Shown here: piece after piece, positions 1 to 64,000 of the stretch | Layout: the number at the start of each line of letters is the position of its first letter | How positions within the stretch are numbered: the stretch's first letter is position 1 | NCBI GenBank assembly: GCA_038874355.1 | Contig: JAVZCO010000001.1 | Coordinates: 1 to 64,000 of the forward strand | DNA from: Candidatus Pacearchaeota archaeon | Lineage (GTDB): Archaea; Nanobdellota; Nanobdellia; Pacearchaeales; GW2011-AR1 | DNA: 64,000 nucleotides | Direction of reading: 5' to 3' | Notes under the pieces: generated by a model | The model's database searches: none | Told to the model about the DNA's origin: nothing | The model's input: only the letters and a program-made list of their open reading frames with translations | Program-made: the position numbers and the translations under genes

Positions 1-2024
1 ATTATTGTTTCATTTGCAATAGCAGGAGGCATTTCAAATTCAATTTCATATTCTGTAGCATTATCTTGTATTATTATTTCTTTTATTTCTTGTTCGATGT
101 TTTCTTTTTCTTCTATTACTTTTCCTATTAAATTTATTTTATTTATTAATTTACTAAATATATTTTGTTTCTTTTTTATTTGTATTTCTAATATTAAATT
201 TCCTGTTAACTTATTAATTTGGTAGTTTGCTTCTTTTGTTTCTTTTGTTTTTTCTTCTTTTTCAGTTTCTTTTGTTTGATTTTTAGTTGAAATTGTTGGT
301 TGTTCTAATCTTTCTTCAGTTTGTGTTGTTTCTTCTTCTGTTTGTGTTTCTTCTGTTTCTATCTTTTTAATAGAGATATTTTCAGCTTCTATTGGTAAGG
401 TAATTTTTATTTCATCTAATGGCTTGTTTAATTGTATTTTTTTCTTGAATTTTACTGGCTCATTTATTTTTACATTAGTTATTTGTATTGTTGTTATATT
501 AATTGATACATTTGTTTCTGTTACTATAACATTAAATTCATTAGTTTCTATTGTTGTATTTTCATTTGATTTTGCTATAATTTTAGCTATAGAAGTTCCT
601 GTATAGTTTTCTTTTGGTTTTATTGTTAGAATATTATTTTCTATTTCTGTATTTATGTTTTCATTTTTTATTATGTTGTATGTTATTTCTTTATTACTAT
701 AGAAATATTCGCTTAAGTTTAATTTATAATAAGAATTTTCTTCTATTGTTATGTCTGGAATGTTTTGTAATAAAGTTAAAGTTACATTTTCTTCTGTTAT
801 ATTTTCTTGAATTTCACTTTTTATTTTTTCTATTGCTATGTTTTCTTTTTCTTCTATTATAGTTTCATTATTATATATCAATTCTACTTTTAAGGTTCCT
901 TTTTCTGCTTTGATATCAAATTGCTCTAGATCTATTTTTATCTTATGTATTTCGTCTGTTAGATATTCTTTTCCAAATCCTTTTTCTTCCTTATAATAAT
1001 CTGTTGTTATTCTTATCTTATTTTTATTTTTTTTAATATCCAAAACATCAATTCCAAGCTTTTCATTATCTGTAAAAATGCTTTCTTCTATTATTTCTAT
1101 ATCTTCATTATCTTCTAAATTATATTCAAATGGATTATCTTTGGATACTTTACCTTTTATTTCATATTCATTTTCTTTTATTACATTTCCTGTTATCAAA
1201 CTTGAACTTTCTGAACTTGACTCCGCACTTCCGCTCGCTTCGCTCGCTCTGGCTTCTGATAATTCACTCTCTTGAGAGCTTGCTTCTGTTTCTGATTCAA
1301 TTGGTGTTGTTAGTTCTTCTGATTCTTTTTCTGTTAGCTCTGTTTCTTTTGTTTCTTCTGTTTGCGTTGGCTCTGTTTGTGTTAGCTCTGGAGATGTTTC
1401 TTCTTTTGTTTCTTCTTTTTCTTCTGTTTGTGTTGGCTCTGTTTGTGTTGTTTCTTCTGTTTGATTTTCAGTTGGAATTGTTGGTTGTTCTAATCTTTCT
1501 TTTGTTTCTTCTTTTTCTTTCGACTTATAAATTCTTAATATAAAACTAATTTCAGGATAAGTTATTTTCTTTCCTATATAACCATATCCTTCTCCTCTTC
1601 CATCTATATTTGTATTTTCTAAATAATAATTTCCTTCTTTAGATTCTTCTTTTATTAGTTCACTTATTGGTATTATTTTTTCTTGTTCATTTAATTTTAT
1701 TCTTACTAAAGTATTAGCAGGAATCAATTCTCCTGACTTTACAAGCAAATTAAAATTTCCTGTAAGAGTTTCGTTTTCTTTATAGACGGGATTAATTTCT
1801 ATTGTTGCATGTCCTGTGAATCTCATGTTAAAAAGAAAAAGAAAAATTGCAATAAAAAAAAGTAGTGTAAAAGATATAATAAATATATTTTTTGTAGGAT
1901 AATTTATTTTTTTAGGTGGATTTTTTATATAAGTTGTAATAACTTTATTTCCAACTCTATGGCTTTCATAATAATAAGGACCAAATACTTTATTCCCTCT
2001 TTTTATATATTTTTTATATACCAT
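1..2024 (-). CDS. Large membrane-anchored surface protein, Thr/Glu-rich (C-terminus beyond window)
   Basis: The minus frame starting at 2024 is open down to base 1, so about 674 residues are seen and the C-terminus is missing. A basic cytoplasmic tail of about 45 residues is followed by one hydrophobic helix (about residues 46-69) and then an extracellular part with many N-x-S/T sites. Around residues 175-270 lies a low-complexity linker of repeated Thr-Gln-Thr-Glu units. Later segments (NITTIQITNV, YKLNLSEYF) look like beta-sandwich domains of cadherin or Ig type, and one reads like a putative-Ig N-terminal strand. TGN-type motifs occur at LTGNF, LITGNVI and KLTGNL. I do not recognise a named family. 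A surface or adhesion role is inferred only from the topology. A TATA-like TTTATAAAT lies at about 2088-2096. Confidence 0.75.
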   Translation of the reverse strand, partial: MVYKKYIKRGNKVFGPYYYESHRVGNKVITTYIKNPPKKINYPTKNIFIISFTLLFFIAIFLFLFNMRFTGHATIEINPVYKENETLTGNFNLLVKSGELIPANTLVRIKLNEQEKIIPISELIKEESKEGNYYLENTNIDGRGEGYGYIGKKITYPEISFILRIYKSKEKEETKERLEQPTIPTENQTEETTQTEPTQTEEKEETKEETSPELTQTEPTQTEETKETELTEKESEELTTPIESETEASSQESELSEARASEASGSAESSSESSSLITGNVIKENEYEIKGKVSKDNPFEYNLEDNEDIEIIEESIFTDNEKLGIDVLDIKKNKNKIRITTDYYKEEKGFGKEYLTDEIHKIKIDLEQFDIKAEKGTLKVELIYNNETIIEEKENIAIEKIKSEIQENITEENVTLTLLQNIPDITIEENSYYKLNLSEYFYSNKEITYNIIKNENINTEIENNILTIKPKENYTGTSIAKIIAKSNENTTIETNEFNVIVTETNVSINITTIQITNVKINEPVKFKKKIQLNKPLDEIKITLPIEAENISIKKIETEETQTEEETTQTEERLEQPTISTKNQTKETEKEEKTKETKEANYQINKLTGNLILEIQIKKKQNIFSKLINKINLIGKVIEEKENIEQEIKEIIIQDNATEYEIEFEMPPAIANETI
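1223..1250 (-). repeat. GC-rich short direct repeats inside the surface-protein linker
   Basis: The unit CGCT recurs several times between 1232 and 1249, making a patch far richer in G and C than anything around it outside the tRNA genes. On the coding strand it encodes an Ala-Ser-Glu-Ala-Arg type run just before a Ser-rich stretch. It keeps the reading frame open. It may be slippage within a disordered linker or a small inserted repeat. Confidence 0.5.
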
Positions 2025-2231
2025 AATATTTAGTATAAATAATGATTATTTTTTATCTCTCTTTTCTCAAAAAATTAAGTAAAAATTATTTATAAATATT
2101 TGTATTTTAAAAAATAGTTACCTTACAATTATTATAAGCATTTATATAGGTATTTTCCAGTTTTTATTCTTTGAAGCCCATTTTTATATAATCATAAGAA
2201 AGTTTTTAAAGTTATCCTACTTAAAAAAATA

Positions 2232-2918
2232 ATGAAAAAAGTTGTAATTATTAGCTTAGGGGGCAGTTTAATAATTCCTAATGAAATTGATACTAAATTT
2301 TTATTAAGCTTTTGTAAGGTAATAAAAAAATATATGAAAAAATATAAGTTTATTATTGTTTGTGGTGGTGGGAGTATAGCAAGAAAATACATTAAAGCTT
2401 TAAAAGAAATAAAAAAATCTTATTACTTACAAAGTAACATTGGTATATCAATAACAAGATTAAATGCAAGATTTATGACTTATTTTTTTGGAAAAGATGC
2501 AAATGAAGGAATACCACACGATATGATTCATGTAAAGAATTTATTAAAAAAGAATGATGTTGTTTTTTGTGGAGCTTTAAGATATGCGCCAAACCAAACT
2601 TCTGATTCCACAGCAGCAAAACTAGCTAAATTTTTTAAATGCGAGTTTATAAATTTAACAGCGGTTTCTGGATTGTATGATAAAGATCCTTTAAAGTATA
2701 AAGATGCAAAATTAATAAATAAAATTTCTTGGGAAGAATTCTATAAATTAGCAAATAAAACTAAATTCATTCCAGGACAACATTTTATTCTTGATCAAAA
2801 TGCATCTAAAATTATAATGAAATACAAAATAAAAACTTACATATTAGGAAAAGATCTAAAAAATCTTGAAAACTTATTAGAAGGAAAAAACTTTAAAGGA
2901 ACAATTATTTCTGATTAA
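2232..2918 (+). CDS. pyrH: Archaeal-type UMP kinase
   Basis: This 228-residue amino-acid-kinase-fold protein phosphorylates UMP to UDP with ATP in pyrimidine nucleotide synthesis. The N-terminal SLGGS (residues 8-12) and CGGGSIARKYI (44-54) are the phosphate-binding glycine loops. SDSTAAKLA (124-132) and SGLYDKDPLKYKDAK are the family's nucleotide-binding segments. The length fits archaeal PyrH, which is shorter than the bacterial enzyme. The ATG lies about 25 nt after a TATA box (TTTTTAAAG, about 2203-2211), so the transcript is probably leaderless. RNase P p30 follows after about 100 nt. Confidence 0.92.
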   Translation: MKKVVIISLGGSLIIPNEIDTKFLLSFCKVIKKYMKKYKFIIVCGGGSIARKYIKALKEIKKSYYLQSNIGISITRLNARFMTYFFGKDANEGIPHDMIHVKNLLKKNDVVFCGALRYAPNQTSDSTAAKLAKFFKCEFINLTAVSGLYDKDPLKYKDAKLINKISWEEFYKLANKTKFIPGQHFILDQNASKIIMKYKIKTYILGKDLKNLENLLEGKNFKGTIISD

Positions 2919-3017
2919 TAGATATGTTAATTCAAATTAATTTAATAAAAGAAAACAAGAAGAGATTTTATAAACTTTCTTTTAATAAATTTATTAATAA
3001 TTATTTTAGGTTATAAA

Positions 3018-3473
3018 ATGATAATAAAAGATGATATAATAGAAGCAAATGATATAGAAGAAGCAAGAAAAAAAATTGATTCTTTTTCTAAATTAAATAA
3101 AAAAATAATTGTTTTAGGAAAAGATATTGAATTTAATAGAAAAATATTAGAAAATAAAAAAGTAAATATGCTTATATTAAATCATAAACAAAAAAAAGAT
3201 ACATTAAGACAAAGGGATTCTAGTTTAAATCATATATTATGTAAAATAGCAAAGAAAAATAATGTAATTATAGCTTTTGATTTTTCTGAATTAGAAAGAA
3301 CAGATAAAAAAGAAAAAGCGATTTTACTTTCAAGATGGATACAAAATATTAAATTATGTAAGAAGTATAAGGTAAAGTTTAAAATTTTAACTAATAAAAA
3401 TAAAAAGAATATTTTTTCCTTTTTATTAACCCTTAGCTGTGATACAAAGAATGCAAAAGAAGCATTAAATTAG
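3018..3473 (+). CDS. rnp3: Ribonuclease P protein component 3 (p30)
   Basis: The 151-residue protein matches the archaeal and eukaryotic p30 subunit of RNase P, a TIM-barrel-like protein that supports 5-prime maturation of tRNA by the RNA-based enzyme. The diagnostic segment is SLNHILCKIAKKNNV followed by AFDFSEL (about residues 69-92), where the family reads GLNH and FDFS. It is short for the family (usually 200 or more residues), as in reduced genomes. It converges with the MEMO-like gene, leaving 6 nt between the stop codons. Confidence 0.85.
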   Translation: MIIKDDIIEANDIEEARKKIDSFSKLNKKIIVLGKDIEFNRKILENKKVNMLILNHKQKKDTLRQRDSSLNHILCKIAKKNNVIIAFDFSELERTDKKEKAILLSRWIQNIKLCKKYKVKFKILTNKNKKNIFSFLLTLSCDTKNAKEALN

Positions 3474-3479
3474 AAAGTT

Positions 3480-4307
3480 CTAATAAAAAATAATTCCTGC
3501 ATATCCTACTGCAATATTATAATCTTTTGTTACATCACCAGAAGTATAATAATCTATAAGCTCTGATCTTAAGTTTTTTATTTTAGCACATTCTGTTGCA
3601 ATTGTTATACCATATAACCCGCATATTGTTGTTTTTATTGCATATTCATAAACTTTTTTGCTGTTTAAATTTAAAATTTCATTAATTACTTTTTTATCCA
3701 AATTATAAAGATTTTCTTTAATGTTATTATAGAAAGGAACAAAATCATAAACTAAACCATAATGAGTAAAATCAGAAGAAACTAATAAACATGTTTTATC
3801 ATCTATAAGTTTCGATATTATTTCGGCTATTTTTATACATTCTTCATAACTTAAATCTTTAACTAGCAGTGAAATAATTTTAAAATTTTTTTGACTTTCT
3901 TGTAAAAAAGGCAAAATAACTTCTATACTATGTTCATAATTATGGGGAATTTCATTAAAATCAGAATCTATTTTTATTTCTTTAAATTTTTTTAATAAAA
4001 GTCTAGACAATTCTAAATTATTTCTTACTATACCTAAAGGAGTTTCAAAATCTTCTTTAGATATGCTTATTTTATTTCCTAAAGAAGAATGATTAACACC
4101 AATAATAATAAAATTTTCTTTTTTATTTATTTTTCCTATAACTTTTGCTGCAAGTTTTCCAGAAAAAGAATAACCAGCATGAGGAACAATAGCAATTTTT
4201 ACATTTTCTTTTTTTTTATTTTCTCTTATAATGTATTTGGATATAAAATTTTTTATTTCTTCTTTATTGCTAGGATAAAAACTTCCTTTTGCTACAGGTT
4301 TTCTCAT
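3480..4307 (-). CDS. MEMO1 family protein (AmmeMemoRadiSam system protein B)
   Basis: This 275-residue protein belongs to the MEMO family. The N-terminal RKPVAKGSFYPS is the usual opening, IVPHAGYSFSG is the conserved His-Gly motif, and LLVSSDFTHYG is the second metal-site motif. Structurally the family resembles extradiol dioxygenases. In prokaryotes it often accompanies an AMMECR1 protein and a radical SAM enzyme. The AMMECR1 partner is present at 43572-44129 but no radical SAM gene is visible. The biochemical role is not established. The start codon lies 26 nt from a TATA box shared with pheS. Confidence 0.9.
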   Translation of the reverse strand: MRKPVAKGSFYPSNKEEIKNFISKYIIRENKKKENVKIAIVPHAGYSFSGKLAAKVIGKINKKENFIIIGVNHSSLGNKISISKEDFETPLGIVRNNLELSRLLLKKFKEIKIDSDFNEIPHNYEHSIEVILPFLQESQKNFKIISLLVKDLSYEECIKIAEIISKLIDDKTCLLVSSDFTHYGLVYDFVPFYNNIKENLYNLDKKVINEILNLNSKKVYEYAIKTTICGLYGITIATECAKIKNLRSELIDYYTSGDVTKDYNIAVGYAGIIFY

Positions 4308-4328
4308 AATAAAAGAAAGAGAATAAGG

Positions 4329-4337
4329 TTTTTAAAA
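4329..4337. promoter_or_regulatory. Shared bidirectional TATA box for the MEMO gene and pheS
   Basis: TTTTTAAAA is the only TATA-like sequence in the 50-nt gap between the two divergent genes. Its centre is about 25 nt from the pheS ATG at 4358 and 26 nt from the MEMO ATG at 4307, which is the archaeal TATA-to-start distance in both directions. The core TTTTAAAA is self-complementary. Use in both directions is inferred. Confidence 0.6.
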
Positions 4338-4357
4338 TAGTATTCTCTTATATTGTC

Positions 4358-5887
4358 ATGGATAAAGAGGAAATTCTAAAAATAATAGAATCTTTAAGTC
4401 CAAATGAAAGAAAAATTCTTCCATATATAGAAGAAAAAAATTTTTCTACTATAGTAGAAAAATCAAAAATAGATAAAACTTCTTGTTTAAGGGCATTACA
4501 ATTTTTATCAAATAAAAAAATAGTAAATATAAAACAAGAAAGAAAAAAAATAATAGATCTCGGAATTAATGGAATTAATTATAAAAAAACAGCATTACCA
4601 GAAAGAAAATTATTAAATTATCTTTATGAAGAAAAAAAACCTGTTCTGATTGAAGAAGCAAAAGAAAAAACAAAATTAAATAATAATGAAATAAAGATAG
4701 CAATAGGAACTCTAAAAGAAAAAAATATGATTGAAATAAAAAATGGAAATATATTCTTAATAGAAAAAAATTCTTCCAGATTTTATGAAAAATTTCCAGA
4801 AGAAAAATTTTTAGAAAAATTACCTTTAGAAGAAAAGGATCTTAGTAATGAAGAGAAAAAAATTCTTTCTATTTTAAAAAAAAGAAAACAAATAATAGAA
4901 GAAAGAAATGTAATAGATATAAAAATAGAAATAACAGAACTCGGAAAAAAAATAATTAAAGAATCTTCTTATATAAGAGAAGATTATATTGAAAGTGTAA
5001 CACCAGAAGTAATAAAAAAAGAAGAATGGAAAAATAAAAAATTTAGAAGATACGATATTAAAAGTAAGGTTCCTTCAATATATGGGGGAAAAAAACATTT
5101 TGTTAATCAAGCCATAGAATATGCAAGAAAGATATGGATTGAGATGGGTTTTGAAGAAATGACATCAAATTTAATTGTTGAAAGCTTTTGGAATTTTGAT
5201 GCTTTATTTACACCCCAAGATCATCCTGTAAGAGAAATGCAAGATAGTTTTTTCTTACCTTACAAAAAAGAAATAGAAAATAAAAAAATTGTTGAGGTGG
5301 TAAAAAAAGCGCATGAAAAAGGAGTAAATAACAGTAAAGGATGGAACTATGAATGGGATGAAGAAGAAGCAAAAAAACTCGTTTTAAGAACTCATACAAC
5401 AACCTGTTCTGCTTTAGCTCTATCAAAATTAAAAAAAGAAGATTTACCTAAAAAATATTTTGCAATAGGAAAATGTTTCAGAAATGAAACTCTAGATATA
5501 AATCACTTATTTGAATTAACTCAAACAGAAGGAATTGTTGTTGATGAAAATGTTAATTTAAGACATCTTATAGGGTATTTAACAGAGTTCTATAAAAAAA
5601 TGGGTTATGAAAAAATTAGAGTTAGACCAAGTTATTTTCCATATACAGAACCTTCTCTAGAAATAGAAGTTTATGATAAAAAACAAAAAAAATGGATAGA
5701 ACTCGGAGGTGCTGGTATTTTTAGACCAGAAGTAGTTGTTCCTCTATTAGGCAAATATATTCCAGTTCTTGCATGGGGCCAGGGATTTGAAAGAATAATA
5801 AGAGAATATTTTGAAATAGAAGACTTACGAGATATGTATAGTAATGATTTAAATAAATTAAGAAATATGAAATTATGGATAAAATGA
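4358..5887 (+). CDS. pheS: Phenylalanyl-tRNA synthetase alpha subunit
   Basis: The 509-residue catalytic subunit of the (alpha-beta)2 PheRS charges tRNA-Phe. Roughly residues 1-200 form repeated winged-helix domains typical of archaeal and eukaryotic PheS. The class II catalytic core follows. Motif 2 is GKCFRNETLDINHLFE near residue 370, ELGGAGIFRPEV lies near 448, and motif 3 GQGFERI near 472. VLRTHTTTCSALAL is the family's phenylalanine-site segment. It starts an operon with a DUF1599 gene and pheT. The start is leaderless from the shared TATA box. Confidence 0.97.
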   Translation: MDKEEILKIIESLSPNERKILPYIEEKNFSTIVEKSKIDKTSCLRALQFLSNKKIVNIKQERKKIIDLGINGINYKKTALPERKLLNYLYEEKKPVLIEEAKEKTKLNNNEIKIAIGTLKEKNMIEIKNGNIFLIEKNSSRFYEKFPEEKFLEKLPLEEKDLSNEEKKILSILKKRKQIIEERNVIDIKIEITELGKKIIKESSYIREDYIESVTPEVIKKEEWKNKKFRRYDIKSKVPSIYGGKKHFVNQAIEYARKIWIEMGFEEMTSNLIVESFWNFDALFTPQDHPVREMQDSFFLPYKKEIENKKIVEVVKKAHEKGVNNSKGWNYEWDEEEAKKLVLRTHTTTCSALALSKLKKEDLPKKYFAIGKCFRNETLDINHLFELTQTEGIVVDENVNLRHLIGYLTEFYKKMGYEKIRVRPSYFPYTEPSLEIEVYDKKQKKWIELGGAGIFRPEVVVPLLGKYIPVLAWGQGFERIIREYFEIEDLRDMYSNDLNKLRNMKLWIK

Positions 5888-6144
5888 ATAAAAAAGAATT
5901 AAAAAAAATAATAAAAGAAATAGAGAAATTGCTTATAGAAAAAAATAAAATGTATGGTGATGAGAATATAATAAAAATAGGAAAAGAAGGAATTATTATT
6001 AGAATAACAGAAAAAATTGAAAGGCTAAAATATTTATTAAAGAATAAAAAAGATTTTGAAAAAGAACCAAGAGAAGATTCTTGGAAAGATATTGCCGGCT
6101 ATTCTATAATAGGATTAATGTTAGAAAGAGATAAATGGAAATAA
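5884..6144 (+). CDS. DUF1599-like small protein (nucleotide-modification-associated family)
   Basis: About 86 residues starting at the ATG that overlaps the pheS stop codon as ATGA; an ATG three codons upstream (5875) is also in frame. The pattern K-x-YGDENI followed by IGKEGIIIRITEKIERLKYL and DSWKDIAGYSIIGLMLER matches the DUF1599 family, sometimes called nucleotide modification associated domain 1. Its biochemical function is unknown. The acidic and His-poor all-helical pattern resembles MazG-like folds. One nucleotide separates it from pheT, so translation of all three genes is probably coupled. Confidence 0.75.
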   Translation: MNKKELKKIIKEIEKLLIEKNKMYGDENIIKIGKEGIIIRITEKIERLKYLLKNKKDFEKEPREDSWKDIAGYSIIGLMLERDKWK

Positions 6145-6145
6145 A

Positions 6146-7780
6146 ATGGCAATTGCAACATTTTCAAGAAAAAGGTTTGAAAAGGAAATTACAAAAATAA
6201 CTCCCGAGATAGAAGAAAAAATAAATTTATTTGGAACTCCTATTGAAAATTTAACAGAAAATGAAATAAGTATAGAAATATTTCCTAATCGCCCAGATTT
6301 ATTTTCTTTTGAAGGATTTAAAAGAAGTTTCTTATCATTTTTAGGAAAAGAATACAAAAAAAAATATGAGGTAAAAAAATCAAATTATTTAGTTTATATT
6401 GATGAAAATGTTAAAGATATAAGACCGTATACAGTTTGTGCTGTAGTAAAAAATATAAAATTTGATGATGAAAAAATAAAAGATGTTATTGATGTTCAGG
6501 AAAAATTACATGCAACAATAGCAAGAAATAGAAAAAAAGCTGCTATAGGAATATATCCATTAGAGAAGATAGAATTTCCAATAAGATATTTAGCAAAAAA
6601 ACCTTCTGAAATTCATTTTGTTCCTTTAGATTCAAATACCAAAATGTATGGAAATGAAATATTAGAACAACATCCAACAGGAAAAGCATATGCTCCTTTA
6701 CTAAAAGGAAAAAAACTTTTCCCTATATTTATAGATTCTGCTAATAATATATTATCTATGCCTCCTATAATAAATAGTAATGAAACTGGAAAAATAACTG
6801 AAAAAACTAAAGATATTTTTATAGAATGTTCTGGTTTTAATCTTGAAGTATTAAAAAAAATTTTAAATATTCTTGTTTGCATGTTTATTGATATGAATGG
6901 TATAGCTTATGAAGTAAAATTAATCTATCCTAATAAAAAAATAATTACTCCAGCATTAAAAGAAGAAAAAATTAAAATAAACATAAATAACATAAATAAA
7001 ATTCTAGGTTTAAATCTTAAAGAAAAAGAGATAAAAAAATTGCTTAAAAAAATGAATTATTCTTATATAAATAAAGAAGTTTTAATTCCCCCTTATAGAG
7101 TAGACATTTTACATGAGGTAGATATAATTGAAGATATTGCAATAGCATATGGTTATGATAATATCCCTCCAGAAATTCCTTCAATATCTACTATCGGAAA
7201 AGAAAATTCAAGAGAGAAAATAAAGAGGAAGATTTCAGATTTGTTAATCGGTTTAGAATTTATAGAAAATTCTTCGTATCATTTAATTAATAGAGAATTA
7301 ATAAAAAAAATTTCTAACGAAAAAAATGAAAATTTAATAGAAGTTGAAAACAGCAAAACAGATTATTCTATTTTAAGACATTCTTTAGTACCTTGTGTAA
7401 TAAAAATTTTATCAGAGAATATAAAAGCAGAATATCCACAAAAAATATTTGAAATAGGTAAGGTTTTTAATTTGAAAAATGATAAGATTAATGAAGAAGA
7501 AAGGTTAATTGTTACTATTTGTTCTCTAGATTCTAATTTTACAAAAATAAAACAAGTATTAGAATATATATGTAAAATGCTAAGAATTAGTTTTGAAGTA
7601 GAAGAAACACAAAACAATTATTTTATAGAAGGGAGAGTTGGAAAAATAGTGATAAATAATAAAGATGTTGGTTTTATAGGAGAAATTCATCCAGCAATTT
7701 TAAAAAAATTTAAAATAAAAATGCCAACTTCTTTATTTGAAATAAATTTAGAAGAAATTTTTAATATATATAACCCTTAA
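6146..7780 (+). CDS. pheT: Phenylalanyl-tRNA synthetase beta subunit
   Basis: The 544-residue beta subunit has the compact archaeal/eukaryotic length, without the N-terminal tRNA-binding extension and C-terminal anticodon domain of bacterial PheT. IEIFPNRPDLFSFEGFKRS (about residues 46-64) and the B3/B4 editing-domain segment around MPPIINSNETGKI are visible. A B5 domain follows (KININNINKILGL through PPYRVDILHEVDIIEDIAIAYGY). The C-terminal third is the inactive synthetase-like domain ending in GFIGEIHPAIL. It overlaps the convergent hypothetical gene by 20 nt. Confidence 0.96.
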   Translation: MAIATFSRKRFEKEITKITPEIEEKINLFGTPIENLTENEISIEIFPNRPDLFSFEGFKRSFLSFLGKEYKKKYEVKKSNYLVYIDENVKDIRPYTVCAVVKNIKFDDEKIKDVIDVQEKLHATIARNRKKAAIGIYPLEKIEFPIRYLAKKPSEIHFVPLDSNTKMYGNEILEQHPTGKAYAPLLKGKKLFPIFIDSANNILSMPPIINSNETGKITEKTKDIFIECSGFNLEVLKKILNILVCMFIDMNGIAYEVKLIYPNKKIITPALKEEKIKININNINKILGLNLKEKEIKKLLKKMNYSYINKEVLIPPYRVDILHEVDIIEDIAIAYGYDNIPPEIPSISTIGKENSREKIKRKISDLLIGLEFIENSSYHLINRELIKKISNEKNENLIEVENSKTDYSILRHSLVPCVIKILSENIKAEYPQKIFEIGKVFNLKNDKINEEERLIVTICSLDSNFTKIKQVLEYICKMLRISFEVEETQNNYFIEGRVGKIVINNKDVGFIGEIHPAILKKFKIKMPTSLFEINLEEIFNIYNP

Positions 7781-8249
7781 ATTTATTCTCTTTTTTATTT
7801 CTATAATCTTCATCAAGAACTTTAATTATATCATTAAATTTATTTTTGATATTTGTCCAATTTTTATATATTTCCATTATCAATTTTACATCTTCTTCTT
7901 CTTCATTTATATTATCTAAATAAATGCTTTTTACTAAATAACTACTTAAAGTTGAATATAAATCATTCAATATTTTTTTCTCTTTTTCTGTTAATTTGTT
8001 TGCTAGAGCAAAGAATAATAAAGGAGCATTAGAAGGATTTATAAGTGCTTCTAAAAATCTTAAATAGTGGGTTATCCTTTCTATTATTTCTCTTCTTATA
8101 TTTCTTATCAAAAATTCTGTTTCTTTTCTGCATATTTTTTCTATTTCAAATTCTTTATTGATATCAGAAAATTTTGGCAAATTATATTTTCTTCTTATTA
8201 TTTCATATTTTTCTTTAAAATTTTCTAATCTTGTTTTTTCTTTTTTCAT
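7761..8249 (-). CDS. Hypothetical helical protein
   Basis: This 162-residue charged protein is predicted to be nearly all alpha-helical, without Cys clusters, a signal peptide or membrane segments. I do not recognise a family. A segment EKEKKILNDLYSTLSSYLVKSIYLD in the second half looks like a folded helical bundle. The 3-prime end overlaps pheT by 20 nt in convergent orientation. A TATA-like TTTATAAA lies at about 8271-8278. The open frame and promoter support a real gene. Confidence 0.7.
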   Translation of the reverse strand: MKKEKTRLENFKEKYEIIRRKYNLPKFSDINKEFEIEKICRKETEFLIRNIRREIIERITHYLRFLEALINPSNAPLLFFALANKLTEKEKKILNDLYSTLSSYLVKSIYLDNINEEEEDVKLIMEIYKNWTNIKNKFNDIIKVLDEDYRNKKENKFKGYIY

Positions 8250-8297
8250 TTTTTAAATAGTTATTATATGTTTATAAAATTTATTAAATTATAAAAA

Positions 8298-8382
8298 AGC
8301 CTCTGGGGAGAATCGAACTCCCGACCTTTTCCTTTCTGGAAAAATTTACCATGGAAACACTCTACCACTGAGCTACAGAGGC
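8298..8382 (-). tRNA. tRNA-Thr (anticodon GGT) with a 13-nt intron
   Basis: Acceptor GCCTCTG pairs perfectly with CAGAGGC, and the discriminator is T. The D arm is GCTC/GAGT, and the T arm is GGGAG-TTCGATT-CTCCC. The anticodon stem TTTCC pairs with GGAAA only if about 13 nt after position 37 are removed, leaving the loop ATGGTAA with anticodon GGT. The intron (near 8332-8345 on this strand) contains CCA complementary to the TGG of the anticodon loop, as expected for a bulge-helix-bulge substrate of the archaeal splicing endonuclease. The mature length is 72 nt. Confidence 0.88.
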
Positions 8383-8416
8383 ATATACTAAAGTTTATAA
8401 AAATTGATATATAAAT

Positions 8417-8611
8417 CTATTTAGGAAGCCACTCTAATTTAGAAACATATCCAATTATACTTTTCGAATTTTCTCTTAAATTAAAAAGCCATTCTTTATA
8501 AAAAAAGATAAGTTTTTCCATATCTTTATCTCTTAAAGATAAATTTTTTTCTACAGAGATAAATAAAGCTCCAAAAATTAGAAAAAGTAATATAATAAAT
8601 ATTAATCTCAT
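8417..8611 (-). CDS. Small membrane protein, paralogue of the neighbouring gene
   Basis: A 64-residue protein with an N-terminal hydrophobic helix (about residues 3-19) and a short C-terminal domain. The C-terminus NSKSIIGYVSKLEWLP resembles NTKTIIGNAIRLNWGP of the gene immediately upstream, so the two look like tandem paralogues. One nucleotide separates them, and they are presumably cotranscribed. No known family was recognised. Confidence 0.65.
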   Translation of the reverse strand: MRLIFIILLFLIFGALFISVEKNLSLRDKDMEKLIFFYKEWLFNLRENSKSIIGYVSKLEWLPK

Positions 8612-8612
8612 T

Positions 8613-8897
8613 TTATACTCTTGGAGGACCCCAATTAAGTCTTATAGCATTTCCTATTATTGTCTTTGTGTTATCTATAACATTCCCTACCCATTTAATA
8701 TAAGCTTTTCCTGCCATAATCATTCCATCCATAGATTTAACATCTATATTATTTGTTTTAACAACAGAATAAATACTCAAATACAAAAATAACAAAGCAA
8801 GTATTATTAAAGTTATAAAAAACTTATTATGCGCATGTTTTATTTTTATTATTAAATAAATAAAAACTATAGCTATTAATATTATTATCCATACCAT
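8613..8897 (-). CDS. Small two-helix membrane protein
   Basis: A 94-residue protein with two hydrophobic segments (about residues 2-17 and 26-46) and a C-terminal domain of about 45 residues ending in a Trp-Gly-Pro-Pro motif. The order hydrophobic segment, short linker, then a (Y/F)xxW...N(T/S)K(T/S)IIG block is shared with the next gene. The function is unknown. The start codon lies within 40 nt of AT-rich TATA-like sequence near 8925-8938. Confidence 0.65.
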   Translation of the reverse strand: MVWIIILIAIVFIYLIIKIKHAHNKFFITLIILALLFLYLSIYSVVKTNNIDVKSMDGMIMAGKAYIKWVGNVIDNTKTIIGNAIRLNWGPPRV

Positions 8898-8964
8898 CTT
8901 TTATACATTTTTTAATTAAATTAGATTTATATATTTTACTATATTAGATAAATAAAGGATTCGA

Positions 8965-9037
8965 AGCCCCATGGTCTAGCGGTCAAGGATACAGCTCTCT
9001 GGAAGCTGTGACCCAGGTTCAAATCCTGGTGGGGCTA
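8965..9037 (+). tRNA. tRNA-Gln (anticodon CTG)
   Basis: A 73-nt cloverleaf with acceptor AGCCCCA/TGGGGCT, discriminator A, an anticodon stem CAGCT/AGCTG with loop CTCTGGA (anticodon CTG), and T arm CCAGG-TTCAAAT-CCTGG. No intron is present. A TATA-like TTTATATATTTT lies about 30 nt upstream. The 3-prime end is only 9 nt before the start codon of the next gene. Confidence 0.93.
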
Positions 9038-9046
9038 TTTTTAAAA

Positions 9047-9564
9047 ATGAAAAAGATAATAAAATTAATAAAATCAGGAGCAATTTTTATTTATCCAACA
9101 GATACAATATATGGTATAGGATGTAATGCATTAAACAAAAAATCTGTTGAAAAAATAAAAAGAATTAAGAAAAGAGATAAAAATAAACCTTTATCTATTA
9201 TAGCTCCATCAAAAAATTGGATTTAAGAAATACGAAAGCTAATAAAAAAATAGTTGAAAAATATCTTCCTGGAAAATATACTCTTATTTTAAAGAAAAAA
9301 AGAAAAAATTTTCTTAAACACGTTTCCCCAACAGAATTTATTGGAGTAAGGATTCCAAATAACAATTTTTGTAAGATTATTCAATTATCAAAAGTCCCTT
9401 TTATAACAACTTCTGTAAATATATCTGGAAAACCTTTTGCAAAATCTTTAAAAGAAATAAACAAAGAGATATTAAATAAAGTAGATGTTATAATAGATGC
9501 AGGAAAATTATCTGGGAAACCTTCAATAATAGTTTTTTATGATGGGAAAGAATTAAAAAGATAA
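9047..9564 (+). CDS. L-threonylcarbamoyladenylate synthase (Sua5/YrdC/TsaC), interrupted by one frameshift
   Basis: The protein makes threonylcarbamoyl-AMP for the t6A modification at position 37 of ANN-decoding tRNAs. The first frame (from ATG 9047) carries [10 protein letters not shown] and a Lys/Arg-rich loop ending in KPLSII, both hallmarks of the YrdC fold. It stops at 9226. The rest ([27 protein letters not shown]) continues in the -1 frame from about 9217 to 9564. Together they form one YrdC domain of about 172 residues without the Sua5 C-terminal domain. A missing T in the run at about 9222-9225 would restore one frame. The in-frame heptamer A AAA AAT just upstream of the stop is an alternative recoding site. 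An upstream in-frame ATG at 9008 lies inside the tRNA and is rejected. Confidence 0.85.
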
Positions 9565-9583
9565 GAAATATATCTCTTTTTAC

Positions 9584-9656
9584 GCCCTTGTCGTCTAGAG
9601 GTTAAGGATAAAGCCTTCTCGAGGCTTTGACCCGGGTTCGAATCCCGGCGAGGGCA
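9584..9656 (+). tRNA. tRNA-Glu (anticodon CTC)
   Basis: A 73-nt cloverleaf with acceptor GCCCTTG/CGAGGGC (one G-T pair) and discriminator A. The anticodon stem AAGCC/GGCTT has loop TTCTCGA (anticodon CTC), and the T arm is CCGGG-TTCGAAT-CCCGG. It begins 19 nt after the stop of the TsaC gene and ends 2 nt before the stop of the convergent methyltransferase gene. Confidence 0.94.
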
Positions 9657-9658
9657 TT

Positions 9659-9955
9659 TTAAGAATTAAAAATAATATTTCCTTTTTTATTTATTTTAAT
9701 TCCCTCTTTTCTTAATAATTTAATTTTTTTATTTATTCCTCTATTATAACCACCAACATGATAATTACATTTTATTACTCTATGACATGGAATTTTTTTA
9801 TTATAATTCTCTCTTAATATAATTCCAATTATTCTTGGGTGGGTATTAAATTTTAATGCAAGTTCTTTGTAAGTTTTTATTTTACCTTTAGGAATTTTTT
9901 TAACCTCTTCGTAAATTAATTTTCTTAATTTATCTTTTTTTTGAAATTTTTTCAT
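9659..9955 (-). CDS. Methylated-DNA-protein cysteine methyltransferase, DNA-binding domain only
   Basis: A 98-residue protein corresponding to the C-terminal, active-site domain of Ogt/MGMT, which removes O6-alkyl groups from guanine in DNA in a suicide reaction. IPCHRVIKCNYHVGGYNRG contains the acceptor Cys, and the preceding segment is the helix-turn-helix with its Arg finger (HPRIIGIILREN). The Cys makes it an active-type enzyme, not an alkyltransferase-like protein. An in-frame ATG farther upstream is rejected: that extension is antisense to eL41, and a TATA box lies 26 nt from the ATG at 9955. It lacks the usual N-terminal domain. Confidence 0.88.
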   Translation of the reverse strand: MKKFQKKDKLRKLIYEEVKKIPKGKIKTYKELALKFNTHPRIIGIILRENYNKKIPCHRVIKCNYHVGGYNRGINKKIKLLRKEGIKINKKGNIIFNS

Positions 9956-9977
9956 TTTATTAAATAAAAAATAAAAA

Positions 9978-9985
9978 TTTATAAA
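9978..9985. promoter_or_regulatory. Shared bidirectional TATA box for the methyltransferase gene and eL41
   Basis: TTTATAAA is fully self-complementary and is centred 26 nt from both ATG codons (9955 on the minus strand and 10007 on the plus strand). The gap between the two genes is 51 nt, and no second TATA box is evident. This spacing also decides the start codons of both genes. Confidence 0.65.
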
Positions 9986-10006
9986 CCTCTTTCTTTTTGT
10001 AAAAAT

Positions 10007-10123
10007 ATGAAAAGAAGTAGTAGAAGGTGGAAAAAGAAAAGACAGATGAGATGGAAATGGCAAAGGAAAAGATTAAGAGAAACTAAAAGAAAAAGAAAGA
10101 TGAAAAGATTAAGATCACAATAA
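10007..10123 (+). CDS. rpl41e: Large-subunit ribosomal protein eL41, with a short N-terminal extension
   Basis: The 38-codon frame encodes an extremely basic peptide. The last 25 residues, from the internal Met at codon 14 (10046), follow the eL41 pattern MRxKWxxKRxRxxKRKRxKMxxRS closely. eL41 is a single helix bridging the two ribosomal subunits. The upstream ATG at 10007 is preferred because a TATA box lies 26 nt before it, as at other leaderless genes here. That choice adds 13 residues rich in Arg, Lys and Ser. The alternative start at 10046 gives the standard 25-residue protein. It is too short for most gene finders. Confidence 0.82.
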   Translation: MKRSSRRWKKKRQMRWKWQRKRLRETKRKRKMKRLRSQ

Positions 10124-10222
10124 AAGTATTTTCTTATTTTAAAAAGGTAATGATATTATTTTAAAAAATTAATTTTCTTTTATAACAGCAACATTTATAA
10201 AAACTCTTTTCAAAGAAGTATT

Positions 10223-11188
10223 ATGACAAGTGAAGTATGGACAGAAAAGTATAGACCAAAAACATTTGAAGAAATAGTTGGTCAAGAAGAAATAATAAAA
10301 AGAATAAAAAATTTAACAAATTCTTTAAACATACCTCATTTATTATTTGCAGGTCCTGCTGGAACTGGTAAATCTTCTTTGGCTCTAGTTATAGTAAAAG
10401 AACTTTATGGAGATAATTGGAAAGAGAATTATTTAGAATTAAACGCAAGTGATGAAAGGGGTATAGATGTTATAAGACAAAAAGTAAAAGATTTTGCACG
10501 AACAAAATCTCTAGGAAGAGTTCCTTTTAAAGTCATATTTTTAGACGAAGCTGATGCCTTAACAAGAGAAGCACAACAAGCATTAAGAAGGACAATGGAG
10601 AATTTTTCAAGTAACTGTAGATTTATTTTATCTTGTAATTATATAAGTAAAATAATAGACCCTATACAAAGTAGATGTGCAATTTTTAAATTTAAATTAT
10701 TGGATAAAAAAGATGTAGAAAAAGTTATAAAAAAAATAGCAGGGGAAGAAAAAATAGAATTAACAGAAGATGGAATAGAAGAATTATATGAGGCTTCAGA
10801 AGGGGATTGTAGAAGAGCAATAAACTTATTACAAGCAACAACATCTGTTTCAAGAAAAATAACAAAAGAGATAATAGAAACAATTTTAGGAAAAGCCAAA
10901 CCAAAAGAGATAAGGGCTGTTTTAAATTATGCTCTTGCGGGTAATTTCAAAAATGCGAGGGATAAATTATTGGAGATAATGTTAAAAGAATCTATTTCGG
11001 GGGTAGATGTAATAAAAGAGATACAAAGAGAAATATGGGAATTAAATATAGATCCTATTTTAAAAGTTAAATTAATAGACAAAACAGGTGAAATAGAATT
11101 TAGAATAGTAGAAGGTAGTGACGAATTTATTCAACTAGAAGCTTTATTAGCTTATTTTGTACTAGTTGGAAAAGGAAAGATGGAATAA
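10223..11188 (+). CDS. rfcS: Replication factor C small subunit
   Basis: The 321-residue AAA+ clamp-loader subunit opens PCNA and loads it on DNA with RfcL. Seen directly are WTEKYRPKTFEEIVGQEE at the N-terminus, Walker A GPAGTGKS (about residues 44-51), ELNASDERGIDVIR (sensor region), Walker B FLDEADAL near 110, and the Arg-finger motif SRC near 152. No intein is present, although archaeal rfc genes often carry one. A TATA box CATTTATAAAA at about 10190 places the ATG at or near the transcript start. RfcL follows after 59 nt. Confidence 0.97.
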   Translation: MTSEVWTEKYRPKTFEEIVGQEEIIKRIKNLTNSLNIPHLLFAGPAGTGKSSLALVIVKELYGDNWKENYLELNASDERGIDVIRQKVKDFARTKSLGRVPFKVIFLDEADALTREAQQALRRTMENFSSNCRFILSCNYISKIIDPIQSRCAIFKFKLLDKKDVEKVIKKIAGEEKIELTEDGIEELYEASEGDCRRAINLLQATTSVSRKITKEIIETILGKAKPKEIRAVLNYALAGNFKNARDKLLEIMLKESISGVDVIKEIQREIWELNIDPILKVKLIDKTGEIEFRIVEGSDEFIQLEALLAYFVLVGKGKME

Positions 11189-11247
11189 TATCTATCCATT
11201 AAATACAAAAATCTAATAAACAGAAATTTAGGTTATTAAAATAAAAA

Positions 11248-12405
11248 ATGTTAACTGATAAATATAAACCTGTATGTTTTGCAGATATTAAAGGCCAAGA
11301 AGAAGCAATAATAAAAATAAAAGTTTTTTTGAAAAATTTTCCTAAAAAAAAAGCTATAATATTGTATGGACCTGTTGGTGTGGGAAAAACATCTCTTGCA
11401 TATGTTATTGCAAAAGAAATGAATGCAGAAATATTAGAGATTAATGCTTCTGATTTAAGAGATAAAGAACAAATTAAAAAAATATTAGGTTCTGCTTCTA
11501 AGCAATCTTCTTTATTTGCTAAAAATAAAGTTTTGTTAGTAGATGAAATTGATGGGATAACTAAAGATGATAAAGGTGGTTTACAAGAACTTTTAGTCCT
11601 TATTGATAAAACAAATTTTCCTATCATAATTACAGCAAATAATATTTGGGACAAAAAATTTTCTTTATTGAGGGAAAAATCTGAACTTATAGAAATGAAG
11701 GAAATAGATTATAAAGAAATTTTATCTTTATTAAAAGAAATAACAAAAAAAGAAAAATTACAAATTAATGAAGAAGAATTAAAAGTTTTAGCAATAAAAG
11801 CTAATGGTGACATAAGAGCGGCTTTAAATGATTTACAAACATTAGTAGAAGGTGTTTCTGCAATTGAAATCTCAGAAAGAGAAAAAGAGATTCCTATTTT
11901 TAATATTATGAAAATAATTTTTCAAGAAGTTACAAGAAAAGATGTTTTGGAATTATTTGAAAAAACCGATATGGATTTGGATGAAATTTGTTTATGGATA
12001 GAAGAAAATATTCCAAATGTTTATAAAGAAGAGGAATTATATAATGCTTTTGAAATATTAAGCAAAGCAGATATTTATAACAGAAGGATAATAAGACAAC
12101 AATATTGGAGATTTATGTTCTATAGAAATTTTTTATTGTCTGCTGGTATTTCTGCATCAAAAAAGCAAGGAAGAATAGGATTTATAAAATATAATAAACC
12201 AACAAGGATATTAAAAATATGGGCTATAAATCAAAAAAATATTTATAAAAAAAACATAGCACAAAAATATGCTCATTACTGTCATATTTCTTTAAAAACT
12301 GCAATGAAAGAATTTCCAATAATAAAACAAATTATTTTAAGCAATGAAAAAATACAAAAAGAATTAAAACTTGAGAATGAGGAAATATTATTCTTAAAAG
12401 AATAA
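11248..12405 (+). CDS. rfcL: Replication factor C large subunit
   Basis: The 385-residue clamp-loader large subunit has LTDKYKPVCFADIKGQEEAI at the start, Walker A GPVGVGKT near residue 39, EINASDLRDKEQI, Walker B LLVDEIDGI near 93 and sensor 2 NGDIRAALNDLQ near 190. It is at the short end of the family (often 400-500 residues), and the usual Lys-rich, PIP-box-ending tail is not evident. It shares an operon with rfcS. Confidence 0.95.
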   Translation: MLTDKYKPVCFADIKGQEEAIIKIKVFLKNFPKKKAIILYGPVGVGKTSLAYVIAKEMNAEILEINASDLRDKEQIKKILGSASKQSSLFAKNKVLLVDEIDGITKDDKGGLQELLVLIDKTNFPIIITANNIWDKKFSLLREKSELIEMKEIDYKEILSLLKEITKKEKLQINEEELKVLAIKANGDIRAALNDLQTLVEGVSAIEISEREKEIPIFNIMKIIFQEVTRKDVLELFEKTDMDLDEICLWIEENIPNVYKEEELYNAFEILSKADIYNRRIIRQQYWRFMFYRNFLLSAGISASKKQGRIGFIKYNKPTRILKIWAINQKNIYKKNIAQKYAHYCHISLKTAMKEFPIIKQIILSNEKIQKELKLENEEILFLKE

Positions 12406-12546
12406 GAAATAGTAAAAAACAATTTTTATTAAAGATTGAATTAAAGATTTTGTATTTTTATAATTGACCTATCTATATAATAAAAGTGTAACTAAAAAAT
12501 AAAAATAGAAGATTCTATAAAAAAAGAAGCTCTGAATTTTTTCTCA

Positions 12547-13458
12547 TTAACCACAACTTCCAGATGAAGAGCTTCCAGCGTTATAACCAAAACCAGGAGA
12601 AGGTGTTGTTGTTGATAAACTTAAAGAACATTCGTTTGGCTTATTATTAAATGCAGAACAAATTGTTGATAAATAAGCTGCTGGACTTCTTCCAGATGAA
12701 ACTTCTACTCCATTTATTATTAGTGTCGGACTTCCTTGCACACCATATTGCTTTGATGATTGAGAATCAATAGCATAATAAGATTTTGCTTTATTCGCTT
12801 TACAAGAATCTAATTTTGTTTTATCTATATTAACTTTATTTAAACATCTTGAAGAATTTCCATCTTCTAAGAAACAGGCTAAATAATCATTAAATTTAGA
12901 TGATTGTTCTTCTCTTATACAAACTTGAGTATAAGTTTCATCTTCTTCTTTATCGCCATGCATAAAATAATGAACAAATCTTATTTTAAAATCAATTTTA
13001 TTTTCTAATGTTTTTATTGTTTCTAGAATTCCTTTTTCTGCCTGTGTTCCGTAAGGACAATGAGTCATAACAAACAATTCTACTTTTGGTTTATCTGATT
13101 TTGGAACTTCTTGTTGCTCTTGAACAACATTTCCTGTAATTGTATTAGGTTCTTGGATTTCTGAGATTCCTTGAATAATATATTTTCCATCTTTAGTAAT
13201 ATACACAGGTATTTCTTGCCCTTGATATTTTACTGTAATCTCGTATACATTTCCTAAATCTTCATAAGAAACATAACTAACACCCCCACCAGTAAGGCTA
13301 TTTAAATAATTCAAAAGTTTTTCAGAAGCTTTTTCTTCACTTATAACATTTCCTGTTATATTTCCTTTAAAAGCAAAAATAATTGCTATTAAAAATAGAA
13401 TAGCAAAAACTATTGTTAGTACTTTCCAAACATTAATTTGATTTTTTTCTTCTTTCAT
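12547..13458 (-). CDS. Membrane-anchored DsbA-like thioredoxin-fold protein with a CPYG site
   Basis: The 303-residue protein has an N-terminal helix (about residues 10-30), then the motif NITGNVI, a small alpha/beta domain (about 42-100), a second TITGNVV linker and a thioredoxin-fold domain from about 125. The active-site motif is HCPYG (Cys134), without the second Cys of CxxC. The cis-Pro loop is QGSPTLIING. At least seven further Cys residues lie in the helical insert and C-terminal tail, the last being near the C-terminus (SSSSGSCG). It faces outward and probably acts in thiol-disulfide chemistry of surface proteins. A TATA box TTTATAAAT lies at 13488-13496. Confidence 0.85.
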   Translation of the reverse strand: MKEEKNQINVWKVLTIVFAILFLIAIIFAFKGNITGNVISEEKASEKLLNYLNSLTGGGVSYVSYEDLGNVYEITVKYQGQEIPVYITKDGKYIIQGISEIQEPNTITGNVVQEQQEVPKSDKPKVELFVMTHCPYGTQAEKGILETIKTLENKIDFKIRFVHYFMHGDKEEDETYTQVCIREEQSSKFNDYLACFLEDGNSSRCLNKVNIDKTKLDSCKANKAKSYYAIDSQSSKQYGVQGSPTLIINGVEVSSGRSPAAYLSTICSAFNNKPNECSLSLSTTTPSPGFGYNAGSSSSGSCG

Positions 13459-13604
13459 TTTTTTGTTACTATTTTTTAGTAAAAATGTTTTATAAATCTT
13501 TCGCTTTTAATTTTTATATTTCAAACTTTTTTTAGTTGCTATCAAAAGGTTTATATTTATATATTTATAAATATTTCTATAATTACAAAAAAGAAAATTT
13601 CAAA

Positions 13605-14915
13605 ATGCCATATGATATAATTATAGGGAGAGACGAATACGATAAAAAAATATTTGGAAAAAAAGGTTTGGTTTTTTTAGGAAAAAGTTATGTAAAAATG
13701 GAACAATATACTTCTTTAAGTAATCCTATTTATTTAGATGTTGCAAGAAGCCATGTTATATTAATTGCTGGAAAAAGGGGGTCTGGGAAATCTTATACTT
13801 TAGGGGTTATAGCAGAAGAACTTTCTCTCTTACCAGAAGAAGAAAGAGTAAATATTGCATCTTTAATTTTTGATACGATGGGTATTTTTTGGACAATGAA
13901 ATACGAAAATGAAAAAGATAAAGAATTATTAAGAGAATGGAATTCAAAACCACAGTCAATTCCTGTAAAAATTTTTGTCCCTTATGGATACTTTCAAGAT
14001 TATGAAAAAAGAGAAATCCCCATAGATGAAAAATTTGCTTTAAGCGTTTCTGATCTTAATGCCGAAGATTGGATAATAACTTTTGGTTTGAATATTATAG
14101 ATCCTGTAGCTATCTTAATAGAAAGAGTAATAACAAAAATCAAAGAAGAAAAAGAGAATTTCTTTATAGAAGATATAATAAAAGAAATACAAAATTCAAA
14201 TGCTAATGAAAATACAAAAAATATAGCTATAGGTTTATTCGAAGCTGCATCATCATGGAAAATTTTTTCTAATAAAAAACAAAAAACCACTTTTATAAAT
14301 GAATTAATAAAAAGTGGAGTTACAACTATACTTGATTTAAGTATGTATAGTTCGACAGCTGCTTTTAATGTTAGAGCTCTAGTTATAAGTTTAATATGCA
14401 GAAAATTATTTAATGAAAGAATGCTTGCAAGAAAGAAAGAAGAAATTCTTGCTCTTCAACATGGCCAGGACTATCTTGCTTTCAAACAAGAAAGAGAAAT
14501 GCCTCTCGTATGGATTTTCTTAGATGAAGTTCACGAATTTTTACCTAATGAAGGAAAAACGCCTGCCACAGAGAGCTTAATACAGTTATTAAGAGAAGGC
14601 AGACAACCTGGTATTTCTTTAGTGATGGCAACACAACAACCAGGTGCTTTAGCAAGAGATGCTACAACACAAGCAGATATAATTATAAGTCATAGAGTAA
14701 CATCAGCTGTAGATATAAAAGCATTAAATGAAATAATGCAATCTTATCTTCTAGAAAGTATAAAAAGATATATGGACGAATTACCCTCTCTCAAAGGATC
14801 TGCAATAATTTTAGATGATAATAGTGAAAGAATATATCCATTTAGAGTACATCCACGTTATACATGGCATGGAGGAGAAGCCCCAACATCAATAAAAATC
14901 GAAAAAAGAATTTAA
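13605..14915 (+). CDS. HerA-like (DUF87) P-loop ATPase
   Basis: About 436 residues. The Walker A AGKRGSGKSYTLG lies near residues 53-65, Walker B VWIFLDEVHEFLP near 302-314, and the sensor segment VMATQQPGALARDATTQADIIISHRV follows. This order is typical of HerA/VirB4/FtsK-type hexameric motors. The N-terminal IIIGRDEYDKKIFGKKG is a small beta domain. HerA usually works with NurA nuclease and Mre11-Rad50 in end resection, but none of these is adjacent. The start at 13605 is preferred over 13536 because the TATA box ATTTATAAAT lies at 13563-13572, between them. It could equally be a membrane-associated translocation motor. Confidence 0.85.
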   Translation: MPYDIIIGRDEYDKKIFGKKGLVFLGKSYVKMEQYTSLSNPIYLDVARSHVILIAGKRGSGKSYTLGVIAEELSLLPEEERVNIASLIFDTMGIFWTMKYENEKDKELLREWNSKPQSIPVKIFVPYGYFQDYEKREIPIDEKFALSVSDLNAEDWIITFGLNIIDPVAILIERVITKIKEEKENFFIEDIIKEIQNSNANENTKNIAIGLFEAASSWKIFSNKKQKTTFINELIKSGVTTILDLSMYSSTAAFNVRALVISLICRKLFNERMLARKKEEILALQHGQDYLAFKQEREMPLVWIFLDEVHEFLPNEGKTPATESLIQLLREGRQPGISLVMATQQPGALARDATTQADIIISHRVTSAVDIKALNEIMQSYLLESIKRYMDELPSLKGSAIILDDNSERIYPFRVHPRYTWHGGEAPTSIKIEKRI

Positions 14916-14954
14916 GTAAGTTCATTAAAAATTAATCTTTTCATTAATTAAAAA

Positions 14955-15518
14955 TTAAAAAATTTTATTGTTTTCTATTAGAAATAAAATTTCTTTCCAA
15001 TTTTTTACTCTATAAGAATATTTATTTTCTTTTTTGTTCCAAGGTTGATCAAAAAGAAATGAAATAATATTACTTTCTTTAGCTTCTCTTACACTTATTG
15101 GAGAATCATCAACAATTAAAAATGCATCTAATTTTTTACATATATCTATTTTTTTATTTTTATTAGTAAAAATTAAATCTTTCCAAACTTTTGATAATTT
15201 ATTTAAATTTTTTTCTGTTTTTTCTTTTAAATCGTTACTTCTATATGTTACTAAATATATATTTCCATATTCTGATAATTTTTTAATTCCTTCTCTACAA
15301 TAATTTACCAATCTTAAATTATGAAAATTGTTGTCTTTAATAAATTCTTCCCAAACTTCTAAAACTCTTTCTTTTGGTAAGGGTATATAATTCGAAAATT
15401 CCCAGCTTTTAATTTGTCTTTTTTTTATTTTTAAATTAAATTTTTTATTAAAATAATTAATTAAAGCTGGGACATATTGTAATATAACATCATCTACATC
15501 TATTATAAAATTTTTCAT
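14955..15518 (-). CDS. HAD-superfamily 5'-nucleotidase-like protein
   Basis: The 187-residue protein begins FIIDVDDVILQYVPALINYF, the DxDxV motif I of HAD phosphatases in the form seen in the cytosolic deoxyribonucleotidase group (NT5C). Motif II is LVTYRS (Thr near residue 95), motif III includes Lys near 125, and motif IV is FLIVDDSP near 138. A dephosphorylating role on nucleoside monophosphates is likely by family but the substrate is uncertain. It stands alone on the minus strand between the HerA-like and nuclease genes. Confidence 0.8.
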   Translation of the reverse strand: MKNFIIDVDDVILQYVPALINYFNKKFNLKIKKRQIKSWEFSNYIPLPKERVLEVWEEFIKDNNFHNLRLVNYCREGIKKLSEYGNIYLVTYRSNDLKEKTEKNLNKLSKVWKDLIFTNKNKKIDICKKLDAFLIVDDSPISVREAKESNIISFLFDQPWNKKENKYSYRVKNWKEILFLIENNKIF

Positions 15519-15622
15519 TTTTTATTTATTATTTTATATTTTTTAAGATTTAGTAAAGAGAAAAATATATTTTTAAGTTTATTAATTTTTATATACTAAT
15601 TTAACAAGTAATTAAAAAGAAA

Positions 15623-16828
15623 ATGAGAAATTCAAAATATTTAATTGAAAAAATTTTGGAAAAAGAAAAATTAAGTTATCTTCCAAAAGAACAAAGTATA
15701 TGGAAAAGAATAAAGAGAACTAAAAAATCAAGAGAGGAAATAGAAGGTTCTTTATTGCTTTATGAAAAAGAATTTTTGGAACAATTAAAGCAATCGGCTC
15801 TTATAAAAAAAGAAGAAAGGGAAATAGAGAAAAAAATATTCTCTTTTGAAAAATGTTTAGAAGAAGGAATAGGAACAGTTAGTGCATCAAAATTAAATAC
15901 ATATAAAGGGTGTAAGTTTGCTTTTTTATTAAAATATAAATTACATTTAAAACCACCAACTTATCATTGGAGATTAATGATGGGAAAGGATATTCATTTA
16001 ATCTTAAGAGATATTAATTTAGGACTATTAAATTCTAAAGAAGAAATAATTAATGGAAGAGAAGTAGAAATTATAGAAAACGGAAAGAAAAAGAAAAAAA
16101 AGATTCTTGGATGGAAAGCAAGGTGGTTTGGCTCTGTTTATTCTGGAAAATGTTGGTTTCCTTACGAAGACTTAAAGTATTCATTATATTACAAGGGAAA
16201 AAAAATGTTGGAAGATTTTTTTGAAAGAGAAAAAATGAAACCAAAACCTGCTCTTGTTGAAGAAAATTTTAATGTTATATTATCAAAAAATATAAATCAA
16301 AAAGAGATTTATTATAAATTCACTGGAATATTCGATAAAATTGATTTTGAAGAAGATGATGACAAAAGAAAAATAATTATAACTGATTATAAAACAGGAA
16401 GTAACAGAATAGAAGATAGAAAGGATGTTATTAAAGAATTGGGTATACAATTTACAATATATTATTTTTCCTTTTTAGAATTAATAAAAAGAGAATTTCA
16501 AAATATTTCTCCAAATCCAAAAAACAATATAGAAATGAAAATTTATAGTCTAGAAAATGGAAGCGAAATTAAAGTAACAAGAAATGAAAATGATCTTTAT
16601 TATTTAATTAATACTGTACATGAAGCAGATCAAGAAATAAGAAAGGGTAATTTTGTTCCTTTTATAGGTTATCATTGTAATAGGAACAATTGTGATTGGG
16701 CTCCTCTTTGTGCAGAATTACTAACATCTGAAAGAAAAGATTTTGTTAAAAAATTAATTGATTACTCTATAGAAAACATTTCTGAATTTGAAAAAGTAAA
16801 AAAACTTTCTTTATTTGATAACTTTTAA
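15623..16828 (+). CDS. PD-(D/E)XK nuclease, RecB/Cas4/AddB-like, with likely Fe-S cluster
   Basis: A 401-residue protein. After a charged N-terminal helix region comes SASKLNTYKGCKFAFLLKYK (about residues 92-111, with the first Cys). Catalytic elements follow: MGKDIHLILRD (His), GIFDKIDFE (Asp) and IITDYKTGS (Asp-x-Lys, near 255), and QFTIYYFSFLEL is the QxxxY motif. The C-terminal HCNRNNCDWAPLC supplies three more Cys, the layout of the 4Fe-4S cluster in Cas4 and AddB. No cas1/cas2, CRISPR array or helicase is adjacent, so a repair role is more likely. The 3-prime end overlaps trm5 by 4 nt. Confidence 0.85.
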   Translation: MRNSKYLIEKILEKEKLSYLPKEQSIWKRIKRTKKSREEIEGSLLLYEKEFLEQLKQSALIKKEEREIEKKIFSFEKCLEEGIGTVSASKLNTYKGCKFAFLLKYKLHLKPPTYHWRLMMGKDIHLILRDINLGLLNSKEEIINGREVEIIENGKKKKKKILGWKARWFGSVYSGKCWFPYEDLKYSLYYKGKKMLEDFFEREKMKPKPALVEENFNVILSKNINQKEIYYKFTGIFDKIDFEEDDDKRKIIITDYKTGSNRIEDRKDVIKELGIQFTIYYFSFLELIKREFQNISPNPKNNIEMKIYSLENGSEIKVTRNENDLYYLINTVHEADQEIRKGNFVPFIGYHCNRNNCDWAPLCAELLTSERKDFVKKLIDYSIENISEFEKVKKLSLFDNF

Positions 16829-17631
16829 ATAATTTTAATTTGTACCATATACCTAAAAACATAAGGAGAAATTTCTCTCGTTTTTGTTATTTTTAATATT
16901 TTTATTTTCTTTTTTTGTTTTTTTGCTTCTTTTTCTATATTTTTTATTTTGTAATTTAAATTTTCTTCTCTACAAAATTCTCTAAAAAAGATAACTGTTC
17001 CTTTTTTGCTTAAAGTAAAAGCTTCTTTTAAAAAATTGTACTGTATATTTGGTCGAGGCATAACAATAATATCATATTTATTTGGAGCTTTATATTTTTT
17101 TATTAATTTTAGAATTTTTTTTGCGTCTCCTGGTATTAATTTTATATTTTTTATTTTATTAAGGTTTATATTCTCTTTTGCATACTTATTTGCAATTCTA
17201 TTTAATTCATTAGAATATATCATGCTTGATTTATTATTTTTTGCTATAATTATACTATAAGGAGCAACTCCGGCAAACATAACAAGAATATTTTTCTTTT
17301 TCTTTAATTTTTTTATAGTATTTGTTATTTCTAATCTTTCATTACTTAATCTAGGAGAAAAATAACATTTTGATATATCTAATTTAAATAAACATCCACT
17401 TTCTTTATGAACAGTTTCAAAGGTTTTTTCTCCTAGGATATATTTAACTTTTTGTGTTCTTAATCTTCCTCTTATTTTTTCTTTTTTTTCTAAAATTGTT
17501 TTAATATTTTTATTTTTTAATAAAAATTTCTTTGCTTCTTGTTTTTTTTCTTTTTCCTTAGCAGAAAAATCAAATTTTATAATAGCTAAATTACCAATAA
17601 TATCGTAACCTTTTATAATTTTTTTTATCAT
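16825..17631 (-). CDS. trm5: tRNA (guanine37-N1)-methyltransferase, Trm5 family
   Basis: The 268-residue protein methylates G37 of tRNA with SAM, by family. Visible are the N-terminal D1/D2 segment, HKESGCLFKLDISKCYFSPRLSNER (Arg-containing motif near residues 80-103), the SAM-binding loop VMFAGVAPYSI (about 116-126) and SNELNRIANKYAKENINLNK. The catalytic-loop position reads DIIVMPRPN, where Trm5 usually has MNLP, so the exact specificity (Trm5 or the related Taw2) needs care. It starts near a TATA box shared with the next gene. Confidence 0.82.
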   Translation of the reverse strand: MIKKIIKGYDIIGNLAIIKFDFSAKEKEKKQEAKKFLLKNKNIKTILEKKEKIRGRLRTQKVKYILGEKTFETVHKESGCLFKLDISKCYFSPRLSNERLEITNTIKKLKKKKNILVMFAGVAPYSIIIAKNNKSSMIYSNELNRIANKYAKENINLNKIKNIKLIPGDAKKILKLIKKYKAPNKYDIIVMPRPNIQYNFLKEAFTLSKKGTVIFFREFCREENLNYKIKNIEKEAKKQKKKIKILKITKTREISPYVFRYMVQIKII

Positions 17632-17650
17632 TTTTTTATAAATTTTAAAA

Positions 17651-17680
17651 AAGAATAATATTTATAAATATATTATTCTT
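17651..17680. promoter_or_regulatory. Symmetrical divergent promoter: TATA box flanked by 10-bp inverted arms
   Basis: The arms AAGAATAATA (17651-17660) and TATTATTCTT (17671-17680) are exact reverse complements around TTTATAAATA. The inner ATATTTATAAATAT is itself self-complementary. The TATA centre at about 17664 predicts starts near 17638 (trm5, ATG at 17631) and near 17690 (plus gene, ATG at 17709). The arms occupy the positions of two BRE elements, or could bind a dimeric regulator. Confidence 0.55.
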
Positions 17681-17708
17681 AAAATAATTAAAATAAAAAA
17701 GAGCTAAA

Positions 17709-17963
17709 ATGTCAAAAGCATTAGGTTATATTTTAATGTTAATTGGAGTGATTATTTTATTTTCAGGGCTTATTTTAAAGAATTCTCAAATGAATATTCC
17801 TCTTATAAATAATATTAATATAAAATTTATTCCGGTTGTTGGCATAATATTAGTTATAATAGGATTTATTCTAACAAATTATTCTTCATCAAAAAACAAA
17901 AAACATCTTCCAATATATGACAAAACAGGGAAAAAAATTGTTGGTTATAGAGAAAGCAAATAA
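17709..17963 (+). CDS. Small two-helix membrane protein
   Basis: An 84-residue protein with hydrophobic segments at about residues 6-23 and 37-56, a short loop between them, and a basic, Ser/Lys-rich tail ending in IYDKTGKKIVGYRES. No signal peptidase site or Cys pair is seen and no family was recognised. It is the first gene of a 3.7-kb block made only of membrane proteins. It starts about 19 nt after the predicted transcript start. Confidence 0.7.
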   Translation: MSKALGYILMLIGVIILFSGLILKNSQMNIPLINNINIKFIPVVGIILVIIGFILTNYSSSKNKKHLPIYDKTGKKIVGYRESK

Positions 17964-18076
17964 TTTTTAAGATTAGTTTATTTTGATAATTAAATTAAAT
18001 AAAAATCTTAAATATTTTCAGAACAATATTGTAAGTAAGAATTTTTTAGTAATAAAGTTTTATTTAATGAGAAAAA

Positions 18077-18859
18077 CTATAATCTTCTATGCAAACGTTG
18101 TAATTGATGTTCTAAATCTCTTATTGTATCTTCTACTATTCTTGAAGGATTTGGTAGGCTTCTTAATCTTGATATTCTTTCTTCTAATTCTGCTATTTGT
18201 AATCTTATTCTTGCTCTTCTTGCTGCTCTCGCTTGAGTTATTCCAAAATATTCATGTATTCTCTCATCAAAAATCAAATTAATTAAAACTATTATAGCAC
18301 CTATTCCATAAATCCAATTCATATCAGAAGAAATTCTTTCTGCTCTATTCAACCATAAAACTAAAAAAACTACAGAAAAAACTAACCACCCGGCTCTTCT
18401 ACCAATAGGGCTTGAAATTGAATTATGTATAAAAAAGAAATAAATCAGAATGGGTAAAAAAATAGCTAATGAAATTCCTAATGTTCCAGAGGGCATTAAA
18501 ATGTATGAAAAAAATCCTTCTTTACTCATGTATCTAACTGCAAATATAGAAACAATAATGGAAATTAATGCGGCAACCCCTTCTTTATTACGAAACATCT
18601 CTACTTTAATTAAAGAAAGATAAAATATTGCATATGCTAAAATTAAAAATAATATTTTAGCCCAAAAAAATTCGTCAAAATTCCCGGTTCCCAATAAAGT
18701 TTGAAAAAAAGGACCAAAAATATCTTTTATCCATTGAATTATTGTTTCTGAAGCTCCTGAAAAAAATTCTTTATCTTTATACCATTGAGCAGAAACTAAA
18801 CTTGTTATCGCCATAATTATCACTAAACTTAAAAATATTAAATCTAATTTTTTCTTCAT
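18077..18859 (-). CDS. Signal-peptide, multi-helix membrane protein with basic coiled-coil tail
   Basis: The 260-residue protein has a signal peptide ending SLVSAQ (cleavage expected before Gln25) and a short outside loop. Five or six hydrophobic helices follow (about residues 66-84, 95-113, 124-146, 158-170, 183-198), then a C-terminal Arg-rich helix (from about 210) with heptad-like LEERISRLRSL. GVAALISIIVSI aligns with GIGGLISVIVGI of the next gene. No transporter motif is visible. The start is leaderless from a box at about 18880-18889. The function is unknown. Confidence 0.75.
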   Translation of the reverse strand: MKKKLDLIFLSLVIIMAITSLVSAQWYKDKEFFSGASETIIQWIKDIFGPFFQTLLGTGNFDEFFWAKILFLILAYAIFYLSLIKVEMFRNKEGVAALISIIVSIFAVRYMSKEGFFSYILMPSGTLGISLAIFLPILIYFFFIHNSISSPIGRRAGWLVFSVVFLVLWLNRAERISSDMNWIYGIGAIIVLINLIFDERIHEYFGITQARAARRARIRLQIAELEERISRLRSLPNPSRIVEDTIRDLEHQLQRLHRRL

Positions 18860-19058
18860 ATTTTTACTATGTTTTTTATGCTTAAAAATATTTGGTTTAG
18901 TAAAGTTAATAAAAAATAAAATGATATTATAAAAATTATTCCTAGAAATTAAGTAATAATATAAATAAGCAAAATTATTTTATATTTTTATCATTCTTTG
19001 GTTTTAATGTATATACTATTATAAAAATATTTATAAACCTCTTTTTCTTTAAAAAAAT

Positions 19059-19832
19059 ATGAAAAAAATAAGTAAGATTTTTACATTATTACTTATATCA
19101 TTATTTTTAATAACAATTTTAATTAATGTTGTAAGTGCTCAAACAGCAGAAGATAAAATAAAATCTTTTTTTTCTAATATTAATAAACAAACTTCTGGAT
19201 TATCGAATGATGTTAAAACAGGAATTGCTAAAATTCTCCTTACTATATTAATCATATTATTAGTTTATTCTATAATCAGTTTTATTCCTATAATAAATAC
19301 AAATCCTGGGATAGGAGGATTGATATCTGTAATAGTTGGAATATTATCTTTTATTTTTGTGAAACCAGAAGATATTCTTGGAATATTAGTAACTTACGAA
19401 GCAATGGGTGTTATTTTAACAACATTTTTTCCTCTTGTTATAATTATTATTTTTACAGTGAGATTAAGAGAAGCAAATGCGGTAATGGCTACTTTTGTTA
19501 ATAAAATGATTATAGCTGGTTTTGCAGTTTATGTTGCTGTTAAATGGTTCACTCTTCCTGTTAATGCTGTAATGACATGGGTATATCCTATAACTCTTAT
19601 TGTATCTATTATGTGGTTATTTTTAGAAAGATGGATTTATTGGAAAATTATTGGTTCTGCTTTATCAGGAAATACTGAAGAATTTAAAAAACAAACAATT
19701 GTTCTTAACGAAATGAAAATAAGAGAATTGCAAGAAAAACTTGATAAAGCAGTAACAGAAAAAGAAAGAGAAGAATTGCAGAAAAGAATAGATCAACTTA
19801 AAAAAAATAATAAAAAATTAAAAAAAAGTTAA
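19059..19832 (+). CDS. Signal-peptide, multi-helix membrane protein with charged coiled-coil tail
   Basis: The 257-residue protein parallels its divergent neighbour. The signal peptide ends NVVSAQ, an amphipathic loop is followed by helices at about residues 58-80, 88-103, 117-134, 151-165 and 172-193, and the C-terminal coiled coil is Lys/Glu-rich (from about 215). The core GIGGLISVIVGILSF is the best-matching part. The TATA box TTTATAAA at 19030-19037 is 26 nt before the ATG, so the gene is leaderless and has its own promoter. Confidence 0.75.
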   Translation: MKKISKIFTLLLISLFLITILINVVSAQTAEDKIKSFFSNINKQTSGLSNDVKTGIAKILLTILIILLVYSIISFIPIINTNPGIGGLISVIVGILSFIFVKPEDILGILVTYEAMGVILTTFFPLVIIIIFTVRLREANAVMATFVNKMIIAGFAVYVAVKWFTLPVNAVMTWVYPITLIVSIMWLFLERWIYWKIIGSALSGNTEEFKKQTIVLNEMKIRELQEKLDKAVTEKEREELQKRIDQLKKNNKKLKKS

Positions 19833-19988
19833 TAATATAAAATTTTAGATTTAAAACAAACTATCTCTATTATATATAATAAAATTAGTTTTTTATTTTC
19901 ATTTAAAATTTTTATTTTCTTTTTTTGTTTTATTTCTATAAAAAAATTAATAAAATAATTTTAAATACTCTTTTTTCTTAATATATTA

Positions 19989-20600
19989 ATGAAAAAATTT
20001 ATAATTTTTATATTATTTTTCTTAGCTATTAATCTCATTTATGCTCAAAAAGAGATAAATGTTACAGAGGGGTTAAAGAAAAATTTATACATTGATACAA
20101 ATAATATATCATCTGATATGTATAAAGCTTTACATAAAGAAATAAAACTTCCTTCTTCTGTTCAAGAAATTGTTAAAATTTTATTTGGATTAGAAGAAGA
20201 AAAAACAACTTTTGAAAATTTAATTATCTTATCTGTAATATGGATAGGATTTATAATTATTTTTTATATTATTATCCAATTTATATCTTTATTTGAAAAT
20301 AAAAATTTAATAAGTTTTTTAATAGCAATTATAATAACATGCTTAGTATCTATAACAGGAATAATACAATTTAGTGCTTCTTTTTTTACTTCTTTATTAA
20401 GTTTTCTAGATTTTACAAAACTTTCTTATTTAAAATTTTTTTTTATAATACTTATTCTTTTTCTTATAATTTTTATTTTTTACTCTCTCTCTGAGATAAT
20501 AAAAAATAGGATAGAAAAAGAAAAAATAAGGAGTATTGGAAGAGATATTGGAACAGAAACTGAAATAAATAAAAAGATAAGAAAGGCCAATAGTTTATAA
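19989..20600 (+). CDS. Signal-peptide, multi-helix membrane protein
   Basis: A 203-residue protein whose signal peptide ends LIYAQ. An outside domain of about 55 residues follows, then helices at about residues 76-97, 104-122 and 140-168, and a basic tail (ending about 203). The segment ENKNLISFLIAIII resembles ENKNFIRFLPYIGSLL of the convergent neighbour at 20654-21367. A TTTTAAAT box at 19959-19966 predicts a leaderless transcript. No named family was recognised. Confidence 0.72.
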   Translation: MKKFIIFILFFLAINLIYAQKEINVTEGLKKNLYIDTNNISSDMYKALHKEIKLPSSVQEIVKILFGLEEEKTTFENLIILSVIWIGFIIIFYIIIQFISLFENKNLISFLIAIIITCLVSITGIIQFSASFFTSLLSFLDFTKLSYLKFFFIILILFLIIFIFYSLSEIIKNRIEKEKIRSIGRDIGTETEINKKIRKANSL

Positions 20601-20653
20601 AATAAATTTTATTTATTTTTTTGAATTTGAATTATATATCTTAAATAGACATT

Positions 20654-21367
20654 TTAAGAAATTAATCCTTTTCCTTCTTTTATTCCTTCAATAAATTGTT
20701 CATGTTTTTCTATTTTATTTTTATTTTCTTCTTCTTCCTCTTCCTTTTTTCTTTTTTTAGAATATTTATATATAATATCTGATAAAGTTATTATGGTAAT
20801 ACATATAATTATAATCAAGAAAAGATATAAAAATCTAATAAATTTATTTTCATTTTTAAATATCAATTTTCCTAACCAAACTATAATATTATAATAAAAG
20901 TTTAATTGTGCTATTAAGATAGAAAATAATAAAGAACCAATGTAAGGTAAAAATCTTATAAAATTTTTATTTTCTTCCCCTAAGAGAGGAATTGCTTTTA
21001 AAAGATTAACCATTGTAAAAAAGATAATTATCCATAAAATAATAATTCCAATAATAGTAAAGAAATATTCAACATTCCAATTTACTCCAAAAAATATTCT
21101 AAAAGTAGTATCTGGGATTGGTTTTTGCATAAAATTATCTGTAGCATTAATAAGTTTATTCTTAAGCAAGATATTTTTCCATTCTTTTTGTAAGTATTCC
21201 CATTTATTTTTTATTGTATCTGGGAATTGTTCTATTCTTTGCATATCTTCTTCTGAAAGGGGATAATCTGAAGGTAATTCGTTTTGTGCTTTAATAAAAT
21301 TTAATTTAATAAAAAAAGCTATTAAAAGTAATAAAACTAAAGATAATCTTACAAAATTTTTCTTCAT
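20654..21367 (-). CDS. Signal-peptide, multi-helix membrane protein with acidic-basic tail
   Basis: The 237-residue protein has a signal peptide ending FIKAQ and an outside domain of about 70 residues (Trp-rich, EYLQKEWKNILLKNK). Helices follow at about residues 98-121, 135-155 and 175-198, then a tail with a Lys/Glu run. It shares the Ala-Gln cleavage site, the topology and an ENKN-(F/L)-I motif with the other members of the block. Its promoter has a TATA box at 21388-21397 and a 16-bp palindrome between that box and the start. Confidence 0.72.
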   Translation of the reverse strand: MKKNFVRLSLVLLLLIAFFIKLNFIKAQNELPSDYPLSEEDMQRIEQFPDTIKNKWEYLQKEWKNILLKNKLINATDNFMQKPIPDTTFRIFFGVNWNVEYFFTIIGIIILWIIIFFTMVNLLKAIPLLGEENKNFIRFLPYIGSLLFSILIAQLNFYYNIIVWLGKLIFKNENKFIRFLYLFLIIIICITIITLSDIIYKYSKKRKKEEEEEENKNKIEKHEQFIEGIKEGKGLIS

Positions 21368-21383
21368 AATCTTATATAAGATT
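21368..21383 (-). promoter_or_regulatory. 16-bp perfect palindrome between TATA box and start codon
   Basis: AATCTTATATAAGATT is its own reverse complement. It lies between the TATA box ATTTATAAAT (21388-21397) and the ATG at 21367, that is, over the predicted transcript start of the membrane protein gene. This is a common position for archaeal repressor operators. Its partner is unknown. Confidence 0.55.
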
Positions 21384-21456
21384 CAATATTTATAAATATT
21401 CTTTATTTATTTTTTTCTAATTTTAAAGGAATACTTTCTAATCTTAAAAAATTTAA

Positions 21457-22482
21457 TTAAAATAAAGTTTTCTGTTGTGATTTCTTTTTTTCCTCATAAT
21501 ATCTTAATAAGGCATTATTTATTCTTTCTTCTGAAAAATCTCTGCTTAATAATATTTTTTTTATTTTATTTTCATCAAATTTAGGAAAAATAATTTCAAA
21601 ATCTTTCACTTCTGGTTTATGAAATAATTGAAAGATCTCTTCCCAATCAAATTTTTTATCATCTGGCAATTTTTCAATGTCCTTCTTTAAATGATTAAAT
21701 ATTAAATAAGGTTGTTTATACTTTTTTACAATTTCTAAAGCTTTTTTTTGCCCTATTCCTCTAATTCCTCCGGGATTATAATCTGTTCCTACTAAAATTC
21801 CTAAACATATCAGCTGGTCAAGATTTATTTGTAAAGTGTTTAAAACATTTTCTAAAGAGATAATTTCTGGTGAAATATAGATAACTCCAGAAACAGTTTT
21901 TCTTGTTCTTGCTAATGTTAAATTTTGAATTAATCTTGGAGATTGAAATAACAAAGAATCATAATCTTGACTAGCAACAGCATAAACTTTCCCTATTTTG
22001 CATAAATAAGCTGCTTGTGATTCTCCTTCACTAGGTGCTTGAATTACAGCAATACTCATAGCTTCTAAAAGTTCTTTACTTTCTTCTATTATCTTCTCGT
22101 CGATTTTTACTAATTGTTGACTATATCTTCTCATTGCTTCATAATCTTCAGATAAAATTGCTTCTTCATATTTCTCTTTTGCAATTTCTTTTATTTCTTG
22201 TCTTTTTTCATTTGTTTTTCTTTTTAATTCGGGTGGTTTTCCATCAAAAACATAAACTAATTTTATCCCTTCTTGCAATAAATAGAGATTTCTATAAAAC
22301 AATCCAGAAAGATGAGAAGTAATATTTCCTTTTTTATCCATTAAAGGTGTACCATCTTTTTGTCTTATCGTAGATAAAAATTGATATATTGCATTAAAAG
22401 CATCTACCGCAACTATTTTATTTTTCAAATCTTCAAAACCTATTGATTTTCTTGGAATTATATCAGATATATTTAAACCCAT
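21457..22482 (-). CDS. fen: Flap endonuclease FEN1
   Basis: The 341-residue structure-specific nuclease removes 5-prime flaps in lagging-strand maturation and repair. Catalytic acids are visible in KIVAVDAFNAIYQF (residues 27-40), YVFDGKPPELKR, APSEGESQAAYL (about 153-164), ASQDYDSLLF and GTDYNPGGIRGIGQKKAL, the helix-hairpin-helix segment. The C-terminus ends SQQKTLF, a PCNA-interacting PIP box. It is followed downstream by nothing in operon. Confidence 0.96.
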   Translation of the reverse strand: MGLNISDIIPRKSIGFEDLKNKIVAVDAFNAIYQFLSTIRQKDGTPLMDKKGNITSHLSGLFYRNLYLLQEGIKLVYVFDGKPPELKRKTNEKRQEIKEIAKEKYEEAILSEDYEAMRRYSQQLVKIDEKIIEESKELLEAMSIAVIQAPSEGESQAAYLCKIGKVYAVASQDYDSLLFQSPRLIQNLTLARTRKTVSGVIYISPEIISLENVLNTLQINLDQLICLGILVGTDYNPGGIRGIGQKKALEIVKKYKQPYLIFNHLKKDIEKLPDDKKFDWEEIFQLFHKPEVKDFEIIFPKFDENKIKKILLSRDFSEERINNALLRYYEEKKKSQQKTLF

Positions 22483-22517
22483 CCTTTTAAAAAGAAAAAG
22501 AAGTTAATAAATTTTTT

Positions 22518-23054
22518 CTATCCCCAAACACCTCTAATTGAGTAATAAGCATGAATTATCTTTTTCGGATCTAAACTATTTATCTCTTTTTTATTTTTTG
22601 GAAATTTATTTTTTAAATATTTTCTCATTTTTGAAATTCCTTCTTTTGTTTTAGGATTATAAAATTCAAAAAAAGTTTTATAATAAGGACCTCTTATTCC
22701 TCTAACTAATTCTTGATATATTCTTTCTTTAAATTTTACTTGTTTAGCAAAATCAAAGGCTTCAAAAAAATCTTCTGGGCATTCTTTTGGGATATTATAT
22801 TCCGGATAATATGGATGTTTCTCATATTTTGAGATTTTTTTAATATTTTTTTTGTATCTTTTTTCTTCCTCTATCAAAGTTCCTAAATCATAAAGAAATT
22901 TATCTTCTAATTCAATTATTCCTAATTCATCACACAAAATTTTGTAAGTCAAAGGATCTTGATTAGAAATAGATTTTTTTCTTAAATCTTCTAATTTTTC
23001 ATAATTTCTTGTAATGATAAATTTCTGTATTGCTTTTTCTAAATTTTGTTTCAT
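22518..23054 (-). CDS. Hypothetical protein, last gene of the FHA cluster
   Basis: The 178-residue soluble, charged protein has an N-terminal helical part (to about residue 75) and a Pro/Tyr/Phe-rich middle (KHPYYPEYNIPKECPEDFF). The C-terminal part is basic. No catalytic motif, Cys cluster or membrane segment is seen. It lies 7 nt after the small membrane protein gene and so probably shares its transcript with the FHA gene. I do not recognise a family. Confidence 0.65.
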   Translation of the reverse strand: MKQNLEKAIQKFIITRNYEKLEDLRKKSISNQDPLTYKILCDELGIIELEDKFLYDLGTLIEEEKRYKKNIKKISKYEKHPYYPEYNIPKECPEDFFEAFDFAKQVKFKERIYQELVRGIRGPYYKTFFEFYNPKTKEGISKMRKYLKNKFPKNKKEINSLDPKKIIHAYYSIRGVWG

Positions 23055-23061
23055 TTTATTT

Positions 23062-23457
23062 CTATTTATATTTTTCCAAAAATTCGTCTAGAGATTTAAT
23101 TTTAATGAATGGGTTAATAACACTAGCATTTTCCATTTTAAAAGCATATCCTTTATCATATGGAACAACTATCCACTTCCCACCATGACAACCCCATCCT
23201 AAAGATTTAATATACTCGTCTCTTTCCATTATTATTTCTTTTAGCTTTCCGTCATAAGAAATTTCTCCAATATCTGTTTTAGAGGGCCCTTCTTTTGCAA
23301 TTTTTTCAAATTTTTCTATTAATGGTTTTAGTTGATAATTAAGTTGTTTTGTTTTATATATACATCCCCCTATGTAAAGAGTAAGAGCGAGGGAAGATCC
23401 AATCTTTAAAAAAGATTTAATTCTATTATTTTTTCTTTTTATACATTCTTTTATCAT
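23062..23457 (-). CDS. Small membrane-anchored hypothetical protein
   Basis: The 131-residue protein has a basic N-terminus followed by a hydrophobic segment (about residues 18-32) that includes YIGGCIY, reminiscent of a lipobox-like Gly-Gly-Cys. The rest is a soluble domain with the motif GWGCHGGKWIVVPYDKGYAF. The start lies one nucleotide after the FHA gene's stop. The function is unknown. The tight spacing suggests the three genes work together. Confidence 0.65.
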   Translation of the reverse strand: MIKECIKRKNNRIKSFLKIGSSLALTLYIGGCIYKTKQLNYQLKPLIEKFEKIAKEGPSKTDIGEISYDGKLKEIIMERDEYIKSLGWGCHGGKWIVVPYDKGYAFKMENASVINPFIKIKSLDEFLEKYK

Positions 23458-23458
23458 T

Positions 23459-23833
23459 TTATCTTTTATTTTCTTTATTTTCTATATATTTTAAACAATA
23501 TAAACTACCAAGTAAAATAATATCCCCTTGACTTAAAGTTAATTTATTCTCAATTTTTTCTTTTTTTGATTCTCCTTTCTTTATTACATAAGTTCCAAAA
23601 AGGCTTCCCATATCATAAATTTCCCAGTTTCCATTATTAAATTTTAGGACAGCGTGTAATCTAGAAACATCTAAAATTCCATTTGGTACTTTTATATCAC
23701 ATTTTTCATTTCTTCCGATAGTATAAAAAGTATTATTATTATCTAATTCAAAAGATCTTTGAATTTCTGGAAGTTGATAAAATTTTTCGTTTTCTTCTCT
23801 TAAAATCCCTTCAATTAATTTTGATTTTTTCAT
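23459..23833 (-). CDS. FHA-domain protein (phosphothreonine-binding)
   Basis: The 124-residue protein is essentially one forkhead-associated domain. FYTIGRNEKCDIKVPNGILDVSRLHAVLKF shows the Gly-Arg, Ser-Arg-x-His signature (about residues 36-66), NGNWEIYDMGSLFGTYV the Asn-Gly/Gly-Thr end, and LSQGDIILLG the last strand. FHA domains bind phosphothreonine. No Ser/Thr kinase or phosphatase gene is in this window. A leaderless start from TATA box 23854-23863 makes it the first gene of a three-gene unit. Confidence 0.9.
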   Translation of the reverse strand: MKKSKLIEGILREENEKFYQLPEIQRSFELDNNNTFYTIGRNEKCDIKVPNGILDVSRLHAVLKFNNGNWEIYDMGSLFGTYVIKKGESKKEKIENKLTLSQGDIILLGSLYCLKYIENKENKR

Positions 23834-23942
23834 AGTATATATAATTATATGGTATTTATAAATCTTTCGTTTTTGTTATTACTAATAAGAAATAACAAAA
23901 AATAAGCAACATTAATAAAATATATTTCTTTTTTAATCTGAT

Positions 23943-26384
23943 ATGAAAATTTCATTTATACCTTTAGATTATGATTATTTTGAATTTGAAAATAGAATTT
24001 ATTTAAAAATTTTTGGAAAAAATGATGAAGGAAAAAATTGTTGTTTAATTGACGAATATGAGAATTTCTTTTATGTTTTATGTAAAAAACCTGAAGATTT
24101 ATTAAAAAAAATAAAAAGCATAAAAGAAATAAAAAAAGCAGAAATAATCAAAAAAAATTTTCTGGGGAGGGAAGTTGAAGCAATAAAAGTATATTGTAAT
24201 CTCAGAGAAATAGAAAATATAAAAGAAAAAATAAAAAAATTTGATAAAAATATTGAAACAAAAGAAAGAGATATTAATATTATAACTAAATATATAATTG
24301 AAAAAAAATTAAAACCTCTTTTTTGGTATGATATAGAAGTAGAATTTATTACAGAAAAAGATTTATTTGGAATTTTAAATTCTCTTAATGTAAATTTTGT
24401 TTTTAAAATAAAAAAAATATATAATAAAGAAAAAGAAAATATAAAAAAATTTTTTCCTAAAGTTTTATCTTTTGATATAGAGACGGATAATTTTGAAATT
24501 GGAAAGGGGGAAATATTAATGATATCTTTTGTTTCTGATAATATAAAAAAAGTTCTGACATGGAAACATGAAAGCAAAAAAGATTTTGTTGAATATTGTC
24601 GTAATGAAAAAGAAGTTATAGAAAAATTTCAAGATTATGTAAAAAAAATAGATCCTGATATAATAACCGGATATTTTTCAGATGGTTTTGACTTCCCTTA
24701 CTTAAGAACAAGAGCTGAAAAATTAAAAATTAATTTTATATTATCTAGAGATAATTCGAAAGTTTTATTTTCCGGCAGAACAGAAAAGCACTCAAAAATA
24801 AAAGGAAGAATTCATGTAGATCTTTTAAAGTTTATAGAAACTTATTATTCTCAATATTTGCAATCAGAAACTTTGTCTTTGAATGAAGTTTCTTCTGAAC
24901 TTTTAGGAGAGAAAAAATTAAATTTTGATAAAAAAAATAATATAAATGAAAAAAAATTAAAAAAAGAAGATTGGGAAGATTATTTTGATTATTGCTTGCA
25001 GGATTCTTTACTTACTTACAAATTATTCCAAAAATTATGGCCAGATATGCTAGAATTCACAAGAATAATTCATGAACCTTTATACAATATTAGTAGATTT
25101 GGAATATCTCAAGCGGTAGAAAATTATATTATTCATCATCTTTACAAATTTAATGAAATAGCAGAAAGAAAACCAATTAATGAAGAAATAGAAAAAAGGA
25201 TTAAAAGAGAAAAATATGAGGGAGCTTTTGTTTTACAACCAAAACCAGGATTATATGAAAATATAGCTTTTTTTGATTTTACAAGCATGTATCCTTCTAT
25301 TATAGTCTCTTTTAATTTATCTCTCTCTACTTTTCTAGAAAAAAAAGAAAAAGATTCTTATGAAATAGATTTAGAAAATAAAAAAGTTTATTTTTCAAAA
25401 AAGAAAGGATTTATGCCAAAACTTTTAGAAGATATAATAATATTAAGAAAAAAGTATAAAGAAGAATTAAAAAATAATCCAGATCCGATATTAAAAGCAA
25501 GAAGTAATGCATTCAAATTACTAGCAAATGCTTTTTATGGTTATAATGGTTTTTTTGGTGCTAGATACTATTGTGTAGAAGCTGCAGCAGCAGCTGCTGC
25601 TATAGCAAGAAAATTAATAAAAGAGGTTATAGAAAAAACTAATAAAGAAGGATATTCTATAATATATGCAGATACCGACGGATTTGCTTTTTCATTAAAT
25701 AACAAAAATAAAAAAGAAACTCTCATTTTTTTAGAAAAACTTAACAAAGACTTACCTGGAATTATGGAATTAGAATTAGAAGATTTTTATAAACGAGGAA
25801 TATGGGTAACAAAAAGAACACATGATTTTGGAGCAAAGAAAAAATATGCTTTAATAAATTATGAAGGAAAATTAAAAATCCGCGGCTTTGAAACAGTTAG
25901 AAGAGATTGGTGTGAATTAGCAAGAGAGGTTCAAAATAATGTGTTAAGAATGATTTTACTAGAAGGAAATGAAAAAAATGCATTAAAATATGTTCAAGAA
26001 ATAATAAAAAAACTGAAAAGAAGAGAAGTAGAAAAAAATAAACTTTTAATAAAAACACAATTAAAAAAACCATTATCAGAATATAAATCAGAATCTCCTC
26101 ATGTCACAATAGCAAAAAAAATGGAAAAATTAGGAATTCCTGTAAATGTTGGAATGTTAATAATGTACTATATAGGAGAAACCATCAAAAATGAAAAAAA
26201 AGTACTAATAAGAGAAAGGGCAAAATTACCGCAAGAAGATTATAATTATGATATAAATTATTATGTTAATCATCAAATTATTCCAGCAGTAGAGAATATA
26301 TTTGAAATTTTTAATATAAATGTAAAAGAAATATTCAAAGAAATTCTAGATGGAAAAAAACAAAAAAAATTATTAGATTATTAA
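23943..26384 (+). CDS. polB: Family B DNA polymerase
   Basis: The 813-residue replicative-type polymerase has proofreading exonuclease motifs: ExoI SFDIETD near residue 178, ExoII GYFSDGFDFPYLRTRA near 240 and ExoIII DYCLQDSLLTYKL near 354. The polymerase motifs are DFTSMYPSII near 446 (motif A), LLANAFYGYNGF near 530 (motif B) and YADTDGFAF near 575 (motif C). ExoII lacks the usual Asn before the FD pair, and motif C has Gly where Ser is common. No intein interrupts motifs A-C. A TATA-like box at 23912-23922 gives a leaderless start. Confidence 0.96.
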   Translation: MKISFIPLDYDYFEFENRIYLKIFGKNDEGKNCCLIDEYENFFYVLCKKPEDLLKKIKSIKEIKKAEIIKKNFLGREVEAIKVYCNLREIENIKEKIKKFDKNIETKERDINIITKYIIEKKLKPLFWYDIEVEFITEKDLFGILNSLNVNFVFKIKKIYNKEKENIKKFFPKVLSFDIETDNFEIGKGEILMISFVSDNIKKVLTWKHESKKDFVEYCRNEKEVIEKFQDYVKKIDPDIITGYFSDGFDFPYLRTRAEKLKINFILSRDNSKVLFSGRTEKHSKIKGRIHVDLLKFIETYYSQYLQSETLSLNEVSSELLGEKKLNFDKKNNINEKKLKKEDWEDYFDYCLQDSLLTYKLFQKLWPDMLEFTRIIHEPLYNISRFGISQAVENYIIHHLYKFNEIAERKPINEEIEKRIKREKYEGAFVLQPKPGLYENIAFFDFTSMYPSIIVSFNLSLSTFLEKKEKDSYEIDLENKKVYFSKKKGFMPKLLEDIIILRKKYKEELKNNPDPILKARSNAFKLLANAFYGYNGFFGARYYCVEAAAAAAAIARKLIKEVIEKTNKEGYSIIYADTDGFAFSLNNKNKKETLIFLEKLNKDLPGIMELELEDFYKRGIWVTKRTHDFGAKKKYALINYEGKLKIRGFETVRRDWCELAREVQNNVLRMILLEGNEKNALKYVQEIIKKLKRREVEKNKLLIKTQLKKPLSEYKSESPHVTIAKKMEKLGIPVNVGMLIMYYIGETIKNEKKVLIRERAKLPQEDYNYDINYYVNHQIIPAVENIFEIFNINVKEIFKEILDGKKQKKLLDY

Positions 26385-26434
26385 AATTATAAAAAAATTT
26401 ATAAAGATAATAATCTTATAATAAATAACAAAAA

Positions 26435-28912
26435 ATGAAAAAAAAGGTTATATTTAGGATATTTTTTTTATTAGCTTTAATAATTTCTCTTAGTTTTATA
26501 CTATTTTTAAAGAATGGTCAGAAAGAAGGTTATCAAACAGGAAAAGCAATTTTTAGTAAAGATCTAATAAAAAGAATAAAAGAATCTTCAAAAAATAATT
26601 CTTTAATTGATTATAATAAAAGTTATACAATAAATAAGTCTCAAGAGAAATTTGATAGATTAAATGAATCTAAAGAGAAAATTGAAAATAGAGAAGGAAT
26701 TATAGAATATACTAGATTAATTGGTTTTAACGATAGTAATAATATAAATATTTCTAAAATATTATTTAAAAGATGGAACGAATATAATGAGATTATGTTC
26801 TTAATTGAGAGGGATGAAGATTATTGTTCTCCTAAGTTATGCTTAGAAGAAGGAATTAATGTTTGCGGGTATTTAGATGATGGATGTGGAGGGACTATAA
26901 ACTGTGGAAGTTGCCAATCAGATTACGAATGTAATAATAATAAATGCCTCCCAAAGAATATGACTAATATATATTCTTTAAGATGTGAAAAAGAATATGA
27001 AGGATACAAAATCGAGTATAAATCAGAATGCTCAGAAAGACCAAGATGTAATATAACTTTTTTAGATAAGGTACATGGTGGAGCTGAGAGGGACAAAGTT
27101 ATAAAAAAAGAAAAATGCGAAGATAATACAACTTTAAACATTATTGAATCAATACCTTCTGGAGCAAAAAGAATAGAGGACTGTTCTTACATAAATAGTC
27201 CCGGGGTTTATTATCTAAGAAAAGATATAATTAATGCTACAGGATATTTTAATTCTCGTGGTAATTATACTAGAGGGATTACTTCTGGGTGTATATATAT
27301 TAATGGACAAAATATAATTTTAGATTGTGATAATTATATGATTGAAGGAGAATACTCTCCCACTGATGAAATGTATAAAGTCGGACTTTTTATTGAAAAT
27401 TCAAGGAATGTAAAGGTAAAGAATTGTATTATTTCTGGTTGGAATAATATAGGGTTGAAAATTAAAGATTCAAAAGATATTGTAATAGAAAATACAAAAT
27501 TAATAAATAATTTAGATGCCATATCTATTTATACACAAAATACTTATAATCTAAAATTAGATAATATAGATATTAAAAAAAGCAAAAATGCAATAAGAAC
27601 TTATCAAGGAGAAAATATAACTTTGAATAATTCTAGATTAATTGATAATTTTAATGGTGTTTTTTCTCAATTAACTAAGAATTTAGGAATAGAAAACTCT
27701 ATAATAAAAAATAATTATATAAGTAATATTATTATAATGAATCAAAATGAGCTGGAATGTAAGAATAGTTATTTAAAAAACGTTTTTGGAGACAAAAACG
27801 AACCTTCTTTTTTATATAATAACTATAGAGGTAAATTTCAAAATAAATCATTTAGCGATCTTATTATATGTGGCGCAAAGGAATCTTCTTTTGAGAATAT
27901 AAACATATCTAGAAGTTTAGTAGTAACTGCAACTAAAAATTCAGATTTTAAAAAAATTAATTCAAAGGATTTAACGATTTTTTATTCAAAAGATAATATT
28001 TTTAGCGATATGAATATTAACAGATTCAAAAATATTATAATAATAATAGAGAATAGGTCAGATATTACAAATAGAAGTTCAAAATATTACTATCCTCCAC
28101 AAATAGAAGAAATTTATTCTGGAACACCTACCGCTGTAAATATTCAGTATTATTCTAAAAATAATACTATAGAAAAAAGCTTTATTTACGGTTCAATTTT
28201 TCTTCATGCTAGTGAAGAGAGTATAATAAAAAATAACAAAATAAAGGGATATTATAAAGGATATCCGTCTTCTATTTATTCTACTTACTTTAAAGATTTT
28301 GTCTCAGAAAAAGGAATATATTTTATTTTAGATTTAGGGAATAATTTAATAGAAGGAAATGAGATATATGGATTTATTTATAATGGAATAGATTTTAATA
28401 CAGATATTTTTTCTACTAAAGGAGGGAATATAATAAAAAACAATACAATTCATAGTAATATTAAAAATTCTGCTCTTGGATTGATAAATGTATGGACTGC
28501 TGGGATTAAAGAAATTTCTTCAAATAAAGTTTATAGTAATGTATCTTCTTGTATAAATTTACCTTGGAGATTTTGGTGTTCTTCTAAAAGTCATAATATG
28601 TTGGTTTATAATAATTTATTCAATTGTAATGAATCAATTAAAGTTAAAGATGGAAGTGGGACTAGCTATGGTATGATTACTGGAGATGGGAAAAATTTAG
28701 AAGTTTGCTATACTCTTCTAAATATAAACAAAATTTCTGGAAAAAATATAAGAGGAGGAAATTATCTTGGAGGAAATTACTGGGCAAAACCAGATGGAAC
28801 TGGATTCAGCCAAAAATGTCCTGATAATAATAGGGATGGAATCTGTGATAGCGAATTTAATTTATGGACTTATGGGGGATACTCTTTCGGAGATAAACTT
28901 CCATTAAAATAA
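26435..28912 (+). CDS. Cell-surface right-handed beta-helix protein
   Basis: The 825-residue protein has an N-terminal helix (about residues 5-25) followed by GYQTGKAIF. Two Cys-rich modules (about 127-170 and 180-245) include DGCGGTINCGSC. Residues about 245-760 are a parallel beta-helix with many repeats of the type NVKVKNCIISG, NIVIENTKL and NNTIHSN. The end has GGNYWAKPDGTGFSQ and a calcium-binding-like DNNRDGICDSEF, as in NosD-like archaeal surface proteins. It is probably anchored and facing outward, binding polysaccharide or a host surface. No catalytic residues can be assigned. Confidence 0.85.
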   Translation: MKKKVIFRIFFLLALIISLSFILFLKNGQKEGYQTGKAIFSKDLIKRIKESSKNNSLIDYNKSYTINKSQEKFDRLNESKEKIENREGIIEYTRLIGFNDSNNINISKILFKRWNEYNEIMFLIERDEDYCSPKLCLEEGINVCGYLDDGCGGTINCGSCQSDYECNNNKCLPKNMTNIYSLRCEKEYEGYKIEYKSECSERPRCNITFLDKVHGGAERDKVIKKEKCEDNTTLNIIESIPSGAKRIEDCSYINSPGVYYLRKDIINATGYFNSRGNYTRGITSGCIYINGQNIILDCDNYMIEGEYSPTDEMYKVGLFIENSRNVKVKNCIISGWNNIGLKIKDSKDIVIENTKLINNLDAISIYTQNTYNLKLDNIDIKKSKNAIRTYQGENITLNNSRLIDNFNGVFSQLTKNLGIENSIIKNNYISNIIIMNQNELECKNSYLKNVFGDKNEPSFLYNNYRGKFQNKSFSDLIICGAKESSFENINISRSLVVTATKNSDFKKINSKDLTIFYSKDNIFSDMNINRFKNIIIIIENRSDITNRSSKYYYPPQIEEIYSGTPTAVNIQYYSKNNTIEKSFIYGSIFLHASEESIIKNNKIKGYYKGYPSSIYSTYFKDFVSEKGIYFILDLGNNLIEGNEIYGFIYNGIDFNTDIFSTKGGNIIKNNTIHSNIKNSALGLINVWTAGIKEISSNKVYSNVSSCINLPWRFWCSSKSHNMLVYNNLFNCNESIKVKDGSGTSYGMITGDGKNLEVCYTLLNINKISGKNIRGGNYLGGNYWAKPDGTGFSQKCPDNNRDGICDSEFNLWTYGGYSFGDKLPLK

Positions 28913-28928
28913 TTATTTTAATATTCTT

Positions 28929-29507
28929 TTAATAATTTTCACAAAATAATTCATAATAAGATTGAGGATGTTTACAAGCTGGACATTCTTTAGGAGCTTC
29001 TTTTCCTTCATAAATATAGCCACAATTTCTACATTTCCATTTCATAATTTTTTCTTTTTTGAAAACTTCTTTTTTCTTTACATTTTCTAATAATTTTCTA
29101 TATCTTTTTTCATGTTGTTTTTCTACTTCTGCTATTTCTCTAAAAGAATTTGCTATTTCTTTGAATCCTTCTTTTCTTGCTGTTTTTTCAAATTTAGGAT
29201 ATAAATCAAAATATTCTTCTTTTTCTCCTTCTGCTGCAGCAAATAAATTTTCTTCTGTTGTTCCTATTTTTCCAGCAGGGTAACTTGCCGTAATTTCAAC
29301 TTTATTATTTATTTCATTTAAATATTTAAAGAAAACTTTTGCATGCTCTTTTTCATTATCTGCTGTTTCTAAGAAAATTGCTGAAATTTGTTCATAACCT
29401 TCTTTTTTTGCAACAGAAGCAAAATAAGTATATCTATTTCTTGCCTGACTTTCTCCAGCAAATGCCTTCAAAAGATTTTTTTCTGTTTCGCTTCCTTTTA
29501 ATTTCAT
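28929..29507 (-). CDS. rbr: Rubrerythrin
   Basis: The 192-residue non-haem iron peroxidase detoxifies hydrogen peroxide in anaerobes. The ferritin-like part shows the diiron ligands in [40 protein letters not shown] and [12 protein letters not shown]. The C-terminal rubredoxin domain is [10 protein letters not shown]...CPACKHP. It is full length and well conserved. The start shares a TATA box with the divergent NSUN gene. Confidence 0.97.
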
Positions 29508-29530
29508 TCTTCTTATATTAGAAGAGACGA

Positions 29531-29540
29531 ATTTATAAAT
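29531..29540. promoter_or_regulatory. Shared bidirectional TATA box for rubrerythrin and NSUN methylase
   Basis: ATTTATAAAT is a perfect palindrome. Its centre is about 28 nt from the rubrerythrin ATG (29507, minus) and about 26 nt from the NSUN ATG (29562, plus), in a 54-nt gap with no other TATA-like sequence in a suitable place. Confidence 0.65.
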
Positions 29541-29561
29541 ATATTCTTCTATATCTTCTTT

Positions 29562-30509
29562 ATGTATTTTCCAAAACCTCTGTTTAAAGAAAGAATGAAA
29601 AAATTATTATACAATGAAGAAGATTATAAAAACTATTTTTCTATACTAAAATCTCCACCAAAAAATATAATAAGATGTAATACAATAAGAATATCTCCAG
29701 AAGAATTAAAAAATAAATTAGAAAAAAAAGGATGGATTGTAATTCAACCTTATAAGAAATATCCTTATATTATGATTATTGAAAATAAATTAAAACCTGG
29801 AGAATTGGGTAAAAGTGAAGAACATTTAGATGGCTTATATTATATTCAAGAACTAAGCAGCATGATGGCTTCTATTGCTTTATCTCCAAAAGAAAATGAT
29901 ATTGTTTTAGATTTATGTTCTGCTCCTGGAAGCAAAACAACTCATTTAAGTATGATAATGAATAATAAAGGAACTATAATAGCAAATGATAATGATAAAA
30001 AAAGAATAATTATATTAAAAGAAAATTTACAAAGGTGTTTTTGTACAAATGTTATTGTAACAAGAAATGATGCTATTCAATTATGTAATAAATTAAAAAA
30101 TAAAAACATAGAAATAAATAAGATTCTTTTGGATGCTCCTTGTTCCGGAGAGGGAACTTTAAGAACAGATAACAAAACATTTTTATTATGGAATATAAAA
30201 ATGATAAAAAAATTTTCTTCTTTACAAAAAAAAATGATAGCTTCCGCTTTATCATTATTAAAATCGAATTGCGAATTGATTTATTCTACATGCACTCATG
30301 CTCCAGAAGAAAACGAAGAAGTTATAGATTTTGCTTTAAAAAATTTTGATGTTGATTTGATAAGAATAGATTTGCCAATAAAAACTAGAGAAGGAATTAC
30401 AGAATGGTATACAAAAAAATATGATAAAAGAGTTAAATTATGTAATAGAATATATCCTCATGACAATAATACAGAAGGATTTTTTATTGCCAAACTGAAG
30501 AAAAAATGA
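29562..30509 (+). CDS. NSUN-family tRNA/rRNA cytosine-C5 methyltransferase
   Basis: The 315-residue SAM-dependent RNA methylase has an N-terminal RNA-binding part ([19 protein letters not shown], then [17 protein letters not shown]). The SAM loop is [16 protein letters not shown] near residue 124, followed by the catalytic Cys motif [12 protein letters not shown] near 197 and [14 protein letters not shown] with the second Cys near 246. Target position is not deducible. The next gene overlaps as ATGA, giving coupled translation. Confidence 0.93.
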
Positions 30510-30721
30510 CAAAAATAAGTTTCCTTAACAAAAAACAAAAAAAAGAGATTTTAAGAAATATTTTCATAGAAAATTTTCAAAATTTTGAAAATTCTAGATT
30601 TATTAAAATTAATAAAAAAATATATATTTATACAGGAAATTTAAATACTAATCAAATTTTAGAATTATCAAAAATAGCAAGAATAGAATCGATAGGGATT
30701 TTTTTATTTGAAATAAAATGA
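30506..30721 (+). CDS. Small protein resembling the RNA-binding pre-PUA part of NSUN/NIP7 partners
   Basis: A 71-residue basic protein reading LNKKQKKEILRNIF and ending KIARIESIGIFLFEIK. This fits the small domain found C-terminal to NOP2/RsmF-type methylases or as separate NOL1/NOP2-linked ribosome biogenesis proteins. Its start overlaps the NSUN stop and its stop overlaps the start of the methionine aminopeptidase gene, so it is cotranslated with both. It may be a separated RNA-binding domain of the methylase. The family assignment is tentative. Confidence 0.55.
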   Translation: MTKISFLNKKQKKEILRNIFIENFQNFENSRFIKINKKIYIYTGNLNTNQILELSKIARIESIGIFLFEIK

Positions 30722-31605
30722 TAAAAAAAGAAGAATTAGAACATTACAGAAAAGCTGGTCAAATAGCAAAGAAAATAAAAGAATATTGTAAAGACATAAT
30801 TAGAAAAGATATGCTTCTTATAGATATAGCAGAAAAAATTGAAAATAAAATTATAGAATTAGGTGCAAAACCTGCTTTTCCAGTAGATTTAAGCATAAAT
30901 GAAATTGCTGCTCATTACTCTCCCTTACCAAATGAAAAAGAAATTGCTAAAGGTTTATTAAAAATAGACATAGGGATTAGTATTAATGGCTATATAGTTG
31001 ATACTGCAATAGCATTAGATTTAGAAAACAACGAAATTAATAAAAAATTAATAAAATCTTCAGAAATTGCTTTAAATGAAGCAATAAAAGTAATAAAAAA
31101 AGATATAGAGATTAGAGAAATTGGAAAAATAATTTCAGAAAAAATAAAAGAATTTGGATTTTCTCCTATTATTAATTTAGCTGGACATGAAATAAAACAT
31201 TATTTAATTCATGCAGGAATTACTATACCAAATTATGATAATAATAACAAGAATAAATTAAAAGAAGGCATATATGCAATAGAACCTTTTTCTACTACCG
31301 GAGAAGGTAGGATTTATGAAAGTAAAGGAAGTGGTATTTACAGTTTAATTAATTTAAAATCTGTAAGGAGTAAAGAAGAAAAAGAAATTTTATCTTATAT
31401 AGAAAAAGAGTATAAAACTCTTCCATTTTCTTCAAGATGGATAGTAAAAAAATTTGGAAATAAATCTTTAGTTATTTTGAAATTTTTAGAATCTCAAGGA
31501 ATAATAAAAGAATATCCTATATTAATAGAAAAATCCCATAACATAGTTTCACAAGCTGAAAATACAATATATTTTGACGGAGAAAAAGTAGAAATACTAA
31601 CTTAA
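30718..31605 (+). CDS. map: Methionine aminopeptidase, type II
   Basis: The 295-residue metalloprotease removes initiator Met. Metal ligands are in IDIGISINGYIVDTAIAL (two Asp), AGHEIKHYLIH (His), AIEPFSTTGEG (Glu) and the final SQAENTIYFDG (Glu). The substrate-binding His is in EIAAHYSP. An insert of about 60 residues (IKEILSYIEKEYKTLPFS...) places it in type II. It is the third gene of a coupled NSUN/small protein/map operon. Confidence 0.96.
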   Translation: MIKKEELEHYRKAGQIAKKIKEYCKDIIRKDMLLIDIAEKIENKIIELGAKPAFPVDLSINEIAAHYSPLPNEKEIAKGLLKIDIGISINGYIVDTAIALDLENNEINKKLIKSSEIALNEAIKVIKKDIEIREIGKIISEKIKEFGFSPIINLAGHEIKHYLIHAGITIPNYDNNNKNKLKEGIYAIEPFSTTGEGRIYESKGSGIYSLINLKSVRSKEEKEILSYIEKEYKTLPFSSRWIVKKFGNKSLVILKFLESQGIIKEYPILIEKSHNIVSQAENTIYFDGEKVEILT

Positions 31606-31627
31606 TTAATTCATTAATTTAATTAAC
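31601..31627. terminator. AT-only inverted repeat between convergent genes
   Basis: The short gap between the stops of map and CDC48 is made of TTAATTAA repeats that can pair around TTCA (for example ATTAA/TTAAT). It might end transcripts from both sides, but AT-only palindromes are frequent by chance in this genome, so support is weak. Confidence 0.25.
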
Positions 31628-31629
31628 AT

Positions 31630-33927
31630 TTATCCTAAATACTGAGTTGGGCTTTCTAAAGCTGCTCTTGCAGATTTTAAATAATTCTCTTCTATTTTTC
31701 TATATTTTTCCATTGATTCTTTTGTTAAAGATGGTTTTATTTTCGCTAAAGCTTTTTCAAAATATTTTTTCTTAACTTCTTTTATATTTATATCATCTCT
31801 TAAGGCTAATAAAGCAGCTTCTCTACATACGGCTTCTAAATCAGCTCCAACATATCCTTCTGTTTTTTCTGCTATTTCTTCTAAATTTACATCTTTAGCA
31901 AGAGGCATTCCTCTTGTATGTATTTTAAGAATTTGTAATCTACCTTCTTTTAAAGGTGGAGTTACTAATAACAATCTATCAAATCTTCCTGGCCTCAACA
32001 AAGCAGGATCTAATATATCTGGTCTGTTTGTAGCACCAATTACAACAACTCCTCTTAATTCTTCTAAACCATCCATTTCTGCAAGTAATTGATTTAATAC
32101 TTGATCATGAACTCTACTTCCAATGTCTAATCCTCTTCTCGCAGCTAGAGAATCTATTTCATCAAAAAATATAACACAAGGAGCAACTTGTCTTGCTCTT
32201 TCAAAAATTTTTCTTACACCTTCCTCACTTTTTCCAACCCACATACTTAATAATTCAGGACCTTTAACTAAAATAAAATTAGCTTCTGATTCATTTGCAA
32301 CTGCTTTTGCTAATAATGTTTTACCCGTTCCTGGAGGTCCATAAAGTAATACTCCTTTTGGTGGTTCTATCCCCATTCTATCAAATATTTCTGGATGTTT
32401 AATAGGCCACTCTATAGCTTCTTTTAATTCTTGTTTTATATTATCTAATCCTCCAATATCATTCCATTTAACATTAGGAGTTTCTACCAAAACTTCTCTC
32501 ATTGCACTCGGTCTTACATTTTTTAATGCTTCTTGAAAATCTTTTTTTGTTACTTCCATACTTTCTAAAATTTCTTTAGGAATTTTTTCTTCCTCCATCT
32601 TTATTTTTGGTAAAGTTCTTCTAAGAACAGCCATTGCTGCTTCTTTTGCCAGACTTGCTAAATCAGCTCCAACAAAACCGTGAGTTTTTTCTGCTATTTC
32701 TTCTAAATTTACATCTTTAGCAAGAGGCATTCCTCTTGTATGTATTTTAAGAATTTGTAATCTACCTTTTTTATCCGGAACATTAATTGCAATTTCTCTA
32801 TCAAATCTTCCTGGTCTTCTTAAAGCAGGATCTATAGCATTTGGTCTGTTTGTTGCTCCGATAACTATAACTTTACCTCTACTTTTTAATCCGTCCATTA
32901 AAGTTAATAATTGAGAAACAACTCTTCTTTCTACTTCTCCTACAGTCTCTTCTCTTTTAGGAGCAATTGCATCTATTTCATCTATAAATATAATACTTGG
33001 AGCAGATTTTTCTGCTTCTTCAAATTTATCTCTTAAATTTTTTTCACTTTCTCCATAAAATTTACTCATAAGTTCTGGTCCATTTATTAAAATAAAATTA
33101 GCTTCTGATTCATTTGCAACTGCTTTTGCTAATAATGTTTTACCTGTTCCTGGAGGTCCATAAAGTAATACTCCTTTTGGTGGTTCTATCCCTAATTTTT
33201 CAAATATTTCTGGATGTTTTAATGGCAATTCTACCATCTCTCTTATTTTTTTTATTTCTTCTGTTAATCCTCCTATATCTTCGTAAGTAACATCTGGAAC
33301 TTTTTCTTCACTAACTTCTACTGCTTTTGGATTTAATACAACTTCTGTATTCTCTGTTATTATTACTGGAACAGAAGGATTTGTACTTATAACAACAAAT
33401 TTAATTTGAGAAATACCTCCACTAAAACTTCTAAATCCCATATTCCCAAAAATCTCGTCTAAATTTCCAAAAATCTCGTCTAAATTTCCAAATTCCTCGC
33501 TTATTATATCTCTTCTTCTTTGAACTCCACCCAAAACAACAAGATCTCCTTTTGTAACAATTCTTCCTAATAATCCTTTTTTTAATAAATCTGGATCTGC
33601 TTGTACCATGATTCCTTTTTGAGCAGGAGCAATAACAACTTTTTTAGCTTCTTTTATATCTGCTTTTGAAACACTAACTAATTCTCCTATCCCTGTTTTA
33701 GCATTTTTTCTTATTATTCCATCTATCCTTATTATATTTTCTCCTATATCTGCAGGATAAGCTCTATCAACAATAGCAAAAGTTTCTCTTCCTCCTTTTA
33801 TAGAAATAACATCTCCTCTATTTACTCCTAATTTTTTCATAATACTAGAGTCAATTCTAGCGATTCCTTTATATGCGTCATCTTGTAATGCTTCTACAAC
33901 TTTAAGTTTTACTTCTTCTTTTGCCAT
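31630..33927 (-). CDS. CDC48/VAT-type AAA+ ATPase
   Basis: The 765-residue double-ring unfoldase extracts and unfolds proteins for the proteasome or for remodelling. Residues 1-185 are the double-psi-barrel N-domain ([17 protein letters not shown]). D1 has Walker A GPPGTGKT near 252 and Walker B FIDEIDAI near 310. D2 has Walker A near 526 and Walker B FFDEIDSL near 587, with GRFDR in each. The C-terminus ends SPTQYLG and lacks a clear HbYX motif. A tandem 7-residue repeat NLDEIFG lies in the N-D1 linker. It is cotranscribed with an AbrB-like regulator 2 nt upstream. Confidence 0.96.
31862..31946 (-). repeat. 85-nt tract identical to 32684-32768, within the two AAA modules of CDC48
   Basis: Reading both stretches base by base, 31862-31946 and 32684-32768 are identical, including silent positions. 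A second tract, 32269-32373, matches 33088-33192 at 104 of 105 positions. Both encode equivalent parts of D2 and D1. Confidence 0.85.
33446..33487 (-). repeat. Perfect 21-nt tandem duplication in the CDC48 gene
   Basis: The unit CCAAAAATCTCGTCTAAATTT occurs twice back to back (33446-33466 and 33467-33487), with a partial third copy starting at 33488. It encodes two copies of NLDEIFG in the N-domain/D1 linker and keeps the frame. Confidence 0.9.
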
Positions 33928-33929
33928 TT

Positions 33930-34406
33930 TTATTCTTTAGATTCAATTATTTTTATTTTATTTTTTTCAGGATGTGCAGAATCATAAAATTGTTTAGCAT
34001 GAAAAATTTTTCCATTCTTCTCTATTTTTATTTCTCTTGATTTAATTATTCTTTTATTTTCTTTAGGAATATTACCAAAAAATAAACTTAATCTTTTTGT
34101 ATTTTCAAAAGATAACCTTACAACATTATTTATAATTTTTTCTTGTTCTTTTATAAATTCAACAATCTCTTTAGGTATACTTATTGCATAACTATTTCCA
34201 ACCATTCTTAATTTTACATCAAATTGCTTACTTTTTAATTGAGAAAATTTTTTATATTCTTCTAAATCAGAAGGATGTATTATTTTTTCCTTACATTTTT
34301 CACAATATAAAATCCTTAAAGGAAACCCTTCTTTTTCCATTACCATCTTTTTCATTTTTTTATTACATTGTTTACACAAAACAATATTATCAAATATATC
34401 TGCCAT
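33930..34406 (-). CDS. Zinc-ribbon and AbrB/SpoVT-domain regulator
   Basis: The 158-residue protein begins with a zinc ribbon (CKQCNKKM...YCEKCKEK, residues about 11-40), followed by a swapped-hairpin AbrB/MazE-like DNA-binding domain, [24 protein letters not shown] (about 62-85). The C-terminal part is basic. Such proteins bind palindromic DNA as dimers. It lies directly upstream of CDC48 with 2 nt between, so they form an operon. A 14-bp palindrome in the promoter suggests autoregulation. Confidence 0.8.
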
Positions 34407-34438
34407 TTTATTTTGTATATTTATTTAATATATACTTA

Positions 34439-34452
34439 TATGTATATACATA
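34439..34452 (-). promoter_or_regulatory. 14-bp perfect palindrome in the AbrB-CDC48 operon promoter
   Basis: TATGTATATACATA lies immediately next to the TATA box TTTATAAAT (34454-34462), on the transcript-start side, about 33 nt before the ATG at 34406. It is a plausible operator for the AbrB-like protein encoded first in the operon; the binding is inferred. Confidence 0.5.
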
Positions 34453-34511
34453 CTTTATAAATTTTTCGGTTTTAAAAAAATAATAAGATTTATATATAAA
34501 GCTAAATAAAA

Positions 34512-35117
34512 ATGAAAATGAAAAATATAAAAATAAAAATTATAGAATTTTGGAACGACGATTCTTTAAAATCTTGGTTAATTTTTCTTTTTATAATTCT
34601 TCCTTTAACTTTTTTATTTATAAAATTTATATTTTTTCCTCTTATAAATCTAATTTCCGGATGTGATAAAACTTTAGTAGTAATAGAAAGCGGAAGTATG
34701 CATCATGATAATTTAATAGGAAATTTATTTTATATGCAATATGCATTTGACAATTATTGGGAAAAAGCAAAAAATTGGTACTTACAAAACAATATAACTA
34801 AAGAAAAATTTAAAGAATTTCCTTTTAGAACTGGAATGGAAATAGGAGATATAATAGTTTTAACAAAAAGAGGGAAAATAAAAGTAGGAGATGTAATTGT
34901 TTTTGAAGCAAATCAAAAAAGACCTATAATTCATAGAGTAATCTCCATAAAAGAAGAAAATGGAAAAATAATTTATTCTACAAAGGGTGACGCTAATCCT
35001 TCTCAATTACCTTTTGAAGAAAAAATAGAAGAAGAACAAATAGTAGGAAAAGCCATAATTAAAATCCCTTTAATAGGTTATCCTCGTGTCTTCGCGGCAA
35101 AAATAATAGGAGAATAA
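34512..35117 (+). CDS. Signal peptidase I, archaeal/ER type
   Basis: The 201-residue membrane protease cleaves signal peptides outside the membrane. It has a hydrophobic anchor at about residues 20-47. The catalytic Ser motif is VVIESGSMHHD (Ser near 61), the general-base His is in RPIIHRVISI (near 141), and the Asp motif is STKGDANPSQLPFEE (near 160). His in place of Lys defines the archaeal/eukaryotic class. It may process the many signal-peptide proteins at 18-21 kb. Confidence 0.9.
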   Translation: MKMKNIKIKIIEFWNDDSLKSWLIFLFIILPLTFLFIKFIFFPLINLISGCDKTLVVIESGSMHHDNLIGNLFYMQYAFDNYWEKAKNWYLQNNITKEKFKEFPFRTGMEIGDIIVLTKRGKIKVGDVIVFEANQKRPIIHRVISIKEENGKIIYSTKGDANPSQLPFEEKIEEEQIVGKAIIKIPLIGYPRVFAAKIIGE

Positions 35118-35163
35118 ATAAAAAAATAGTAAAATTTAAATATACAATAACTATAAAAGAAAA

Positions 35164-35472
35164 ATGGAATTTTGTAAAAAATGTGGGTCTGTTTTATTAA
35201 AGACAGATTCGGGTTATAAATGTGCTAGATGTGGTAAGAAAGTAAAAGAAAAAATTAAAATAGAAGTATCAGAAAAAATTGAAGGAGCTAAAAAGATAGG
35301 CATAATAAAAGAAAAAGATACTGATGTTTTTCCTACTGTTTCTGCAGTCTGCAGTAAATGCGGAAATAAAGAAGCTTACTTCTGGACAGCTCAAACTCGC
35401 GCAAGTGATGAAGCAGAAACAAGATTTTTCAAATGCAAAAAATGTAATTATACTTGGAGGGAATACACTTAA
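35164..35472 (+). CDS. tfs: Transcript cleavage factor TFS
   Basis: The 102-residue factor rescues backtracked RNA polymerase. The N-terminal zinc ribbon is CKKCGSVL...CARCGKK (residues 4-23). The C-terminal TFIIS-type ribbon is CSKCGNKEAYFWTAQTRASD with the catalytic Asp-Glu pair (DEAETRF), then CKKCNYTW. It ends with REYT, as in the family. It is 46 nt downstream of the signal peptidase gene. Confidence 0.95.
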   Translation: MEFCKKCGSVLLKTDSGYKCARCGKKVKEKIKIEVSEKIEGAKKIGIIKEKDTDVFPTVSAVCSKCGNKEAYFWTAQTRASDEAETRFFKCKKCNYTWREYT

Positions 35473-35536
35473 ATTAATAACTTACAATGATATTTATTAT
35501 ATTAAAAATATTTTATTTTTAAGAAAATTATAAAAA

Positions 35537-35611
35537 TGGTTCCGAGGGGATTCGAACCCCTGACACCCGCATTAAGAGTGCGGTGCTCTAACCAGACTGA
35601 GCTACGGAACC
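35537..35611 (-). tRNA. tRNA-Lys (anticodon CTT)
   Basis: A 75-nt cloverleaf. The acceptor GGTTCCG pairs with CGGAACC, the discriminator is A, the anticodon stem CCGCA/TGCGG has loop CTCTTAA (anticodon CTT), and the T arm is AGGGG-TTCGAAT-CCCCT. No intron is present. It is convergent with TFS. Confidence 0.95.
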
Positions 35612-35764
35612 TTATTTTATATAAAAAAAGATAATTTTAAATTTTTTTTGTTTATTAATAATTTTTAAGATATTTTATAAATTTCTATAAAAGAATAAAG
35701 AACGAATCTTCAATTATCAATCATTATTTAAAAGTTTATTAGATAGTAAGTAAATATCTTAAGA

Positions 35765-36031
35765 TTATTCTATTAATCTTTTTATATTTTCTATATTATT
35801 TGCAACTTCTTCTCCTTTTTTTGTTAATTTAATAATTTTTATTCTTCCTTTTTTCTCAAAGATAACAAGCCCCATTTTTTCCAATAGCTGCAAAATTTTT
35901 ACAGCATGGCTATAAGTACAATCTACTTCTTTACTTAAAATAGATCCATATTTTGCTCTATTTCCTTTCTTCAAATTTATTAACATCATTGCTGGCTTAG
36001 ATCTGAAAAAAACATCAAAATTATTTTTCAT
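35765..36031 (-). CDS. Winged helix-turn-helix transcription regulator
   Basis: The 88-residue protein is one wHTH domain. KPAMMLINLKKGNRAKYGSILSKEVDCTYSHAVKILQLLEKMGLVIFEKKGRIKIIKLTKKGEEVA contains the recognition helix and a basic wing, in the MarR/ArsR manner. No ligand domain is present. A TATA-like AGTATATAAA lies at about 36086-36096, some 60 nt before the ATG, leaving a leader with imperfect inverted repeats that might be self-regulatory. Its targets cannot be named from sequence. Confidence 0.82.
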   Translation of the reverse strand: MKNNFDVFFRSKPAMMLINLKKGNRAKYGSILSKEVDCTYSHAVKILQLLEKMGLVIFEKKGRIKIIKLTKKGEEVANNIENIKRLIE

Positions 36032-36219
36032 TTTTATTTATTTTTTAAATTAATTTTATATATTACTATAATCTATATATTAGACTAGTATATAAATCTT
36101 TCTATTTTTAGATTTTTTAGTAATTTTATAGTTACAACAATTTTTAAATATTTTCTTATTTTAAAGAAATCTTAAAAAATAAAAATATTTATATATTCTA
36201 AATAAATTTTCTAAATTGT

Positions 36220-37392
36220 ATGAAAAGAAATATATTCATAGAAAGAATAAAAGAACCTCTAACAGAAAAAAAACCTATAGAGATAGTAGAAAGAAAAGGT
36301 ATTGGGCATCCTGATACTATATGTGATGAGATATGTGAGAGAGTTTCTAGAAGATTGTGTAAGGAGTATATAAAAAAATTTGGGAAAATTTTACATCATA
36401 ATATTGATAAAGCTTTATTAGTTGCAGGAAAAAGTATTCCTAAATTTAAAGGCGGCAAGATTATAAAAAAAATAAGAATAATAATATGTGGAAGAGCTAC
36501 AACCAGAGTAGGAAAAACTAAAATTAATATTAAGAATATTGTAAAAGAAGAAGCAAAAAATTATTTAAAAAATTTTCATGCTTTAAAAGAAAAAGATTAT
36601 AAAATAGAATGTGCAATAGAAGAAGGCTCTGATAATTTAAAAGAAGTTTTTTCTTCAGAAAAATTGAAAGCAAATGATACAAGCTTTGGAATTGGATATG
36701 CTCCTTACTCAAAACTAGAATCTATTGTTTTAAAAATAGCAAATTTTCTTAATTCTAAAAACACTATTAAAAAATATCCTTGGATTGGAGAAGACATTAA
36801 AGTTATGGGTTTAAAAAAAGATGGAAAATTAATTATAACATGTAGTATAGCATTTATAGACAAATATATTAATAACATAGAAGATTATTTTAATAAAAAA
36901 GAATTCTTAGGAAAAGAGTTATTAAAATTGTTTAAATGTGATGAGATAATAATAAATGCTTTAGATAAATCAGTAGAAAAAGCAAAATGTGAAAGTGATA
37001 TTTATTTAACAACAACTGGATTATCAGCAGAGATGGGCGATGATGGTCAAGTAGGAAGAGGAAACAGAGTTAATGGATTAATAACAGCAGATAGATACAT
37101 GTCTATGGAAGCTGCTGCTGGAAAAAATCCTACAAATCATGTAGGAAAAATATATAATGTTCTTGCTAATATAATAGCTTCTGATTTAGTATCAAAAAAA
37201 TTAGTTAAAGAGTGTTATGTTAAAATTCTAAGTAGAATAGGCTCACCAATAGATGAGCCACAGATATTAGTAATACAAGTTAAAGAAAGATTTGTTAATT
37301 CTAGAAGAATAAAAAATATAGCTAATTATTGGCTAGATAATATACAAAGTGTAATTAACGGAATCATTAATGGAAAATTTAAGATATGCTGA
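36220..37392 (+). CDS. mat: S-adenosylmethionine synthetase, archaeal type
   Basis: The 390-residue archaeal-class methionine adenosyltransferase makes SAM from Met and ATP. VERKGIGHPDTICDEICE (about residues 22-39) is the ATP-binding start. Further motifs are GSDNLKEVF, TSFGIGYAP, DIYLTTTGLSAEMGDDGQVGRGNRVNGLITADRYMSMEAAAGKNPTNHVGKIYN (from about 255, broken here only by line length) and SRIGSPIDEPQI. The start is a near-leaderless ATG after TATA box TATTTATATATT. It supplies the methylases in this window. Confidence 0.96.
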   Translation: MKRNIFIERIKEPLTEKKPIEIVERKGIGHPDTICDEICERVSRRLCKEYIKKFGKILHHNIDKALLVAGKSIPKFKGGKIIKKIRIIICGRATTRVGKTKINIKNIVKEEAKNYLKNFHALKEKDYKIECAIEEGSDNLKEVFSSEKLKANDTSFGIGYAPYSKLESIVLKIANFLNSKNTIKKYPWIGEDIKVMGLKKDGKLIITCSIAFIDKYINNIEDYFNKKEFLGKELLKLFKCDEIIINALDKSVEKAKCESDIYLTTTGLSAEMGDDGQVGRGNRVNGLITADRYMSMEAAAGKNPTNHVGKIYNVLANIIASDLVSKKLVKECYVKILSRIGSPIDEPQILVIQVKERFVNSRRIKNIANYWLDNIQSVINGIINGKFKIC

Positions 37393-37702
37393 TTTTATAA
37401 GATTTTTAATTAAAGAGAATAAAAAAATATCATTAAGAGGGATTTAGCGAACTTTTCAAAGCTAATAAAGTTTATTCGATAAGTTCTTTATTATCTTTCA
37501 ATTTAATAAAATCTTTTATAGAAAAATTTAAATATTATAATTTTATTTTTTTTATTATGAAAAATTATCATTCAAAAAATTTAATAATTTTATATGATAA
37601 AAGTTTTTCTTTCAATAAAAAGTTTTCTTTAATTTCATATTCGTGTAGTATTTGTTAAAGATTTGTTACATTTCTTAGATATAAATTTAAATAAAATATA
37701 AA
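37393..37702. other. Intergenic stretch with one hairpin; no gene supported
   Basis: Nothing above about 33 codons is open here; ATG 37557 to stop gives a 33-residue frame that I do not consider convincing. The main structure is an inverted repeat TAATAAAG (37463-37470) with CTTTATTA (37486-37493), and an inner TTAT/ATAA stem closed by TCG. It lies about 70 nt after the SAM synthetase stop, so it could be a terminator or a small RNA element. Confidence 0.4.
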
Positions 37703-37930
37703 ATGATATTAACATTATATCATAACTATGAAGAAGATATAATTGATATAGAAGAAATTTCAAAATTTATAAAAGAAAAATATAATATTTCTTTAAAAAT
37801 AAAACAATTTAAACCATTAAATAAATATATACAACCCTTTTCTGCTATAACAGAAATAAGAATTGAAGAAAATATTGGTAATGGAAAATTAGAAGAAATT
37901 TTAAGTTATATAGAAAGTAAAATAAGATAA
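37703..37930 (+). CDS. Small hypothetical protein
   Basis: The 75-residue protein opens MILTLYHNYEEDIIDIEEISKFIKEKYN, followed by IKQFKPL and IRIEENIG, giving a beta-alpha-beta pattern. It resembles the start of archaeal DUF6775-type putative metallopeptidases, but no HExxH motif is present, so a protease role is not supported. It precedes serS by 30 nt on the same strand. Confidence 0.55.
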   Translation: MILTLYHNYEEDIIDIEEISKFIKEKYNISLKIKQFKPLNKYIQPFSAITEIRIEENIGNGKLEEILSYIESKIR

Positions 37931-37960
37931 ATTTAAATAATGAAAAAATAATGAAAAAAT

Positions 37961-39250
37961 ATGTTAGACATAAAATTTATAAGAGAAAATCCTGAATTGG
38001 TGAAAGATAATATAAGAAAAAAATTTCAAGAGAATAAAATTCCTCTAGTTGATAAGTTATTAAAATTGGATAAAGAATGGCGTAAGATAAAATTGGATGC
38101 GGACTCTTTAAGAGCACAAAGAAATAAGATAAGTAAAGAAATAAATGAAGCAAAAAAAAGCAATAATAAAAAAAAGGTAGAACAGCTTTTAAAGATAGCA
38201 AAAGAATTACCTGAAAAAATAAAAATTTTAGAAGAAAAAGAAAAATTATTTGAAGAAGAAATAAAAAAAATTCTATTAGTTATTCCTAATATAATTTCAA
38301 AAGAAACCCCTTTAGGAAAAGATGCTTCTGAAAATAAAGAAATAAAAAAAGTTGGAAAAATACCTAAATTTGACTTTCCAGTTAAAAATCATGTTGAAAT
38401 AGCCGAAAATCTAGATATAGTAGATTTTGAAGCTTCTGCTAAAGTTTCTGGAAATGGATTTTATTATCTTAAAGGAGAACTTGCTTTGTTGAATCAAGCT
38501 TTAATAAGATTTGCTATAGATTTTATGAGAAAAAAAGGATATCAATATATAGAAACTCCTTTAATGTTAAAAGAAGGGGCAATTTTTGCTTCTATGAATA
38601 AAGAGGCAATAGAACAATCTGTTTATTCTATTGTAGGAGAAGATTTACATTTGATAGGAACAGCAGAACAATCTTTATTAGCAATGCATGCAAACCAAAC
38701 AATTCCAGAAGAAGAATTGCCAAAAAAATATTTTTCTTACTCTATGTGTTTCAGAAAGGAAGTAGGAAGTCATGGAATAAACGAAAAAGGTTTATGGAGA
38801 ACTCATCAGTTTAATAAAGTTGAACAATTTATTTTTTGTAAGCCAGAAGATTCAGAAAAAATGTACCAAGAATTACTAGAAAATTCAGAAGAAATTTTGC
38901 AATTATTAGAATTGCCTTATAGAGTAGTAGAAATATGTTCTGGTGACTTATCAGATTGGAAATATAGAAGCGCAGATTTAGAAGTTTACAGACCAACAAC
39001 AAAAGATTATGGAGAAGTCATGTCTTTAAGTAATTGTACAGATTATCAAGCAAGAAAACTTAATATAAAATGCGTTAATAGAAAGGGAGAAAGAAGAGTT
39101 TTACATACATTAAATGACACGGCTTTAGCTACATCAAGAATAATGGTAGCGATTCTTGAAAATTTTCAACAAAAAGACGGTTCTGTTAAAATTCCTAAAG
39201 TTTTATGGCCTTATACAGGATTTAAAGAAATAAAAAGAAAAAAATTATAA
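37961..39250 (+). CDS. serS: Seryl-tRNA synthetase, common (bacterial-like) type
   Basis: The 429-residue class II synthetase has an N-terminal antiparallel coiled-coil tRNA-binding arm (about residues 25-105). The catalytic core includes motif 2 CFRKEVGSHGINEKGLWRTHQF (near 262) and motif 3 TLNDTALATSRIMVAILENFQ (near 385). It is not the rare zinc-dependent methanogen type. It is preceded by a small gene 30 nt upstream. Confidence 0.96.
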   Translation: MLDIKFIRENPELVKDNIRKKFQENKIPLVDKLLKLDKEWRKIKLDADSLRAQRNKISKEINEAKKSNNKKKVEQLLKIAKELPEKIKILEEKEKLFEEEIKKILLVIPNIISKETPLGKDASENKEIKKVGKIPKFDFPVKNHVEIAENLDIVDFEASAKVSGNGFYYLKGELALLNQALIRFAIDFMRKKGYQYIETPLMLKEGAIFASMNKEAIEQSVYSIVGEDLHLIGTAEQSLLAMHANQTIPEEELPKKYFSYSMCFRKEVGSHGINEKGLWRTHQFNKVEQFIFCKPEDSEKMYQELLENSEEILQLLELPYRVVEICSGDLSDWKYRSADLEVYRPTTKDYGEVMSLSNCTDYQARKLNIKCVNRKGERRVLHTLNDTALATSRIMVAILENFQQKDGSVKIPKVLWPYTGFKEIKRKKL

Positions 39251-39497
39251 AATAAATTTTCCTTCTTATTGTAGAAATAATCATAAAGCAATATAAATAT
39301 ATATCAATCAATTTTTCCTTATTATTATATCTTTTATATTTGTTATTTTTATAATTTTATTAGAATTAAAATTTATTTTTATTAATAATAAAATCAATTA
39401 CAAAATTTTTTTTAATTTTTTACATCTTATATTAATAATGTTTAAAAGGTTAGATGATTTATATTCATCAAAATAAGAATCAAAATAATAAGATAAG

Positions 39498-39923
39498 ATG
39501 AAGTACAGAAAGGGAATTAGGTTGGTTGTTTATAAAAAAGAAAAAAATAGAATTCTTTATTTAGTTTTGAAAAGAAAACTTAGATGGAAAGGTTATGAAT
39601 TAATTAAAGGTGGAAAAAAAGAAAAAGAAAATGATTTACAAGCGATAAAAAGAGAACTAAAAGAAGAAACAAATTTAACACCTTTAAAAATAAAAAAATT
39701 AAATCTAATTGATAAATTCATTTATCCAGATAAATATAAAAAAATATTTAAAAAAAATGGATTTATAGCAAGATGTTATTTAGTTGAGGTAGGAAGTAAA
39801 AAAATAAAATTAAGTAAAGAACATTCCTCTTACAAATGGCTTCCTTATATTAAAGCAAAAAATATTTTAAGTTATGATAATGCAAAAAAGATATTAAAAA
39901 TAGCTAATAAAATTTTAAAATGA
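39498..39923 (+). CDS. Nudix hydrolase
   Basis: The 141-residue protein contains a complete Nudix box, GGKKEKENDLQAIKRELKEE (about residues 38-57), matching G-x5-E-x7-REL-x-EE. It hydrolyses a nucleoside-diphosphate-linked compound; the substrate is unknown. Its stop overlaps the ATG of the following phosphoesterase, suggesting coupled translation. It follows a 247-nt gene-free AT-rich gap. Confidence 0.88.
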   Translation: MKYRKGIRLVVYKKEKNRILYLVLKRKLRWKGYELIKGGKKEKENDLQAIKRELKEETNLTPLKIKKLNLIDKFIYPDKYKKIFKKNGFIARCYLVEVGSKKIKLSKEHSSYKWLPYIKAKNILSYDNAKKILKIANKILK

Positions 39924-40525
39924 AAAAAGAAAAAAAAATAAAAATTTTAGCAGCGGGTGATATTCATGGAGGTTCTAAATTAGTAAAAAAACTGGCAGAA
40001 AAAGCAAAAAAAGAAGATGTCGATTTAATTATACTTACTGGTGATATTTTAGGTTTTATAGAAACAAAAAATATAATAAAACCTTTAAAAGATACTAATA
40101 AAAAAATTTTATTGATTCATGGAAATCATGAAGATATTGCAACAATAGATTTTTTATCAAATTTTTATAATGTAAAAAACTTACATGGTTATGCTTTAAA
40201 ATATAAAAATGTTGGAATAATTGGTGCTGGTGGTGCAGTAAATTTCAATACAACCGAAAAAGAATTATTTGAGACTTTAAAAAAAGCTAATAAGTATATT
40301 CAAAACTCAAAGAAAAAAATAATTGTAACCCACATGCATCCTGCCGGAAGTAAATCGGAATTTTCTGGATTCACTGGCAGTAAAGCAATAAGAAAAGCTA
40401 TTGAAAAATTTCAACCAGATATATTAATTCATTCCCATATTCATGAAGCTGAGGGAATAGAAGGAAAAATAGGAAAAACTAAAATTATAAATGTTGGAAG
40501 AAAAGGAAAAATTATAGAAATATAA
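39920..40525 (+). CDS. Calcineurin-like metallophosphoesterase
   Basis: The 201-residue protein shows all five metal motifs: AAGDIHGG, LTGDIL, IHGNHED, VTHMHP and HSHIHEAEG (about residues 11-180). This is the YfcE/Icc-like class of small phosphodiesterases. The substrate is unknown. It lies between a Nudix gene and topoisomerase I (10 nt) in one operon. Confidence 0.9.
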   Translation: MKKEKKIKILAAGDIHGGSKLVKKLAEKAKKEDVDLIILTGDILGFIETKNIIKPLKDTNKKILLIHGNHEDIATIDFLSNFYNVKNLHGYALKYKNVGIIGAGGAVNFNTTEKELFETLKKANKYIQNSKKKIIVTHMHPAGSKSEFSGFTGSKAIRKAIEKFQPDILIHSHIHEAEGIEGKIGKTKIINVGRKGKIIEI

Positions 40526-40535
40526 AAATTATCAA

Positions 40536-42713
40536 ATGGAAAATAAAATTATAAGGAAACAAAAAAATTCTGAAGTAATACCAATAGATGTTTCTAATGT
40601 AAAACGTACAGTTGAAATTCCTATAAAAAAAATAAATATCGAAAAAGTTGAAAATTCCGAAAATAAAACTGCTGATGAAAAAAAAGAAGAAATAAAAAAA
40701 GATTATTATTTAATAATTACAGAAAAACCACAAGCTGCTCTAAAAATAGCTCTAGCCTTAGGAAAAGGAAAACAAAAAAAATTAAATTTTTTAGGAATCC
40801 CTTATTATGAATTGGTATATGACAATAAATTAATATTAGTTGCATCTGCAGCTGGTCATCTTTTTACTCTGGATCAAGAAAGAAAAGATTCTTCCTATCC
40901 AATTTTCGATATAAATTGGGTTCCTTCTTTTAAAAAAGAAAATGGCAAATGGACAAAAAATTATTATCAAACTCTAGCAAAATTATGTAAAAACGCTAAA
41001 GAAATAATAATCGCTACAGATTATGATATTGAAGGGGAAGTTATAGGATTAAACATAATAAGGGGGATAGCAAGAAGAGGAGACGCAAAAAGAATGAAAT
41101 TTTCTACTCTAACTTCAGAAGAGTTAGAAGAATCTTACAATAAAATGATGAATACTATTGATTGGCCGCAAGCTATTGCAGGAGAAACTCGTCATTTTTT
41201 AGACTGGTATTATGGAATAAATTTATCAAGAGCTTTAATGAGTTCTATAAAAGCTGTTGGAAAATTTAAAATTATGTCTATAGGTAGAGTTCAAGGACCG
41301 GCTTTAAATTTGATAGTTGAAAGAGAAAAAGAGATAAGAAATTTTAATCCAACTCCTTATTGGCAAGTATACCTAGTAATAAATGAAGATAAAGAAAAGA
41401 TAGAATTAAAATTAAATAAAAATATAACAAAAGAATCAGAACTTACTCTTTTTAAACATTTAAAAGGAAAAATAGTAAAAGTTAAAACAGAGGTAAAAGA
41501 ACAAAAATTAAAACCTTTACCACCTTTTGATTTAACTTCCTTACAATTAGAAGCATACAAATTTTATGGGATAAATCCTAATGTTACTTTACAAATAGCA
41601 CAAAACTTATATTTAAATGGTTTTATTTCTTATCCTAGAACTTCATCACAAAAAATCCCACCTTCTATAAAACCTAAAAAGATAATTGAAAAACTTTCTT
41701 CTATTTATAAAGAAACTATTTTATGTAATAGAGAAAAACCAATTGAAGGCAAGAAATCTGATCCTGCTCATCCTTCTATCTATCCAACCGGAGAGATTCC
41801 GCAAAATCTCTCTTCTGAAGAGAGAAAAATTTATGATCTGATAGTTAGAAGATTTTTATCCTGCTTTGCTTCAGACGCTTTAATAGAAAATAAAATAATA
41901 ACAGCAATAATAGATAATTCAAAATTTTTGAAAAAAGGAGTAGAGATAAAAGAAAAAGGATGGTTAAATATATATAAATCAAGAATAAGCGAAAAAGAAA
42001 TTCCTACGATAAATGGAGAATATAAAATTATAGATAGTAGAATAGAAGAAAAAATGACCAATCCTCCTAATAGGTATACTCCAGCTTCAATTATAGCGGA
42101 ATTAGAAAAAAGAAATTTAGGAACAAAAGCGACTCGCGCATTAATAATTCAAACCTTATATGATAGAGGTTATATAAAAGGTCAAAATATAGAAGCAACA
42201 GAACTTGGAATTTCTTTAATTGAAACTTTAAAAAAATATTCTCCTATAATAATTGATGAAAAACTAACAAGAAAATTTGAAAAGGAAATAGAAAATATTT
42301 TAGAAAGTAAAAAAAATCTAAAGGAAAAACAAAAAAAAATAATAGAAGAAGCAAAAGAAGTAATAAAATCGATAGCGAATCAATTTAAAGAAAAAGAGAA
42401 AGAGATTGGACAAGAATTAAATGAAGCAGAAAGAAAAAGAAATGAAAAAGAAAAATTGGAAAATGAAATAATAGATTGTAAAAATTGTGGAAAGGGAAAA
42501 TTAAGATTATTATACAATAAAAAATCAAAAAGATATTTTGTTGCTTGTAGCAATTATCCGGAATGCAAAATAACATTTACTCTTCCTAAAGGTTTAATAA
42601 AAAAGTCTCAAAATTTATGTGAAAAATGCAATTTACCTAAATTAATATTAATAAAGAAAAGAAAAAAACCTTGGGAATTTTGTTTTAACCCTCAATGCAA
42701 AAAAGAATCTTAA
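40536..42713 (+). CDS. topA: DNA topoisomerase I, type IA
   Basis: The 725-residue enzyme relaxes negatively supercoiled DNA. After an unusual charged extension of about 55 residues comes the toprim domain, IITEKPQAALKIALALG, with IIATDYDIEGE (about 158-170). The active-site Tyr lies in ISYPRTSSQKIP (Tyr near 367). The C-terminus holds two Cys4 zinc-binding motifs, CKNCGKGK...CSNYPECK and CEKCNLPK...CFNPQCK. It ends overlapping radB by 4 nt on the other strand. Confidence 0.96.
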   Translation: MENKIIRKQKNSEVIPIDVSNVKRTVEIPIKKINIEKVENSENKTADEKKEEIKKDYYLIITEKPQAALKIALALGKGKQKKLNFLGIPYYELVYDNKLILVASAAGHLFTLDQERKDSSYPIFDINWVPSFKKENGKWTKNYYQTLAKLCKNAKEIIIATDYDIEGEVIGLNIIRGIARRGDAKRMKFSTLTSEELEESYNKMMNTIDWPQAIAGETRHFLDWYYGINLSRALMSSIKAVGKFKIMSIGRVQGPALNLIVEREKEIRNFNPTPYWQVYLVINEDKEKIELKLNKNITKESELTLFKHLKGKIVKVKTEVKEQKLKPLPPFDLTSLQLEAYKFYGINPNVTLQIAQNLYLNGFISYPRTSSQKIPPSIKPKKIIEKLSSIYKETILCNREKPIEGKKSDPAHPSIYPTGEIPQNLSSEERKIYDLIVRRFLSCFASDALIENKIITAIIDNSKFLKKGVEIKEKGWLNIYKSRISEKEIPTINGEYKIIDSRIEEKMTNPPNRYTPASIIAELEKRNLGTKATRALIIQTLYDRGYIKGQNIEATELGISLIETLKKYSPIIIDEKLTRKFEKEIENILESKKNLKEKQKKIIEEAKEVIKSIANQFKEKEKEIGQELNEAERKRNEKEKLENEIIDCKNCGKGKLRLLYNKKSKRYFVACSNYPECKITFTLPKGLIKKSQNLCEKCNLPKLILIKKRKKPWEFCFNPQCKKES

Positions 42714-43438
42714 AATAATCCTCTTTTTTTTATTCCACTATCTGTTATAATAAAATTTAATTTTCTCTCTTTCAAATTTCTATGTTTTATTAATTTAGCT
42801 ATTCTTTTACCATTCACATTACTTAACTCTATTAAACATTTACTCCAGTATTTTAAAATATCTCCTCCAACCATTTTTATTTCTGATTTTTTTCCTTTTT
42901 TAAAATCTTCTTCGCTAATAAAATCATGATATACCTGATTTGTTATGATTATAGCTATATTTTTTGTTCTGGCTATTTCTGCAAGTATTTTCATTTGTTT
43001 TGCAAGCTCTGCATTAATTTCTTGTACATTGTTACTATTCTGTTTTGCTTCTGCAAGATCTAATCTATAAAGCATGGTCATTCCATCAATTATTATCAAA
43101 GAAATTTTATTTTGATTTATTTCTTTTTCTAGTCTATTTATTATTTTAGATTGTTCCTTAAAATCCAGAACATGTAAGAGTAAAATATTTTTTAGAACCT
43201 CTTCATAATTATCAGGAACAAGTTGTTTTACTCTTTCTATAGAAAATCCTCCTTCAGTATCAATATAAATAACCTTATATCCCTTTTTTGCTTGGCTAAC
43301 AGCAGCTAAAATACAGAAATTTGTTTTTCCAGTTCCGGCCTCTCCATAAATTGTCGTTATAACTCCTTTTTCATAACCTCCATATAACCATTTATTTAAA
43401 TCATAACTTCCAGCAGATATCTTATTTTCTTTGTTCAT
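42710..43438 (-). CDS. radB: DNA repair and recombination protein RadB
   Basis: The 242-residue RecA-family protein lacks the N-terminal domain of RadA and so is RadB. KISAGSYDLNKWLYGGYEKG leads to Walker A GEAGTGKTN (about residues 28-36), and IIDGMTMLYR is Walker B (near 118). It assists homologous recombination by family. The TATA box TTTATATA lies at 43470-43477, with a short leader. Confidence 0.93.
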   Translation of the reverse strand: MNKENKISAGSYDLNKWLYGGYEKGVITTIYGEAGTGKTNFCILAAVSQAKKGYKVIYIDTEGGFSIERVKQLVPDNYEEVLKNILLLHVLDFKEQSKIINRLEKEINQNKISLIIIDGMTMLYRLDLAEAKQNSNNVQEINAELAKQMKILAEIARTKNIAIIITNQVYHDFISEEDFKKGKKSEIKMVGGDILKYWSKCLIELSNVNGKRIAKLIKHRNLKERKLNFIITDSGIKKRGLF

Positions 43439-43571
43439 AATTTAAATAAGAAAAAAGAGTTAAAAAGCATTTATATAATAGATTTTATATTATTAATTTA
43501 AATAAAAAATTACTGAATGAATTACTTAATGTTTCCAGTTTTTTAATTATTTAAAATGATATTTTCATTAT

Positions 43572-44129
43572 TTATTCACTAAAAATTTGTGCTTGAAATT
43601 TATAAAGTTCAAAACCTTTTTGTTGCCACGTTCCTTTTGGCAAACCCGCTTTATCACATAAAGCTTCTAAAAATTCTATCTTGTTTAGGTTTAATTCTTT
43701 TGCAACTTGCGGCAGCAGTAATGCACTTCGTGTTAAATATTTGCACATTAATCCGTCCTTTCCTATAACTATTTCTTTTAAACTATTAACTTTAGTCGGT
43801 TTTGTTAGAATAGATATTTCTATTTTGATTTTATCTAACTCGTCTTTTGTTACAGGTAGAAACCTAGGATCATTAAAAGCTGCTTCTTTTGCAGCTTCAT
43901 AAACATTTTTATAGAGATAATTTGTAGCGTAAGGAAAACCTATACATCCTCTTAACTTTCCATTCTTTTTTAACGTTACAAAAATCCCTCTAAATTCCCG
44001 AAAAAGTTTATTTTTTTCTATTTCTAATAGAAGAGTAGGTTTGTTTATATTCAATTCTTCTTCTATTGCTTGTCGTGCTAGTTGTAATAATTTTTTTTGT
44101 TCTTCTAAATTGTATATCTTTTCTTCCAT
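43572..44129 (-). CDS. AMMECR1 family protein (AmmeMemoRadiSam system protein A)
   Basis: The 185-residue protein carries the conserved core KNGKLRGCIGFP (about residues 55-66), AAFNDPRFLPVTKDEL and VGKDGL-like IGKDGLMCKY, ending with LPKGTWQQKGFELYKFQAQIF. The family is widespread but its biochemistry is not settled. Its usual partner, a MEMO protein, is at 3480-4307 about 40 kb away. It follows rpoL by 1 nt and is in its operon. Confidence 0.93.
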   Translation of the reverse strand: MEEKIYNLEEQKKLLQLARQAIEEELNINKPTLLLEIEKNKLFREFRGIFVTLKKNGKLRGCIGFPYATNYLYKNVYEAAKEAAFNDPRFLPVTKDELDKIKIEISILTKPTKVNSLKEIVIGKDGLMCKYLTRSALLLPQVAKELNLNKIEFLEALCDKAGLPKGTWQQKGFELYKFQAQIFSE

Positions 44130-44130
44130 C

Positions 44131-44397
44131 TCATTTTATTGATTTTTTAAATTCATCTAATACCTTATCTAAATCTTTTTCTATTTTCTCTTTCGCATCT
44201 AATAAAGCTTTTTTGGCACTTTTATTAGAAGTTTTTATCTTCAAAATAGGATTTTTTGTTGGATGTTCTTTTCTCCATGCAACAAAATCTACATTATCGT
44301 CTTTTGCCAAATAAACTCTTAGAATTTCCGCAATTGTTGTATTGTCTAATTCCAATTCAATTTCATTTTTTTCTTCCTTTAAATAATTAACTTTCAT
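44131..44397 (-). CDS. rpo11: RNA polymerase subunit Rpo11 (L)
   Basis: The 88-residue subunit pairs with Rpo3 in the assembly platform of archaeal RNA polymerase. DNTTIAEILRVYLAKDDNVDFVAWRKEHPTKNPILKI (split in text, about residues 18-52) follows the family's alpha-motif with a His-Pro turn. Its C-terminal helix is charged. It is the first gene of the rpo11/AMMECR1 unit. Confidence 0.9.
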   Translation of the reverse strand: MKVNYLKEEKNEIELELDNTTIAEILRVYLAKDDNVDFVAWRKEHPTKNPILKIKTSNKSAKKALLDAKEKIEKDLDKVLDEFKKSIK

Positions 44398-44537
44398 CTT
44401 AAATTTTAGAGAATTAACACATTTTTAAATATAACGATTATTATAAATTTAGTAAATTATCTTCTAAAATATCTACAGGTACTTTTTCATCTTAAATATT
44501 TTTATATTATTTATAAGATTATTATTTCTGTTCTTCT

Positions 44538-45416
44538 TTAATTGTTGTTTTCAATTTTTTCGTAGGTATTTCTTTTTTTGAATTTCTTTTTTATCCTTGA
44601 AAAAAAGCTTTCTCTCTTTTTTTTCGGTTCTATTTCTTTTGAACTTTCTTCAAGAATTTCTTTTTTTAGATCTAATATCTCCTTATCTTCTTCTTTTTCT
44701 TCCTTTTTCTTTTTTTCTTTTAACTCTTTATTTCTTCTCCAGATTATATCATTAATTTCCTTTAAGCTTAAATCTTTTTCTGATTTCTTTATTAAATCAT
44801 GCTTTGTTTTTTCTTTCATTTCTTTTTCTAATGATTCTTCTCTTTTTATACTATTTTCTTTTTCTATTATTTCTTTCATTTTTTTCATTTTTTGTAAATC
44901 TCCTATTGTCAAGTTTTTTATTTTATCTTTATCTAATTTCAAGATATAAGAACCTTTTGGAATTTCTTTCTTTATTTCTATAGTTGGAGAAAAACTAATT
45001 TCTTCTTCAGAATAACTCCATTCTTCTCTTATCATCAGAGGCTTTTTTTCCATATAGATTTCTTTTTTGCTATCTATTCTTTCTATTTCTTCTTTTTTTT
45101 CTCCTGTCCAATATTTTTTTGAGGTTATTTCTTCATAATTTTTAGGTTTTCTTAATTTTTCTAAAGTGATTTCTTTACTAATAAAATTTTCTGCTTTTTT
45201 TTCTATTGGTTTTCCTTGCAATTTAGCCATCCTTACTAATCTCTCATAAACTGTATATGGTTTTTCACTTTCTTTTATTTGATTTTCATTTGGCCTTTTT
45301 ACAACAGGTAAATTTTCTCTTTTAGAACATATATAACAACATTTTATTATCTCTTTTCCATAAATAACATCTAAAAATTCTTCATCTTTTTTTCCACAAA
45401 AATAACATTCTTTCAT
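44538..45416 (-). CDS. Hypothetical protein with N-terminal Cys motif and long coiled coil
   Basis: The 292-residue protein starts CYFCGKKDEEFLDVIYGKEIIKCCYIC, a likely zinc-binding knuckle of the CxxC type. A conserved-looking segment PYTVYERLVRMAKLQG follows, then an acidic middle and a C-terminal half that is almost pure Lys/Glu-rich coiled coil ending in a basic stretch (KKRESFFSRIKKKFKKR). A scaffold or RNA-binding role is possible but unproven. A leaderless start from ATTTAAAT at 45438-45445 separates it from the operon upstream. Confidence 0.7.
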   Translation of the reverse strand: MKECYFCGKKDEEFLDVIYGKEIIKCCYICSKRENLPVVKRPNENQIKESEKPYTVYERLVRMAKLQGKPIEKKAENFISKEITLEKLRKPKNYEEITSKKYWTGEKKEEIERIDSKKEIYMEKKPLMIREEWSYSEEEISFSPTIEIKKEIPKGSYILKLDKDKIKNLTIGDLQKMKKMKEIIEKENSIKREESLEKEMKEKTKHDLIKKSEKDLSLKEINDIIWRRNKELKEKKKKEEKEEDKEILDLKKEILEESSKEIEPKKKRESFFSRIKKKFKKRNTYEKIENNN

Positions 45417-45464
45417 TTTAAAAAATAATAAATTACATATTTAAATATTATTATTTTTTTATAT

Positions 45465-46151
45465 TTAAAATTTATCCTTTTTCTTTAATTCATTTTGTAC
45501 TACTTCTTCCAATTCTTGTAAATTAATCATCTCAGTTACTTTTATTTTTTCGTTTATAAGTATAGTTGGTAGCTCTGTTATATTATATCTATCGAGCAGA
45601 ATATCTACACTTGTTAAATTATTATCACCTGCAATAGGAATTAAGATTATCTTATCACCATATTTTTGTTTTAATTCTTCTAATAGTTTAGAATAAACAT
45701 TTTGTTTTGCTCTTTGATCAACAGACGGATTATTATAGTCATATAAATAAACTATGTTTATGTAGCTAGAATTACATTTTTCTTTTATTCTTGCACTATT
45801 TAACCAAAATAATGTTCTTAAAAAATCAAATTTCCTATGTTCTAATTTAATAATATCTGAAATTTTACTAGATTGTTCATATTTTGAAAGTAATTTTGCA
45901 TCTTCATATATTTTATCTAAAAAGAAAATATTTTTTTCTTCATAAAAATTACAGTTATCTATTTCAAAATAGTTAAGTAATTGGGATTGAAGATTTATAT
46001 CATTCATATTTATTTCTGAAATTAAATATAACTTATAAGCAGAAGTATTTCTAATATTTTCTATAGTAAAACCAATAAAAATTCCAATTAAAAAAACCAT
46101 AATTGCAAATAAGAAAGCATATAAAAAAACTATTTTTTCATTTTTTACCAT
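45465..46151 (-). CDS. Membrane-anchored thioredoxin-fold protein without CxxC
   Basis: The 228-residue protein has an N-terminal helix (about residues 8-30), a helical region with one Cys in the DNCNFYE segment, and a C-terminal thioredoxin-like domain. That domain reads YVYDYN-like strand, then KIILIPIAGDNN and ITELPTILINEK with the cis-Pro. No CxxC is present, so redox catalysis is unlikely. It overlaps the glycosyltransferase start-side gene by 7 nt, implying coupled translation. Confidence 0.75.
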   Translation of the reverse strand: MVKNEKIVFLYAFLFAIMVFLIGIFIGFTIENIRNTSAYKLYLISEINMNDINLQSQLLNYFEIDNCNFYEEKNIFFLDKIYEDAKLLSKYEQSSKISDIIKLEHRKFDFLRTLFWLNSARIKEKCNSSYINIVYLYDYNNPSVDQRAKQNVYSKLLEELKQKYGDKIILIPIAGDNNLTSVDILLDRYNITELPTILINEKIKVTEMINLQELEEVVQNELKKKDKF

Positions 46152-47362
46152 TTTATATCTTTTTTTATTATTTTATAAAATGAAACAAGTAAAACTGTTG
46201 GATATATTGATAGATATAAACATAAGTAGATAAGAAGGTTAAAAAAGCTTTTCTTTATACCAGGATTAATAACCCTTAAACCTATTAGAGTGAAATATAG
46301 GCCTAAAAGAAAAACAATAATTCCAAAAAAGTTTAGAACAGTAACTGTTATGTAAATATCATTCATAGTTAATATAGGTACAGAAGAAACTTTACTTAAA
46401 TAAGTTATTTTATAAATTAATATTAACTTTCTAATCAACAAATAAAAAAAAACACTTAATCCGAACAAACCTAAAAACATAGATATACTAAACAAAGGAA
46501 TAATAAAATATCCTAAACTCCCTCTTTTAAGAAGATATCCTTTATATTTAATTAAAGTCTGAATTCCTCCAATATCCCATCTTATTCTTTGTCTCCACCA
46601 TCTTTTCATATTATTTGGGACAATTGTATATGTTCCTGCTGCCAAACACATCTTAATTTTGTATCCATTTTTTATAAGTCTCCAAGTTATTTCTACATCT
46701 TCTGTTATATTTTTTGTGTCAAATCCCCCTACTTTAATTAGAGCAGATTTTCTATACATACTTAAAGCACCTGGAGTTACCCAAATTCCATCTACAAATT
46801 CTAATAGCTTTCTAGAAAATGCTATCATAGCATATTCTGCAGCTTGTAATCTCTCTAATAATTTCTCTTTATTTTTTACTAAAATTCTTCCTGTTACACT
46901 TGCCACTTTTTTATCATCAAAAAGACCTACCATTTTTCTTATAGCATCTTCACAGATGTAACTATCAGCATCTAATATTAACACTAATTCTCCTTTCGCT
47001 ATTTTTATTGCTTGATTTAAAGAATCTGCTTTTCCAGAATTTTTTTTATCTAAAAGTTTAACTAATTTTTCTTTTTTTATAATATTCTCTACTATTTTTT
47101 TTGTATTGTCTGTTGAACCATCGTTAATTACTATAATTTCTTTTATATTATCATAATCGGATTTTAATACATGCTTAAGTGTTTCTTCTATAGAATCTTC
47201 TTCATTATAAGCTGGTATTAAAACAGAAACACTATATCTTTTGTTAGATTTCGGATAAAAAAACATTTTTTCTTTGTTCCTAATATAAAGGATTATAAAA
47301 AAAAAGAAAAAATATAAAGAGATAAACATATAGGTTAAGTATATTTTTGGTAAAATTTCCAT
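46145..47362 (-). CDS. Membrane glycosyltransferase, GT2 processive type
   Basis: The 405-residue protein has a N-terminal helix (about 5-27) and a GT-A domain: VLIPAYNEEDSIEE, INDGSTDNTKKI, the metal-binding LILDADSYI, ITEDVEITWRL and the processive signature RQRIRW (about residues 257-262). Two to four C-terminal helices follow. It resembles cellulose synthase and poly-GlcNAc synthase catalytic subunits, so it probably makes or exports a surface polysaccharide. It is cotranscribed with scpB and the thioredoxin-like gene. Confidence 0.88.
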   Translation of the reverse strand: MEILPKIYLTYMFISLYFFFFFIILYIRNKEKMFFYPKSNKRYSVSVLIPAYNEEDSIEETLKHVLKSDYDNIKEIIVINDGSTDNTKKIVENIIKKEKLVKLLDKKNSGKADSLNQAIKIAKGELVLILDADSYICEDAIRKMVGLFDDKKVASVTGRILVKNKEKLLERLQAAEYAMIAFSRKLLEFVDGIWVTPGALSMYRKSALIKVGGFDTKNITEDVEITWRLIKNGYKIKMCLAAGTYTIVPNNMKRWWRQRIRWDIGGIQTLIKYKGYLLKRGSLGYFIIPLFSISMFLGLFGLSVFFYLLIRKLILIYKITYLSKVSSVPILTMNDIYITVTVLNFFGIIVFLLGLYFTLIGLRVINPGIKKSFFNLLIYLCLYLSIYPTVLLVSFYKIIKKDIKW

Positions 47363-47366
47363 TTTA

Positions 47367-47969
47367 TTATTCCTTTTTTATTTCTTTAATTTCTCTAATC
47401 TCTCCTTCTCCAACATCGTTAGGATTTATTGAAAAATAATTATAAAATTCTTCATTTAAACTTAATTCTAATGTATGGCCTAATTTTTTTGATTTTATTA
47501 AATTTAATTGCAAAAATTTTTTTATATGATCATATGCTTTATTTCCTCTTATTTTTACTACTACACTTTGCTTTATTGGTTGTTTATATGCTATTAAAGC
47601 TAAAGTTGCTTGCTCAGCTTTACTAAATTCAGAACTTCCTGAAACAAGTTTTTCTGTTATTTTTTGGTATTCCTGCTTAACATCCATCTTCCATAAATCA
47701 TTTCTCTGTAAAATAATTATTGCTCTATCCTCTTTTTCATATTCTTCTTTTAATTTCGCCAAAAGAATCTTTAAAAGAATTGGATTAATATTCGTTAACA
47801 TAACTAATTCTTGAATACTTAACCATCTGGCTGAAACAAACAAAGCTGCTTCTAATTTCCTTAAATACTCTTTTTCTCTAATTTCATCAATTTCTATTTT
47901 TCCTTTTTCAATTTCTTTCTTTGCTTCTTCTTTTGTTGATTCTTCTTTTTCTTTTTTCTTTTCTTCCAT
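47367..47969 (-). CDS. scpB: Segregation and condensation protein B
   Basis: The 200-residue protein has tandem winged helices: LRKLEAALFVSARWLSIQEL near residue 33 and LALIAYKQPIKQSVVVKIRGNKAYDHIKKFLQLNLI near 120. This is the ScpB pattern. ScpB binds the SMC-ScpA complex in chromosome compaction; scpA and smc are not in this window. A charged N-terminal 30 residues precede the domain. It lies between aRF1 (11 nt) and the glycosyltransferase. Confidence 0.9.
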   Translation of the reverse strand: MEEKKKEKEESTKEEAKKEIEKGKIEIDEIREKEYLRKLEAALFVSARWLSIQELVMLTNINPILLKILLAKLKEEYEKEDRAIIILQRNDLWKMDVKQEYQKITEKLVSGSSEFSKAEQATLALIAYKQPIKQSVVVKIRGNKAYDHIKKFLQLNLIKSKKLGHTLELSLNEEFYNYFSINPNDVGEGEIREIKEIKKE

Positions 47970-47980
47970 TTTTATTATTT

Positions 47981-49069
47981 TTATTGTATATCGAATCTTA
48001 AAATAGCTCCATAACCTTTAGTTAGATTATAAAATTGTTCTCCTTCTTCTGTTTCTGTTGATATTATTTCAATTTTAGCGGATATAGATTCTGCTTTTTT
48101 TTGCATTTCTATTATTTCTTCTTTTTTTAATTTTTTACTTAATAGTAAAGTGTCTACAGCTCCATAATTAATTGCTTTATATATATTTTCTTTTCCATAA
48201 ATAGCTTTTTTTCCTTTTCCTATCATTTCAAAAAAAGATTCTACCAATTTTTTTTCTTTTGTTATCTCTTGTTCTGCAATAACATCTTTACTTGATTCTA
48301 CTAATAATTCTATTCCATGTTCATCAGCATAACCTAAATCTTTAACAGCAATTATCTTTTCTTTTAAGGAAGTGATTAACTGGCCTTCTTTTAAAAAATC
48401 TTCCTTAGTTGGAATAGGGCCACCGATCATAATTCCTTTTAAATTAGGTATGTTGAGATAAAGCTCTTTCATTGTATCTGCTATTCTTCTAAAAAATTCT
48501 TTTGCTAAACCTTCTGTTATTCTATGAAATCTTTGAGCAGATTGGCCGCCTGCTCTTATCTTACTTGGAACACCAGAGGTTATCTTTCTTAATATTTTTA
48601 TTTGTTTTCCTTCTAATAAACCAAAAGTTGCTTCTTTTCTATCTAGAACAACTAAACCATAAACCTCTTTTGCTTCTAACATTTCTTTTAATGGCTGGAT
48701 AACAAATTCTTTATCACACCTATACAATCTTACTTTTAATGGCTGTGGAGGTTCTATAGCCCATAGTTTAATATTATTTTGACCTTCTGTTTCAGAAATA
48801 TTCCCACAATAAATAGCTAATCCATTATCGGGTGTTTTTTTATATAATTTTAATTCTCTTATTATACTTTCTAATGCATCTATAACATTTTTCCTTGTTG
48901 TTTTACTTTTTATATTATCTGCTGTAGATTTTTCTGCTTCTAATTGATCTGCAACAATATGTATATTTGCTCCTGCTGGTATCAAAACAGAAATAAGTTC
49001 TGTATGTCTTCCTTTAATTTTATTTAATTCTTCTAAGATTGATTCAAGTTCGTATAAAGATATTGACAT
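47981..49069 (-). CDS. prf1: Peptide chain release factor aRF1
   Basis: The 362-residue factor ends translation at all three stop codons. The NIKS motif lies at residues 52-55 (stop-codon recognition), and GGQ near 174 in AGGQSAQRFHRI (peptidyl-tRNA hydrolysis). The C-terminal domain is shorter than in typical archaeal aRF1, which has about 410 residues. A leaderless start from TATA box ATTTATAAAT (49090-49099) makes it the first gene of a minus-strand operon. Confidence 0.96.
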   Translation of the reverse strand: MSISLYELESILEELNKIKGRHTELISVLIPAGANIHIVADQLEAEKSTADNIKSKTTRKNVIDALESIIRELKLYKKTPDNGLAIYCGNISETEGQNNIKLWAIEPPQPLKVRLYRCDKEFVIQPLKEMLEAKEVYGLVVLDRKEATFGLLEGKQIKILRKITSGVPSKIRAGGQSAQRFHRITEGLAKEFFRRIADTMKELYLNIPNLKGIMIGGPIPTKEDFLKEGQLITSLKEKIIAVKDLGYADEHGIELLVESSKDVIAEQEITKEKKLVESFFEMIGKGKKAIYGKENIYKAINYGAVDTLLLSKKLKKEEIIEMQKKAESISAKIEIISTETEEGEQFYNLTKGYGAILRFDIQ

Positions 49070-49103
49070 GTTTTGAAATAGTTAATTATATTTATAAATT
49101 TAG

Positions 49104-51473
49104 TTAAAGAAATTCTACCTTGAATTTTCCTTCTTTTATTTCTTTAGCATTAACTACTGCTTTAAAATCATTAAAACAATTTTCAATTAATTTTTTGTCT
49201 TCTTTTGGTAAAGTTAAGATAATTTCTGCTTTTACAGATTTCTTAGCTAAACTTTTTTCTTGCCTTATTTTACTTATAATTTCCAATATTTTATCAAAAT
49301 TTTCTTCATCATTTTTATTACCTTTTATTTTTATTTTTTTAGGCCATTTAGTTATATGTATTGATTTTTCTTTTTCATATTTTTTAAAATATTTTTGATA
49401 AATATATTCTGTAACAAATGGTGTTATAGGAGCCATTATTTTTATTATTGTTAATAATCCATTATATAAAGAAAAATAAGCGGATTCTTTTTCATGTTTT
49501 GTCCCATTATAAATTCTATATTTAACTATTTCTAAATAATTATCACAAAAAACTCTCCAAAAAAAATTTTCTGTTAATAATTTTACTTGAGAATAACTAT
49601 AATTTTCAAAATTTTTTGTTGTTTTTTCTATTAACAAATTTAATTTGTTTAGGAATAATCTATCTATATAATTTAATTCTTTTGGTTTTTTTATATATTT
49701 TAGATTCATAAAAACAAATTTGCTTGCATTTATTATTTTTTTAATAAATTTCATTCCTGCAACTAAATCTTTTTCTTGATATTCTACATCTTCCCCTAAT
49801 TTAGAAGAAGCCGCCCAAAATCTTAAAGCATCTGCACAATATTTTTTTAAAACATCTTCAGGTTCAACAATATTTCCTTTACTTTTAGACATTTTCTCTC
49901 TTCCTAATGTAACAAAACCAGATATAATTACATCTCTAAATGGTTTTTTATTATAATGCAGATGACTTTTTACAACTGTATTAAAAAGCCAAAAAGTTAT
50001 TATTTCTGATGCCTGTGGCCTTAAAGACATTGGAAATAATTTATCTTCTATTTCTTTTGGCATTTTTTCTACTGCTAATCTAGGAGTTAAAGAAGATGTA
50101 AACCATGTATCTAAAACATCTTTTTCTGGTTCAAAATCAGAAGAATTACATTTAATACATCTCTTTTTCGGTTTTGATTTTAATGGATCTACAGGTAAAT
50201 CTTTTTCTTCTGCTAAAATAATTTCATTACAATTTTTACAATACCATATAGGAAAAGGAACACCAAAAAATCTTTGTCTTGATATAAGCCAGTCCCATTG
50301 CAAACCTTTTATCCAATTAATATATCTATTAATCATAAAGTCGGGATACCATTTTAATTCTTTTCCCCATTTTATCATTTCATTTTTCAAATCAAGATAC
50401 TTGACAAACCATTGTTTTGTTTTAATAAATTCTATCTCTGTTCCGCATCTTTCATGAACCTTAACTTCATGTTCTATTGGTCTTTGTTCTACCAACAAGT
50501 TTTCTTTTTTTAAATCTTCTAAAATTTTTTCTCTTGCTTCTTTTATTGTCATTCCAGAATATCTCCCACATATATTAGACATTCTTCCATCTTTTTTTAT
50601 TGCTTCTTTTATTTCTAAATTATAGGCTTTTTGCCATTCCATATCTGTTTGATCACCAAAAGTACAACACATTACTATTCCTGTTCCTTTTTCAATTTCA
50701 GCTCTCTTATCTTCTAGAATAGGAACTTCAAAATTGAATAAAGGAACTTTTGCTTTTTTTCCTTTTAGATGTTTATATCTTTTGTCTTGTGGATTATAAA
50801 ATACTGCAACACAAGCCGGTAATAATTCTGGTCTTGTGGTATCTATTGCAACATCTTCATTTTCTACTTTAAATAGTATTCTATTAAAATAAGTTTTGAC
50901 TTTTTTATCTTGGCATTCTACCTGAGAAATCCCTGTTTCACAAACAGGACACCACATAGAAGGAGCATCTCTTCTGTAAACTCTTCCTTTTTTATAAAGA
51001 TCAATAAAACTCCATTGAGATATTCTTCTAGAATTATCATCTATAGTAGAATAGATTATATTCCAATCACAACTTATTCCTATTCTTTTCCAATCTTGAA
51101 TGTACAAAGGTATTAATTTATTTTTTAATGTATCTAAACATAATTTTATGAAATCTTCTCTTGAAATATCTTTTGCTCTTATATTATACATTTTTTCTAT
51201 TAATCTTTCTGTTGGTAATCCATTATCATCTGTTCCAAAAGGATAAAATATCTCATAACCATTCATTCTTTTATATCTAACAATAAAATCTTGTTGAGAA
51301 TAAGAAAATGCATGGCCCATATGCATCCTTCCAGAAACTGTAGGTGGGGGTGTATCTATAGAAAATATAGGTTTTTTTGTTTTTTTATTGAATTTAAAAA
51401 TATTATTTTCTTCCCAAAATTTTAATATATTTTGTTCTTCTTTTGTTGAATTATATTCTTCCTCAATTTTCAT
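49104..51473 (-). CDS. valS: Valyl-tRNA synthetase
   Basis: The 789-residue class I synthetase has DTPPPTVSGRMHMGHAFSY (HIGH motif, residues about 40-58), editing-domain segments TTRPELLPACVAV and GTGIVMCCTFGDQTDMEW, and KMSKSKGNIVEP (KMSKS, near 530). Cys pairs in the middle (YCKNC...CIKC) form the zinc site. It ends VNAKEIKEGKFKVEFL without a long coiled-coil tail. It is leaderless from a TATA box near 51499. Confidence 0.96.
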   Translation of the reverse strand: MKIEEEYNSTKEEQNILKFWEENNIFKFNKKTKKPIFSIDTPPPTVSGRMHMGHAFSYSQQDFIVRYKRMNGYEIFYPFGTDDNGLPTERLIEKMYNIRAKDISREDFIKLCLDTLKNKLIPLYIQDWKRIGISCDWNIIYSTIDDNSRRISQWSFIDLYKKGRVYRRDAPSMWCPVCETGISQVECQDKKVKTYFNRILFKVENEDVAIDTTRPELLPACVAVFYNPQDKRYKHLKGKKAKVPLFNFEVPILEDKRAEIEKGTGIVMCCTFGDQTDMEWQKAYNLEIKEAIKKDGRMSNICGRYSGMTIKEAREKILEDLKKENLLVEQRPIEHEVKVHERCGTEIEFIKTKQWFVKYLDLKNEMIKWGKELKWYPDFMINRYINWIKGLQWDWLISRQRFFGVPFPIWYCKNCNEIILAEEKDLPVDPLKSKPKKRCIKCNSSDFEPEKDVLDTWFTSSLTPRLAVEKMPKEIEDKLFPMSLRPQASEIITFWLFNTVVKSHLHYNKKPFRDVIISGFVTLGREKMSKSKGNIVEPEDVLKKYCADALRFWAASSKLGEDVEYQEKDLVAGMKFIKKIINASKFVFMNLKYIKKPKELNYIDRLFLNKLNLLIEKTTKNFENYSYSQVKLLTENFFWRVFCDNYLEIVKYRIYNGTKHEKESAYFSLYNGLLTIIKIMAPITPFVTEYIYQKYFKKYEKEKSIHITKWPKKIKIKGNKNDEENFDKILEIISKIRQEKSLAKKSVKAEIILTLPKEDKKLIENCFNDFKAVVNAKEIKEGKFKVEFL

Positions 51474-51548
51474 ATTTATTATAAAGTATAATTATTTTTA
51501 AATCTTCTTTTAGTTAAATTTATAAATAAAAGGAATATTTTATTTAAA

Positions 51549-51704
51549 ATGTCAGATAGAATTAATCTTCCTATAGGAACTGGTGGCTTATTAAGATATG
51601 ACGAAGATTATCCTTCTAAAGTAGTCTTAACTCCAGCTCATGTTATCTTCTTCATCTTAGGAATAATAGGGATATGGATTTTTCTCAAGATATTCTTAAA
51701 ATAA
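51549..51704 (+). CDS. Preprotein translocase subunit Sec61-beta/SecG
   Basis: A 51-residue protein. The cytosolic PIGTGGLLRYDEDYPSKVV is the Sec61-beta signature, and one helix runs VIFFILGIIGIWIFLKIFL. It is the small subunit of the SecYE-beta channel. A TATA box ATTTATAAAT (51518-51527) lies 26 nt before the ATG, supporting this start. It is too short for most gene finders. Confidence 0.9.
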   Translation: MSDRINLPIGTGGLLRYDEDYPSKVVLTPAHVIFFILGIIGIWIFLKIFLK

Positions 51705-51791
51705 ACTTTTTATTATTTTAAAATTATATTTATTTTTGAAATTAATTACTTAAAAGGTAAAATATATTAAGTTATAATTCTTATTTTTATT

Positions 51792-52265
51792 ATGAATGAG
51801 GATAAAGAAAAATTTCTTATTAGCTTAGATAATGCTAAAAAATATTTACAAACAGTAGATCATTTAGTTTATGTAACCTTTCCTTTAATTAAAGAACAAA
51901 GATTACTATTAAAAGCATTAGAAGAATTACAAAATGCTTTAATAAATATAATAAATTCTATTTTACAATATGAAGCTTATAACAAAAAAATAATTATATC
52001 TAAAAATGCTGAAGAAAATTTTAATATATTCAAAAAAATAGCCCCAACTTATAGTATAAGTTTAAATCAGTTAGAAAAAATAATAGAAATATTAAAAATA
52101 ACTGAAAAACATAAAAAGAGTCCTTTTGAATTTATAAAGGATGGTAAAATAGTCATAATGGGAGATAATTTTGAAACAGAAATCTTATCTATAGAAAAAA
52201 TAAAAGAATATATAATAGAAACAAAAGATTTTTTAAGAAAAGTAAGAACAAAAATTAACTCCTAA
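51792..52265 (+). CDS. Helical protein of a MinD cluster, paralogue of the next gene
   Basis: The 157-residue protein has N-terminal helices (SLDNAKKYLQTVDHLVYVTFPLIKEQRLLLKALEE...) and a basic middle. The second part shows FNIFKKIAPTYSIS, then a Lys-rich helix, then IEKIKEYIIETKDFLRKVRTKI. Each of these segments has an equivalent in the 52325-52759 product. The N-terminal part is HEPN-like in pattern, but no catalytic motif is seen. It is the first gene of a three-gene cluster. Confidence 0.65.
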   Translation: MNEDKEKFLISLDNAKKYLQTVDHLVYVTFPLIKEQRLLLKALEELQNALINIINSILQYEAYNKKIIISKNAEENFNIFKKIAPTYSISLNQLEKIIEILKITEKHKKSPFEFIKDGKIVIMGDNFETEILSIEKIKEYIIETKDFLRKVRTKINS

Positions 52266-52324
52266 TTAAGAGAAAGATATAAATATAAGTTAATATTAAA
52301 AATTTTTACTTAAAAAAAGTTAAG

Positions 52325-52759
52325 ATGGAGAAAATATTACAAGAAAAAATTTCAGCAGATCATCTGTTTTATGTTAGCTTGAAGTATACAAAAACAACAG
52401 ATGTAATTTTGAATTTATTAGAAAAGTGGAAAAATATTATAGAAATCTCATTAGAAAAATTATTAGAAAAAGCTAAAAAAAAGAATATAATAAAAAATAT
52501 TCCTCATGTTCCTAAAATGAAAATAGATGTTTGTAAGAAAATTTTTAAAAAAAATACAAACATTATAGAAGCAATAAATCTATTAGAATTTCTAAAAAAG
52601 ATTCCGGTTATAGAAAAAATTAGAGAAAATGAATTTAGAAAAAATGTTGCGGTTAAGATTTTACATAAAGGTGAATGGATAACAATTGATATAGAAAAAT
52701 TGGAAGAATATAATGAAATAATAGAAAGATTTATAAGAGAAGTCAAACAATTTTTATAA
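52325..52759 (+). CDS. Helical protein of a MinD cluster, paralogue of the previous gene
   Basis: The 144-residue protein reads ISADHLFYVSLKYTKTTDVILNLLEKWKNIIE... at the start and KKIFKKNTNIIEAINLLEFLKKI, ending IDIEKLEEYNEIIERFIREVKQF. The order of helices, the aromatic AxHLFYVxxxxTK pattern and the final helix match its neighbour, so these are likely duplicated genes. One nucleotide separates its stop from the MinD-like ATPase start. The function is unknown. Confidence 0.65.
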   Translation: MEKILQEKISADHLFYVSLKYTKTTDVILNLLEKWKNIIEISLEKLLEKAKKKNIIKNIPHVPKMKIDVCKKIFKKNTNIIEAINLLEFLKKIPVIEKIRENEFRKNVAVKILHKGEWITIDIEKLEEYNEIIERFIREVKQFL

Positions 52760-52760
52760 C

Positions 52761-53522
52761 ATGGGAAAAATTTATGCTATTGTATCTGGTAAAGGTGGAA
52801 CAGGAAAAACAACAACAACAATAAATTTAGGAGCTGCTTTAACAAAATTCAAAAGTGATGTTATAATAGTTGATGCTAATTTAACAACACCAAATCTATC
52901 TTTATATTTAGGCGCTCCTGTTGTTCCAATTTCTTTACCACATGTATTACAAAAAAAAGCAAGAATAGAAGATGCTATATATGAACATCATTCTGGAATG
53001 AAAATTGTTCCTTCTTCTTTATCATTAAAAGATCTAAAAAAAATTAATTATCATTTATTAAAAGATACTATGGAAAGTTTAAAAAAAATATCAGATCATG
53101 TAATCTTAGATTCTGCTGCTGGATTAGGAGAAGAATCAATTAAACCGATAGAAGTAAGCGATGGTGTTATTGTTGTAGTAAACCCAAATATATTATCTGT
53201 AACAGATGCTTTAAAAACAATCAAAATAGCAAAAGATCTAGACAAAGAAGTTTTAGGAGCAATAGTTACAAGAGTTACTTATGATGATTCTGAAATGAGT
53301 ATTAAAAGCATACAAGAGATGTTAGAAGTTCCAATATTAGGAATAATACCTGAAGACAAATCAGTTCATAAATCTTTAGCAAAAAGAAATGCTGTTATAC
53401 ATACTCACCCAAGAAGTAAAGCTTCAAAATCCTATATAGATGTTGCTGCAAAATTATTAGGAAAAAGGAGAAAAAAGAAATTTTTTGAAAGATTTTTAGA
53501 AAGATTAGGTTTAAAAAAATAA
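52761..53522 (+). CDS. MinD/ParA-type P-loop ATPase
   Basis: The 253-residue protein has the deviant Walker A SGKGGTGKTTTTINLGAAL (residues 9-27), switch I VDANLTTPNLSLYLG, and switch II ILDSAAGLGEESI (Walker A-prime Asp). The C-terminus ends in a basic amphipathic helix (KRRKKKFFERFLERLGLKK-like) typical of MinD membrane targeting. It sits third after two paralogous helical proteins, not with MinE or MinC. The position suggests it recruits those proteins to the membrane or a spatial cue. Confidence 0.88.
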   Translation: MGKIYAIVSGKGGTGKTTTTINLGAALTKFKSDVIIVDANLTTPNLSLYLGAPVVPISLPHVLQKKARIEDAIYEHHSGMKIVPSSLSLKDLKKINYHLLKDTMESLKKISDHVILDSAAGLGEESIKPIEVSDGVIVVVNPNILSVTDALKTIKIAKDLDKEVLGAIVTRVTYDDSEMSIKSIQEMLEVPILGIIPEDKSVHKSLAKRNAVIHTHPRSKASKSYIDVAAKLLGKRRKKKFFERFLERLGLKK

Positions 53523-53693
53523 TTAATTTTTATTATAGGAAGAAATAAATATATCTTTATTGAGAAAATTTTTATTAAACCAATTATAACAAATTTTTTA
53601 ATCTTCTATTTTCTTCTTATAGTTTAAATTTAGGATCGTTCCAAAAAACTTTTTAAAAATCCAAACTTAATCTTATTTTTATTTTCATACAAA

Positions 53694-54032
53694 TTAACTA
53701 ACCCTACTTCCTAACTCTATATCTTTTTCTGGAATAATTAAAACTACCTTATTATTTTCTTCTTCAACTACTGCTAGTAACATTCCTTCGCTTTTAATTC
53801 CTCTTATTATTTTTGGTTCTAAATTTGTAAAAAGAATTATCTTTTTATTTTTTAGTTCCTCTTTTTTATAATATTTTTTTATACCAGCACATATTATTCT
53901 TTTTCCTAATTCTTTTCCTAAATCAACCTCAATTTTATATAAATTATCTGTTCCTTCTATATCTTCTATATTAATTATTTTTCCAACTCTTAAATCTAAT
54001 TTTTGCCATTCAGAAAATTTTATATTTTCCAT
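53694..54032 (-). CDS. Methionyl-tRNA synthetase beta (C-terminal tRNA-binding) protein
   Basis: A 112-residue OB-fold protein of the EMAPII/Arc1p type. FSEWQKLDLRVGKIINIEDIEGTDNLYKIEVDLG and KIILFTNLEPKIIRGIKSEGMLLAV (split in text) are its hallmarks. It forms the C-terminal domain of many MetRS enzymes but is a separate gene here, 7 nt after the MetRS stop, so both subunits are made from one transcript. Confidence 0.92.
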   Translation of the reverse strand: MENIKFSEWQKLDLRVGKIINIEDIEGTDNLYKIEVDLGKELGKRIICAGIKKYYKKEELKNKKIILFTNLEPKIIRGIKSEGMLLAVVEEENNKVVLIIPEKDIELGSRVS

Positions 54033-54039
54033 TTTAATT

Positions 54040-55467
54040 TTATATTTTCTTAAATAAAATTTCTGCTTTTTTAATTTTATTTATCTTTAATGGTTCGTTT
54101 ATTTGATTTAAATTTTTTATTTCAAAATTGAAAATTTTAGAAATTTTTTCGCTTGTTTCTGGAATAAAGGGCCATAATAATATAGAAACAGATTTTATGC
54201 TATCTGCTAACTCGTATAAAATCTTCTTATCTTTAGTTTCCCATGGTTTTTTCTTTTGAACATATTCATTACAAACATCTATAAATTCAAAAATTAAATT
54301 TAATGCCTTATCTAATTCATAATTTTCTATATTTCTTTCAATTTCATTTAATTTCAACTCCTTGATTATTTTATTTTCTGTCTTTTCTAATCCATATTTT
54401 TCAGCTAATGCAGAAACTCTAGAAACTAAATTTCCTAATTTATTTGCTAATTCATTATTATTTCTTTCTATTAATTTTTTTTCTGAAAAATCTCCATCTT
54501 CTCCTAAAACAAAATTCCTTGCGATGTAATATCTTATTGTATCACATCCGTACTTTTCTACAAGAATTTTAGGAGAGATTACATTTCCTAAACTTTTACT
54601 AATCTTTTGCCCATTAAATGTTAAAAAACCATGAATAAAAACAGTTTTTGGTAATTTTTCTTTTGCTGCCATTAACATTGCTGGCCAAATAACAGTATGA
54701 AACCATCCATTATCTTTTCCTAATAAATGGACATCTGCTGGCCAATATTTTTTATTATTTTTTACAGCACTTAAATAATTTAATAAAGCATCAAACCAAA
54801 CATATACGACATGTTCTTTATCAAAAGGAAACTCTATTCCCCATTTAAAATTTTTTCTTGTAATACTTAAATCCTTTAGTCCCTCTTTTACTCTATTTAT
54901 TATTTCATTTCTTCTTTCTTTTGGTAAAATAAAAGTAGAATTTTTTTCGTATAAATCTAAAAGTTTTTTTCTATATTTACCTAATTTAAAAAAATATGTT
55001 TCTTCTTTTAATATTTCTATTTTTTTATTTGGATGTAATGAACATTTTCCATTAATCAAATCTTTTTCTGTTTTGTATTCTTCACATCCTACACAATAAT
55101 AACCTTCATAAAAATCTTTGTAAATATCTTCTTTTATTTTTTTTATAAAATCTTTAACAAACTCTTCATGATCTTTATCTGTCGTTCTTATAAATCTGTT
55201 ATATTCTATATTTAATAATTCCCAGCTTTCTTTAAATTTATTAGACATCACATCAACAAATTCTTTTTCTTCTTTTTTATTTTCTTTTGCACTTAATGAT
55301 ATTTTTTGTCCGTGTTCATCTGTTCCTGTTAAGAAAAATACATCATATCCTTTCAGTTTGTAGTATCTCGCCAGAATATCTGCAATTATTTTTTGGTATG
55401 CATGACCTATATGAGGATTTGCGTTAACATAATCTATTGCAGTTGTAATATAAAACTTATTTTTCAT
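54040..55467 (-). CDS. metG: Methionyl-tRNA synthetase, catalytic subunit
   Basis: The 475-residue class I synthetase has NANPHIGHAYQKIIADIL (HIGH, residues about 14-31), FLTGTDEHGQKI, KISKSLGNVI (KMSKS-type, near 285) and a zinc-binding C(x2)C module (YCVGCEEYKTEK). The tRNA-binding C-terminal domain is absent and supplied in trans by the gene downstream. It is preceded by a small membrane protein gene by 11 nt, so they may be cotranscribed. Confidence 0.96.
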   Translation of the reverse strand: MKNKFYITTAIDYVNANPHIGHAYQKIIADILARYYKLKGYDVFFLTGTDEHGQKISLSAKENKKEEKEFVDVMSNKFKESWELLNIEYNRFIRTTDKDHEEFVKDFIKKIKEDIYKDFYEGYYCVGCEEYKTEKDLINGKCSLHPNKKIEILKEETYFFKLGKYRKKLLDLYEKNSTFILPKERRNEIINRVKEGLKDLSITRKNFKWGIEFPFDKEHVVYVWFDALLNYLSAVKNNKKYWPADVHLLGKDNGWFHTVIWPAMLMAAKEKLPKTVFIHGFLTFNGQKISKSLGNVISPKILVEKYGCDTIRYYIARNFVLGEDGDFSEKKLIERNNNELANKLGNLVSRVSALAEKYGLEKTENKIIKELKLNEIERNIENYELDKALNLIFEFIDVCNEYVQKKKPWETKDKKILYELADSIKSVSILLWPFIPETSEKISKIFNFEIKNLNQINEPLKINKIKKAEILFKKI

Positions 55468-55478
55468 TTTTTATTTTT

Positions 55479-55775
55479 TTATTTTTTACTTTCTTTTAAT
55501 TTATAATTTTTTTTATAAAAAATATTTTTTGTCATACAAACTATCCATTTCCAATGTAAAATAAAATGAATAATTACTAAAATAAAGAATATTATAACGC
55601 TATAGTTATGAAAATTCAACAATACTCTTTTTTTAATTCCTAAAAATATTTTATGATCTCCATAATTCATTCCACAAGAAAAAAAGAAAAAAATAACTAA
55701 AGCAGTTATGAATGTAATTATAAAAAAAATACCCATTAAAAAATCAATTATATAATTTAATTTAATTTTTTCCAT
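55479..55775 (-). CDS. DUF4405-like membrane protein
   Basis: The 98-residue protein has three hydrophobic segments (about 9-33, 54-70 and the LVIIHFILHWKWIV stretch) and the histidines LLNFHNYS and IIHFILHWKW. This is the DUF4405 pattern, seen in haem- or cytochrome-b-like small membrane proteins. No haem assignment is proven. It precedes metG by 11 nt and starts near a TATA-like box at about 55797-55809. Confidence 0.7.
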   Translation of the reverse strand: MEKIKLNYIIDFLMGIFFIITFITALVIFFFFSCGMNYGDHKIFLGIKKRVLLNFHNYSVIIFFILVIIHFILHWKWIVCMTKNIFYKKNYKLKESKK

Positions 55776-55947
55776 TTTAATATTTAATAGAATATATTTT
55801 TTAAATTTAATTGTATTTTAATCAAAGATTTTTTAAAAATTTAGTTTTATTTTTTATAATAAAGAAATTTTCTTGTATTAAATATTAAAAATTATGTTTC
55901 ATTAGTAATTTTTATTTTTTCTTTTGCTTTTCTTTTATTGAAATTTT

Positions 55948-56259
55948 TTAAGATTTTTTTCCTTCTTTTTGTAGTATAAAATTTCCACCTTCAATTTTTA
56001 TCGCTTTTCCTTCAATTAAAGAAGATGATATTTTCTTTCTTGCAGAAAGTAATAATCTTGATAAAGTTGGTTGAGATATTCTCATTTTATTTGCTGCTTC
56101 TTTTTGTTCAATTCCTTCATAATCTACTAATCTTATCGCTTCTATCTCGTCAAAAGTTAATACAACTTCTTCTAAATTTCTTAATGGAATTCCTCTTGGC
56201 TTAAAATAAGTTATTTGTGTTTTAAAGAAGATTCTTCTACATTTTCTTGGTCTGACCAT
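55948..56259 (-). CDS. DUF134 family helix-turn-helix protein
   Basis: The 103-residue protein has RPRKCRRI at the start, FKPRGIPLRNLEEVVLTFDEIEAIRLVDYEGI in the middle, and a HTH QKEAANKMRISQPTLSRLLLSARKK. This matches DUF134, a regulator-like family often near small DUF5320 genes. A perfect 14-bp palindrome lies between its TATA box and start. It is adjacent to the DUF5320 gene (58 nt), on the same strand. Confidence 0.9.
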   Translation of the reverse strand: MVRPRKCRRIFFKTQITYFKPRGIPLRNLEEVVLTFDEIEAIRLVDYEGIEQKEAANKMRISQPTLSRLLLSARKKISSSLIEGKAIKIEGGNFILQKEGKKS

Positions 56260-56266
56260 ATCGAAT

Positions 56267-56280
56267 TAATATTAATATTA
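56267..56280 (-). promoter_or_regulatory. 14-bp perfect palindrome before the DUF134 gene
   Basis: TAATATTAATATTA lies between the TATA box TATATAAATA (about 56281-56290) and the ATG at 56259, so over the predicted transcript start. It may be where DUF134 binds for autoregulation; this is inferred, and an AT-only palindrome can occur by chance. Confidence 0.4.
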
Positions 56281-56317
56281 TATATAAATATAACTAAAAT
56301 AAAAGATAAAAAATAAT

Positions 56318-56629
56318 TCATTTAGATATTTCCTTCAATCTCTTTTCTATTTCCTTCATATCTTCTTTTAATATTTCTAATTCTCTCTCAAGGAATTGCT
56401 TTTCTTGTTCTTTTGTCATTTTAATTGGATAATTAGTAATTGGAATTATTTGCTGCATCCTTCTTGCCCTAAAAGATCTTCTTCCAAAACCTCTTCGAAA
56501 CCCTAACCCAAATCTCAAACAAGGAAAATTGTTTATATATCCAGGCATATTAAATCCTGCGCAATAACCCAATCCTCTTCCTGTCATTTTTCCTTCTCCT
56601 AATGGTCCTGTTCCATCTCCTCCCGGCAT
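56318..56629 (-). CDS. DUF5320 family protein
   Basis: The 103-residue protein starts MPGGDGTGPLGEGKMTGRGLGYCAG, the Gly-rich DUF5320 opening, then an aromatic/Arg-rich segment, and ends in a coiled coil with Glu/Lys heptads (TKEQEKQFLERELEIL). DUF5320 often neighbours NifB/NifX-like dinitrogenase cofactor-family and DUF134 genes; no such cofactor gene is here. It is unusual in having a 28-nt leader with a clear GGAGG Shine-Dalgarno at 56639-56643, 9 nt before the ATG. Confidence 0.85.
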   Translation of the reverse strand: MPGGDGTGPLGEGKMTGRGLGYCAGFNMPGYINNFPCLRFGLGFRRGFGRRSFRARRMQQIIPITNYPIKMTKEQEKQFLERELEILKEDMKEIEKRLKEISK

Positions 56630-56656
56630 TTTTATTACCTCCTTATATAAATTTAT

Positions 56657-56676
56657 TTATGAATATATATTCATAA
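56657..56676 (-). promoter_or_regulatory. 20-bp perfect palindrome over the DUF5320 transcript start
   Basis: TTATGAATATATATTCATAA is its own reverse complement. It lies just downstream of the TATA box TTTATAAAT (56680-56688), covering the predicted start near 56658. It is a strong candidate repressor operator. The neighbouring DUF134 protein is the obvious candidate, but its own promoter carries a different palindrome. Confidence 0.6.
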
Positions 56677-56775
56677 TAGTTTATAAATCTTTCTATTTTT
56701 TATTTACTTTTTTATAAGATTTTAAAATAATAAGAAAGAAATCTTTTTATTTTTAAATTTGTTATTATAAAAAAA

Positions 56776-57303
56776 TTATTCTGATTTATTATTTTGTTTT
56801 TTCTTATTTTTTGACTCTTTTAAAAGAATTTTTCTCTCTTCATAAAAAGAAGATTTTCCTTCTCTTTCTGCATATTCTAATATATGTGGATATATAGCAG
56901 AAGCTTCTCTTCTATCAAAACCCAAATCCATTATCACTTGTAAATAATCTTCTTCTGCAAGGGTAAAGGAAGGTTTTAAAGCATATACTAAATATTTATT
57001 CCTTTCTAATCTTTTTTCTTCTATTATACCTTTCAATATTTTTCCATATTGTGGATATTTTTTAGAAAATTCTTCTATTCCTTCTTTCATTGTTCTAGCT
57101 CTTCTTTCCTCTGTTAATTCTTCTATCTTTGCAATAATTCTTTCTCCTATCTCTTCTTTTTTTTCAATTAAATCTGCTATATTTTTTGCAGTTTTATTTA
57201 ATCTTCTCATACCCTTTTCTCCTAAATTTTTTATAGTCCTGTATAATATATCAGAAGCTATCATCCATCTTACATATTTTTCAATTTCTGTTCTTTTTGC
57301 CAT
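56776..57303 (-). CDS. Hypothetical helical protein
   Basis: The 175-residue, strongly charged and helical protein opens AKRTEIEKYVRWMIASDILYRTIKNLGEKGMRRLNKTAKNIADLIEKKE and contains MDLGFDRREASAIYPHILEYAEREG. No Cys motif, signal peptide or membrane segment is seen. It starts near a TATA box (ATATATATAAAA, about 57322-57333) with a leaderless ATG. No family was recognised. It may be a nucleic-acid-binding protein by charge, which is inference. Confidence 0.7.
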   Translation of the reverse strand: MAKRTEIEKYVRWMIASDILYRTIKNLGEKGMRRLNKTAKNIADLIEKKEEIGERIIAKIEELTEERRARTMKEGIEEFSKKYPQYGKILKGIIEEKRLERNKYLVYALKPSFTLAEEDYLQVIMDLGFDRREASAIYPHILEYAEREGKSSFYEERKILLKESKNKKKQNNKSE

Positions 57304-57448
57304 TTTTATTTAAAAGATTAGATATATATAAAAATTATTGTATTACAAAAATTATTTAGAAAAATTTAAAAGTTATTGAATTAACTTTCCCTTTGCTTCT
57401 TTTCTCTTACACAAACTTTATAATATTCTAAAAATTTTATTTTTATAA

Positions 57449-57519
57449 GCAGCCTTAGTTTATCGGTAGAATCCGAGCTTCCCAAGCTCGTGGGGCGGGT
57501 TCAATTCCCGCAGGCTGCA
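57449..57519 (+). tRNA. tRNA-Gly (anticodon CCC)
   Basis: A 71-nt cloverleaf. Acceptor GCAGCCT/AGGCTGC, discriminator A, anticodon stem CGAGC/GCTCG with loop TTCCCAA (anticodon CCC), and T arm GCGGG-TTCAATT-CCCGC. The TATA-like CTTTATAATA at about 57416-57425 gives a start near 57446. Its 3-prime 19 nt are antisense to the end of the dihydrouridine synthase gene. Confidence 0.93.
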
Positions 57520-58355
57520 TTCATAATTTTATTTAATTCATTTAAGGTTTTTATTTTTGTTATTAAACTTCTAATTTTTGATGCATTTTTTTTATTTTTT
57601 GTAAAATTAATTGCTTGAAATTTAATTTGAGAAAATTTTAAATTATATTTTAGTGCTAATTTTAAATAATCATTAAAATTAAATCTTATTTTCTTATTTG
57701 TTAATTTTGCAAATATGTTAGGATTTCCTATTGCACTTCTCCCTATCATGATAAAATCAAATTTTTCTAATAAAAAATCTGCGTTTTTTTCATTAACATT
57801 TCCAGAATAAATTATAGGTAAATTAAATTTTTCTTTTATTTTTTTAGCAAAATCTATATCCGGATCATCATTAAAAAATTGTTCTTTTGTTCTTGGATGT
57901 ATTGCTATGGCATCACAATATTTTTCTGCTATTTTTATTATCTTTTCTGTATAAGAAGATTTTCTCAATTTTATTGTTATTGGTTTTTTAGTAGTTGATT
58001 TCATAACACTTATAATTTTTTCAATTTTTTTTAAATTATTATGCATAAAAGCTCCTATTTTACATTTTTTTGCTATTTCTGCTGCACAGCCTAAATTAAA
58101 ATCAAATAAACTTACTTTATTTTCATATTTCTTAATAAAACTAATTATTCCTTTCTCGTTATTAGAAAACAATTGTAAAGCTGGTTTATCATCTAACATT
58201 AAATTTTCTTTTGTTAAAGGATTTACCATTCCAGTATAACATAAACTAGCTCCTGCTTTTTTACATAAAATTCTAAAAGCAATATCATTAATTTTTTCCA
58301 TTGGAGCAAGAAAATAAGGATTTTTTAATTTTAAATTTCCCAATGTAGATACCAT
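57501..58355 (-). CDS. tRNA-dihydrouridine synthase family protein
   Basis: The 284-residue flavoenzyme reduces uridine in tRNA. PYFLAPMEKINDIAFRILCKKAGASLCYTGMV (residues about 13-44), DFNLGCAAEIAKKCKIGAFM with the catalytic Cys near residue 103, IAIHPRTKEQFF, PIIYSGNVN and FIMIGRSAIGNPNIFA are visible FMN and substrate motifs. The stop codon lies inside the tRNA-Gly gene on the opposite strand. Confidence 0.9.
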   Translation of the reverse strand: MVSTLGNLKLKNPYFLAPMEKINDIAFRILCKKAGASLCYTGMVNPLTKENLMLDDKPALQLFSNNEKGIISFIKKYENKVSLFDFNLGCAAEIAKKCKIGAFMHNNLKKIEKIISVMKSTTKKPITIKLRKSSYTEKIIKIAEKYCDAIAIHPRTKEQFFNDDPDIDFAKKIKEKFNLPIIYSGNVNEKNADFLLEKFDFIMIGRSAIGNPNIFAKLTNKKIRFNFNDYLKLALKYNLKFSQIKFQAINFTKNKKNASKIRSLITKIKTLNELNKIMNAACGN

Positions 58356-58373
58356 TTTAATAACCTCTAAAAG

Positions 58374-59366
58374 TTAATTTCTAAAACACTTAGCAACTAT
58401 TAAAGGAAAAACTAAAGTAGCATCAGCAAAAACCTTAATTCTTTTACCTTTAATTTTTCCCCAAGAAACAGCTTCTTCTGTAGAAGCTCCAGAATCGCTT
58501 CCGTCATATTCTTGTTCTGTATTGATATATACAGCATAGTCTAATCCGTTTCTTAACATATTTGCATTTAATATAGCATGTTTTATTATTCCGGCACCTA
58601 AAATAATTGCACCAGTTTTTTTCTTTCCTATTGTAGTATTATTAAACCATTCTAAATCCTTAACTATGTCTATCTTAAAATCTTTATGATTAAGAGAAAA
58701 AAAATAAATGTTATCTCCTATTGCCCCATCTAAAATTGCCGGGCAATAAACTGGAATTTTATTTTTCCATGCATTATAATAAATGCTTTTTTCATCATTA
58801 ATTTTTTCTCCAACTTTCCATATTAAATCTAAAGGAGTGATTATTTGTTTTTTTCTTTTTTGTTCATCATAAATTTCTTTTAATATTGGCTGAATAAATT
58901 TTTCAAATTCTACATATCTATTGTTTGGAGCAAAAATATTTCCTATTCTATTTATTCCTTTTTTTCTTAATTCTTTACCAGAAACCTTAAAATCTCCTAA
59001 TTTAAAGTCGCCTAAACATTTAATAAAATCTTCTTCTATTCCTCCAGCAGTTGTTACTAAAACATCTATCATTTTATTTTTTGTTAAATAACAAATAATA
59101 TCTCTTAATCCAGAACTAACTAAATTAGAAGTATAGCCTAAATAAATATAAGAATTATTTTTTCTCATTTCTTTTATAATGTTAATTGCTTTTGCTAGAT
59201 TAGTTGCTTGGAACCCTATTGTTTCATAAGAATCTAAAATTTTTTCATAATCTATTCCTTTCTTAAAATCATATCCTTTTATAGATTTTCCTCTAACTTC
59301 TTTACTCTTTCTAAAAACATATTTTTTTGTTATTTTTAATTTATTATTTAATTTTTTATTTTTCAT
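58374..59366 (-). CDS. dys: Deoxyhypusine synthase
   Basis: The 330-residue enzyme transfers aminobutyl from spermidine to a Lys of aIF5A, the first step of hypusine formation. TTAGGIEEDFIKCLGDF (near residues 103-119), LGAGIIKHAILNANMLRNG (NAD site), and DSGASTEEAVSWGKI with the catalytic Lys near residue 305 are visible. The TATA-like GTTTTTTAAAC lies at 59391-59400. No aIF5A gene is in this window. Confidence 0.95.
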   Translation of the reverse strand: MKNKKLNNKLKITKKYVFRKSKEVRGKSIKGYDFKKGIDYEKILDSYETIGFQATNLAKAINIIKEMRKNNSYIYLGYTSNLVSSGLRDIICYLTKNKMIDVLVTTAGGIEEDFIKCLGDFKLGDFKVSGKELRKKGINRIGNIFAPNNRYVEFEKFIQPILKEIYDEQKRKKQIITPLDLIWKVGEKINDEKSIYYNAWKNKIPVYCPAILDGAIGDNIYFFSLNHKDFKIDIVKDLEWFNNTTIGKKKTGAIILGAGIIKHAILNANMLRNGLDYAVYINTEQEYDGSDSGASTEEAVSWGKIKGKRIKVFADATLVFPLIVAKCFRN

Positions 59367-59401
59367 TTTATATCTTCATAAAGAAAAAGAGTTTTTTAAA
59401 C

Positions 59402-60118
59402 TTACTTAATTAATCTAAAAACTCTTTCTATTCCTGCGGGGGTTCTTTCATATAAAATATTTAAATCTATTATTTCTATTTTCTCCCCCCATTGCTGCAA
59501 AACTTTTCTATCTCCTAAATAGACACATAGATGGGTTAAATCGTTTTCTTTATAATGAGAATCTTTATACCATAATGATAAAATATCAAAAGGTTTTAAG
59601 TAATTTTCGATATATCTTCTATTTCTTTTTGCAAGTTTTATTGTTATTTCTTCTTTTAATTTTTCATCATTTTTTTTGAAAGCTTTTCTATATTCTTCTT
59701 TTAATTTTGCTATCTTAGGATCTTTATTAGACCAAAAAAGGTATCCTTTTTCTTCCATACTTTTAACAATATCCCAGGTTCCTCCAGAATTTTTTCCATC
59801 TTCTTTAATTAACCCCTTTTCAATACACCAATTTTTACCAAAATAATTTAAAAAAAATTGTTGAACATAACCGGCACAATAATAGATTTTTTTTTCTATT
59901 ATCCCGCCATTTTTATTTTTCTTTATCTTTATAACAGGTTTTGGTGGAGTTATTTCATTATCTAAATATTTTTTTGATATTTCAAAATATTTTTTTTGTG
60001 TTTCTGATAAAATTTCTTCTTCTAATTTAGACATATTAGAATTAGAAAGATTTACATTTTCATAATGAGAAATTTTCATTAAAAATAAAAATAAAAAAGC
60101 AAAATTAAAAAGTTTCAT
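59402..60118 (-). CDS. NlpC/P60- or CHAP-like cysteine peptidase with signal-like N-terminus
   Basis: The 238-residue protein has a short hydrophobic start (about residues 3-15), a charged stalk and then YYCAGYVQQFF with Cys81 as candidate nucleophile. DLTHLCVYLGDRKVLQQW (His196) is the general-base segment. Cys-then-His order with an aromatic-rich surround is the NlpC/P60/CHAP papain-like pattern. These enzymes usually cut peptidoglycan peptides, which archaea do not make. Its target may be a surface or host molecule. Confidence in the fold is moderate. Confidence 0.6.
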   Translation of the reverse strand: MKLFNFAFLFLFLMKISHYENVNLSNSNMSKLEEEILSETQKKYFEISKKYLDNEITPPKPVIKIKKNKNGGIIEKKIYYCAGYVQQFFLNYFGKNWCIEKGLIKEDGKNSGGTWDIVKSMEEKGYLFWSNKDPKIAKLKEEYRKAFKKNDEKLKEEITIKLAKRNRRYIENYLKPFDILSLWYKDSHYKENDLTHLCVYLGDRKVLQQWGEKIEIIDLNILYERTPAGIERVFRLIK

Positions 60119-60171
60119 ATTATAATTTTTAACGGATTTACTTAAAAATATTATTATAATTAAAAATATAT

Positions 60172-60852
60172 TTAATTGAGAAATAATTCTCTTAATAATT
60201 TTTTCGCATATTTTCTTGCTTCAATTAAAGGATCTGGAAATTTATGGGGGGGTGTAGTAAATTTTATTGTTAATTTTTCTGCTGCAGATATTGAAATTAA
60301 ATTTCCCGGTGAAACATAAATTGGGTTTGCTTCTTTTTTTAATTTCAAAACTTTACCAACAATTTTTTTATTTATTATTATATCATTTCCTTTTATTTCT
60401 CCAATTAACAAATTATCTGTTATTCCTATTGTAGGAACATTAACAGAAAGAGAAAAATGACTTGCTAAACCCAATCCTCTTTCATGAGCAATTCCAGAAG
60501 CTCTAACAAATATTACATCTGGCCTTTCTTCTAACATATTAAAAACTTTTATCATTGAAGGTAATTCTCTATAAGCTCTTAATCCGGGAATATAAGGAAA
60601 ATTTACTTTTTCAGTAATATATTTTTGTTCTATAATTTCTTTATCTTTCATCAAAACAATTGCAGAAATAATTCTATTTCCTTTAAAAATATTTTCTATT
60701 CCGGCATAAATTTCTACTAAATCGAAATTTGTAGAATCTTTTATTTTTATTAATTTAGATAATTTTTTTTGCTCTTCTTTTAATTTTTTTATTTGTTCTT
60801 CTGTTATATTAAACTTCTTTAAAATTTTTTTATAATTATCCTTATTTTCCAT
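60172..60852 (-). CDS. Endonuclease V homologue with altered catalytic residues
   Basis: The 226-residue protein aligns along its length with Nfi (DNA/RNA inosine endonuclease). YAGIENIF replaces AGxD, YIPGLRAYRELP keeps the Glu, VFVRASGIAHERGLGLASHF corresponds to VDGHGIAHPR, PTIGITDNLL, then SPGNLIS replaces the GHR/K motif. Thus the Asp of motif 1 is Glu, the second Asp is Arg and the late His is Asn. It keeps the fold but perhaps not the activity. The start is the opposite of the next gene, with interlocked promoters. Confidence 0.85.
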   Translation of the reverse strand: MENKDNYKKILKKFNITEEQIKKLKEEQKKLSKLIKIKDSTNFDLVEIYAGIENIFKGNRIISAIVLMKDKEIIEQKYITEKVNFPYIPGLRAYRELPSMIKVFNMLEERPDVIFVRASGIAHERGLGLASHFSLSVNVPTIGITDNLLIGEIKGNDIIINKKIVGKVLKLKKEANPIYVSPGNLISISAAEKLTIKFTTPPHKFPDPLIEARKYAKKLLRELFLN

Positions 60853-60856
60853 TAAG

Positions 60857-60881
60857 TTTTTAAATAACTAAATTTTTTAAA
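60857..60881. promoter_or_regulatory. Interlocked divergent TATA boxes
   Basis: TTTTTAAAT (60857-60865) lies 25 nt before the plus ATG at 60886, and TTTTTTAAA (60873-60881) lies 25 nt before the minus ATG at 60852. Each box is thus next to the start codon of the opposite gene, in a 33-nt gap. Two initiation complexes could not occupy this DNA together. Confidence 0.6.
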
Positions 60882-60885
60882 GATT

Positions 60886-61545
60886 ATGTTTAAGAAGAAA
60901 TGTAGATTTTGTGGAAAAATTATAAGAAAAGGATTTAATTACTGTCCCTTTTGCGGAAATAAAACAGAAGAAAATATAAATGAAGATTATGGTTTTTTAG
61001 GAAAAAACGATTCTATAGAATTCCCTAATTTTGGAATTTCTTTTTTAGATAAAATGTTTAATTCCTTAATCAAAGAATTTGAAAGACAATTTATAGAAAT
61101 AGATAAAGAAATAGCAAAAGAAAAAAATAAAAAGAAAGATATTGAAAATGGAATAAGTATAAGTATATCTACAGAACCTGGAAAATCTCCAAAAATAGAA
61201 GTAAGTGATTTATCCGGGAAAAAAAGAATAAAAGAAAAAAATATAAATGTAACCCCTAGAAAAATTCAAGAGATAACAGAAGAAGAAATTAAGAAAATAG
61301 CAAAACTTCCTAGACAAGAAGCAGAAACAAAGGTTAGAAGATTAAGTAATCGCATAATTTATGAGATTAATTTACCTGGAGTTAAAAATATAAAAAATGT
61401 TTTTATAAACAAATTAGAAAATAGTATAGAAATAAAAGCTTTCTCGAAAGAAAAAGTTTATTTTAAATTAATTCCTGTAAATTTACCTATCATAAACTAT
61501 ACATTAAAAGAAGAAAAATTAATATTAGAACTTGCGGAAAAATAA
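60886..61545 (+). CDS. Zinc-ribbon protein with Hsp20/alpha-crystallin-like C-terminal domain
   Basis: The 219-residue protein starts CRFCGKIIRKGFNYCPFCGNK (residues 6-26), a zinc ribbon. A helical and charged linker follows, then a beta-rich C-terminal domain: RRLSNRIIYEINLPGVKNI, KNVFINKLENSIEIKAFSKEKVYFKLIPVNLPII (split in text) and LKEEKLILELAE. This is the Hsp20-like/CS fold. A chaperone role is inferred. It starts from an interlocked promoter with the endonuclease V-like gene. Confidence 0.75.
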   Translation: MFKKKCRFCGKIIRKGFNYCPFCGNKTEENINEDYGFLGKNDSIEFPNFGISFLDKMFNSLIKEFERQFIEIDKEIAKEKNKKKDIENGISISISTEPGKSPKIEVSDLSGKKRIKEKNINVTPRKIQEITEEEIKKIAKLPRQEAETKVRRLSNRIIYEINLPGVKNIKNVFINKLENSIEIKAFSKEKVYFKLIPVNLPIINYTLKEEKLILELAEK

Positions 61546-61695
61546 AAAATTTAAAAAAGAAAGATAAATCTAAAGAATTTAATAGGATTGGTATAAATTT
61601 TTTAATCTTAATAAAAAGAAAGAGGAATATTATAATAAATAAAATATTCTTTTTAAAAACTATAAACTTAAATACCCATAATTATCTTTATTATA

Positions 61696-61839
61696 ATGGA
61701 AAAAACATGCCAAAAATGTAAAGGAACTGGAGTTATAAAAGAAAAAGACGGAACTATTCATACTTGTTGGGATTGTTTAGGAGAAGGAAAAATGGATCAG
61801 CACAGCAAAGATGTTAAAGAATCTGGAATAAAGGTATAA
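61696..61839 (+). CDS. Tiny DnaJ-type zinc-finger protein
   Basis: A 47-residue protein with CQKCKGTGV and, after 14 residues, CWDCLGEGK. These are two CxxCxGxG motifs, the unit of the DnaJ zinc finger that binds one zinc. No J domain is present. It is preceded by AATACCC and AT-rich sequence and precedes the MFS gene by about 40 nt. It may act as a chaperone or zinc-binding adaptor. It is too short for most gene finders. Confidence 0.72.
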   Translation: MEKTCQKCKGTGVIKEKDGTIHTCWDCLGEGKMDQHSKDVKESGIKV

Positions 61840-61881
61840 AAATAAAGATTTTTAAATCAGAGAATAAAGTTATCTCTTTAT

Positions 61882-63327
61882 ATGAAAAAAAGAAATATAA
61901 AAATAAACAAAAAAAAATTAGAAAAAGATAATAAAAAAGAAGAATTAATTAAAAAATCAAAATCTCATTCTTTAAAAGACGCCGCTTTTGTAAATGCTAC
62001 TGTTGGTTTTGGTGATTCTTATATTTCACCTTACATGATAGAATTAAAAGCAACAAATCAGCAGATTGCTGCTTTAACTTCCATACCAAATTTAATTGCG
62101 CCATTAGCTCAGTTGTTTACATCTAAATTAATGAAAAAATATTCTAGAAAAAGAATATTTAGTATAGCTATATTAATTCAGTCTATTTTATGGATCCCTA
62201 TAATTTTAGTTTCAATTCTATTTTTAAAAGATATAAAATACGCTCCATTACTAGTTATTATTTTTTGGACAGTTTATGCTTCTCTTGGAAATTTGGCTGC
62301 TCCTGCCTGGAGTTCTTGGTTAGGGGATTTAATAAAAAAAGAAGAATTTGGAAGATTTTTTGGTTTAAGGAATAAAATTGGAGGAATTATTGCATTAATT
62401 TCTATGTTAATTGCTGGTATTATTTTAGATAAATTTAAGTTTTTTTCAGGAATAACAAATAATCAGGCATGGATTTTTTTTGGTTTTTCTATAATTTTTC
62501 TTTTTGCAATGATATTTAGGTTAATATCGCGATATTATGTTTTACAACAATATGAACCGGCTTTTAAATTCCAAGAGGAATATTATTTTTCATTTTTTCA
62601 ATTTGTAAAAAAAGCTCCTTTTAATAATTTTGGAAGATTTTCTATATATATTGCTTTTATTGTATTAGTAACTAATATTTCATCACCTTTTTATTCTATA
62701 TATATGTTAAGAGTTTTAAATTTTAGTTATTCTAAATTTATTCTAATTAATATATCTGCTACTATTGCAAGCTTTATTTTTATGCCTATATGGGGAAGAT
62801 TTGCAGATAAGTTCGGAAATATAACTATGTTAAAAATAACAAGTTTTTTAATACCATTAATATGTTTTGCTTGGCTTATTAATCCTAATTTTAGTTGGTT
62901 TTTTTATTTTATATTAGTAGCAAATTTTATTTCAGGATTTTCATGGGCTGGATTTAACTTAGCTGCAGGAAATTTTGTTTATGATGCCGCAACACCACAA
63001 AGAAGAAGCTTATGTGTTGCTTATACAAGTGTTTTAAATGGCGCTGGCGTATTTATTGGGGCCACTATTGGAGGTTTATTAGCAACACATCTTCCAGAAA
63101 AAGTTTTAATTTTTCATAAATTAATGTTTATTTCTTTGATATCTGGTATACTAAGATATGCCTTTGCTTTCCTCTTAGTTTTTAAAATAAAAGAGGTTAG
63201 AGAAATAAAACAAAAAGTAAGTTGGAAAGACGTTCCCTTAGTTTCAGAAATTTATAATATTAATAATTTCTTATTAAGAGAATTTCCTTTATTAGTAAAA
63301 AAACCATTTAAAAGAATAAAAATATAA
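61882..63327 (+). CDS. Major facilitator superfamily transporter
   Basis: The 481-residue membrane protein has a long Lys-rich N-terminus (about 35 residues) and about 11-12 hydrophobic helices from residue 37 to 440. The typical MFS cytoplasmic loop is suggested by TSKLMKKYSRKRIFSIA (about residues 77-93), and a second by GRFADKFGNITMLKI (about 313-327). Substrate is unknown. The C-terminal tail is basic. It is downstream of the tiny zinc-finger gene. Confidence 0.82.
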   Translation: MKKRNIKINKKKLEKDNKKEELIKKSKSHSLKDAAFVNATVGFGDSYISPYMIELKATNQQIAALTSIPNLIAPLAQLFTSKLMKKYSRKRIFSIAILIQSILWIPIILVSILFLKDIKYAPLLVIIFWTVYASLGNLAAPAWSSWLGDLIKKEEFGRFFGLRNKIGGIIALISMLIAGIILDKFKFFSGITNNQAWIFFGFSIIFLFAMIFRLISRYYVLQQYEPAFKFQEEYYFSFFQFVKKAPFNNFGRFSIYIAFIVLVTNISSPFYSIYMLRVLNFSYSKFILINISATIASFIFMPIWGRFADKFGNITMLKITSFLIPLICFAWLINPNFSWFFYFILVANFISGFSWAGFNLAAGNFVYDAATPQRRSLCVAYTSVLNGAGVFIGATIGGLLATHLPEKVLIFHKLMFISLISGILRYAFAFLLVFKIKEVREIKQKVSWKDVPLVSEIYNINNFLLREFPLLVKKPFKRIKI

Positions 63328-63386
63328 AATAAGAAAATTTAAAAATTACTTTTATATTATTAGAATTATATTAATAATAAATATAA

Positions 63387-63459
63387 GTCCTCGTAGCTCA
63401 GCAGGTAGAGCACACGACTGTTAATCGTGGGGTCGGAGGTTCGAGTCCTCCCGGGGACG
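63387..63459 (+). tRNA. tRNA-Asn (anticodon GTT)
   Basis: A 73-nt cloverleaf with acceptor GTCCTCG/CGGGGAC, discriminator G as expected for Asn, anticodon stem CACGA/TCGTG with loop CTGTTAA (anticodon GTT), and T arm GGAGG-TTCGAGT-CCTCC. It is one nucleotide before the stop of the convergent hypothetical gene. Confidence 0.95.
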
Positions 63460-63460
63460 T

Positions 63461-63760
63461 TTATTTATTTTTGTAATTTTTATACATCTTTTCTAAGATA
63501 TTAAAAACATTTCTAAATTGATTATTTCTTAAATTATCTGGAATTTTAAAATTATCTACAATAAGATTAACTAAAATTTCTAGTTCCAAACTTTCCTTTT
63601 TAAAATATTCTCTGAAATAAATATAAGATTCTAAACATTCTTGTAAATTTAAAGAACTTATAAAATCAGAGTTATAAAGATATTTTGAAGCTGCTATTTT
63701 TATATGCTCATAAGAACCTTCTTTAAGTAAAGCAAAATAAAAAATCTTATCAAATTTCAT
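63461..63760 (-). CDS. Small hypothetical helical protein
   Basis: The 99-residue protein starts MKFDKIFYFALLKEGSYEHIKIAASKYLY, is helical and has no Cys or membrane segment. The start at 63760 is preferred because the frame could extend to 63898 only by overlapping the nitroreductase gene, and a TATA-like TTTAATAAA lies about 26 nt before 63760. The function is unknown. Confidence 0.6.
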   Translation of the reverse strand: MKFDKIFYFALLKEGSYEHIKIAASKYLYNSDFISSLNLQECLESYIYFREYFKKESLELEILVNLIVDNFKIPDNLRNNQFRNVFNILEKMYKNYKNK

Positions 63761-63821
63761 TTCTAAAAATAAAAAAATAAATTTAATAAAATTTTTATAC
63801 TCTAGAATAATAATAATTTTA

Positions 63822-64000
63822 ATGAAACTCGATGAAGCAATAGAAAAAAGACATAGCGTAAGAAAATTTACTACTAAGAAACCGAATTGGCGTGACATAA
63901 TAGAAGCATTAGATGCTGCTAGATTAGCGCCTTCTGCTGGGAATATACAAACTTTAAGATTTATCTTGGTTGATGATAAAGAAAAAATAAAAAAAATAGC
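63822..64000 (+). CDS. Nitroreductase family protein (C-terminus beyond window)
   Basis: The first 59 residues show LDEAIEKRHSVRKFTTKKP and AARLAPSAGNIQTLRFILV, the FMN-binding N-terminus of nitroreductases, which reduce nitro compounds or act as NADPH:FMN oxidoreductases. The gene is cut off by the right edge. A TATA-like TTTTTATAC at 63792-63800 lies about 26 nt before the ATG, so it is leaderless. Confidence 0.88.
   Translation, partial: MKLDEAIEKRHSVRKFTTKKPNWRDIIEALDAARLAPSAGNIQTLRFILVDDKEKIKKI

Follow-up and report, generated by a model that had tools for sequence, protein, structure and literature searches.

A conserved block of signal-peptide membrane proteins in Pacearchaeota, candidate accessory subunits of a type IV pilus-like machine

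Four signal-peptide membrane proteins, here called A to D, are encoded side by side in the genome of a Candidatus Pacearchaeota archaeon, a tiny, uncultured and probably symbiotic organism (G000; 593 kb, about 96% complete). The stretch analysed, referred to as the window, comprises 64,000 nucleotides of this genome, and its main features are listed in Table 1. Because relatives of these proteins lie in pilus gene clusters and block genes found outside their usual slot lie at prepilin-peptidase or pilin loci, the block is read here, at about even chances, as encoding a diversified set of membrane proteins that serve as accessory subunits in an archaeal type IV pilus-like machine driven by a FlaI/TadA-type ATPase.

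Table 1. Features of the block and of the neighbouring genes considered with it (window coordinates)
Feature	Position	Strand	Remarks
Two small membrane proteins	8417..8897	-	tandem paralogues, E 5e-9
HerA-like ATPase, soluble	13605..14915	+	neighbour, judged outside the block
Companion 2-TM protein, 84 aa	17709..17963	+	conserved C-terminal motif
Protein A, 260 aa	18077..18859	-	signal peptide VSA|QW, 5 TM
TM1-TM2 hairpin motif of A, MFRNKEGVAALISIIVSI	18542..18598	-	aligns with the hairpin of the M172 family
Protein B, 257 aa	19059..19832	+	signal peptide VSA|QT, 5 TM, coiled-coil tail
TM1-TM2 hairpin motif of B, IINTNPGIGGLISVIVGI	19290..19343	+	from alignment
Protein C, 203 aa	19989..20600	+	signal peptide IYA|QK, 3 TM, charged tail
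TM1-TM2 hairpin motif of C, LFENKNLISFLIAI region	20289..20330	+	from alignments
Protein D, 237 aa	20654..21367	-	signal peptide IKA|QN, 3 TM
TM1-TM2 hairpin motif of D, GEENKNFIRFL region	20948..20983	-	from alignments

Anatomy and distribution of the block

The original prediction had described four genes at this place whose products carry signal peptides ending in A|Q, several helices and charged tails, and all of these features were confirmed, the tails being helical. The TM counts, taken beyond the signal peptide, rest on hydropathy together with AlphaFold2, and the loop charges are consistent with an N-out, C-in orientation that leaves the tails in the cytoplasm. In protein A a short outside helix follows the signal peptide and the cytoplasmic tail is a coiled coil, in protein C a helical outside segment precedes the membrane helices, and protein D has a helical outside domain of about 70 aa and a long, helical and charged tail. 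The AlphaFold2 models reached a pLDDT of 89.3 and a pTM of 0.62 for A (48-row alignment), and a pLDDT of 85.5 and a pTM of 0.65 for D (36-row alignment). A proline lies in the conserved TM3 core of the block proteins. Scored by a home-made rule and not by SignalP, signal-peptide-like N-termini occur in 90% of A/B and 92% of C/D family members, and in 15-21% of the other multi-TM proteins of related loci.

The gene order at the locus, PolB-FEN1-[block]-companion-Trm5-HerA-Dsb-RFC, is the same in the window and in many relatives, and the slot between FEN1 and Trm5 is the usual home of the block. With strands of -,+,+,-, A to D are not a single operon but a gene cluster. In the family (Pacearchaeota), 33 genomes were sampled; A/B genes are found in 17, C/D genes in 17 and the companion in 14, so that the block is present in about half of those sampled, with one to four A/B copies per block. 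A/B and C/D genes co-occur (p 1.4e-5), as do C/D genes and the companion (p 4.7e-5). The gene content and position of the block are thus conserved among relatives, which is what had been expected of a lineage-specific complex. The companion had also been assigned to the block, correctly: of the 14 genomes that have it, 13 place it beside an A/B- or C/D-family gene. Its tail, (V/I)PIYxGK..(I/V)VGYR (window 17910-17951), is nearly invariant and better conserved than its membrane part, and resembles a binding motif. The two small membrane proteins assigned to the block at the same time do not belong to it, being a separate conserved pair that is kept in tandem in L067 and L083.

Beyond the family, a related protein, 'S', occupies the same slot in other Pacearchaeota, and distant members of the class encode longer A/B-like proteins, often paired. 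These distant pairs lie near L35Ae-like and PAC2-like genes (L144, L147, L148, L150, L156 and others), in a conserved, housekeeping neighbourhood without pilus genes. A single ORF of 998 aa (L153:2720-5716) joins a distant A/B-like membrane domain, a long proline-rich linker and an apparent glycosyltransferase domain. Two further observations concern the surroundings of the block. MNT/HEPN toxin-antitoxin-like pairs are inserted in or beside it in several relatives (L037, L038, L041), and in the window the overlapping ORFs at 9008-9226 and 9217-9564 appear, by eye, to be halves of one Sua5/YrdC-like protein, a split that suggests a frameshift or an assembly error.

Kinship of the block proteins

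Proteins A and B are homologous by BLASTP (E 2e-10). C and D have no BLASTP match to each other, and their homology appears at the profile level only (hhalign, 98.7%); on this sequence evidence they are a second paralogue pair. The proposed origin of the block by duplication is supported. Within a tree built from 67 A/B proteins, protein B is a B-type paralogue, falling in a clade of 21 rows (support 97/90) that holds it together with 15 genes adjoining C/D genes, and protein A, which adjoins the 2-TM gene, is an A-type paralogue that groups with other companion-adjoining genes. The position label is clustered on this tree (0 of 500 shuffles gave a value as low), which makes A and B old paralogues and not products of a recent local duplication. 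The block proteins are long duplicated and fast-evolving.

Two motifs had been pointed out, each shared by a pair of the proteins: GxxxLISxIVxI, which A and B carry, and ENKN(L/F)I, which is present in C and D. Profile comparison, however, places both on the same TM1-TM2 hairpin, an N-terminal element that C/D and A/B have in common, and they are in fact one superfamily motif. A weak profile match at 185 kb in G000 pointed to three more proteins, M158, M163 and M172, which have five TM helices, lack signal peptides and adjoin a FlaI/TadA/CpaF-type ATPase. Also in this cluster is a large 10-TM protein that is TadC-like by position only, no Pfam or NCBIfam family matching it as such. The cluster, PRC-M163-M172-(M158)-coiled coil-ATPase-TadC-like, was found at 13 of 17 sampled loci, where homologues of the block are thus encoded within pilus ATPase clusters, and its range extends to further families in the order and class.

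The A/B profile matched those of M172, M163 and M158 at 97.3%, 95.1% and 92.9%, respectively, S at 97.4% and C/D at 96.4%, with less than 1% for the unrelated multi-TM families used as controls (A24 peptidase, S2P-like, CaCA-like and DUF457-like). These comparisons were made with curated sets and negative controls; HMMs grown iteratively from one seed at a time strayed between A/B and C/D. From these profiles, A/B, C/D, S and M158/M163/M172 are one superfamily based on a TM1-(F+xNK)-TM2 hairpin.

The four proteins had been called unlike known transporters, and searches of curated families and folds bear this out. A to D have no match in Pfam or NCBIfam, neither to a transporter or channel family nor to a known pilus component, and hmmsearch found nothing relevant among PDB sequences. 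Foldseek against the PDB gave no significant hit (best E 1.8 and 0.88), and a fold search of viral models gave none below E 0.2.

Block genes and pilus loci

Archaeal type IV pilus and Tad-like systems comprise a FlaI/TadA ATPase, a TadC/FlaJ platform, an A24 prepilin peptidase and class III pilins (PMC4858521). In G000 itself, on the same contig as the block, the prepilin peptidase and pilins occupy about 166.6-173.6 kb; the ATPase cluster lies at about 178.7-186.5 kb, with the ATPase gene at about 180.8-183.1 kb. The region of about 166.6-186.5 kb on contig C1 (L192, L143) has the appearance of a type IV pilus island, with the A24 prepilin peptidase, several class III pilin-like genes, the FlaI/TadA-type ATPase, the TadC-like 10-TM protein, the three 5-TM M proteins and a 95 aa protein that is PRC-barrel-like by eye. 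As this island lies about 145 kb from the block, the link to pili is comparative and not local.

The comparison covers several loci in which the block is found off its usual slot. In G002 the order is seven single-TM pilin-like genes, A24 (PF01478, E 8e-14), HIT, the block and EF1B. In G020 the block lies on the same side of EF1B; here A24 is on another contig, so that its adjacency is inferred. A C/D gene, a glycosyltransferase-like gene, A24 and two pilin-like genes follow one another in G009, C/D-type genes lie beside A24 or about 2 kb from it in G040 and G046, and C/D genes adjoin pilin-like genes at two loci of G041. In G228, from another family of the same class, one continuous stretch carries FEN1, Trm5, an A/B-like protein (544 aa; hhalign 97%) and, in addition to M163 and M158, both the ATPase and the TadC-like protein as well as several pilin-like genes. 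Block genes thus adjoin pilins, A24 or the pilus ATPase in G002, G009, G040, G041, G046, G228 and probably G020. In L151, A24 lies two genes from an A/B-like gene.

Pilin-like genes, called by a home-made rule, make up 15% of the genes at off-slot loci and 0.3-0.7% of those at FEN1-slot and distant control loci. If pilin or A24 neighbourhoods occupy 3-5% of the genome, four independent placements would occur by chance with a probability of roughly 1e-6 to 6e-6. G002 and G020, and likewise G040 and G046, may each represent one event. The contigs of G023 were too short to be placed. Two candidates were set aside, namely a weak C/D match beside a 10-TM SecY-like gene in G045, judged a false positive, and a 225 aa protein with five TM helices beside TadC in G360 (L201), dropped as it showed no homology to the block. 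A 2-TM protein near the latter is only weakly companion-like (82% probability over 22 columns).

Alternative explanations

In the window genome and in most genomes with the block in the FEN1 slot, block genes do not adjoin pilus genes: 31 of 33 such loci have no pilin-like or pilus gene within eight genes, and no link to pili is seen at 16 of the 18 distant loci compared at class level. Moreover, about half of the family has A24 and lacks the block, which is therefore not needed for a pilus. Such a distribution fits an accessory or lineage-specialised part of the machine, and it also fits an independent envelope complex. The block might be a lineage-specific envelope complex outside the pilus, serving as a channel, transporter or scaffold, in which case the likeness to the M proteins would reflect a common ancestor and the placements at pilus loci would be due to coincidence or shared regulation. 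The solitary position of the block in the FEN1-Trm5 slot of most genomes agrees with this, as does the L35Ae/PAC2-like neighbourhood of the often paired distant homologues, and cleaved N-termini with a proline-containing TM3 core would suit a pore. However, the off-slot copies found within the taxonomic order fall in A24/pilin neighbourhoods, the G228 locus combines A/B-like and M proteins with ATPase and pilins, and the homology to ATPase-locus proteins comes with clean controls. An independent complex has clearly less than even chances.

VirB6 proteins have a 5-TM layout with the N-terminus out and the C-terminus in. The block resembles the Ced/Ted and VirB2/VirB6 systems (PMC9905601, PMC11868833) in the succession of a signal peptide and a hairpin with a basic inner loop, which recalls TedC/VirB2 (PMC9905601), and in sharing this layout with VirB6. 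On these grounds the block could form a pore like VirB6 or CedA within a reduced type IV secretion or Ced/Ted DNA transfer system, with a VirB4-like ATPase as its motor. Among 48 A/B members, one matched TrbC, at E 0.05, which is noise level. Neither Foldseek nor sequence searches matched the block to VirB6 or to anything else in the PDB, TrbL is absent among the top families matched by A/B members, and no VirB4, CedB or HerA-clade ATPase is linked to it. A search with PF04610 (VirB6/CedA/TrbL) in six Thermoproteota genomes returned nothing usable. A pore of this kind is improbable.

It had also been suggested that the HerA-like ATPase, which lies about 3 kb from the block in an often conserved gene order and is 64-74% identical to that of relatives, powers the block as a DNA importer. 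This is very improbable, and HerA coupling is contradicted by distribution and by relocation alike: HerA is found in 50 of the 56 relatives irrespective of the block (p 0.88), remains with FEN1 and Trm5 in L059, L063 and L067, where the block is missing, and lies at 473 kb in G002, about 120 kb from the block (350-354 kb) on the same 511,056-base contig, whose FEN1-Trm5 slot (L067) is empty, whereas the companion has remained with the block.

Possible role in a pilus-like machine

The reading of A to D as accessory pilus subunits draws on their sharing loci, through their relatives, with ATPase, peptidase and pilin-like genes, and on the likeness of a multi-subunit envelope machine. Unlike the parts of archaeal type IV pili and Tad systems, neither A to D nor the companion matches any described pilus component, the block usually lies away from pilus loci, and its N-termini resemble signal peptidase I sites rather than class III pilin sites. 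In the archaellum, FlaX, FlaF and FlaG are membrane-anchored proteins that place coiled-coil or outside segments around the ATPase and platform. A to D would be analogous to them; no sequence relation was found, and A to D differ in being polytopic, with 3-5 TM helices.

If A to D serve such a machine, signal peptidase cleavage would leave their N-terminus outside and their C-terminus inside, and the 3-5 TM helices would couple the outside segment to the cytoplasm. Together with the 2-TM companion they may form a hetero-oligomer around the pilus base, with the coiled-coil tails docking them to each other or to the ATPase, and act as a stator, scaffold, collar or exit ring. Fast divergence and the variable number of A/B copies would suit a surface machine adapted to partner cells. 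A channel or a host-contact role, as first proposed, is possible for the block. The more specific idea that the new superfamily forms a hetero-oligomeric collar or pore on the Pacearchaeota pilus-like machine, evolving fast because it mediates host contact, is rather unlikely.

Significance

The molecular basis by which DPANN archaea attach to and exploit their hosts is largely unknown. The present comparison removes a misleading lead, that of HerA and DNA import, and the block probably represents new protein families associated with an already known type of machine. The family thereby provides candidate proteins that can be tested as the base or exit structure of a DPANN pilus machine.
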